Below are positions 1-34,598 of a stretch of 34,598 nt of DNA, piece after piece. The translations under genes were made by a program, and so were the position numbers. Numbering within the stretch: position 1 is the first letter of the stretch; each line of letters begins with the position of its first letter. Location of the stretch: NCBI RefSeq assembly GCF_014696345.1, contig NZ_JACJPY010000048.1:1-34598 (forward strand), read 5' to 3'. Origin of the DNA: Pseudanabaena cinerea FACHB-1277 (GTDB taxonomy: Bacteria > Cyanobacteriota > Cyanobacteriia > Pseudanabaenales > Pseudanabaenaceae). The notes below the pieces were generated by a model. That model ran no database searches and had not been told where the DNA came from. It saw only the letters and a list, made by a program, of their open reading frames with translations.

Positions 1-57
1 ACTGCATTTTCTTGTTACTATTTTTATTCCTCTTTATTCTTCCTATTTCTTCCTTGC

Positions 58-636
58 TTGTACATAAGTATATTTACTTACCGCAAACTTGGGATGCTCC
101 CAGCCAATATTACTGAGAGACGTAATCGTCAGATGCGTGATGCTGTCAACAAAGCGGCGCGTATCGTGGTTAACCACTGCCTATCTAATGGCATTGGCAC
201 TATTGTTTTTGGATGGAATAAAAAACAAAAAGATTCTGCCAACATGGGAGCAAAAACTAATCAAAAGTTTGTGCAAATTCCCACCGCTAGGCTGAAAGAA
301 AGAATTAAGCAATTATGCGAAATCTACGGTATTCAGTTTATTGAAACTGAAGAAAGTTACACGTCTAAGGCTAGTTTCTTAGACTCAGATACAATCCCTG
401 TCTACGGTGAAAAACCCGAATTGTGGAAAGAATCTGGTAAGCGCGTAAAACGTGGTTTGTATCGTACTGCTAAAAATATTTTGATTAATGCAGACTGTAA
501 TGGCGCTGCAAATATTGCTAGAAAAGTAGCGGCGACACTAGGCTTAGACCTAGATGGAGTCAGTAGAGGCGCTTTGACTACGCCTCTGAAGTTCAATCTT
601 TGGACTGTTCAGGAATCTCAGTCGCTTCAGCGTTGA
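58..636 (+). pseudogene. TnpB-family (IS200/IS605 OrfB) remnant, 5'-truncated
   Basis: This is the C-terminal half of a TnpB-type RNA-guided nuclease from an IS605-like element. Similarity to the family starts near residue 19 (TERRNRQMRD) and runs through NKAARIVVNHC, NMGAKTNQKF, ESYTSKASF, GKRVKRGLYR and the RuvC-III segment INADCNGAANIARK, which carries the catalytic Asp. The helical N-terminal half and the RuvC-I Asp are absent. The frame is open back to base 1, but that part is pyrimidine-rich and does not resemble TnpB. The TTG at 58 is therefore a nominal start and a break probably lies near base 100. No CPxC zinc knuckle is present, which fits this subfamily. No partner TnpA is in view. 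It cannot be an active nuclease as it stands. The family call is firm; the exact left junction is not. Confidence 0.85.
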
Positions 637-674
637 GAGTGTCAAAGTCTTTTCTCATTCAATAATTAGAACCG

Positions 675-723
675 CAAGCAAACTTCAAAAGCCTCGGCAA
701 GCAGCACTTTTAAAATTTGCTTG
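675..723. terminator. Imperfect hairpin between the TnpB remnant and the HIT gene
   Basis: A 17-nt arm at 675-691 pairs with 707-723 with two mismatches around a 15-nt loop. It lies downstream of the HIT gene stop (minus) and of the TnpB remnant (plus), so it could end transcription from either side. There is no strong U-tract on either strand, so its terminator role is inferred from position and shape. Confidence 0.5.
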
Positions 724-732
724 GCTGATACC

Positions 733-1137
<405 letters not shown>

Positions 1138-1140
<3 letters not shown>

Positions 1141-1203
1141 CCAAGCACTTTGCAATCAAGCACTTTGCAATCAAGCACTTTGCAATCAAGCACTTTGCAA
1201 TCA
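1138..1203. repeat. 15-bp tandem repeat array in a divergent promoter region
   Basis: Unit caatcaagcactttg. There are three perfect copies at 1153-1167, 1168-1182 and 1183-1197, one copy with a single change at 1138-1152, and a partial unit at 1198-1203. The array lies between the divergent HIT and DUF3086 genes and touches the predicted HIT -35 box, so copy number could alter spacing or binding sites upstream of both genes. Confidence 0.9.
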
Positions 1204-1258
1204 CTGCGCTCGGCAATGTAAAGTTTTTGAACATATAAACATCCTGTAATCTAGCCCT

Positions 1259-2812
1259 ATGAATTCTGATCAACTGCCTGTAGAAGAAAATTTAGGAAAA
1301 ATTGATGATGCTCAAAACTTTGAGTTGAATACTGATCTGAGCATGGAAGCAAGTCCCGATCAACAAAATATCAAACAAGATATTCAGCAAGATCCTCATC
1401 AAAACTCCTATCAAGATCAGCAGCAGCAGCAGCAGCAGCAGCAGGTTCAGATCGGGCAGCAAGATGTTGAGCGCTCCCATGATCAAGTCAATGAGCTAGA
1501 TCCAGCCCTGGTAATCATCGCCGATGATCCCCAATCAGCGCCTAATTCTCTAGCCGATGACGAAGCGGCGGCTCAAGCAGCGATCGCCCAACTAAAACAG
1601 CAAGAAAGTCAATTGCAACTTGAGCTAGAACAACTCAAAACCACCAAAACCAAAATCCTGCAAGACCAATTAGATGACCTGCAAGCGGGGATCATACGCT
1701 TAGCACAGGCGGATGTGGCAAGGCTAGAGTATCAAAAAAATGAACTACAGGCAGCGATCGCTGTCTTAGAAAAGCGTAAAGAGCGCCTTGATAAGGAAAT
1801 GACCAGCACCTATGCAGGTATCTCACAGGATATTGCAGTGCGGGTACAGGGCTTTAAGGAATATCTGGTGGGTAGCTTGCAGGATCTTGTCGCCAGTGCT
1901 GAAAAACTAAATCTTGTGCCGCCAGAACCTCAGCCTGTGGCAGTGACCGCCGAAAAGTCCCCTGCCCCAGCCAATGAACCTTTGCAACTTTCGGCGCAAA
2001 CATTTGCGGAATACAAACAAAGAGTGGATCAACTACTCGAACGCTATCGCACCCTACCCGATTACTATGGTCCTGCTTGGAAATTGCGGCGCACCTTTGA
2101 GCAAGTCCATAGCGATCGCGTTGCCAAATGGTTCTTTGAGCAGTCGGGACGTGGGGCAATTCGGACGATGGGGACGCGCTTGCAGAATATTTTGGTTACA
2201 TCCGCCGCGATCTCAGTACTAAAAGCGATATATGGTGAAAAATTGCGAATCTTGGTACTTGCCACTTCTCCCGAACGTCTTGGCGAGTGGCGGCGCGGTT
2301 TTCAAGACTGCTTGGGGCTAACTAGGGAGCATTTTGGCTCTGAAAAAGGCATTGCTCTATTTGAAGATCCTGAACCCCTCGCCACTAAGGGCGATCGCCT
2401 TGTCAAAGAAGAACTAATGCCCCTTGTGGTGATTGATGAATCTGAAGAATTAATAGCGGTTGATTTATTGCGATTCCCTTTGCTGATTGCCTTTGGTGGC
2501 ATCCCCGAAGCCAGACCTGCGCCCACGGCTTCTAGCTTTACTAACCGTGATTTTAGTCGCGATACTGCGCGAGATATGGGACGCGATCCCAGTCGAGATT
2601 TTAATCGTGATTTTAGTCGCGAACCTTACCGCGATCCGAGTCGAGATTTTAATCGTGATTCTAGCCGTGAACCTTACCGCGATCCTAATCGTGACTATAA
2701 TCGCGATCGCGACAGTCGCAATCGTGGTGTACCCCGTGACTATAGCGATCGGGGCAGCGATCGCGGCTATGACAATCGTAATAATAATCCTGACTCCGAC
2801 TGGGACTGGTAA
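1259..2812 (+). CDS. DUF3086 domain-containing protein with coiled coil and RD-rich tail
   Basis: A 517-residue soluble protein of a family I know from cyanobacteria; its function is unknown. In order: an acidic, Gln-rich disordered N-terminus with nine consecutive Gln from nine CAG codons (1418-1444); a long coiled coil at about residues 100-185 (QLELEQLKTTKTK, LQAAIAVLEKRKE); a globular DUF3086 core to about residue 418 with the hallmark stretches LPDYYGPAWKLRRTFE, VAKWFFEQSGRGA, TRLQNILVTSAAIS and PERLGEWRRGFQDCLG; and an Arg/Asp-rich tail built on a 16-residue repeat (DPSRDFNRDFSREPYR). The tail could bind RNA or acidic partners, but that is only suggested by composition. The ATG at 1259 has no strong Shine-Dalgarno sequence. 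It stands alone and is followed by a strong hairpin. Confidence 0.85.
   Translation: MNSDQLPVEENLGKIDDAQNFELNTDLSMEASPDQQNIKQDIQQDPHQNSYQDQQQQQQQQQVQIGQQDVERSHDQVNELDPALVIIADDPQSAPNSLADDEAAAQAAIAQLKQQESQLQLELEQLKTTKTKILQDQLDDLQAGIIRLAQADVARLEYQKNELQAAIAVLEKRKERLDKEMTSTYAGISQDIAVRVQGFKEYLVGSLQDLVASAEKLNLVPPEPQPVAVTAEKSPAPANEPLQLSAQTFAEYKQRVDQLLERYRTLPDYYGPAWKLRRTFEQVHSDRVAKWFFEQSGRGAIRTMGTRLQNILVTSAAISVLKAIYGEKLRILVLATSPERLGEWRRGFQDCLGLTREHFGSEKGIALFEDPEPLATKGDRLVKEELMPLVVIDESEELIAVDLLRFPLLIAFGGIPEARPAPTASSFTNRDFSRDTARDMGRDPSRDFNRDFSREPYRDPSRDFNRDSSREPYRDPNRDYNRDRDSRNRGVPRDYSDRGSDRGYDNRNNNPDSDWDW
1418..1444 (+). repeat. (CAG)9 microsatellite inside the DUF3086 gene
   Basis: Nine uninterrupted CAG triplets encode a run of nine glutamines in the disordered N-terminus. 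Because the unit is three bases, slippage would change glutamine number without shifting the frame. Confidence 0.95.
2585..2728 (+). repeat. 48-bp in-frame tandem repeat encoding the RD-rich tail
   Basis: Two closely matching 48-bp units (2585-2632 and 2633-2680) encode DPSRDFNRDFSREPYR and DPSRDFNRDSSREPYR; a third, diverged unit follows at 2681-2728. The repeat keeps several other frames open, which explains long spurious ORFs on both strands here. Confidence 0.85.
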
Positions 2813-2913
2813 TAAATTTAAGAACGCCACTAAGGGTTGTTCTCAATACCTTTTGACTTGACTGACAGCGCTTTGCCCTCAAACCCAAACCACTTCAAAA
2901 ACCAATTCAAAAC

Positions 2914-2962
2914 AATAAAAACTTTAAAAGCGCTGCAAAGCAATGCTTTTAAAGTTTTTATT
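2914..2962. terminator. Bidirectional hairpin terminator, 18-bp perfect stem
   Basis: Arm 2914-2931 (aataaaaactttaaaagc) pairs perfectly with 2945-2962 around a 13-nt loop. A-rich and T-rich flanks give U-tract-like ends on both strands. It lies between the convergent DUF3086 and Tic22-like genes and can serve both. A small AGCGC-aaa-GCGCT palindrome follows at 2980-2992. Confidence 0.8.
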
Positions 2963-3028
2963 GGTAATTGCTGTAAGTGAGCGCAAAGCGCTTTAATTAT
3001 TTATTTTTAATTAATTTTTAATTATTTA

Positions 3029-3877
3029 TTATTTAGGCTTATTGGCAGGAGCCGGGGGAATGGTTCGTGGTGCGGGTGCGGGTGCAGCTTGGGGTGCAGC
3101 CGCCTGATTATTTTTCAGAATGTACTCAAAGGCTGTGCGTGAGGGAACAAACTGAAAACGCTCTACATCAGGATTGGGCTTGTTGTCCTTAGTAACCATC
3201 GAATCTAGCACTTGAAATAGGGAAGTAACTTGAATTTTGGTGGTTTTCGCAATATCAGGCTGTTCCTTGCGAGCGCGATCGAGTAAATTTTGCAGATCAG
3301 TTTGATCAAGGAAGAATGGCACAATTTGTTCACGCTTACCATTTTGATCAATGCTCATGGTCAACAAACCTTGGCTATTAGCCTGACCACCTGTCGCAAA
3401 AAACACAGGCACATTAGGAATTCTGTCGGCGGCAATGCCTTGAGAAGTCAAGATCGTTCTTGCAGAATCGACGCTTGATTTAGAGGGGATGAACTGAAAG
3501 ACAACTTTCTTATCCTTGTTATCCCGAATGACTTGATATGCTTCGTTCATAGAACGGACAATAATCTGAGCTTTCTTGCCAACATCGGGGTTAGACTTCT
3601 GCACTTGATTAAGCATCATCTTGGCTTCATCGGGACCAAGGAAGAAAAACAAAATTTGGCTATCATCGGGTTTGGCATTGGGCTGTTGGGGCATCGATCC
3701 CAAAAGTGGTGCGCCCTTTTCATCGGTAATCGTGAAGACAGGAATGCTACCCAAGCGCTCCAACACCTGCACTTCGGTTAGAGCTTCAGCTTTGAGAGTA
3801 AATATGGGACTAACAGCGATCGCCCCTGCGACACTGGTAACGGCTGTTAGTTTAACCAAAGATTTAAATAGAGACAT
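3029..3877 (-). CDS. Tic22 family protein, secreted (cyanobacterial Tic22 homologue)
   Basis: Homologue of chloroplast Tic22, which in cyanobacteria is a periplasmic or thylakoid-lumen chaperone-like protein linked to outer-membrane biogenesis. An N-terminal signal peptide (FKSLVKLTAVTSVAGAIAV, likely cleavage after AEA) is followed by two Tic22-type halves, each with an IPVF.....G.PL or VPVFF...G strand and an FFLGP or FFLDQ.DLQNLL segment. The last 30 residues are Pro/Ala-rich. The frame extends upstream to 3994, but the ATG at 3877 is chosen because an AGGAGA Shine-Dalgarno (3886-3881) sits just before it and a signal peptide starts there. Its 5' region is shared with the divergent GTPase gene. 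Confidence 0.9.
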   Translation of the reverse strand: MSLFKSLVKLTAVTSVAGAIAVSPIFTLKAEALTEVQVLERLGSIPVFTITDEKGAPLLGSMPQQPNAKPDDSQILFFFLGPDEAKMMLNQVQKSNPDVGKKAQIIVRSMNEAYQVIRDNKDKKVVFQFIPSKSSVDSARTILTSQGIAADRIPNVPVFFATGGQANSQGLLTMSIDQNGKREQIVPFFLDQTDLQNLLDRARKEQPDIAKTTKIQVTSLFQVLDSMVTKDNKPNPDVERFQFVPSRTAFEYILKNNQAAAPQAAPAPAPRTIPPAPANKPK

Positions 3878-3880
3878 ATT

Positions 3881-3886
3881 TCTCCT
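3881..3886 (-). promoter_or_regulatory. Shine-Dalgarno fixing the Tic22-like gene start
   Basis: On the minus strand AGGAGA stands three bases before the ATG at 3877. This selects that start over the in-frame codon at 3994, which would add 39 residues and bury the signal peptide. Confidence 0.75.
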
Positions 3887-4026
3887 AGCTACAATATGCT
3901 TATGGGAATTGAACGATTCGAGGGTGGGGGTAATAAATCGATTGTCAGCGATGTATTTTTGTTTGTGTGCAACTGTAACAACATCCCATGACAAAAGACA
4001 ACCTTTATAGATAACTTATTTAGGCT

Positions 4027-4053
4027 TTAAGACTGAAATATCATTAGTATAGT
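4027..4053 (+). promoter_or_regulatory. Possible promoter of the GTPase gene
   Basis: TATAGT at 4048-4053 is preceded by TTAAGA at 4027-4032 with a 15-bp spacer, 35 bp before the GTPase ATG. The spacer is short and the -35 weak, so this is only a candidate. Confidence 0.3.
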
Positions 4054-4088
4054 TCCTAGAATTTAGTCCATGCACCTAGCCCGTAGTT

Positions 4089-5510
4089 ATGTCCCAAAAT
4101 GAAGACTTTCTCAGCTTTGACGAAATTTTTGAAGAACTAAACTATCGCCAAGCCCAGCGTACATTAAGGGATATTGTTGCTAATTTGGATCTATCGGAGC
4201 GCGAGCGGCGTGGTTTAGAGGAGCCGTTAGCAGAGCTTCAGCAAATGCTGGATAAATTAAATCGGCAAGTACTCCAAATCGCCGTGTTTGGTATGGTGGG
4301 GCGAGGTAAGTCTTCGGTGTTAAATGCGCTCATGGGCGGACAGGTCTTTGAGACGGGACCATTGCATGGGGTGACAACCAGTCGGCAGGCGGCGGAATGG
4401 CAGATTTCCCGTGAGGCAATGCAAACCAATGGCGATCGCACAATTCTGAAAGCATCGTTTCAAGGTAAAGGCGAAGCGAGAATTGAATTAATTGATACCC
4501 CTGGCATTGATGAGGTGGATGGGGAAGGTCGCGCAGAATTGGCGAAACGCATCGCTCAACAAGCAGACTTGATTTTATTTGTGGTGGCGGGGGATATGAC
4601 AAAGGTGGAGTATGAAGCGCTTTCGGAATTGCGGGGTGCGAGTAAGCCAATCCTATTGGTATTTAACAAAATCGATCAATATCCGCCTGCCGATCGCCTC
4701 GCCATCTATGCCAAAATTCGTGATGATCGGGTCAAGGAACTCTTAACCCAAGAGGAAATCGTGATGACGGCGGCTTCGCCCTTGATCGCTAAGGCGGTGC
4801 GACAACCCGATGGCTCCTTTGAGGCAGAGCTAGTGGTGGGTAAACCGCAAATTGAGGATTTGAAATTAAAGATTTTGGAGGTTCTCGATCGCGAAGGCAA
4901 ATCTTTAATCGCGTTGAATACGATGATGTTTGCGGATATGGTGCAGGAGCGGGTCGTGCAGCGCAAAATGTTCGTGCGCGATCGCCAAGCTAATCGCATT
5001 ATTTGGAATTGTGTAATTACGCAAGCCGTAGCGATCGCGGTAAATCCTGTGACAGTACTTGATGTGATTACCACTGCCATTATTGATGTATCGATGATCG
5101 TTGCCCTCTCTAAGCTCTATGGCATCACTATGAGCAACCGTGGCGCGATCGCCCTCATGCAAAAAATCGCGATCGGCATGGGTGGCATCAGTGCCAGTGA
5201 GTTTTTGGCTAACTTCGGTTTGAGTTCCCTCAAGGGGTTATTGGGCATAGCTGCCCCCGTCACAGGTGGTGCAACCTTGGGCGGCTATGTATCCGTAGCG
5301 ATCGCTCAAGCAGGTGTGGCAGGATTCTCCACCTATGCCCTTGGGCTAGTGACTAAGGAATATCTGGCAAATGGTGCATCTTGGGGAGCCGATGGACCTA
5401 AAGCCGTTGTGAAGAGAATCCTTGAAACCATTGATGAAGATTCGATTTTAGCGAGAATCAAAGATGAACTTCGCGCCAAAATCGATCTCCGTAGGCTTAG
5501 GAAAATTTAG
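4089..5510 (+). CDS. Era/dynamin-like GTPase with C-terminal DUF697-type helical region
   Basis: A 473-residue GTPase, likely membrane-associated. G1 GMVGRGKS is at residues 68-75, a G2 candidate VTTSR near 95-99, G3 DTPG at 136-139 and G4 NKID near 193-196, so the nucleotide site looks intact. Before the G domain is a short helical region (residues 20-60). After it, residues 300-440 are hydrophobic and helical (AVAIAVNPVTVLDVITTAI, AIGMGGISASEFLANFGL, AAPVTGGATLGGYVSVAIAQAG), as in DUF697/YcjF-type tails that can associate with membranes. The family is widespread in cyanobacteria and its role is not established. The stop overlaps the stop of the convergent small secreted protein gene by four bases. 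Confidence 0.85.
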   Translation: MSQNEDFLSFDEIFEELNYRQAQRTLRDIVANLDLSERERRGLEEPLAELQQMLDKLNRQVLQIAVFGMVGRGKSSVLNALMGGQVFETGPLHGVTTSRQAAEWQISREAMQTNGDRTILKASFQGKGEARIELIDTPGIDEVDGEGRAELAKRIAQQADLILFVVAGDMTKVEYEALSELRGASKPILLVFNKIDQYPPADRLAIYAKIRDDRVKELLTQEEIVMTAASPLIAKAVRQPDGSFEAELVVGKPQIEDLKLKILEVLDREGKSLIALNTMMFADMVQERVVQRKMFVRDRQANRIIWNCVITQAVAIAVNPVTVLDVITTAIIDVSMIVALSKLYGITMSNRGAIALMQKIAIGMGGISASEFLANFGLSSLKGLLGIAAPVTGGATLGGYVSVAIAQAGVAGFSTYALGLVTKEYLANGASWGADGPKAVVKRILETIDEDSILARIKDELRAKIDLRRLRKI

Positions 5511-5926
5511 CGAATGATGATATAGCTACTGGTTTGAGGGGTTCTGTAGTAAGGGTTTAAGGCTCCATTGACCGCAGGCACATTTACAGGGTAAGGGAAT
5601 TGATTGTAAGTGTTCCATGATTTATGGGAGTCGTAATTTACACGATTTTCACGTATAATTACCTGCCGCGAATAATCACCACGATTAGAGCGATAGTGGG
5701 GATTATAAATGGTGCGCTTTTGGTAAGGATTTTTGTAAATGGGGGCGGAATGATAGCGCGTATTCACAGGGCGATCGCCGAGGCGAATGATAATCGAAAC
5801 GTTTGCTTGAGCCGTATCAGCAAATATTGCTGATGTACCGGCTGCGGCGATCGCGATTATGCCTGTCAACATGGTTTGTGCTGGCTGTTTAACATCGGGC
5901 TTGGTGAACTGCGTAGAAAAAATCAT
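5507..5926 (-). CDS. Small secreted Tyr/Asn/Arg-rich protein, unknown function
   Basis: I do not recognise this 139-residue protein. It has an N-terminal hydrophobic segment (MLTGIIAIAAAGTSAIFADTA) with a plausible cleavage site after AQA near residue 41, so export is likely. The mature part is basic and rich in Tyr, Asn, Pro and Arg (RSNRGDYSRQVIIRENRVNYD) with no Cys, suggesting a wall- or polysaccharide-associated protein; that is inference from composition only. The ATG at 5926 is preferred over the upstream TTG at 5956 because an AGGA Shine-Dalgarno (5939-5936) precedes it. The 3' end overlaps the GTPase gene by four bases, leaving no room for a terminator. coaD lies just upstream on the same strand. 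Confidence 0.65.
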   Translation of the reverse strand: MIFSTQFTKPDVKQPAQTMLTGIIAIAAAGTSAIFADTAQANVSIIIRLGDRPVNTRYHSAPIYKNPYQKRTIYNPHYRSNRGDYSRQVIIRENRVNYDSHKSWNTYNQFPYPVNVPAVNGALNPYYRTPQTSSYIIIR

Positions 5927-5989
5927 GGCTATAATTCCTAAACTGTAATTTCTCAATTTTGATCAAGAGTTGAGCAAGACTAATGAACA

Positions 5990-6487
5990 TTAAGAAGCCT
6001 TAAAATCCTGAAACTTTTGTCTGAGGGCGATCGCGACTTCTGGTGTCACTAGATGATCAATTGCACCACCGAATCTGGCGATTTCCCGCACCACACTACT
6101 ACTCAAAAAACTATACTCATTAGAGGTCGACAGAAACACTGTTTCGATATCATTAGCTAAGGTTTTATTTGTATGTGCCATTTGCAGCTCTAACTCAAAA
6201 TCAGAAACTGCACGCAACCCACGAATCAGCACTTTAGCTTGCTTCAAATGAGCATAGGTGACAGTCAAGCCCGTAAAGGTATCTACCTCAACATTATCCA
6301 AATGTGCAGTAGCTTCCTGAATTTGCAACATTCGCTCTTCCATTGTAAACAACGGATTTTTATTTGGGTTGCGTAAAACTGCGACAATTACCCGATCAAA
6401 TAAATTGCCACCGCGTTTAATAATATCAAGATGCCCCAAAGTGATGGGATCAAAGCTGCCAGGATAGATTGCAATCAATGCTGTCAC
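5990..6487 (-). CDS. coaD: Phosphopantetheine adenylyltransferase
   Basis: Catalyses the fourth step of coenzyme A synthesis, adenylating 4'-phosphopantetheine to dephospho-CoA in the cytosol. At 165 residues it has the normal family length. The nucleotidyltransferase signature is complete: [15 protein letters not shown] at the N-terminus (TLGH for the HxGH-type motif) and the C-terminal [10 protein letters not shown] segment (ISSTxxR type). The middle shows [19 protein letters not shown], typical of bacterial CoaD, and [16 protein letters not shown]. The ATG at 6487 gives a canonical N-terminus. It is a single gene, transcribed toward the small secreted protein gene and possibly with it across 63 bp. 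Confidence 0.97.
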
Positions 6488-6618
6488 CCATTTACTACAC
6501 AGTAATTATAGTTGTCTCTATTTGCGCTATGGCAAACTTTGGAAATGTGGTAAGGCTTCACAATTATATTGCATGGCTATCAAGCCCAAAACTTGAATAA
6601 TTTAGAACGAGAAATTTT

Positions 6619-7602
6619 ATGAAAGTCTGGAAGCGATCGCTTATTGCTTTAGCAATGGTTACTTTAGGAATGATTGGCGAAGTTGCTCCATCCTTGGCAA
6701 GGCGATCGGGTGGGCGCGTGGGCGGTAGCTCGTTTAAATCTTCGCCTAGCCGTTCATCGCCTACTAAATCTGCACCTAGTAATACTTCGCCCAGTAGATC
6801 TTCGCCCAGCAATACCTCTAATTCTGTCACCTCTCCTAGACGCTCGACTAGTCCATCACGTTACACGGGCGGAGTCTATTACAGTGGTAATGGTGATGTC
6901 ATTACGCGAGGCTTTGAGTACAACATCGTCATATATATAGTGAGTGCAATTTTATTATTTGCCCTAATTGGCTGGGTTACTAAGTGCATCATAGACGCAG
7001 CACGAAAAACCAATCAAAGTAAGGTCAATTTACTAAAGCTCCAAATAGGATTGCTCGCCTCTGCCCGATCGCTACAGCAGGAACTAATCGACATGGCGCT
7101 AGAAGCTGATACTGAGTCAGTGAGTGGACTGACTGACGTTCTCCATGAAACGGCGCTAACTATAATGAGACATCCAGAATATTGGGTATATGTCCATAGC
7201 GCTAATGAATTGATCAAGCCAGAGGCGGCGGAATCTCAGTTTAATAGTTTAGTCCTGACGGAACGTAGCAAACTCAATGAAGAATCTTTAAGCAATGTGC
7301 GTGGGCGGTTGTCAACTGATGCGCCAGAGTCGGTTGAACCATCTCCAGATGCACCACTGGTTTTTGCAGAAATTAGTGAATATATTGTTGTGACGATGTT
7401 AGTGGCGGCGACTGGTGATGCTCTCAGTAAATTGCCGCCTTTGCGATCGGCAGAGCAGTTGCAGGAATGGTTGCAGTCTATCTGGGAAATTACTGATGAA
7501 GAGCTATTGGCTGTAGAGATTTTATGGGAGCCGCAGTCTGAGGAATATACGCTGACCAATGATGATGTAATTAGCGTTTATCCAGACTTAATCAGGATTT
7601 GA
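6619..7602 (+). CDS. DUF1517 domain-containing membrane protein
   Basis: A 327-residue membrane protein of a family common in cyanobacteria and plastids. It starts with a signal-like hydrophobic segment (SLIALAMVTLGMIGEVAPS), followed by ARRSGGRVGG and a Ser/Pro/Thr-rich linker (residues 32-85) with repeated SPSRSSPS motifs. A single transmembrane helix follows at about residues 103-122 (IVIYIVSAILLFALIGWVTK). The C-terminal soluble domain carries the family's conserved stretches LLKLQIGLLASARSLQQEL, ALTIMRHPEYWVY, AEISEYIVVTMLVAA and a terminal EILWEPQ...L...DVISVYPDL. The function is unknown. The Ser/Pro repeat DNA is low complexity and may vary in length. Confidence 0.9.
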   Translation: MKVWKRSLIALAMVTLGMIGEVAPSLARRSGGRVGGSSFKSSPSRSSPTKSAPSNTSPSRSSPSNTSNSVTSPRRSTSPSRYTGGVYYSGNGDVITRGFEYNIVIYIVSAILLFALIGWVTKCIIDAARKTNQSKVNLLKLQIGLLASARSLQQELIDMALEADTESVSGLTDVLHETALTIMRHPEYWVYVHSANELIKPEAAESQFNSLVLTERSKLNEESLSNVRGRLSTDAPESVEPSPDAPLVFAEISEYIVVTMLVAATGDALSKLPPLRSAEQLQEWLQSIWEITDEELLAVEILWEPQSEEYTLTNDDVISVYPDLIRI

Positions 7603-7758
7603 TATCTGGCGATCGCTATATAATCGCTCGTTATCAAAAGAATTGAAAAATATGGCATAAAGTTATAGCAATAAGAAGCAATCTGTGGTATCACTTAGCA
7701 GTATTATTTTGATCCCTAGAGCTGCCCACGATAGTCAACAGCTATAGGTTGTCAACAT

Positions 7759-7785
7759 ACATGAAATAGCGTAGCTGTTTTATGT
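7759..7785 (+). other. Hairpin in the DUF1517 / PilP-like intergenic region
   Basis: Arm 7759-7770 (acatgaaatagc) can pair in RNA over all 12 positions with 7774-7785, counting two G-U pairs, around a 3-nt loop. It lies about 157 bp after the DUF1517 stop and before the next gene's promoter. No U-tract follows, so it may be a 3'-end structure or processing hairpin rather than a classic terminator. Apart from this and the promoter at 7827 I see nothing else in 7603-7874. Confidence 0.4.
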
Positions 7786-7826
7786 AATTGCAGCCCCTAT
7801 GGGACTTGTTTTTATTCACAAAAAGG

Positions 7827-7854
7827 TTGTCATACTTTCGTGAATCGGTATTAT
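7827..7854 (+). promoter_or_regulatory. Predicted sigma-70-type promoter of the PilP/GspC-like gene
   Basis: TTGTCA at 7827-7832 and TATTAT at 7849-7854 are separated by 16 bp. Transcription would start near 7861, about 14 bp before the ATG at 7875. Confidence 0.55.
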
Positions 7855-7874
7855 GGAGTGAGTAGGGTTGGTAT

Positions 7875-9017
7875 ATGGTGCTACATACAAATAACAGAAC
7901 AAGTGACAAAAGTCAGGTTTATATCACTCAGGATGCTGAGGCATATACTGATGGCGTTGACAATTTGATGGATGATTTGTTTGGCGAAGTAGAGACAACC
8001 CTCCATGTAGATCAAGGCAAATTACGATCGCAGCGCCAAAAAACTGGACAGAAAACGGGACAATCGCAATCCACTCCCTATGCTTCGGCGATCGCCTCTA
8101 GCTCTGACATCGTGGCGATCGCTAAGGTCAATAGCGACACCGAAACAGCCCAATCTAAAGATACGGTCAGTATTAGCAAGCTGAATATGGCGGATATTAC
8201 TTTGCCGCCGATCTCTAAGGAGGATGTGCTTTGGATTCAGCCCTATATCATGCGAAATCCAGAGCCAACCAGTCAGATTCCCCAAAATCCGCCTGAGCCA
8301 GTCGCGCCTAAATATAATTTATTCGATCGCCTATTATTAGTTGCTGCCTGTAGCTCGGCGTTAATCGCGGCGGTGATGTGGACAATTAATCATGGCATTT
8401 GGATTGGCAAGCAATCGGTAAATGTTGCTCAGATTTTGCCAGAGGATAATTCTAAAAACAAAGCCTTTGCCCAAGAAATTCAGCAAATGTTGGCGGATAT
8501 CACCAATAAAAATCGGGCGATCGCTACGGGACAAAGCTTTACTAATACAGTGGGTAACAATCTGCCAATTGTGGCGGCCCCGATGATGGCTAATGGTCTA
8601 CCGATGGGTAATCCTGTGGTGGGGCTTCAGCAAGCGCCCATGTATGTACCTGTCTATCAGCCCCCCAACTTAAATAATCCCAATAGCCCCAATTTACCTT
8701 CACCTTTAGCATTACCTCCCGCCAATGCCAATAATGCGGTGGAAATTGCTGCCCCCAATAATGCCAAGTCGAAAGCTCCTGTGGCGGCGGCTGTGCCAGC
8801 CCCTGCTGCGCCAAGTTTAGCCTATACGCTGATTGGTGTTCTCGACTTGGGCGATCGCTCCACCGCCATGCTTGATATGAATGGTTCGGTGCATTCGGTG
8901 GGGTTAGGCAAGGCAGTGGGTAACAGTGGTTGGATTTTGAGCCGTGTCAGCCAACAGGAAATTACCCTCAAGCGCGGTAAAGAAACGAAAAGTGTATTTG
9001 TCGGTCAAAAGTTTTAG
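7875..9017 (+). CDS. Single-pass inner-membrane protein with GspC/PilP-like C-terminal domain
   Basis: A 380-residue bitopic protein. Residues 1-150 are a hydrophilic cytoplasmic region with acidic and Gln/Ser-rich stretches. One transmembrane helix lies at about 153-170 (LLLVAACSSALIAAVMW). A Pro/Asn/Ala-rich periplasmic linker runs from about 210 to 313. The last 67 residues form a compact beta-rich domain (YTLIGVLDLGDRSTAMLDM, VHSVGLGKAVGNSGWILSRV, ITLKRGKETKSVFVGQKF). The order cytoplasmic tail, TM, Pro-rich linker and a small domain reading 'LIGVLD.GDRS.A...G....V..G..VG..GW.L..V....I.L.RG' matches the HR domain of GspC or PilP, which links inner-membrane machinery to a secretin. The assignment rests on architecture and pattern, not alignment. 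It is followed after 22 bp by the TIGR04376-type gene. Confidence 0.6.
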   Translation: MVLHTNNRTSDKSQVYITQDAEAYTDGVDNLMDDLFGEVETTLHVDQGKLRSQRQKTGQKTGQSQSTPYASAIASSSDIVAIAKVNSDTETAQSKDTVSISKLNMADITLPPISKEDVLWIQPYIMRNPEPTSQIPQNPPEPVAPKYNLFDRLLLVAACSSALIAAVMWTINHGIWIGKQSVNVAQILPEDNSKNKAFAQEIQQMLADITNKNRAIATGQSFTNTVGNNLPIVAAPMMANGLPMGNPVVGLQQAPMYVPVYQPPNLNNPNSPNLPSPLALPPANANNAVEIAAPNNAKSKAPVAAAVPAPAAPSLAYTLIGVLDLGDRSTAMLDMNGSVHSVGLGKAVGNSGWILSRVSQQEITLKRGKETKSVFVGQKF

Positions 9018-9039
9018 AGGCTAATTTTAGAGGCAGCAT

Positions 9040-9612
9040 ATGGGTCTATTAGATGACATCTCGCGCTTTTTAGAAACTCGTCTGGAGGAATTCATTCGTA
9101 ATAATCCTCAGATTGAATTGCAGATTCTGGAGGACAAACTGCGCCAGCAGGAAGAGGAAATTCTTAAATTAATCGTTAGTTCTCAAAAAGAGGAAAAAAT
9201 ATTTCAAGATAAGGTTCTCGAAATTGCCGAAGAAATTAGGGTATGGCACGATCGCGTTGTGAAGGCTGAATCCTTTGATAGGCGCGATCTGGCGGATGCG
9301 GCACGGGAGAGGGAGGCGGCGCTATTGCGGCAAGGCAATCAGGTTTGGGCGCAGATGGAGATGGTCAAAAAGCGGGCGATCGATAGCCAAGCCTTGCAGG
9401 TGCAGATCCAAGAGCGTCGCAAGGAGGTACAGGCAAAGATTGCTGAAGCTGCCAAAAACGCTAAGCCCAAGTCCCCAACCATGCCTTCCCTTGATTGGGA
9501 AAATCTTTATACACCGCCCTTTCGTGATACCCATGATGAGCTAGAGGAGAAATTTCGGCGCTGGGAGATGGATGAGGAGCTAGAGCGCCTCAAGCGGAAT
9601 ATGGGTAAGTAA
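9040..9612 (+). CDS. TIGR04376-type cyanobacterial coiled-coil protein
   Basis: A 190-residue soluble, strongly helical protein conserved in cyanobacteria; function unknown. The N-terminus [18 protein letters not shown] and the segments [31 protein letters not shown] and [21 protein letters not shown] are the family hallmarks. Residues 20-145 are largely coiled coil, with a Lys/Pro linker and a C-terminal tail [20 protein letters not shown]. It resembles PspA/Vipp1-type proteins in being all-helical, but I see no specific match to them. It sits 22 bp after the GspC/PilP-like gene and is probably co-transcribed with it. Its last 23 bases overlap the 3' end of the convergent topoisomerase gene. 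Confidence 0.85.
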
Positions 9613-12316
9613 CATAGAGTACTTTTTCGGTTTTACCTAAATCATTAGCTCCTGCGAGAATTGATCGCCCTTGACTATTGGCTAATTCTAAAGAAACTGC
9701 CCCCAATGGCATGGTGACAGTGCGTAAGCCGATATTATTTTCTTGACCGATCAGTATGGTAATTGCTAGATCTGGTCTTGGTTGGGCGATCGCTGTGACA
9801 CTGACTAGACTATCGGTGCGGGATAAAAACTTGAAGCATTGAGCGCCGATCGCCCCCGTCATTGCCGCCCTGATATTTGCGGCTCTGATGCGTTTGGCGC
9901 AGCCTTCCGCCGTGACCAAGAGCAGTTCAGAATTAGGATAATTCAGCAAATCTAATACTGCCACGCCCACCTGTGATTCATTGCTACCCAAGCGTAGAGC
10001 GATATTACCTGCGGCAGCGCGTCCGACTGTGGGAATTTGTTGCTGGTCGGCTTTGAAGCGCAAAATGCGCCCTGCGGAGGTGGCGATCGCCAGTTCTTGC
10101 TCCAGTCCCACCACATCAGCCCAAAATAGGAAATCTCCTTCCTTAAATTTGGCGGCAATCAAACCACGGGCGGTCATATCCGCAAATTCGGCAAGGGGCG
10201 ATCGCTTGATTTTGCCTTGACTAGAGAGCAGAACTAAACCTGCGGTGGATTCAGGATCTTGCTCCCAAACAAATTGGGCAACGGGGCGATCGCTGTCAGG
10301 TAAGAGCGTAATAAGCGGCGTGCCGCGTCCCTTGCCTTTGACGATGGGAACATTCGTGAGGGCTAGGGGTAATGCCTTGCCAGAACTGGTTAGTACCACC
10401 ATCTGCCGATCGCTGCGGGTTTCGTAATTGGCGATCGTCACATCATCCTGTAAATCGACCTGCAAATTGCTATTTAGGGATTTGGAATTAGCCTCTAAAG
10501 CTTTGACATAACCTTTATAGGTAAGCTGCACCACCAGATCCTGCGGCTCAGCCACAGGAATATTTGCTTCTGTAGTGAGAGACAGTAAAGGAATTGCAGA
10601 TTGCGGTTCTGGTTTGGATGTCTTAGTGGTACGGGTTTTGGGCTGCGGCTCTGGGTTTTCGGTAGTTACAATCTGTTCAGATTTGCTAGACTTCTTGCTT
10701 TTAATCGGTTCGTTAGTGATGGTTGCAACGGGAGATGGGCGATCGGCATTTGGATCATTATTTGGATCACCATTTGCATCATCACTTAAAATCTGCCATG
10801 CCAAACGGGTGCGGCGCGGATCGCTATGGCGTTTCTTATGATCGCGCAATTCTTTCTTTAAGAACTTCATCAACTCGCGGCGATCGCCTAATAACTTCTC
10901 AAGACGCTGCATCTGTTGCTGCAAGTCCGTAAGGTCATCACGGATTTTTTGTTGCTCAATGGCAGTGATGCGGCGCAAAGGCATGGAGAGAATTGCTTCC
11001 GCTTGGGTTTCAGAAAGGGCAAATTCCGTTTGTAGATCGGTTTTGGCAAGGTTGCTATTGTTGGCAAAGCGCAGAATGCGAATGAGGCGATCGATGTCTT
11101 GGAGAACTAATACTAAGCCTTCCAATAAATGGGATTTTTCCTGTGCCTTTTTCAATTCGTAACGGAAGCGCTTGGAAAGAGTTTCTTCCCGAAATTCCAG
11201 AAATTCTTGCAACAATTCGCGTAGACTCATCTGCTTGGGTTGGGAACCCTTGAGCGCTAGTAAAATCACACCAAAGTTGGATTGCAGCGCCGTTTGGCGA
11301 TATAGCTGATCGATTACCACTTCGGGCAGGATATCTTTTTTAAGTTCGATTACCACCCGCATTCCCGTGCGATCGCTTTCATCGCGAATATCAGAAATGC
11401 CGTCAATTTTATTGTTATTTACTAACTCGGCAATCTTCTCAATCCATGCCGACTTATTCACCTGATAGGGAAGCTCCGTCACAATGATCGCTTGTTTTTG
11501 CCGCTTGCCCGTACCCTTGCCGCCCATCTGCTCGACAGCCGCCACCCCACGAATGGTAATACTGCCGCGCCCCGTCAAGTATGCCTCGCGCACCCCATCC
11601 GCATTCATAATGATGCCGCCCGTGGGAAAGTCTGGAGCAGGAATTATGCGTAATAGTTCTTCATCGCCAAGGTTAGGATTATCAATTAAAGCGATCGCGC
11701 CATCAATCACTTCACTCAAATTATGGGGCGGAATATTCGTTGCCATGCCCACGGCGATACCCGTTGCGCCATTAAGCAGCAACATCGGCAATTGGGCAGG
11801 CAAAACCGATGGCTCCTGCTCAGACCCATCGAAGTTATCGACAAAATCAACAACGTCCTCTTCAATTTCCCCCAATAGTGCCTCATTGCCGATCGCCGCC
11901 AACCGACATTCGGTATAGCGCATCGCCGCCGCAGGGTCATTATCCACCGAGCCGAAGTTGCCATGCCCCGCCAATAGCGGATAGCGGCTGGAAAAATCCT
12001 GCACTAGGCGCACGAGGGCATCGTAAACTGATTGATCGCCGTGGGGGTGATATTTACCCAACACATCTCCCACCACGCGGGCGCACTTACGAAAGGGGCG
12101 ATCGGGCAGTAACCCTAATTCGTGCATGGCGTAAATGATACGACGATGCACAGGTTTTAGACCGTCACGGGCATCGGGCAGGGCGCGACCAACGATCACG
12201 CTCATGGCATATTCCAGATAAGATCGCTGCATTTCTGTATGCAGTGAAGTCGGGATGATTTTGCCACCATCCGACTCCGCCCAAAAATCTAGCTGTTGCT
12301 GCCCTTGTTTTGCCAT
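9590..12316 (-). CDS. Type IIA topoisomerase A subunit (GyrA/ParC-like, lacking a clear GyrA box)
   Basis: A 908-residue DNA-cleaving subunit of a gyrase or topoisomerase IV-like enzyme. The catalytic core is intact: [11 protein letters not shown], the quinolone-region segment [11 protein letters not shown] (Gln95 and Asp99) and the active-site Tyr134 in [11 protein letters not shown] coiled-coil gate follows, then an unusual basic, Pro/Lys/Thr-rich insertion of about 90 residues (roughly 505-595) before the beta-pinwheel C-terminal domain. In the first blade, after YKGYVK, the QRRGGKG 'GyrA box' needed for DNA wrapping by gyrase is not seen; KGKGRGTPL further on is only loosely similar. Cyanobacteria often carry two A subunits, and this looks like the non-canonical ParC-like one. 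The start ATG at 12316 is canonical ([11 protein letters not shown]). gyrA and parC cannot be separated with certainty here. Confidence 0.92.
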
Positions 12317-12427
12317 AAAATCTACTGAATACCATTACGAATAGTTAAGTTATAGCGCTTTTCGCGTCAGTGGGTTGCCCGAAAAGTGCCATACACCAAA
12401 AATCACCATATCAGATACATACAATCT

Positions 12428-13855
12428 ATGGAAAATCAACGACCGATCGCGGTGGATTTATTTGCTGGTGTCGGCGGCATGACCTTGGGCTTTGAGCAGG
12501 CGGGGTTTGACGTACTGGCATCCGTGGAAATCGACCCGATCCACTGTGCAACCCACGAATATAATTTCCCGATGTGGACAGCCATTTGTGCTAGTGTCAC
12601 CGAAATATCAGGTGATGACATTCGGGCTAAATCAAAAATAGGCGATCGCGATGTTGATGTGGTGTTTGGGGGACCACCCTGCCAAGGTTTTTCGATGATG
12701 GGCAAACGCGCCTTTGACGATCCCCGCAATCAATTGGTGTCGCATTTTATGCGGTTGGTCAAGGAGCTAAATGCTAAATATTTCGTGATGGAAAATGTCA
12801 AAGGCTTGACCCTCGGCAACCATCGCCAGTTTTTAGATGAAGTGATCGAGAATTTTAAGGAAAATGGCTATCGCATTCTCAATCCTTACAAAGTTCTCAA
12901 CGCTTCCCATTTTGGTGTACCCCAACATCGCGAAAGATTATTTCTGATTGGTTGTCGCCAAGATCTAACGCTTCCCAGTTATCCATCACCAAGTACTAAA
13001 CCAGCTAAAGCAAAACGGATTCCCAAAGAGCTTCTTGATTTACCTGATTGTCCGACTGTACGCGATGCGATCGCTGATTTGCCAGATGTTGCTCAATATC
13101 CTGAACTAATGCAACAAGACTGGTGTGTGGCTGAATTTCACGAGCCTCAAAACGATTACAGTCGATACCTACGCGGATTTGGATCTGACAAAATTGATTT
13201 GTCTTATTCACGCTATTACAATCCTAAAGAGTTAACCGCTAGTTTATTAGAGTTCAATGTCTATGGTACTGAGGTATCATCACGAGTTAAACTGTTGGAA
13301 CATTTACTATCTAAAGCTGAACAGGAAGCTAAAACAATTATTTCATCGAATGTTGATGCTAATTTATTGACTTCTAGTATCGGTACGTTACATACACCAA
13401 TGTCTATTTCTCGTTTTCGCTCAACTGCAAATGGTGAAGTCGAGAAAATTAGTCGTTTTTTGAAGTTAGATCCTGATGGTATTTGCAACACGCTTAGAGC
13501 AGGAACACCAAGCAATAGAGGCGCATTTACTGCACCTCGTCCAATTCATCCCCATGAAGCACGTTGTATAACTGTCCGTGAAGCCGCCAGACTGCATTCT
13601 TATCCAGATTGGTTTCGATTTCATGTGACAAAATGGCATGGATTTAGACAAATTGGAAATTCAGTGCCGCCATTACTAGCTAGAGCCGTTGCAACAGAAT
13701 TGCGTGAAATACTAGGCGTTAAACTCAAGAAACCATCTCAGAAAGTTATTCTTTCTAAAGCTAAAGATCTACAAATTAAAATGGTAGAAGCCGCAGAAAA
13801 GTATGGTGTTGATCCCCATGTAATAGAACCAAGAATTAGACAGGAAATTGATTAA
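12428..13855 (+). CDS. DNA (cytosine-5)-methyltransferase of a type II R-M system
   Basis: A 475-residue C5-cytosine methyltransferase. Motif I DLFAGVGG (residues 10-17) binds AdoMet; PCQGFS with catalytic Cys85 is motif IV; MENV (121-124) is motif VI; QHRER (166-170) is motif VIII. A long variable target-recognition region of about 200 residues follows, then RLHSYPDWF and the C-terminal QIGNSVPP motif X. A GTG at 12386 could add 14 residues, but motif I normally lies near the N-terminus and the ATG at 12428 fits better. The stop and the nuclease start share one base (TAATG), so the two are translationally coupled. The specificity cannot be read from sequence. HIP1 sites stop at 13074 and are absent from the rest of this gene, consistent with horizontal acquisition. 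Confidence 0.95.
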   Translation: MENQRPIAVDLFAGVGGMTLGFEQAGFDVLASVEIDPIHCATHEYNFPMWTAICASVTEISGDDIRAKSKIGDRDVDVVFGGPPCQGFSMMGKRAFDDPRNQLVSHFMRLVKELNAKYFVMENVKGLTLGNHRQFLDEVIENFKENGYRILNPYKVLNASHFGVPQHRERLFLIGCRQDLTLPSYPSPSTKPAKAKRIPKELLDLPDCPTVRDAIADLPDVAQYPELMQQDWCVAEFHEPQNDYSRYLRGFGSDKIDLSYSRYYNPKELTASLLEFNVYGTEVSSRVKLLEHLLSKAEQEAKTIISSNVDANLLTSSIGTLHTPMSISRFRSTANGEVEKISRFLKLDPDGICNTLRAGTPSNRGAFTAPRPIHPHEARCITVREAARLHSYPDWFRFHVTKWHGFRQIGNSVPPLLARAVATELREILGVKLKKPSQKVILSKAKDLQIKMVEAAEKYGVDPHVIEPRIRQEID

Positions 13856-14649
13856 TGGCAAAGAAAACTAACTATGATCAAATTATTGCTGAAATCTTCA
13901 AGCGACACTATGTTGAAGGTGTTGCATCTTTTACTTTTGAGCGTAAAGAGATGAATGAAATCTCGAATTCATTAGGAATGGATGCGCCTAAAAATTTAGG
14001 TGACTTGACCTACAGCTATAGATTTAGGCGAAAACTTCCTAAAAGTATTACTGACACTGCACCATTAGGCTTAGAGTGGGTGATCGAAAATGCGGGGAAA
14101 AGCACTTATAGATTTCAACTGAGTAGGGTTAATCGGATTGTTCCCAACCCAAACCTGATTACTATTAAAATTCCTGATGCGACACCTGAAATAATTCTTA
14201 AATACGCTTTAGGAGATGAGCAGGCTTTACTCGCTAAAGTTCGTTACAATCGCCTGATTGATATTTTCTTAGGCATTACAACATATTCCTTACAAAACCA
14301 CCTGCGTACAACTGTAGGCGGTATCGGGCAGATTGAGATTGATGAAATTTACGTTGGAGTTAGTCGCCATGGTACTCACTTTGTAGTTCCTGTACAGGCA
14401 AAAGCAGGTAGTGATCAGATTGGAGTTGTGCAAACTAAGCAAGACATTAGTTGTTGCGCTGAAAAGTTTCCTTCCTTAATCTGCCGTCCTATTTCTGTTC
14501 AATTCTTAGATGATGACATAATTGCCATGTTTGAATTAACTCTAGAAACTGAGCAGATTAAAATTGTCGAAGAGAAGCATTATCAATTAGTTTCTAAGGG
14601 CGATATTAGTGATGATGATTTAATGAAATATCAGGCAAATGAAAATTGA
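13855..14649 (+). CDS. Type II restriction endonuclease, PD-(D/E)XK-like, partner of the methyltransferase
   Basis: A 264-residue protein assigned as the restriction enzyme from its position (coupled by TAATG to a C5 methyltransferase) and a candidate PD-(D/E)XK core: the acidic cluster EIDEIYVGV at residues 161-169 followed by HFVVPVQAKAG with Lys183, spaced like the E/D...(D/E/Q)xK metal site, here with Gln181 in place of the usual acidic residue. GSDQIGVVQTKQD follows as in some type II enzymes. The N-terminal half (FERKEMNEISNSLGM, NLGDLTYSYRFRRKLP) may read DNA. I cannot name the recognition sequence. The gene is AT-richer than its neighbours and contains no HIP1 octamer. Certainty is good for 'restriction endonuclease' and low for catalytic details. 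Confidence 0.8.
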   Translation: MAKKTNYDQIIAEIFKRHYVEGVASFTFERKEMNEISNSLGMDAPKNLGDLTYSYRFRRKLPKSITDTAPLGLEWVIENAGKSTYRFQLSRVNRIVPNPNLITIKIPDATPEIILKYALGDEQALLAKVRYNRLIDIFLGITTYSLQNHLRTTVGGIGQIEIDEIYVGVSRHGTHFVVPVQAKAGSDQIGVVQTKQDISCCAEKFPSLICRPISVQFLDDDIIAMFELTLETEQIKIVEEKHYQLVSKGDISDDDLMKYQANEN

Positions 14650-15020
14650 TTTGTCTGGAACTGATACAAAATTGCGAGTTGTACTGATAGAGGCTTTTAG
14701 TTAATTAGTACAGAAACATTTTTGAGATTGGCACAGAGCCTTATTTTCAAAAATACTTTCAAAAATACTTTCAAAAATGCATCTGGGTTTTCAAACAGCA
14801 CAAGGGGCTGTAAGTAGAACGAGCGCATGGGGGGAAATATAACCTTTAGATAACTTTTGTGTAACTTTATGTTATTGCCAATAAACAAATAACTGGTCTA
14901 ATTGGGTATAGTCTACTAAGTCGCTTTACATTTCAGAGAAAGATCAGCGTTACAGAGTCATAAATTAATTTCTCTTCGGTTTGTATTTTCTTACTCAACT
15001 GTCTAAACTAGGCTGCCCCC
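14650..15020. other. 371-bp AT-rich spacer after the R-M operon
   Basis: No convincing gene. It contains a 12-bp tandem triplet at 14745-14780 and, toward the right, the leader of the PEP-CTERM-like gene. A 63-codon ORF on the minus strand here is produced by the repeat (FLKVFLKVFLK) and has no supporting features. I see no clear terminator for the nuclease gene and no consensus promoter. Confidence 0.6.
14745..14780. repeat. 12-bp tandem repeat, three copies
   Basis: Unit tttcaaaaatac at 14745-14756 and 14757-14768; the third copy (14769-14780) ends gc instead of ac. It lies at the boundary between the HIP1-free R-M segment and resident DNA. Confidence 0.9.
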
Positions 15021-15956
15021 ATGAAAACAATTCTTAAAAGTCTATCTGTAGGTGTTTTATCCCTAGCAAGTCTGGGTGCTTTGTCTACCCCAGCGATCGC
15101 CGCTTCCCTCACAGGTGCAACCATTGGCGGCTCTGCCCCTAACGACTATCTGGTATATGACGCTAATGCCACTAACACTTTTGTTGTACCAAGCACATTT
15201 ACCAATGTGCAGACAGTTTTAAGTGGCAATGCTGCCAATCCGACGGGTAACGTTGAGTTAAGGGCTGCTAGTGAACAAGCTGGCTTTGATTTTACTAAAA
15301 ATACCACCCTATCAGGGGCGATCGCTGGCAAAAGCCTCACCCTCAGCAGCCTCACCGCTTCAGACTGGGCTACCACTGACTACAACGGCTCAGGTAAGAC
15401 CTTTGGTCGGTATTGGTTTGACTCTGCCCTTGCCCAAGCATTGACACTTAATAATGTCCCTGTGCCTGTAAATTTTGGTAATACAGTCAATAATCTACTT
15501 TTTAATGCCTTCGTCGCTAATAAAGGCTTTGAAAGGTTTAGTGACCCCAATATTTCCTATGTCAATCAGAGCGCAGATGGTACAGTTGCGATTGGTTTGG
15601 CAGGTCACTACAATGCACTTTCCGTACTATTTAATAGCAATACGATCAATGCGCTTCCTCCTCTAGTGCAGCCTGTGGTTCAGGCAGTCATATCTAGACA
15701 AAATCTATTGGCTCAGGTGAGTGAGGTTGTGAAGTATAGCTATGATGGTGGCAATCAGACTGGTTATCTCTATAGCTTCAAAGCTACCCCTTCCAATCTA
15801 GTTGCCCTTGATGACGGGAGATCCCATAGTGGCAACTATGAAGTCACATTTCAAGGTGCTAAGCCTGTACCTGTACCTGCGGGATTTGTGGGTATTGCCC
15901 TAGCAGGAGCGATCGGTGGCAGGATGATTAAACGTCGCAAAAGCTTTGCAACATAG
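15021..15956 (+). CDS. Secreted PEP-CTERM-like protein (resembles the NF038130 group)
   Basis: A 311-residue exported protein. The signal peptide MKTILKSLSVGVLSLASLGA ends at AIA near residue 27. The mature domain opens with ASLTGATIGGSAPNDYLVYD and carries Asn/Thr/Ser-rich beta-type sequence. The C-terminus has the tripartite sorting layout: KPVPVPAG (residues 281-288, a PVPVPA variant of PEP), a hydrophobic helix (FVGIALAGAIGG) and a basic end (RMIKRRK). Such proteins are handled by an exosortase and anchored or released at the surface; no exosortase gene is in this window. My recollection that this N-terminus matches the NF038130 cyanobacterial PEP-CTERM family is from memory. It is a single gene flanked by hairpins. 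Confidence 0.82.
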   Translation: MKTILKSLSVGVLSLASLGALSTPAIAASLTGATIGGSAPNDYLVYDANATNTFVVPSTFTNVQTVLSGNAANPTGNVELRAASEQAGFDFTKNTTLSGAIAGKSLTLSSLTASDWATTDYNGSGKTFGRYWFDSALAQALTLNNVPVPVNFGNTVNNLLFNAFVANKGFERFSDPNISYVNQSADGTVAIGLAGHYNALSVLFNSNTINALPPLVQPVVQAVISRQNLLAQVSEVVKYSYDGGNQTGYLYSFKATPSNLVALDDGRSHSGNYEVTFQGAKPVPVPAGFVGIALAGAIGGRMIKRRKSFAT

Positions 15957-16024
15957 AAACAAGAAAACTCTGCTAGGCAATGCTTTCTTGTTTGATTTAC
16001 AGCAATTACCAAACGAACCACAGA

Positions 16025-16065
16025 AAAACATTAAAAATATTGCGAAGCAATATTTTTAATGTTTT
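16025..16065. terminator. Bidirectional hairpin terminator, 19-bp perfect stem
   Basis: Arm 16025-16043 pairs perfectly with 16047-16065 around a GAA loop; the outer ends are AAAAC and GTTTT, which give T-rich ends on both strands. It lies between the convergent PEP-CTERM-like and WD40 genes. A second small palindrome, AGCGC-gaa-GCGCT, sits at 16081-16093, just before the WD40 gene stop at 16100. Confidence 0.8.
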
Positions 16066-16099
16066 CCTAGTTTGGGTTTAAGCGCGAAGCGCTATAAGT

Positions 16100-19000
16100 T
16101 CACATCTGCTGCCAATAGTCCTGTAGCCATGCTTCACCTTGTTTAATCAAATGAGCAAGATCAAAGTTCCATAACCCGATCGCATTGCTGCCATGACCAG
16201 AAACAAACCCATAGCCATCAGAACGGAAGCATAAACTAATAGGCGTATGGTCGTGACAGGAGAGGGTTTGTAGCTCCTTGCCATCAAGGTTCCAGAGTTT
16301 GATCGTATTGTCGCTACTGCCTGAAATAATATTACGACCATCGGGGCTGAAGCCCACCGCCCATACCACTGCCTCATGTCCTCTAAAGGTATGGATTAAC
16401 TCACCCGCTAAATTCCATAGTTTGAGCGTATTGTCGCTACTGCCCGATAGCACCAGTTCGCCATCGGGACTAAAACAGGCACTCCACACCGCACCGCGAT
16501 GATCGCGGAGAGTTGCCAATTCTTGACCGTCAATGCTCCAGATTTTAATCGTGTCGTCACCACTGCCTGATAATACTTTTTGACTATCAGGACTAAACTT
16601 GACTGTCCAAATCGTGGAGCGATGTCCTGAGAGCGAACATAGCTCTGTAACATTTCCTGTACCATCGACTTGCCATATCTTTACCAGTTTATCACCACTG
16701 CCAGAGACAACCTTTTGACCATCGGGGCTGAAATCCACTGTCCAGACTGCGGTGCTATGACCAACTAGGCTTTGCTGTAGTTGCGGATGCGTTCCCATAG
16801 ACCACAGGGCGATCGCATTATCACCACTACCAACGGCAAGAGTTTTACCATCGGGACTAAAACTAATACTGAGAATGTCCTGTTCGTATTCTATGGTTTG
16901 GCAAAGCCTACCTTGCAAATCCCAAATTTTGATGCACTTGTCAAGACTTCCCGAAGCAAAGCTCTGACCATCGGGGCTAATTGCCACAGTTCTTACCGCC
17001 GCGCTATGTCCATCCCAAAGCTGTTGGACGCGATTATTAATTTCCCATAGACGCACTGTGCAGTCGAGGCTGGCTGAGAGCAGATTTTTTCCGTCAGGGC
17101 TGAAGCTGACCGATCGCACCGCTTCGTCATGCCCTTTGAGGGTTTGCAATTCGTGACCTTGCAAATCCCAGAGCTTGATGTTTTTATCGGCGCTGCCTGT
17201 TGCCAAAATGTTGCTGTTTGGGCTAAAACTCAGGCTGCGAATGGCGCTGGTATGGGCTTGAATTGAGCGTATTTCTGTTACCTGCAAATTCTGAAGATCT
17301 GATTCGATTCCCATTTCCATTTGCCAAATTTTCAGCACATTATCGCCACTGCCAGAGGCGATCAACATTCCATTGGCACTGAGGCTTAGACATCGGATGT
17401 CCGCAGTATGACCTTTGAGGGTTTGTAATAGCTTGCCATCCAGTGACCAGATCATAATGTTTTTGTCAGAGCCGCCCGAAATGAGCAATTCACCATTAGG
17501 ACTGAACAGCACATTTCGCACATCACCACGATGTCCCGTCAGGGTTTGGATCTCAGTGCCGTCAATTTGCCAAAGTTTGATGGTTTTGTCAGCACTGCCC
17601 GAAACGATGAGCTTGCCATCGGCACTAAATCTGGCGCTCCAGACGGCTCCTGTATGCCCTGTAAATGTGTGCAGGCGATCGCCTTGGAGATTCCAAAGAC
17701 AAATAGTCTTGTCGCTACTACTAGAGAGAATCATCTGTCCATCGGGACTGAAGGAAGCGCTGCGAATTGCGCCTGTATGCCCAATTAGTTCACCGATCTG
17801 CGTGCCATTTGCTTGCCAAATCTTAATCTTATTGTCTAGTCCGCCCGTGACAAATAACGAAGCATCGGCATTATATTCCGCACTCCATACCCCTTCCAAA
17901 TGGGAATTGATGCGATTCCTTTCTTTGATTTCATAAATGGCGCGGTAGATGGTGCTAGTTAATTGCCAGCGCGTCTCTGAGGCGATCGCCTGAGTTTCTG
18001 GTAGCCATTTAGCCGCCATTTGCATAGCCTTAGACAGTTCACTGAGGTCAAGGAGTCGGTTTGATAGCAAACTATTCAGGGCTAAACTATCGGCGATCGC
18101 CTGTGAGTTTTTGAGGGAACTTTCTAATTGGCGCACTGTTTGCCGCAATTCAGTTTGGGTTTTTTCTAGTTCTTTTTGCAGTTTTTGCAGTTCGGGTGAT
18201 TGCGATTTGCGAATGATTACCGCTAAATAGTCATGGACTAGCTGACAGCGATTAGTAGTAGCTTCAGGAATTAGCACCACCAACCCCGAACCAATGAGAA
18301 TCTGTAAAACCAATTCGATCTTGGCAATCTCGAATTCATCATGCTTGGTAGTCTCTGGAATTTCTGGAGCGCCAAAATTAGGCAAGGTTTGCCCTTGTTC
18401 CCGCACTTCGCGATCGAGATTATACAGTTCGCGCTCCAGATCGCCATAGGTTTTCAGGGGTCTTGTGCCTTTTTCATCGGTCAGCAAATACAAAATCAAA
18501 TTAGTCAGACGCAAGTTCTCTTTGCCACAATCGCAAACCACACTATCCAGATAGCGCTGTACTAACTTTTCTGTAGGATGCTTACCCAGCTTTTGGTATT
18601 GCATGACCGTACTAATTTGATCCTGTTGTAGTTGTGCGCCCACAATTTGCAGTTCTATCGGACGCACCTCATCCTGTTCATTGGTTAGATCGCGCACTAA
18701 TAGATCAATTAACTGCGGTTCCAGATAAAATTGCGCTCTCTCCGTCAATGTCCTAATCGTGGAATGGGCGGCGGCTGTGGAGAAATTACCCATTTGATAA
18801 AGTACATTTTTGCTGAGAATGTCATTGTCGATCGCACTCATATTGGTAATGCGATTGCCTTCTAGCAGATAGTGAATATAGTCTTCACGCAGGGATAGAA
18901 CCACTTTGAGAGAGGATAAATATTGGAAGTCACTGAGCAAACTGCCTAAAAATTCAAAAAAGCGCTGCCGTTCTGCAACTTGATATTGATGCACAAAAAA

Positions 19001-21016
19001 GAATTCTTCAAATTGATCGAATATTAAGACCGAACGGAAATTATGGGATTCATTCCAGCGCAACTGTTCGATAATGCGATCGCATAGTGAGTGTTTATCC
19101 GAGTGTCTATCTGTTTTGGCGGGGTCAATCGGGTTAGCTAACAACGGCGCAGAATTTAGTGATAATGATTCTAAAGCATCCTTCAATAAATTGATTAATT
19201 CTAATTCCCAACTGGTGTAAACTTTCTGGGAAATGGGAATCACGGTGCGTCCACCATAGATAGTTTGCTGTAAAGCAGGCATTAGACCCGCATTTACAAA
19301 GGAACTTTTACCAACCCCAGAGTTACCATGCAAAACGATCAGCTTATAGCGAGGTTCGCTAATGCGCCTTGTTAATTCATCTAGGTCTTGTTTGCGACCT
19401 GAGGCGTAGATTTCGGGAGAGATAATGAAACGATTTTTCTGTCCCGCAAAACTCGAATATTCCTCAAGACAGGATTGCAATTGACCAGCACCGATAAAAG
19501 CCCGATATCCATAGCGCTGCTCGATCGCGAGGCGTTCTTGTTTGGTTTGGAAAGCTTCTAAATAGCGCCCCTGTACGAAATATAAATCGCGCAATTGATT
19601 CAAAATGCGAATGTACATATGGGGATGTCCGCAATGATCGCGCTTTCTGGCTTTGAGCAAATTTTCTAGGGCAGATTCAGGATGATCTAATTGAATTTGT
19701 GCTTCTGCTAGATAACACCAATATAAGCCATAGAGCCAATGATAGGTGTCAGGAGATTGGGGTAGAAGGGAAAGCGCTTGCTCAGCATATTCCTGCGCGG
19801 TTTGCCATTGTTTTTCATTAAGGGCGACTTCGGCAAGGAAGCCATAGTCAGATGCGAGGTGATGGGGTTGTGTTTGATGTATTGATAAAGCTTTGTGGGA
19901 GAGCGCTTTTAACTCTTTCCAAGATTGGAGATGATGGAGAGTGCGCTGCAATTGCAAATAGCATTCGGACATGAGATCAGTGCGATCGGCGATCTCAAAA
20001 CAAGCCAGACTGCGAAAAAATAAATCCTGAACTGCTTGCCAGTTCTCTTCATGGGAATGCTTTTCTAATTTAGTTAGGTGATAGCGCCGCCGCCCAATTT
20101 GATAGAGCAGCAATCCTTGGCGCTCAAAATTTTGAATGGATTCCCAATATTGATAACTGGATTGCAAGTAAGATAGGGAAGTGCTGAAATCGGCAGTATT
20201 CATGCCGCGAATGAAATCTAGCCCTGCTTGTAAACCAGGAGCGATCGCCTGTCCTTGGTTCCGCAAATCTCGCAAAGCAAGATCTAATTCCGATAGATAA
20301 ATACCCCCTAAATGGGAAATGCGCCCTAGACTATAGCTAGGGTCGATCATTTTGGCGCTCAGCGCCATGCTAAACAGGGCTTCTGTCCCTGAATATAGAG
20401 ATTCCTTGAGATCATTACCCGCGATCGCGAGTTCAATAGTTGTGGTCCAACTCTCAAAATCTGGTGCTATCCGAATCATTCGTTTGAGAATGTCATCATT
20501 AATCCATAGCACAATCGGGAAGTGGCAGTTTTTGCGAAACTCTTCGCGAATTTGGTTTAACCCTTTGACTAGTCCATCAATGTTTTGACTAAGCTCAATT
20601 CCTGACACCATTACGGAGCTATTGTCCGTTGAGCCTTCTGGTTGTATCAACTGGTAAATCGATGATGTCGTTCTCTCAATGCTCACTTGACGAATCGGCA
20701 CTGCACTAATTTCGCTTAGTCTAGCGATCGCGCGATCGCGCAGATTTGTATAGTTGCATCTTGCCAATAGCAGCGTAAACGTATTCTCATAAATGTCCAA
20801 TAGCAAAGATAGCTCTTGGATCGCATCCTCCATCTCCGAAGAAATATTAAAGGAACTCACTAAATTACTTTGAAAGCGATCTAGCTGTGAAGTCATGGTC
20901 TGGATTGCTTGCTCAGTCTCTGGGGAAATGAAAAAGCCTGTTGTTACATCTTCCCTAGATTGAGACTGCTTACTAGAAGCATCATCATTGGCATCGCCAT
21001 TGGTATTGTCATTCAT
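16100..21016 (-). CDS. nSTAND1-type NTPase with N-terminal VLWINDD module, TPRs and 14 WD40 repeats
   Basis: A 1638-residue cytosolic multidomain protein. In order: a hydrophilic N-terminus; residues about 60-250 with LLARCNYTNLRDRAIARL and PIVLWINDDILKRM, a module seen before TPRs in cyanobacterial STAND-type proteins, resembling a degenerate nucleotide-binding fold without a P-loop; TPR-like helices at about 262-512; an NTPase with Walker A GNSGVGKSS near 563, Walker B LIFDQFEEFF near 660 and the RPIELQIVG segment; a coiled coil near 940-970; then fourteen WD40 repeats from about 1034 to 1625, i.e. two seven-blade propellers (repeat consensus GH...V.S..FSPDG....SGS.D..IKLW). The design is that of a STAND switch, where propellers sense a ligand and the NTPase drives assembly. 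Its start lies three bases after the stop of the upstream ATPase gene, so both are made together. No known effector domain is recognisable. Confidence 0.88.
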   Translation of the reverse strand: MNDNTNGDANDDASSKQSQSREDVTTGFFISPETEQAIQTMTSQLDRFQSNLVSSFNISSEMEDAIQELSLLLDIYENTFTLLLARCNYTNLRDRAIARLSEISAVPIRQVSIERTTSSIYQLIQPEGSTDNSSVMVSGIELSQNIDGLVKGLNQIREEFRKNCHFPIVLWINDDILKRMIRIAPDFESWTTTIELAIAGNDLKESLYSGTEALFSMALSAKMIDPSYSLGRISHLGGIYLSELDLALRDLRNQGQAIAPGLQAGLDFIRGMNTADFSTSLSYLQSSYQYWESIQNFERQGLLLYQIGRRRYHLTKLEKHSHEENWQAVQDLFFRSLACFEIADRTDLMSECYLQLQRTLHHLQSWKELKALSHKALSIHQTQPHHLASDYGFLAEVALNEKQWQTAQEYAEQALSLLPQSPDTYHWLYGLYWCYLAEAQIQLDHPESALENLLKARKRDHCGHPHMYIRILNQLRDLYFVQGRYLEAFQTKQERLAIEQRYGYRAFIGAGQLQSCLEEYSSFAGQKNRFIISPEIYASGRKQDLDELTRRISEPRYKLIVLHGNSGVGKSSFVNAGLMPALQQTIYGGRTVIPISQKVYTSWELELINLLKDALESLSLNSAPLLANPIDPAKTDRHSDKHSLCDRIIEQLRWNESHNFRSVLIFDQFEEFFFVHQYQVAERQRFFEFLGSLLSDFQYLSSLKVVLSLREDYIHYLLEGNRITNMSAIDNDILSKNVLYQMGNFSTAAAHSTIRTLTERAQFYLEPQLIDLLVRDLTNEQDEVRPIELQIVGAQLQQDQISTVMQYQKLGKHPTEKLVQRYLDSVVCDCGKENLRLTNLILYLLTDEKGTRPLKTYGDLERELYNLDREVREQGQTLPNFGAPEIPETTKHDEFEIAKIELVLQILIGSGLVVLIPEATTNRCQLVHDYLAVIIRKSQSPELQKLQKELEKTQTELRQTVRQLESSLKNSQAIADSLALNSLLSNRLLDLSELSKAMQMAAKWLPETQAIASETRWQLTSTIYRAIYEIKERNRINSHLEGVWSAEYNADASLFVTGGLDNKIKIWQANGTQIGELIGHTGAIRSASFSPDGQMILSSSSDKTICLWNLQGDRLHTFTGHTGAVWSARFSADGKLIVSGSADKTIKLWQIDGTEIQTLTGHRGDVRNVLFSPNGELLISGGSDKNIMIWSLDGKLLQTLKGHTADIRCLSLSANGMLIASGSGDNVLKIWQMEMGIESDLQNLQVTEIRSIQAHTSAIRSLSFSPNSNILATGSADKNIKLWDLQGHELQTLKGHDEAVRSVSFSPDGKNLLSASLDCTVRLWEINNRVQQLWDGHSAAVRTVAISPDGQSFASGSLDKCIKIWDLQGRLCQTIEYEQDILSISFSPDGKTLAVGSGDNAIALWSMGTHPQLQQSLVGHSTAVWTVDFSPDGQKVVSGSGDKLVKIWQVDGTGNVTELCSLSGHRSTIWTVKFSPDSQKVLSGSGDDTIKIWSIDGQELATLRDHRGAVWSACFSPDGELVLSGSSDNTLKLWNLAGELIHTFRGHEAVVWAVGFSPDGRNIISGSSDNTIKLWNLDGKELQTLSCHDHTPISLCFRSDGYGFVSGHGSNAIGLWNFDLAHLIKQGEAWLQDYWQQM

Positions 21017-21019
21017 AAG

Positions 21020-22375
21020 CTATCCGTTAAATTCGGGAGCATTGGCAAGTACAGGATTGACCTCAAACCAAGAGCCGTCCTCATCTTGATATTCATAGAC
21101 ATACATACTTCTAATCAAGGTTTGATAGCCCGTGTCACCAACCACCTTCTTTGTGGCATTGACCTGACGCAATAATCGCCATTCATCGTCATCAATGGAT
21201 AGAGTCAATTCATTGCGGCGTTTGCGGATCGTGTCTTCCAAAACATCTGCGGTTACAGGCAGTCCCCTCTGTTTGCGAAGGGCATCATTCAACAAGCGCA
21301 TGATATTGCGTACATGACCACCACTAGCAAAACAGAGGCGATCGAGGGTTTGTACGCTATCAAAGACTTGCTCGATCGCTGCCAAGCGCTGATCATCACT
21401 GTGGTCTGGCATGACCCGCGATAAAATCATCTGCCGCAACAATGCCAGCCCCTCTGCATGGGGTTGACCATTGCGGCGCACCACAGGAACCATCGGCAAG
21501 ACAATGGGATCGCTCATAAATCTGGCGGTCAGGGTTCCGTAATCCCGCGAGAACCTCAATGCAAGGGGCATAGTATAAACTAAATGGCATTGCAATTTGC
21601 GAAGTTGTTCGGCGCGATCGACAAATAGATATTCGGTTTGGGGTCTTCCCCAAGGTTTTGGCGAATCATCGACGCGATCGAGGTTATCAACAATCACCAC
21701 CAGCCCTTCTTTGCCCTGTTTTTTTAAGTCGGCAATGCCTGGCAAAAGAATTTCTTGATTGATTAAATCTAGCAAACCATTGGTTTTCGGTTCCATGTAG
21801 CCCCGTAGCTTACTTCGCATATCGGGGCTATCTTTGGTCTTTGCCGATAGCTTCCCAATACCCAAAGACAACGAAAATTCGCCACTAGTACTCGCTTCCA
21901 CCTTACCCACCCCAGGCACATCCGCTTCTGCTGAAAGCTCTATTTCCGTTTGCAAAATCTTGACTGCCCCATTGAGCATGGCGCGAAAGCCCTTGGCTTC
22001 GGTCTTCACCTTGGCAGATTCGAGACTATCCACCACACGGCGGGCGATCGCCAATAAAATATCACTGAGATCGACATCACCCATTTCCATGTCTTGACTG
22101 GACTCAAAATAGACAACATGGAAATTTTCGGCTTCCAATTTTTGTTTGAGCTGCAAAATCTCCGTGGACTTGCCACAACCAATATGTCCTGTAAAGAGTT
22201 GACAGGTGGGCTGCCCATCGGAAAACAGAGAAATATTATCCTTTAAATCTTCGACAACCTGACCACCGCGTACCGTGGAAAAGTCAATGTAATATTTTTG
22301 ATCCTCTTCATTATCCGCTCGCAAAGTTCGACTGGGATCTGTGGCTTTAAAAAACTTCTTATAATCTACGCTCAT
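21020..22375 (-). CDS. P-loop ATPase paired with the STAND-WD40 protein
   Basis: A 451-residue AAA/ORC-like ATPase. Walker A GHIGCGKS is at residues 63-70, a sensor-like strand VVYFESSQDMEMGDVDLSDILLAIARRV follows, and Walker B IVDNLDRV is at 228-235. Residues about 125-200 form an insertion (ILQTEIELSAEADVPGVGKVE). The C-terminal part contains SGGHVRNIMRLLNDAL and ends in a winged-helix-like domain (ELTLSIDDDEWRLLRQV, SMYVYEYQDEDGSWFEVNPVL). I know this family from cyanobacteria as a usual neighbour of large TPR/nSTAND proteins; its biochemical role is not established. The ATG at 22375 is favoured over the far upstream codon at 22471 because a TATAAT box lies between them; an alternative ATG at 22387 would add four residues. 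It is the first gene of a two-gene operon. Confidence 0.85.
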   Translation of the reverse strand: MSVDYKKFFKATDPSRTLRADNEEDQKYYIDFSTVRGGQVVEDLKDNISLFSDGQPTCQLFTGHIGCGKSTEILQLKQKLEAENFHVVYFESSQDMEMGDVDLSDILLAIARRVVDSLESAKVKTEAKGFRAMLNGAVKILQTEIELSAEADVPGVGKVEASTSGEFSLSLGIGKLSAKTKDSPDMRSKLRGYMEPKTNGLLDLINQEILLPGIADLKKQGKEGLVVIVDNLDRVDDSPKPWGRPQTEYLFVDRAEQLRKLQCHLVYTMPLALRFSRDYGTLTARFMSDPIVLPMVPVVRRNGQPHAEGLALLRQMILSRVMPDHSDDQRLAAIEQVFDSVQTLDRLCFASGGHVRNIMRLLNDALRKQRGLPVTADVLEDTIRKRRNELTLSIDDDEWRLLRQVNATKKVVGDTGYQTLIRSMYVYEYQDEDGSWFEVNPVLANAPEFNG

Positions 22376-22405
22376 GGGTCGTCTCATTGCTCTTTTGCTA
22401 AGATA

Positions 22406-22411
22406 ATTATA
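22406..22411 (-). promoter_or_regulatory. Candidate -10 box of the ATPase/STAND operon
   Basis: TATAAT on the minus strand (22411-22406) would start transcription near 22399, 24 bp before the ATG at 22375. No good -35 is seen at 16-18 bp; a HIP1 octamer occupies part of the spacer region. Confidence 0.4.
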
Positions 22412-22449
22412 GCCACATATAGCGATCGCTAATTGTTTCTGTACAACAA

Positions 22450-22483
22450 CAATAGGCTGTAGCGCACGCACTACAGCCTATTG
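22450..22483 (-). terminator. Hairpin downstream of dnaK
   Basis: Arm 22450-22462 (caataggctgtag) pairs perfectly over 13 bp with 22471-22483 around an 8-nt loop. On the minus strand it follows the dnaK stop by about 40 bp and is followed by TTGTTGTTG. A small AGCGC-atc-GCGCT palindrome lies between it and the stop, at 22492-22504. It separates dnaK from the ATPase/STAND operon, which follows on the same strand. Confidence 0.7.
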
Positions 22484-22521
22484 GGAAAATCAGCGCATCG
22501 CGCTATTTACCGAGCTATTTC

Positions 22522-24426
22522 CTATTTCGATTCAGTAAAGTCAGCATCGATGACATCATCATCACCACTTGCGGCATCACGAGTGCTATCTTCAGGAGCC
22601 GCACCACCTTGAGCCGCTTCTGCACCACCCTGTTGATAGACGGAGGCACTAAGGGCGTAGAGGGCTTGCTTGAGTTCTTCGGCTTGAGCAGTGATCGCTT
22701 CGTGGTCATCCTTAGCGATCGATTCACGGAGGGTCTTGACCAAGCCTTCAATCTTAGTCTTGTCAGCTTCAGGAACCTTGTCTCCGAGATCCTTGATTTG
22801 CTTCTCCGCTTGGTATGCCAAGGAGTCAGCTTGGTTTTTCGCTTCGATGCGATCGCGTTTCTCCTTATCAGCCGATGCATTACGCTCAGCTTCATTAACC
22901 ATGCGCTCCACTTCATCCTTAGGCAAGGTGGAAGCACCAGAGATGGAGATGGTTTGGACTTTGCCAGTCCCCTTGTCCTTAGCGGTTACAGACAGCAAAC
23001 CGTTTGCGTCAATGTCGAAAATAACTTCGATTTGAGGTACGCCACGAGGAGCAGGAGGGATGCCATCAAGACGGAAGGTTCCCAAGCTCTTGTTGTCGTT
23101 GGACATTTCCCGCTCACCTTGGAGAACGTGAATTTCGACATTGCTTTGTCCATCAACGGCTGTGGAGAAGACTTCAGATTTTTTGGTAGGAACGGTGGTG
23201 TTTCTAGGGATAATCTTGGTCATCACACCGCCCAAGGTTTCGACACCAAGGGAGAGGGGGGTAACGTCAAGCAAGAGAATGTCCTTAACTTCACCAGCTA
23301 ATACACCCGCTTGCACGGCTGCACCGATCGCGACAACTTCATCGGGGTTAACGCTTTGGTTAGGCTCCTTGCCCAAAATCTTTTTAACGACTTCTTGTAC
23401 CGCAGGAATACGGGTGGAACCACCAACCAGAACGACTTCATCGATCTTGGACTTGTCAACCTTAGCATCACGGATCGCTTGCTCGACAGGAATACGGCAG
23501 CGATCGATTAGGTCAGAGCAAAGCTCTTCAAACTTGGCACGGGTCAAGGTGGTGTCTAAGTGCTTAGGACCATCTTGAGTGGCGGTGATGAAGGGCAGAT
23601 TGATTTCCGTTTGCGTGACGCTAGAAAGCTCGATCTTGGCTTTTTCGGCAGCTTCGGTCAAACGTTGCAGAGCTTGCTTGTCCTTGCGGAGATCAATGCC
23701 TTCTGCGGATTGAAACTGATTAGCAAGGAAATCCACGATCTTCTTATCGAAGTCGTCCCCACCGAGGTGAGTGTCGCCACTAGTGGACATTACTTCAAAT
23801 ACGCCATCGCCCACCTCAAGGATCGATACGTCAAACGTACCGCCGCCCAAGTCAAATACAAGGATGGTTTCGTTGGTTTTGCTATCTAAGCCGTAAGCCA
23901 ATGCCGCCGCCGTAGGCTCGTTGATAATGCGGAGAACTTCTACGCCTGCAATTTTGCCTGCATCCTTGGTGGCTTGACGCTGAGAGTCATTGAAATATGC
24001 AGGAACGGTAATTACGGCTTGGGTAACGGTTTCGCCGAGATACTTGCTAGCATCATCGACTAACTTACGCAAAACCTGCGAAGAAATTTCTTCAGGGGCA
24101 AATTGCTTACCTGCTGCGGGAGCATCAATTTTGACGTTTTCGCCCACTTTCATGACTTTGTAAGCGACTTGCTTGGATTCGCCACTAACTTCGTCATAAC
24201 GGCGACCGATAAAGCGCTTTACTGAGTAAAAAGTATTGTCAGTATTCATCACGGCTTGACGCTTGGCAATTTGTCCAACCAAGCGATCGCCATTTTTGGC
24301 ATAAGCCACAACTGAAGGTGTGGTACGGAAGCCTTCGGCGTTTGCAATCACCGTTGGCTTGCCCCCTTCCATGACGGCGACGACTGAGTTTGTCGTACCT
24401 AAGTCGATTCCAACTACTTTAGCCAT
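22522..24426 (-). CDS. dnaK: Molecular chaperone DnaK (Hsp70), DnaK2-like
   Basis: An ATP-dependent chaperone of about 634 residues, full length. ATPase domain signatures: [15 protein letters not shown], the phosphate-2 loop [28 protein letters not shown] and [13 protein letters not shown]. The linker [15 protein letters not shown] and the substrate-binding domain follow, then the helical lid and a disordered tail ending [12 protein letters not shown]. Cyanobacteria have several DnaKs; the short tail with this ending suggests the DnaK2 type, the main housekeeping and heat-inducible one, but that is inference. The ATG at 24426 ([10 protein letters not shown]) is chosen over the codon at 24438 because it gives the canonical N-terminus and is preceded by AGGAG. 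No grpE or dnaJ is adjacent. A 9-bp inverted repeat lies in its leader. Confidence 0.98.
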
Positions 24427-24450
24427 AAGGCTTCCCAACTCCTAAGTTTT

Positions 24451-24479
24451 GTTAATCTTTAATCTCATACAAGATTAAC
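24451..24479 (-). promoter_or_regulatory. Inverted repeat in the dnaK leader
   Basis: gttaatctt (24451-24459) and aagattaac (24471-24479) form a perfect 9-bp inverted repeat with an 11-nt spacer, 25-53 bp before the dnaK ATG. It could be a repressor site or an RNA hairpin near the ribosome-binding site. It is not a CIRCE element. Confidence 0.45.
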
Positions 24480-24549
24480 TACTTTTCCCGATTAGCACAT
24501 CAGGGGGACTCTACCTAATTCTGTAGTGTTTACCGTACATAGTATCCCC

Positions 24550-24586
24550 AAAGAGGATTGCGGCGCTTCGCGCCGCAATCCTCTTT
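24550..24586. repeat. Perfect 17-bp palindrome with TTC loop between divergent genes
   Basis: Arm 24550-24566 (aaagaggattgcggcgc) pairs perfectly with 24570-24586; the loop is 3 nt. It looks like a strong terminator stem, yet lies upstream of both dnaK (minus) and the Uma2 gene (plus), so neither gene needs a terminator here. The apex GGCGC-ttc-GCGCC matches the small palindromes at other gene borders. Apart from this and the dnaK leader I see nothing else in 24427-24721. Confidence 0.8.
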
Positions 24587-24721
24587 AGAATTTCTGGCTA
24601 AAATTATAGATAAGCCGCGCATATTTTGGGGAAAGCGATCGCCTTGCTGCAATTGCTTTCCCTGATGTAATGTTTGCAGTGACTGATATATTGGGTTAAA
24701 GATTACATTGGGCTAAAAATC

Positions 24722-25405
24722 ATGGTAATTGCTGCACCCATAATCACCCCAGTTAACCCGATCTCATATCCTTCTAGTGATGGTGAGCCTGTGGCAGAGA
24801 CTTACGACCATTTCTATGCGATCGCTGTACTTTTGGAAATGTTACAGCAGTACTTAGCAGGCAAACAAGCAACAGTATTGGGCAATCAATTTTTGTACTA
24901 TGCTCAAGGATTGCCCAGAATGCGCGTAGCCCCTGACGTAATGGTAATTTTTGATGTGCCTCCTGGTGGACGCGACAATTATAAAATTTGGGAAGAGGGG
25001 CAAGTGCCAGCAGCCGTATTTGAAATTACTTCCAAAAGCACACAGATTACTGACACTGGCTTTAAGCGTGATCTCTATGCCCAAATGGGTGTACAGGAAT
25101 ATTGGCTATTTGACCCCAAAAATGAATGGCTAGATCAGCAATTGCAAGGTTATCGTCTCCAGGGCGAAACATACGAGCCGATTGAGGATGGAAACAGTCT
25201 TGTACTGGGCTTGCGATTATCCATTGAAAATAAAAAGATTGCCCTGCATCGTCTAGACAATGGCGAAAAGCTACCCTTCCCTGCGGAACTTGCGGAACAG
25301 GTAAATCAAGAGCGACAAGCCAAATTAGAGGCAGAGCAAGCTAGGCAAGAAATTGAAGCACTGCTACAACGTTATCGCGATCGCTATGGAGACTTAGAAG
25401 CATGA
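24722..25405 (+). CDS. Uma2 family (DUF820) putative endonuclease with C-terminal coiled coil
   Basis: A 227-residue member of the Uma2 family, expanded in cyanobacteria and carrying a PD-(D/E)XK nuclease fold; biological roles are unproven. The catalytic pattern is intact: Asp72 in VAPDVMVIF, Glu101 and Lys105 in VFEITSKST, followed by the typical [18 protein letters not shown]. After residue 195 comes a short coiled coil ([24 protein letters not shown]), also usual for the family. Its last four bases (ATGA) overlap the start of the ABC ATPase gene, so they are translationally coupled, though a functional link is not obvious. Confidence 0.93.
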
Positions 25406-26172
25406 ATAACCCAGTGGAAACAGACGAAACTAGCCTAAGCGTACCGATGATTGAGGCTCAAAATATTCAAAAATGGTATGGCAGCTTTCATGTGCTTAAG
25501 GGCGTAAGTTTGACCGTGCAGCGTGGTGAAGTGGTGGTGATCATGGGACCATCGGGTTCTGGCAAATCTACGCTTGCGCGAACTTTTAACGCCCTTGAAG
25601 AATATCAAGAGGGCAAGATTAACATCGATGGCTTTGAGCTATCCCCTGACAACCATCGCAATATTGATGCAATTAGGCGCGAAGTGGGGATGGTGTTTCA
25701 GCAATTTAATCTGTTTCCCCATCTCACGGTTATGCAAAATATCACCCTTGCACCGCTTTGGGTGCGGAAATGGGATAAAACCAAAGCCTCAGAGGTGGCG
25801 ATGCAGCTATTAGAGCGGGTGGGAATCGCCCAGCAAGCTCACAAATATCCTTTGCAGTTGTCAGGCGGTCAGCAGCAAAGGGTGGCGATCGCCAGAGCAT
25901 TGGCAATGCAACCGAAGATCATGCTATTTGATGAGCCGACATCCTCCCTTGATCCTGAAATGGTGCGTGAAGTATTGGATGTGATGCGATCGCTGGCAGA
26001 TTCTGGCATGACGATGGTGGTTGTCACCCATGAGGTGGGCTTTGCCCGTGAGGTCGCCGATCGCATAGTGTTTATGGATGGCGGTTTGATCGTGGAGGAA
26101 GCTGAGCCTGAAACATTTTTCCAACATCCCCAAGAAGAGCGCACGAAGAAATTCCTATCGCAAATTCTTTAG
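25402..26172 (+). CDS. Amino-acid-type ABC transporter ATP-binding protein (GlnQ-like)
   Basis: A 256-residue ABC ATPase. Walker [11 protein letters not shown]-loop [10 protein letters not shown], signature [15 protein letters not shown], Walker [14 protein letters not shown] and switch His in VVVTHE are all intact. The sequence between them ([31 protein letters not shown]) is that of the polar-amino-acid family (GlnQ/HisP/ArtP). No permease or substrate-binding gene is in the window, so this is an orphan ATPase that must work with membrane components encoded elsewhere. It begins inside the last codon of the Uma2 gene and ends 33 bp before the SDR gene, suggesting an operon of three. The substrate is unknown. 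Confidence 0.93.
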
Positions 26173-26205
26173 ACTAAGATAATTGCAGCATCATAGGGTT
26201 AAGTC

Positions 26206-26940
26206 ATGACAGATAGATTATCTAACACATTAACGGGTAGCAAGGCGATCGTCACAGGGGCGAGTAGTGGTATTGGCAAAGAAGTGGCGCTGAAGCTATT
26301 GCAAGCAGGCGCACAGGTGAGCCTGATCAGTCGGCATCCCGATCGCCTACTTGATGAGCTTGCCGACCATAGCCAAGTTAAGGGATATGCCATAGACCTT
26401 GGCGCGATCGCTACGGTGTCAACACAGGTACAGGCGATCGTTCAAGATATGGGTGGTGTGGATATTCTCATTAATAATGCGGGGATGGCTTACATTGGCG
26501 AATTGATTGATATGCCCTTGATGGAGTGGCAAAAATTATTTGATCTGAATGTTACTAGTGTTTGGCAATGTTTACAGGCGGTACTGCCAACGATGCGATC
26601 GCAAAAAAGCGGCACAGTCATCAATGTCGGATCGATCGCCTCAAAGCAGGGTTTTCCCAATTGGGGGGCTTATTGCGCCAGTAAGTTTGCATTGTTGGGC
26701 TTGACTCAGGCGATCGCCGCCGAAGAGCAACCACATGGCATCAAAATCATGTCCATTTGCCCTGGTTCAGTGGATACCCAACTTTGGGATACCCTCGGCG
26801 ACAAAGTGCCTGCAAACTTTAACCGCGCAGCGATGCTACGCCCTGCCACTGTTGCCGATGCCATTATGTCTTTAGTTTTATTGCCTAGCGATGCGATCGT
26901 CAATGATTTTGTAATCATGCCTAGTGCGGGATTGTTTTAA
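26206..26940 (+). CDS. Short-chain dehydrogenase/reductase (classical SDR)
   Basis: A 244-residue NAD(P)-dependent oxidoreductase. The cofactor motif TGASSGIG (residues 17-24), the structural NNAG motif, catalytic Ser in VGSIASKQG and the YCASK Tyr/Lys pair near 154-158 are present, so it should be active. The basic residues after the second strand (ISRHPDRL) hint at NADPH preference. The region after the active site, CPGSVDTQLWD, resembles ketoreductases of the YdfG/NADP type with broad substrates, and no specific substrate can be assigned. It lies 33 bp after the ABC ATPase gene on the same strand. Confidence 0.93.
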   Translation: MTDRLSNTLTGSKAIVTGASSGIGKEVALKLLQAGAQVSLISRHPDRLLDELADHSQVKGYAIDLGAIATVSTQVQAIVQDMGGVDILINNAGMAYIGELIDMPLMEWQKLFDLNVTSVWQCLQAVLPTMRSQKSGTVINVGSIASKQGFPNWGAYCASKFALLGLTQAIAAEEQPHGIKIMSICPGSVDTQLWDTLGDKVPANFNRAAMLRPATVADAIMSLVLLPSDAIVNDFVIMPSAGLF

Positions 26941-26961
26941 AGGTTTTGAGTCTCCATCCCA

Positions 26962-27708
26962 TCACAAGCCATTGCCACTCAATACCATCTGCTTAGCGAT
27001 TTGAATTTGATCGGTACTAAATCCAGCTTCATTGAGAAAGTTTAAAAACTCAGCATTGTTATAGCGACCATCAATACTAATTGCCTGTTGCCAAGTTTGC
27101 TTTGCACTAGAGCGATCGCCTGAAGACCATTGAGCGATCGCTTTGGCAATAAAGGGATGGGGATTATTCGGTTCTAACTGCATTGCCTGACTTGCATAGG
27201 CGATCGCTAGATCATATTGCTGCAAGCGTTGGTAAGCAAGACTGAGATTATAGTAAGCAATCTCATTGTCAGGCTTCAGCATTGCCGCCCAACTATGCAA
27301 AAGCACCGACTGCGGCAAATCTCCCCGCACTAAATAAACAATGCCGATCGCATTAAATACTGGTGTGGCGGTGGGCGATCGGTAAGCAGCTTCCCAGAGG
27401 GAAAGGGCGGCGGCTTCGGGTTGCTTGGCGAGGTGCTGTGTCCAGCCCAGAATAATCCTGCCATCTAAGTTATTCGGGTCGAGGCTAACGGATTTTTCGA
27501 GGGCAGCGATCGCCTCATCAAACCTTTGTTGCTGCCGATAGCTTAGCCCTTGCTGACGATATTGATCGGCGGCGCGTTGATCCACTTTGGGCGTAACCTT
27601 GGGCGTAACTTTGGGCGTAGCCTTGGTGGTATTGTCGGCGGCGATCGTAGGGATCTCCATCAGTAGGACTGACATTAATAACAATGCTAACTTGATGGGC
27701 TTTGCCAT
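26962..27708 (-). CDS. Exported TPR-repeat protein
   Basis: A 249-residue protein with a signal peptide (KPIKLALLLMSVLLMEIPTIAA) and five or so TPR units (for example QQGLSYRQQQRFDEAIAALEKSVSLDPNN, split here by its unit borders, and AYYNLSLAYQRLQQYDLAIA), so it probably acts as a periplasmic or lumenal scaffold. Between the two is a short TPKVTPKVTPKV linker encoded by a 12-bp tandem repeat (27587-27622). The ATG at 27708 is chosen because the signal peptide begins there; upstream in-frame codons to 27771 would add a poor N-terminal extension. The function is otherwise unknown. Confidence 0.8.
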   Translation of the reverse strand: MAKPIKLALLLMSVLLMEIPTIAADNTTKATPKVTPKVTPKVDQRAADQYRQQGLSYRQQQRFDEAIAALEKSVSLDPNNLDGRIILGWTQHLAKQPEAAALSLWEAAYRSPTATPVFNAIGIVYLVRGDLPQSVLLHSWAAMLKPDNEIAYYNLSLAYQRLQQYDLAIAYASQAMQLEPNNPHPFIAKAIAQWSSGDRSSAKQTWQQAISIDGRYNNAEFLNFLNEAGFSTDQIQIAKQMVLSGNGL

Positions 27709-27810
27709 AGCGAGTTTTAAGTATGTGAGCATTGGGGATTCGTAACGCATAGATTGCTTAGCTAGAGGCAAAGTGATATTGTGTAAATATTCGTTCAGTA
27801 AGTAGTAATC

Positions 27811-27817
27811 GAGAGGG
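27811..27817 (+). promoter_or_regulatory. Shine-Dalgarno supporting a TTG start
   Basis: GAGAGGG stands six bases before the TTG at 27824. There is no in-frame ATG nearby, and conserved sequence begins within a few residues, so TTG is the likely start of the DprA-like gene. Confidence 0.6.
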
Positions 27818-27823
27818 ATTTGT

Positions 27824-28327
27824 TTGACTCAGTCAATTAATCTACCCAAGTTTGACGACTTTTTGCAGGAGCTGGCGACAATTCAGCAACAAGGCTCCAA
27901 GCGAATTGCGTTTTTAGGTTCCCGCCATGTGCCATTAACCCACCAACTGCTGATCGAACTGCTCAGCTATGCCTTGGCGCTATCGGGCAATAGCATCATC
28001 ACCTCTGGCGCGACAGGGACAAATTTTGCCGCCATTCGTGGAGCTTTACGCGCTGATCCTAACCTTTTGACCGTGATTTTGCCACAGAGCTTAGATAGAC
28101 AGCCCTATGAGTCACGCGAGCAACTAGAAAATGTGATTCATTTGATCGAGCATAGTGAAAATGATGATTTGTCCCTAGCGGAGGCAAGTATGCGCTGCAA
28201 TCAAGAAATTATTTCTAAGTGCCAGCAACTAATTTGCTTTGCCTTTCATGGCAGTGAGACATTGCTGCAAACCTGCAAAGATGCCGAAGAACAGCGTAAG
28301 GTTGTCACCTTATTTTATTTTGATTAG
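27824..28327 (+). CDS. Short DprA/LOG-like Rossmann protein (annotated in cyanobacteria as 'DNA recombination-mediator protein A')
   Basis: A 167-residue single-domain protein. The pattern KRIAFLGSRHVP followed by LSGNSIITSGATGTNFAAIRGAL, then LLTVILPQSLDRQP and ICFAFHGSETLLQTCKDAEEQRK, is that of the DprA/Smf or LOG nucleotide-binding Rossmann fold, with the SG.A.G.....A motif at residues 62-76. It is far shorter than true DprA (which has an extra SAM-like and winged-helix domain), so competence function should not be assumed; a nucleotide-binding or sensory role is equally possible. The family is conserved and colinear in cyanobacteria as far as I recall. It starts with TTG. It lies between the divergent TPR gene and leuD, 69 bp before the latter. 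Confidence 0.75.
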   Translation: MTQSINLPKFDDFLQELATIQQQGSKRIAFLGSRHVPLTHQLLIELLSYALALSGNSIITSGATGTNFAAIRGALRADPNLLTVILPQSLDRQPYESREQLENVIHLIEHSENDDLSLAEASMRCNQEIISKCQQLICFAFHGSETLLQTCKDAEEQRKVVTLFYFD

Positions 28328-28396
28328 TCAGTCAAAACAGAGCGTTGTCGCAATGCCGCAATTCCCTATTTTCAAATTTAGTAGCAAAAAATTATT

Positions 28397-28945
28397 ATGA
28401 GCAAGATTATTAAAGGTAAGGTTTTTGTATTGGATGACAATATTGACACCGATCAAATTATTCCTGCGGAATATTTGACCCTTGTGCCATCGAAACCTGA
28501 AGAATACGAAAAATTGGGTAGCTATGCCTTAATTGGTTTGCCCGATCGCTACGATCGCTTTATTCCTGAAAATGAAAGCAAGACCATTTACTCGATCATC
28601 GTGGCGGGAGAAAATTTTGGTTGTGGCTCTTCGCGAGAACACGCACCGATCGCCCTTGGCGCAGCAGGGTTAGAGGCAGTTGTTGCTCAGTCCTATGCCC
28701 GCATTTTCTTCCGTAACTGTACCGCCACGGGTGAGCTATATCCTTGGGAATCAGAGGAGCGTTTGGTGGAGCGTTTTGCCACGGGGGAGGAAGCAACTAT
28801 TGATTTTGACAATAATGTGATTATTAATGAAACCACTGGCGCAAGGTTTGAGCTAAAGTCTCTCGGTGATGTCCGTCCTGTCATTGATGCAGGTGGCTTG
28901 TTTGACTATGCACGCCAGACAGGGATGATTCCTGTTAAGGCTTAA
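28397..28945 (+). CDS. leuD: 3-isopropylmalate dehydratase small subunit
   Basis: Small subunit of isopropylmalate isomerase, which converts 2- to 3-isopropylmalate in leucine synthesis together with the Fe-S subunit LeuC (not in this window). Its 182 residues fit the short aconitase 'swivel' domain. Motifs: GKVFVLDDNIDTDQIIPAEYL at the N-terminus (written here split: NIDTDQIIPA is the key part), NFGCGSSREHAPIAL with the substrate-binding loop, and YARIFFRN. The C-terminal GGLFDYARQTGMI is typical of the archaeal/cyanobacterial type. The ferredoxin gene follows after 13 bp and is probably co-transcribed. Confidence 0.95.
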   Translation: MSKIIKGKVFVLDDNIDTDQIIPAEYLTLVPSKPEEYEKLGSYALIGLPDRYDRFIPENESKTIYSIIVAGENFGCGSSREHAPIALGAAGLEAVVAQSYARIFFRNCTATGELYPWESEERLVERFATGEEATIDFDNNVIINETTGARFELKSLGDVRPVIDAGGLFDYARQTGMIPVKA

Positions 28946-28958
28946 GGATGCTAAAAAT

Positions 28959-29330
28959 ATGACCTATCACATTCGCATCCGCGATCGCCAAGCTGACAAA
29001 ATCTATGAAGCCGATATCGAAGGCGATCGCTATATTTTAGAATCCCTTGAGCTTCAGGGCGTAGATTTACCCTTTGCCTGTCGCAATGGCGCTTGTACTG
29101 CCTGTGCGATGCGGGTTAATTCGGGTAAGCTCGATCAGCATGAGGTGATGGGTTTGTCTAAGTCTTTGCAGCAGGAAGGCTATGCTTTGATCTGTTCGAG
29201 CTATGCCCTATCGGATTTAGACTTGGAAACTCAAGATGAAGATGAGGTTTATCAGTTACAATTTGGACAATTTTTTGCCAAGCGCAAACGTCATTGGTTC
29301 CAATTTGCGTTTCCTATCGATCATGATTAA
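28959..29330 (+). CDS. Plant-type [2Fe-2S] ferredoxin, FdC2-like
   Basis: A 123-residue electron carrier. Cys41, Cys46, Cys49 and Cys79 form the C-X4-C-X2-C-X29-C cluster site (CRNGACTACA ... LICSSY). The C-terminal extension DLDLETQDEDEVYQLQFGQFF is characteristic of the FdC2 group found in cyanobacteria and chloroplasts, which differs from photosynthetic PetF and whose partners are not well defined. It lies 13 bp after leuD; LeuC is an iron-sulfur enzyme, but a functional link between the two genes is only speculation. A hairpin follows the gene at once. Confidence 0.9.
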   Translation: MTYHIRIRDRQADKIYEADIEGDRYILESLELQGVDLPFACRNGACTACAMRVNSGKLDQHEVMGLSKSLQQEGYALICSSYALSDLDLETQDEDEVYQLQFGQFFAKRKRHWFQFAFPIDHD

Positions 29331-29334
29331 TAGC

Positions 29335-29371
29335 AAGTAAAGGCAGCGCTTCGCGCTGTCTACCTTTACTT
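29335..29371 (+). terminator. Hairpin after the ferredoxin gene
   Basis: aagtaaagg (29335-29343) and cagcgc (29344-29349) pair with gcgctg (29353-29358) and cctttactt (29363-29371) around a TTC loop, with a 4-nt bulge at 29359-29362. It starts four bases after the ferredoxin stop and ends before the SNase-like gene. The apex CAGCGC-ttc-GCGCTG is the recurring motif of this window. The U-tract is weak. Confidence 0.65.
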
Positions 29372-29397
29372 ATCTCTGCATATTTAGGATTATCTCC

Positions 29398-29979
29398 ATG
29401 GGTGCTGTTACTGGGCAGAAGCGAGCAAGATCGAAACCTGCAATTAATTCTTGGGGTTTAATTTTGATATTGGTGATAGTCTTAACGATCGCCAATATTG
29501 TGATGATGATGACGCAGCCCATTGATCGGATCAATGGTGAACTATGGCTCGTCAATCGGGTGGTGAGTGGTCAAACCGTTGAAGCATCTTTAGTGAGTAA
29601 CCCGAATACCACGGTGCAGCGTATTCGTCTCTTGGGAATGAGTGCGCCCCTCAAAGAGCAAGCCCCTTGGGGCGATCGCGCCCGACAGCGTTTATCAGAT
29701 CTCATAAAAGAACAGAAGGTGATTTTAGAATTTGATGTGGAGCGCAAAGACAAATCTGATCGCCTCCTAGCCTATATCTGGAAAGATAATCTCTTAGTCA
29801 ATCAGTATCTCGTATCCGAAGGCTTGGCGATCGCCGATCCCTATCCCCTAAATTCTAAATATGATGCGCGACTCAGCCGCGCCCAATCTAAGGCAAGGTT
29901 GCAGGAGCTAGGCATTTGGGACACCCAAAACCCACTCAGGCTCAGCCCTAGAGATTTTCGCCGTCAGTTAACTAATTGA
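29398..29979 (+). CDS. Membrane-anchored SNase-like (thermonuclease family) protein, probably lacking the metal site
   Basis: A 193-residue protein with one N-terminal transmembrane helix (residues 21-38, ILILVIVLTIANIVMMM) and an SNase-type OB-fold domain: VNRVVSGQTVEA, VQRIRLLGMSAP, WGDRARQRLSDLI, DRLLAYIWKDN, NQYLVSEGLA and a C-terminal SRAQSKARLQELGIWD. In active nucleases the second strand usually reads DGDT and the next one IDAPE or IDTPE; here these positions are SGQT and GMSAPLKE, so the calcium-binding Asp residues are missing, while the Arg of DRLLAYIW is kept. It may be a binding rather than a cutting protein. It stands between two intergenic repeat structures. Confidence 0.85.
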   Translation: MGAVTGQKRARSKPAINSWGLILILVIVLTIANIVMMMTQPIDRINGELWLVNRVVSGQTVEASLVSNPNTTVQRIRLLGMSAPLKEQAPWGDRARQRLSDLIKEQKVILEFDVERKDKSDRLLAYIWKDNLLVNQYLVSEGLAIADPYPLNSKYDARLSRAQSKARLQELGIWDTQNPLRLSPRDFRRQLTN

Positions 29980-29980
29980 T

Positions 29981-30034
29981 GTAATTGCTTGGTAATTGCT
30001 TAGTAATTGCTTAGTAATTGCTTAGTAACTGCAT
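29981..30034. repeat. 11-bp tandem repeat upstream of miaA
   Basis: Unit gtaattgctta: first copy 29981-29991 (last base g), perfect copies at 29992-30002, 30003-30013 and 30014-30024, and a decayed copy at 30025-30034. The unit is close to one helical turn, so bound sites would face the same side. It lies directly before the miaA start at 30048. Confidence 0.9.
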
Positions 30035-30047
30035 CCCCCATGCACAT

Positions 30048-30968
30048 ATGCCCACCGCAGGTTTAATCATCATTTTAGGCGCAACCGCTACAGGCAAAAC
30101 CAGTCTAGCGATCGCCCTTGCCCAGCACCTCCAAGCCCCCATTTTGAGCGCCGATTCGCGGCAGGTTTACCGCGATCTGGATATTGGCACTGCCAAGCCA
30201 TCTCTAGCAGAGCGTCAGGGCGTTCCCCATTACCTCATAGATATTATTGATCCAGACCAAACCCTCACCCTTGCTGACTATCAAGATCAAGCTCAGGCGC
30301 TAATTGCCAAGTTTCATAGTGATGGCGTTACGCCCATTCTCGTCGGTGGTTCGGGGCTGTACATCAAGGCGATCGCCTCTGGATTGCAGATTCCCCGTGT
30401 GCCGCCACAGCCAGACCTGCGATCGCAACTAGAGGAGCTAGGACAAAATTATTGCTATCAACTTTTGCAACAGGTCGATCCCATGGGGGCTGTAAAAATT
30501 CATCGCAATGATCAAATTAGAACCATGCGATCGCTAGAGGTGTTTTATGTAACGGGAACCCCCCTCTCCGCCCAACAATCAGAACATCCGCCCAACTATC
30601 CCATTGTGCAGATCGGTCTGGAATGTGCGGATCTAGATGCTTATCGGCAACTGGTCAGCGATCGCACTGAACAAATGCTCAATCAAGGCTGGCTAGATGA
30701 AATTCGGGACTTGCAAAATCGCTATGGTGCAGATTTACCCCTCTTAAAAACCCTTGGCTATGGCGAAATGAGCGATTATCTTGCCAATAAGATTGATTTA
30801 GCCACTGCCAAAGAATTAACCATTACCCATACCTGCCAATTTGCCAAGCGGCAGCGCACATGGTTTCGTGGCTCTGGCAATGGCAATTTGCCAATTCATT
30901 GGCTACCCACTGGCAGCAGTTGGCAGCAGGTTTTGGCATTTACCAAATCCTTGGGCGTAAATCATTAG
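30048..30968 (+). CDS. miaA: tRNA dimethylallyltransferase
   Basis: Transfers a dimethylallyl group to N6 of A37 in tRNAs reading codons that start with U. It has 306 residues, the family norm. P-loop GATATGKTS lies at residues 9-17; DSRQVYRDLDIGTAKP (DSxQxYxxxxIGTAKP), HYLIDIIDP, LVGGSGLYIKA, GWLDEI, TLGYGEM and KRQRTWFRG complete the signature. The ATG at 30048 gives the canonical N-terminus MPTAGLIIILGATATGK; the upstream in-frame TTG at 30018 lies inside the tandem repeat and is rejected. Its last four bases (TTAG) overlap the stop of the convergent cyclase gene. Confidence 0.97.
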   Translation: MPTAGLIIILGATATGKTSLAIALAQHLQAPILSADSRQVYRDLDIGTAKPSLAERQGVPHYLIDIIDPDQTLTLADYQDQAQALIAKFHSDGVTPILVGGSGLYIKAIASGLQIPRVPPQPDLRSQLEELGQNYCYQLLQQVDPMGAVKIHRNDQIRTMRSLEVFYVTGTPLSAQQSEHPPNYPIVQIGLECADLDAYRQLVSDRTEQMLNQGWLDEIRDLQNRYGADLPLLKTLGYGEMSDYLANKIDLATAKELTITHTCQFAKRQRTWFRGSGNGNLPIHWLPTGSSWQQVLAFTKSLGVNH

Positions 30969-33838
30969 TGATTCTTGCTACATCCCTTTGCCACTAGCCA
31001 ATAGGTCCGCATTTGTCCTTTACCCTTAACCTCGATCGCCCCGCGTTCTTCTAAGACAAATTGCTGTTTGAGCAGTTCGTAGGTGGCGGCAGTTACTTGA
31101 ATTTTGCCCACCTCGCTATGGGATTCCATGCGACTAGCGATATTGACCGTATCGCCCCACAGATCATAGATAAACTTCTGCGTACCGATTACCCCTGCAA
31201 TCACGGCTCCTGTATGGATGCCAACGCGAATTTGCAATTTGCGTCCCGTTAGCTCCCGCAATTCCTGCACCTTCTGCACCATGTCTAGTGCCATCAGCGC
31301 GATCGCTACTGCATGATTATCCGTTGGTACAGGAATACCACCCGCCACCATGTAGGCATCACCGATGGTTTTAATCTTTTCTAAGCCATAGGTTTCGCAG
31401 AGGGTATCAAAATTGGAAAAGATAGAATTCAGTAAATCCACTAATTCTTGGGGAGCCATCTCTGAGGACATATTGGTAAATCCCACAATATCGGCAAATA
31501 GGACGGTCACGGATTCGTAGCTGTCGGCAATGATGCCATCCACCTGTTTGAGGCGATCGGCGATCGCTTTCGGTAAGATATTGAGCAGTAAGCGTTCAGA
31601 TTTCTCCTGTTCCGCCTGAAGCGCTTCCTCTGCCAATTTGCGTTCTGTAATATCATCCAGCACACCCAAAATGCCGATGGTTTTACCTTCACCATCAATG
31701 ATTGGCAACTTGCTAGCATCTAGCCAAATAGAATGCCCTGAGCGATCGGGATTGAGTTTGCGCTGGATCACATGGAGTTCAGGCTGATTTGATGACATAA
31801 TCTGGAGATCATGATGGCGGAAGATATCGGCTAAATGGGCATCTTTGATCAAGTCATAATCAGTTTTGCCAATGACACTTTCAGGGCTTTCTAGCTGAGC
31901 AGATGCTGCCCAGTTTTTATTGCAGCCACGAAATACCAAATTTGTATCTTTCCAAAAGATTTGCTGCGGAATGCTATCAATGATTAGACGCAGATAGGTT
32001 TTTTGTTCTTCTAAACCTTGTTCGGCCTGAATCCGCGCTGTGATATCTTGAAAACTCCATACCCGCCCAATGATTTGAGCATCTAGTTTTTGGGGACAGG
32101 AATAGCGCTCGATCACGCGACCATCGGCGAGTTCTAGTAAATCATAGCTTTCTTGATCAGGGTGGCTAATGATGCCCTGCGATCGCGTCATAAACTGCTC
32201 ATGGCTAATCATTTGCGTAGATAGAAATTCTAGTCGCAGCAAACAATCGGGCTGAACTAAAATCTCTGGCGACAGCGCAAACATATCCACAAAGCGCTGA
32301 TTGTAACTGGTAATCTTTCCTGCTTGATTGACAGCCACCACTCCATCGGCGATCGCTTCAAAGGTAGCCTTTTGCAAACTCAAAAATTCCGCTAATTCGG
32401 CTGTGCGCTGTTCTACTCTAATTTCCAATTCATCTTTGCTCTGGGCAAGGGCTTGAAAGGAGATCTGCAACTGTTGCGCCATTTGGTTAAAGGATTCTGC
32501 TAAAATCGATAGCTCACGCACATTCGCAGTTTCAATTGGACGATAGGGTCGCCCCGTTGCCAAATCTGCCGAAGCGGAGAGATTCGCTAACATATGGGAA
32601 GCTTCAATCAACTTCTCCACAGGCTTAGCAATCCATTTTGATGTATAGAAGCCAGTCACACTCGCACATACTAACGCCAGAATACATAGCACAATCGTGT
32701 TGCGGGTATTGATATCAATGCGATCGCGAAGATCTTGCTCTGGTACGACAACAATCAACAACCAATCTAACCCCTCATCGGTCTGAAGCCTTGTGATTTG
32801 AATATATTGAGTTTCTCCTTGCCACTGCAATTGGATTTGTTGGTGAGCGGCGAGATTTTGCCATTGCGGATAGCGCTGTTGCAGAGTGACGAAGATATTT
32901 TGCAACAATGGATGATGGCTCTGACTTGCTTCTAGCCGTTGTGGTGTGTTTAGAATCTGGGCGTTTAGCATAGGTGTGGAAGCAGCAACAATTGTGCCAG
33001 ACCTTTCTAAGATAAATGCCTGTCCTGTTTTGGCAATCTTTAAGGATGTGAGAAACTCGCCAATTTGGGTAAGCGGTAAATCGATCGCTAATACTCCGCG
33101 CAACTGTCCATCATTGCCATAAATCGGCAAAGAAGCCGTAACCCCCAAAACTTGAAGTGCCACAAATCGATAGATCGGACTCCATGTTACGCGCCGTTTT
33201 TGCATCGCGGTTTGATACCAAGGTCGTAGGCGTGAGTCATAGTCGTTAGTGGCTATTTTTTGATTGGATCTTCCTTCCCGATTGAGTTCATAGATGACTT
33301 TTTGGGATGGTGAAATTTTGTTGGCTAATGTCTCAAGACTTAATGGTGTGAATCGATCTAAAACAGAGAGGTGAAAAAACAAGTTGCCATCAGCGCGGCG
33401 TTCTACACCCACAAAATCCCCTTTAGGATTAGCAGCATAGAAGAAATAAAGATTTTGCGCCTGCTGCATTTGTTGCCAGATCAAGCGTGCCGCATTGCCA
33501 AAATCTTGGATATCAAACTCTTGATTTCCCAAGCTTACTGAAGCTTCTGGCGCAAGCTTGGACAGATCCAAAATTCCCACTTGGGCGCTCACGCCATGCG
33601 TCTGCAAAATCTTTAAGGGAATGCCAAAATAACCACGCACATGGGTTTCGATCGCATTGCTAACTTCTTGCCCAATCTTGGGTGCGAGTTCCTGTGTTGC
33701 TTCCCGCCCATTCTGAATCGATAGCCAGCCCGTAATGCCCACAGCCGCAATGACTTGGGTGACAAAGGGAACAATTAACAATATCTTGAGAGATAGTTGG
33801 CGATCGCGCTGCAATGGAGGGGATGGGGGCAAAGACAT
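30965..33838 (-). CDS. Membrane-bound adenylate cyclase with extracytoplasmic Cache, HAMP and two PAS domains
   Basis: A 957-residue class III nucleotide cyclase. A first transmembrane helix is at about residues 19-39 and a second at about 378-398; between them lies a Cache-type sensor (RLRPWYQTAMQKRRVTWSPIY, split as RPWYQTA and PIYRF, is the dCache hallmark). HAMP follows (about 398-460), a linker coiled coil, PAS at about 475-600 and PAS at about 610-740, then the cyclase from about 770. The metal Asps in VLFADIVGF and TIGDAYM are present, with Lys in EKIKTIGD and Asp in YDLWGDTVN, the pair that selects adenine, so cAMP is the expected product. The transition-state residues NxxxR (NIASR) are present. 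It should turn a periplasmic and a PAS signal into cAMP. Its start ATG at 33838 is clear. Confidence 0.93.
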   Translation of the reverse strand: MSLPPSPPLQRDRQLSLKILLIVPFVTQVIAAVGITGWLSIQNGREATQELAPKIGQEVSNAIETHVRGYFGIPLKILQTHGVSAQVGILDLSKLAPEASVSLGNQEFDIQDFGNAARLIWQQMQQAQNLYFFYAANPKGDFVGVERRADGNLFFHLSVLDRFTPLSLETLANKISPSQKVIYELNREGRSNQKIATNDYDSRLRPWYQTAMQKRRVTWSPIYRFVALQVLGVTASLPIYGNDGQLRGVLAIDLPLTQIGEFLTSLKIAKTGQAFILERSGTIVAASTPMLNAQILNTPQRLEASQSHHPLLQNIFVTLQQRYPQWQNLAAHQQIQLQWQGETQYIQITRLQTDEGLDWLLIVVVPEQDLRDRIDINTRNTIVLCILALVCASVTGFYTSKWIAKPVEKLIEASHMLANLSASADLATGRPYRPIETANVRELSILAESFNQMAQQLQISFQALAQSKDELEIRVEQRTAELAEFLSLQKATFEAIADGVVAVNQAGKITSYNQRFVDMFALSPEILVQPDCLLRLEFLSTQMISHEQFMTRSQGIISHPDQESYDLLELADGRVIERYSCPQKLDAQIIGRVWSFQDITARIQAEQGLEEQKTYLRLIIDSIPQQIFWKDTNLVFRGCNKNWAASAQLESPESVIGKTDYDLIKDAHLADIFRHHDLQIMSSNQPELHVIQRKLNPDRSGHSIWLDASKLPIIDGEGKTIGILGVLDDITERKLAEEALQAEQEKSERLLLNILPKAIADRLKQVDGIIADSYESVTVLFADIVGFTNMSSEMAPQELVDLLNSIFSNFDTLCETYGLEKIKTIGDAYMVAGGIPVPTDNHAVAIALMALDMVQKVQELRELTGRKLQIRVGIHTGAVIAGVIGTQKFIYDLWGDTVNIASRMESHSEVGKIQVTAATYELLKQQFVLEERGAIEVKGKGQMRTYWLVAKGCSKNH

Positions 33839-34003
33839 ATGGGATTGCGGGGCAAAATGTGCTATCTGCTGACAATAATATGTGTGATATGTTGCCTATG
33901 ATAGTTGCATTAACCCCAAAAGGTAAAAACTTACGCCGATTGGCTCAGTCCAACCTGTAATATCTCCGCCATCTGACTTCCATATTGCCCAATATTTCAT
34001 ATT

Positions 34004-34321
34004 ACGGTGCGGTGTAATAATCGCGAATTTCGATTGACTCGGTTGGAATGTCGGGAAGTGCTGCTTTATGCCATTCAAAAATGCAAAGATAAATATGGAT
34101 TTAAACTCTATGCCCTCTGCATCATGAGTAACCATATTCATTATTTATTGGAACCATTGCAGCCAGAGGATTTACCAAAAATTATGCACTGGTTGAATTG
34201 GTATACAGCGATGTGTTTTAACCGCATGATGAATCGCACTGGACATTTTTGGGAGAAGCGATATCACAGTACGGGCAAGGAAAAAGTAAAAAGGCAAAAG
34301 GTAAAAATTTGTAATTTGTAA
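34004..34321 (+). pseudogene. REP-associated tyrosine transposase (Y1, IS200-like TnpA) remnant
   Basis: The N-terminal part of a TnpA_REP-type HUH transposase. In frame from about 33995, sequence reads FHITVRCNNREFRLTR and goes on to YALCIMSNHIHYLLEP, with the two His of the HUH metal site, then FNRMMNRTGHFWEKRYHSTG. No start codon precedes the conserved FHITVR (a stop lies at 33974), and the C-terminal part with the catalytic Tyr is missing. After residue HSTG the reading frame runs into Lys-rich sequence and stops within a gtaattt repeat next to a palindrome. It is therefore broken at both ends and cannot act. Other coding starts, such as GTG at 34007, only shorten it. Confidence 0.85.
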
Positions 34322-34331
34322 TTTGTAATTT
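34311..34331. repeat. gtaattt x3 tandem repeat
   Basis: Three perfect 7-bp units at 34311-34317, 34318-34324 and 34325-34331, abutting the left arm of the following palindrome. It contains the stop of the truncated transposase. Confidence 0.9.
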
Positions 34332-34335
34332 GTAG

Positions 34336-34402
34336 GGGTAGAGCATTTGCGCCACCATCTCGCAACTCTCCACTAAAATCTCGATCCGCAAATGCTCTAC
34401 CC
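34336..34402. mobile_element. MITE/REP-like palindromic element
   Basis: A perfect 16-bp inverted repeat: gggtagagcatttgcg (34336-34351) and its complement at 34387-34402, around a 35-nt centre with no coding capacity. It lies exactly where the REP-type transposase reading frame degenerates, so it or its flanks may have inserted there. A related half sequence (gggcagagcattccc) occurs at 34542-34556. Calling it mobile is inference. Confidence 0.6.
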
Positions 34403-34430
34403 TCTTCGCTGTTACCGATAATTCATGACT

Positions 34431-34556
34431 GCGGTTTGGGGATTGTCGTTGAATATTAGAGATTTTTGGCGGTTTGGGGATTGTTGATGAATGTTCGAGG
34501 TTTAGGGCAGTTTGGAATTTTCGATGATTTGCGAAGGTTTAGGGCAGAGCATTCCC
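34431..34556. repeat. Degenerate ~38-bp tandem repeats at the right end
   Basis: Three diverged units begin with gcggtttgg or gcagtttgg: 34431-34468, 34469-34506 and 34507-34543, with a partial fourth that runs into gggcagagcattccc. I find no open frame of note on either strand. 34322-34598 holds only this array and the palindrome. Confidence 0.65.
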
Positions 34557-34598
34557 AATTTGAGATGGTTGCAGAATTTATAGATTGTGGTGGGAATG

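Follow-up and report, generated by a model that had tools for sequence, protein, structure and literature searches.

A RAYT relic and REP hairpins at a contig end

The DNA analysed here, referred to as the window, is a stretch of 34,598 nucleotides from Pseudanabaena cinerea FACHB-1277. Its right end holds a dead copy of a cyanobacterial REP-associated tyrosine transposase (RAYT) gene, followed by a GTAG-tagged REP pair:

33983–34291, + strand: RAYT (Y1 HUH transposase) relic, codons 12–112 of the 265-codon gene on contig C29, 86% identical and stop-free, with NHIH kept and YIHANP lost
34274–34331, + strand: A-rich block and AATTTGT repeats (34306–34333), the interval between relic and hairpin; start of the block common to contig C100
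34332–34402, + strand: REP hairpin 1, with a GTAG foot, a perfect 16-bp stem (34336–34351 / 34387–34402) and a 35-nt loop
34431–34547, + strand: REP-pair spacer with direct repeats of 37–38 nt
34542–34598, + strand: start of REP hairpin 2, of which the contig end leaves the left arm (GGGCAGAGCATTCCCA) and the loop; C29 shows the other arm
34498–34598, no strand assigned: assembly branch point; these 101 nt also open contig C29 and close contig C100 without a mismatch

The open reading frame at 34007–34321 matches Pfam Y1_Tnp (1.3e-16) and, at 45 bits, lies below the cut-off of 80 for the NCBIfam family of REP-associated tyrosine transposases, which bears out the REP-type transposase remnant proposed by the first-pass annotation. 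DNA homology to the intact C29 gene spans 34002–34275 at 89%, and the 5′ end is missing as well, protein homology being visible only from about codon 12. This fragment of a RAYT family member retains the HUH motif (NHIH) and ends before YIHANP; because the catalytic tyrosine is gone, it is unable to cut DNA and should not be an active nuclease. The relic is adjoined by a 957-residue protein with Cache, HAMP, PAS and adenylate/guanylate cyclase domains (window 30965–33838, − strand). No orthologous site without the relic was found in relatives, in which homology to this cyclase gene ends near the gene start.

The annotation had the broken gene joined directly to a repeat and a palindrome. The repeats are present (AATTTGT, 34306–34333), but the direct joining to the palindrome did not stand: relic homology ends at 34275, and 56 bp of A-rich and AATTTGT-repeat DNA separate it from the GTAG foot of the hairpin at 34332. 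Sequence from 34274 on is common, at 80%, to C100:51706–52059, and the relic therefore breaks off within 2 nt of where a block also present elsewhere begins.

The perfect 16-bp inverted repeat was confirmed, with its arms 35 nt apart, and folded as single-stranded DNA the hairpin stretch beats each of 200 shuffles (z −5.5). It is not unique: searching the genome with the arm pattern gave 28 matches, and the reversed-pattern control gave 0. One of the 28 falls inside a tRNA-Thr gene (C104:34681–34695, in locus L019), where the match of the hairpin 2 arm pattern may reflect chance or an origin of the REP arm. Longer copies are composite, running from a GTAGGGG hairpin 1 through a spacer to an inverted hairpin 2 and a CCCCTAC end. 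Across 18 aligned copies of hairpin 1, the foot reads GTA in all 18 and GTAG in 17, 95.8% of stem cells are paired, and two-sided changes occupy 14 cells over four stem pairs, a count as high as which was reached in 0 of 500 shuffles. The palindrome is thus dispersed, GTAG-tagged and covarying, as expected of the REP-type element that the annotation had considered, and judged from its sequence the window stem is one half of a GTAG-tagged REP pair of BIME- or REPIN-like form. All 26 genomes of the genus match a 1059-nt query that also includes part of the cyclase gene, and among the matches listed many are to the hairpin region. The number of spacer direct repeats apparently varies between copies (for example, in L018 and L033), with more in C100.

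Since the window end is identical to both the C29 start and the C100 end, either the relic with its REP pair or C100 may directly precede an intact RAYT gene on C29. Comparison with relatives left both C123 and C100 as candidate predecessors of C29; the three contigs were kept unjoined, and the right flank of the window copy is accordingly provisional. The branch point bears on another reading of the window, in which the REP pair is taken as a MITE whose insertion broke the RAYT gene in two. The gene does end 56 bp before a mobile-looking hairpin, with its breakpoint near the start of the C100-shared block. The missing half, however, does not follow: the only known continuation of the 101-nt end starts a complete RAYT gene, and the hairpin pair on C29 leads into that gene instead of the missing C-terminus. 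The relic has, moreover, lost its 5′ end as well. We therefore hold an interruption by a MITE, also raised in the annotation, to be improbable, and a simple insertion was rejected as far as the assembly allows. A RAYT relic with a REP pair is a further member of an already known class and, by itself, ordinary.

An intact RAYT faces a NACHT-GUN4 gene

The genome contains one intact RAYT of the relic's family, of the kind that the annotation had suggested looking for (C29:135–932, 265 codons). It matches Pfam Y1_Tnp (3.4e-18), and its match to NCBIfam REP_Tyr_transpos, the better of two families matched, reaches 70.4 bits (E 1.4e-19), short of the cut-off of 80. The Y1 domain, the HUH motif and the catalytic tyrosine are all present, which places it among RAYTs, and NHxH and YIHxN each occur in 80 of 80 relatives. 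A search for solved structures related by sequence returned none at E up to 1. Relatives occur all over the cyanobacteria, with 150 loci confirmed, 80 of which make up the RAYT-locus analyses. The family is mostly single-copy, unlike more distant RAYTs (about 45–52% identity), which reach 7–10 matches per genome in G149, G089 and G246, small genomes of family f2, without a GUN4 tail. Relics are common: four genomes of the genus retain only the last 29–36 codons, three of these shown beside the tail element described below. In a 16-genome genus, only 4 genomes have a near-complete RAYT.

On C29 the REP pair lies on the 5′ side of the RAYT only, ending 21 nt before the start codon. A REP pair ends 21–22 nt before the RAYT start codon in L075 (Phormidium tenue FACHB-1050) and L136 too, and L124 has a differently spelled pair before the RAYT start. 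Across 77 RAYT-family loci, a GTAG hairpin lies within 600 nt upstream in 9 and downstream in 3, against 0 in shuffled upstream sequence. With hairpins upstream of only 9 of the 77, the REPs and the tail may be served by different enzymes. The window REP pair itself is a non-autonomous element, presumably spread in trans by an intact RAYT.

On its 3′ side the C29 RAYT faces a NACHT-GUN4 gene (GUN4 6e-31, NACHT 4e-12), which lies downstream on the opposite strand with its 3′ end towards the RAYT; gene end and RAYT are separated by a rigid DNA element of about 121 nt, the tail. By a DNA profile search, seeded from 56 exact tail matches nearly all in the same RAYT loci, the tail is present at 63 of the 80 RAYT loci, on the opposite strand and 29–572 nt downstream; 10 loci lack it and 7 are too short. 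An open reading frame of the target cluster is present in 75 of the 80 (single linkage). No third component emerged at these loci, the next largest cluster covering 18 and its example resembling, by eye, the target antisense frame, and no polymerase partner was seen among their clusters.

A 30-nt core of the tail occurs in 77 of 242 cyanobacteria, and the reversed pattern in none. Counted without correction for phylogeny, the tail is found in 25 of the 27 genomes with a RAYT (at least 60% identity and at least 200 residues) versus 52 of the 215 others (Fisher 3.4e-12). As for the two RAYT genomes without a tail, the RAYT match stops at codon 223 in G224, and of the two copies in G199 one contains two stops and the other, at 60% identity, is uninterrupted. 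Because a near-complete RAYT is absent from 52 of the 77 tail-bearing genomes, a role for the RAYT can only be inferred. The class set, counted with the tails known from RAYT-fetched loci included, comprises 124 distinct tails; within 1.5 kb, 22 of them have a RAYT of at least 200 residues, 22 a partial one and 80 none.

The source genome has two NACHT-GUN4 genes, each with a different hypervariable tail: one on C29 beside the intact RAYT (L042:1011–3458) and one on C153 (L043:1049–3394), which has no RAYT and carries two REP pairs in tandem directly past the element. The relatives L309 and L310 likewise have a REP after the element in the usual place of the RAYT, L309 retaining, by eye, the first bases of the RAYT frame. 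With a REP in this place at C153, L309 and L310, RAYT loss beside the tail is therefore recurrent, and the window relic, which has no adjoining tail, represents a further form of such loss. An A-rich repeat starting CAAGGAAAAAG often fills the RAYT-less place after the tail (L305, L306, L308, L311, L312 and L313); the L311 copy has, by eye, apparent inverted ends and looks MITE-like, and sequence similar to this type of repeat lies at the relic breakpoint (window 34276–34300).

A conserved tail that closes all three frames

The tail starts CTTYTCTCGC and closes all three reading frames. In most cases a GTTACCTGGCACC motif sits 108 or 109 nt from its start; within 400 nt of the tail, this motif is found in 58 of 65 cases with a RAYT, in 16 of the 23 whose RAYT is partial and in 32 of the 82 lacking one, and its reversed form in 1 of 172. 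Tail mismatches are 0.63 with an adjoining RAYT versus 0.96 without (p 0.008), and 0.64 versus 0.93 in loci not fetched through the RAYT (p 0.16); because of this last value, tail decay argues weakly for dependence on the RAYT. A small hairpin in the tail was considered as a recognised structure, and the covariation test did not support it, 303 of 2000 shuffles being as good. Rfam gave no match to a known RNA in L042, L075 and L077.

Clustering places 182 of the 183 target proteins with enough length for comparison in a single group; confirmation of GUN4 by Pfam covers the C29 and C153 targets. The PADLOC model PD-T4-6 matches the C-terminal 200 residues of these two targets (7e-34 for L042 and 2e-34 for L043). 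As the match covers the GUN4 region, and the model may include a GUN4-like domain, it was not read as a defence call, and no defence assignment was adopted from it.

A hypervariable stretch between gene body and tail

Distinct tails numbered 172 and later 199, collected from part of the tail places; those less than 150 nt from the locus start were dropped from the frame and composition analysis of the 172 and from the comparison within the 16-genome genus. An open reading frame of at least 60 codons ends at 165 of the 172 tails, and 156 of these frames run into the tail, divided almost evenly among the three phases (55/52/49). Nearly all (145 of 156) stop at tail position +21, +28, +35 or +44, and the length of the stretch preceding the tail takes any value modulo 3.

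The stretch has a base bias. Over the last 45 nt before the tail, the coding strand is 73% G+T, compared with 54% for the gene body (p 4e-26), and the three codon positions hardly differ in composition, as they do in the gene body. An open frame is selected for, with 181 of 189 stretches free of in-frame stops where shuffles predict 94.2. The G+T fraction is 0.754 in stretches with no RAYT beside them (n = 84) and 0.712 in those with one (n = 65).

The stretch is hypervariable between otherwise similar genes. Over 131 pairs with upstream identity of at least 85%, drawn from 59 records so that members are shared between pairs, mean identity is 89.6% upstream and 94.9% in the tail, and in the stretch 58.1%, versus 57.1% for random pairs. 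It is unrelated even where genes are 95–97% identical upstream, the 7 pairs at or above 95% having a stretch identity of 0.55. As for its borders, in the 39 pairs at or above 91% homology mostly stops directly behind the GHLP or GEFP codons and picks up again at CTTYTCTCGC, with a border distance of 30–90 nt in 63 of 78 values. The outliers include two values of 0, from an identical pair, and four of 265, where local alignment stopped early. By eye, and among the pairs listed, short duplications of either flank occur within the stretch. In 128 of the 199 records its last two bases are CT. L179/L235 is the sole pair of the 131 with an identical stretch, from one genome with only a broken RAYT (G190) and one with no RAYT at E 1e-10 (G214). 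Within the 16-genome genus, the stretch differs between RAYT-less genomes too, among the pairs listed.

That the GUN4-tail system is RAYT-associated and hypervariable is well supported, and the pattern of the stretch looks like junctional diversification without a reverse transcriptase.

Discussion

TnpAREP of E. coli and Stenotrophomonas is described as cutting single strands at CT beside a hairpin, keeping the 5′ end on its tyrosine (Tyr-5′P) and leaving a 3′-OH, the bound end being transferable to a 3′-OH (PMC8266576). Transposed to the GUN4 genes, the RAYT would nick the coding strand at the CT that precedes the tail (CTTYTCTCGC...) and hold the tail through a 5′-phosphotyrosine. Such a nick would leave the coding strand, which carries the G/T excess, with a free 3′-OH on its GUN4 side. 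This end would be trimmed and then extended untemplated, yielding a G/T-rich coding strand, before the RAYT rejoined the tail, which would terminate translation in whichever frame arose. In this scheme, the RAYT would be the likeliest cutter, the extension would probably be untemplated, and the variable product could serve as a recognition surface. We thus propose, tentatively and with somewhat less than even confidence, that in cyanobacteria a domesticated Y1 HUH transposase cuts the ends of NACHT-GUN4-type genes and rejoins them after an untemplated, G/T-rich extension. A sensor-like protein would thereby be diversified at a junction in a V(D)J-like manner, free of reverse transcriptase, while a fixed tail stops all three frames; the window relic would be a dead copy of this enzyme's gene. 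The best explanation overall, a dead RAYT with a REP pair in the window and RAYT-made diversification of GUN4-gene ends at the level of the family, seems to us evenly poised between right and wrong.

Several observations count against the RAYT as cutter: 52 of the 77 tail genomes have no near-complete RAYT, the RAYT-less stretches are equally G/T-rich, the tail hairpin does not covary (303 of 2000), and the 80 loci offer no polymerase partner. The RAYT could instead be a passenger of the GUN4 tail, which would give it a home site or an expression context, with another host factor (a polymerase, a nuclease or end joining) making the stretch. The persistence of tails and variable stretches in many genomes without a near-complete RAYT is what such a passenger would leave behind, as are the common RAYT relics, such as the four reduced to their last 29–36 codons, three of them beside the tail element. 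Against this stand the tail in 25 of 27 RAYT genomes and the motif 108–109 nt into the element, retained in 58 of the 65 tails that have a RAYT versus 32 of the 82 that lack one; in addition, the one pair with an identical stretch comes from two genomes without a near-complete RAYT, and no third gene recurs as widely at RAYT loci. We regard a passenger RAYT as possible, if doubtful.

A diversity-generating retroelement (DGR) acting in trans could also rewrite the GUN4 tails, given that GUN4-like target domains are reported for cyanobacterial DGRs (PMC7517822). A DGR, however, alters a template copy at adenines (PMC10907252), whereas the stretch is of variable length with no common scaffold left; judged at the loci, the GUN4 tails do not match a DGR with its reverse transcriptase, template repeat and adenine-directed change at fixed length. 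Nor does a third conserved gene lie beside the RAYT loci, in a search confined to those loci. A DGR as the source of the variation appears very unlikely. Returning to diversification by the RAYT, we infer that the linked system is a REPtron with a hypervariable partner gene, for which the mechanism above is proposed.

To our knowledge, what benefit RAYTs bring their hosts is an open question, and one RAYT family is now tied to a gene with a hypervariable end. The RAYT–GUN4 pairing hints at an undescribed bacterial way to diversify a sensor-like protein. If the RAYT does make the variation, bacteria would have a means of diversifying putative immune sensors that needs no template, for which a candidate enzyme and a defined 30-nt site are at hand. 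Even if it is not the maker, the hypervariable GUN4 tail is itself undescribed in the open-licence PMC papers searched, in whose available text no description of the tail or of its RAYT link was found.

GTAG repeats are known from cyanobacteria (PMC3733652), and a REPtron layout with REPINs or BIMEs is described for other RAYTs (PMC6006769, PMC3116915). Our elements share with the cyanobacterial GTAG REPs and REPtrons (PMC3733652, PMC6006769) the GTAG foot, a hairpin with compensatory stem changes and inverted pairs, as well as a genome whose single intact RAYT of the family has an element at its 5′ side. They differ in having a 16-bp stem and a 35-nt loop, compared with stems of 5–13 bp and loops of 2–20 in the 2013 table, and in that C29 has its REP element on the 5′ side only, with the GUN4 tail element on the 3′ side. 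As in REPINs (PMC3116915), two inverted REPs form one dispersed unit, but each half here is itself a long-stem, long-loop hairpin.

The DGRs of cyanobacteria and other multicellular bacteria, whose reported targets include GUN4-like and NLR-type domains, likewise direct hypervariation near the C-terminus of multidomain, conflict-type proteins, whereas the GUN4-tail loci have no recurring reverse transcriptase gene and no fixed-length scaffold, length and frame being variable (PMC7517822, PMC10907252). In effect, DGRs as described are the nearest known system, but they work through a reverse transcriptase and a template. V(D)J recombination of vertebrates combines a transposase-derived cutter with end trimming, untemplated additions and selection for an open frame. 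Its junctional diversity differs from the GUN4 system, which has one site and one fixed tail and whose cutter and polymerase are putative; with the route proposed here it shares, by analogy only, cutting, trimming, untemplated additions and an open frame.
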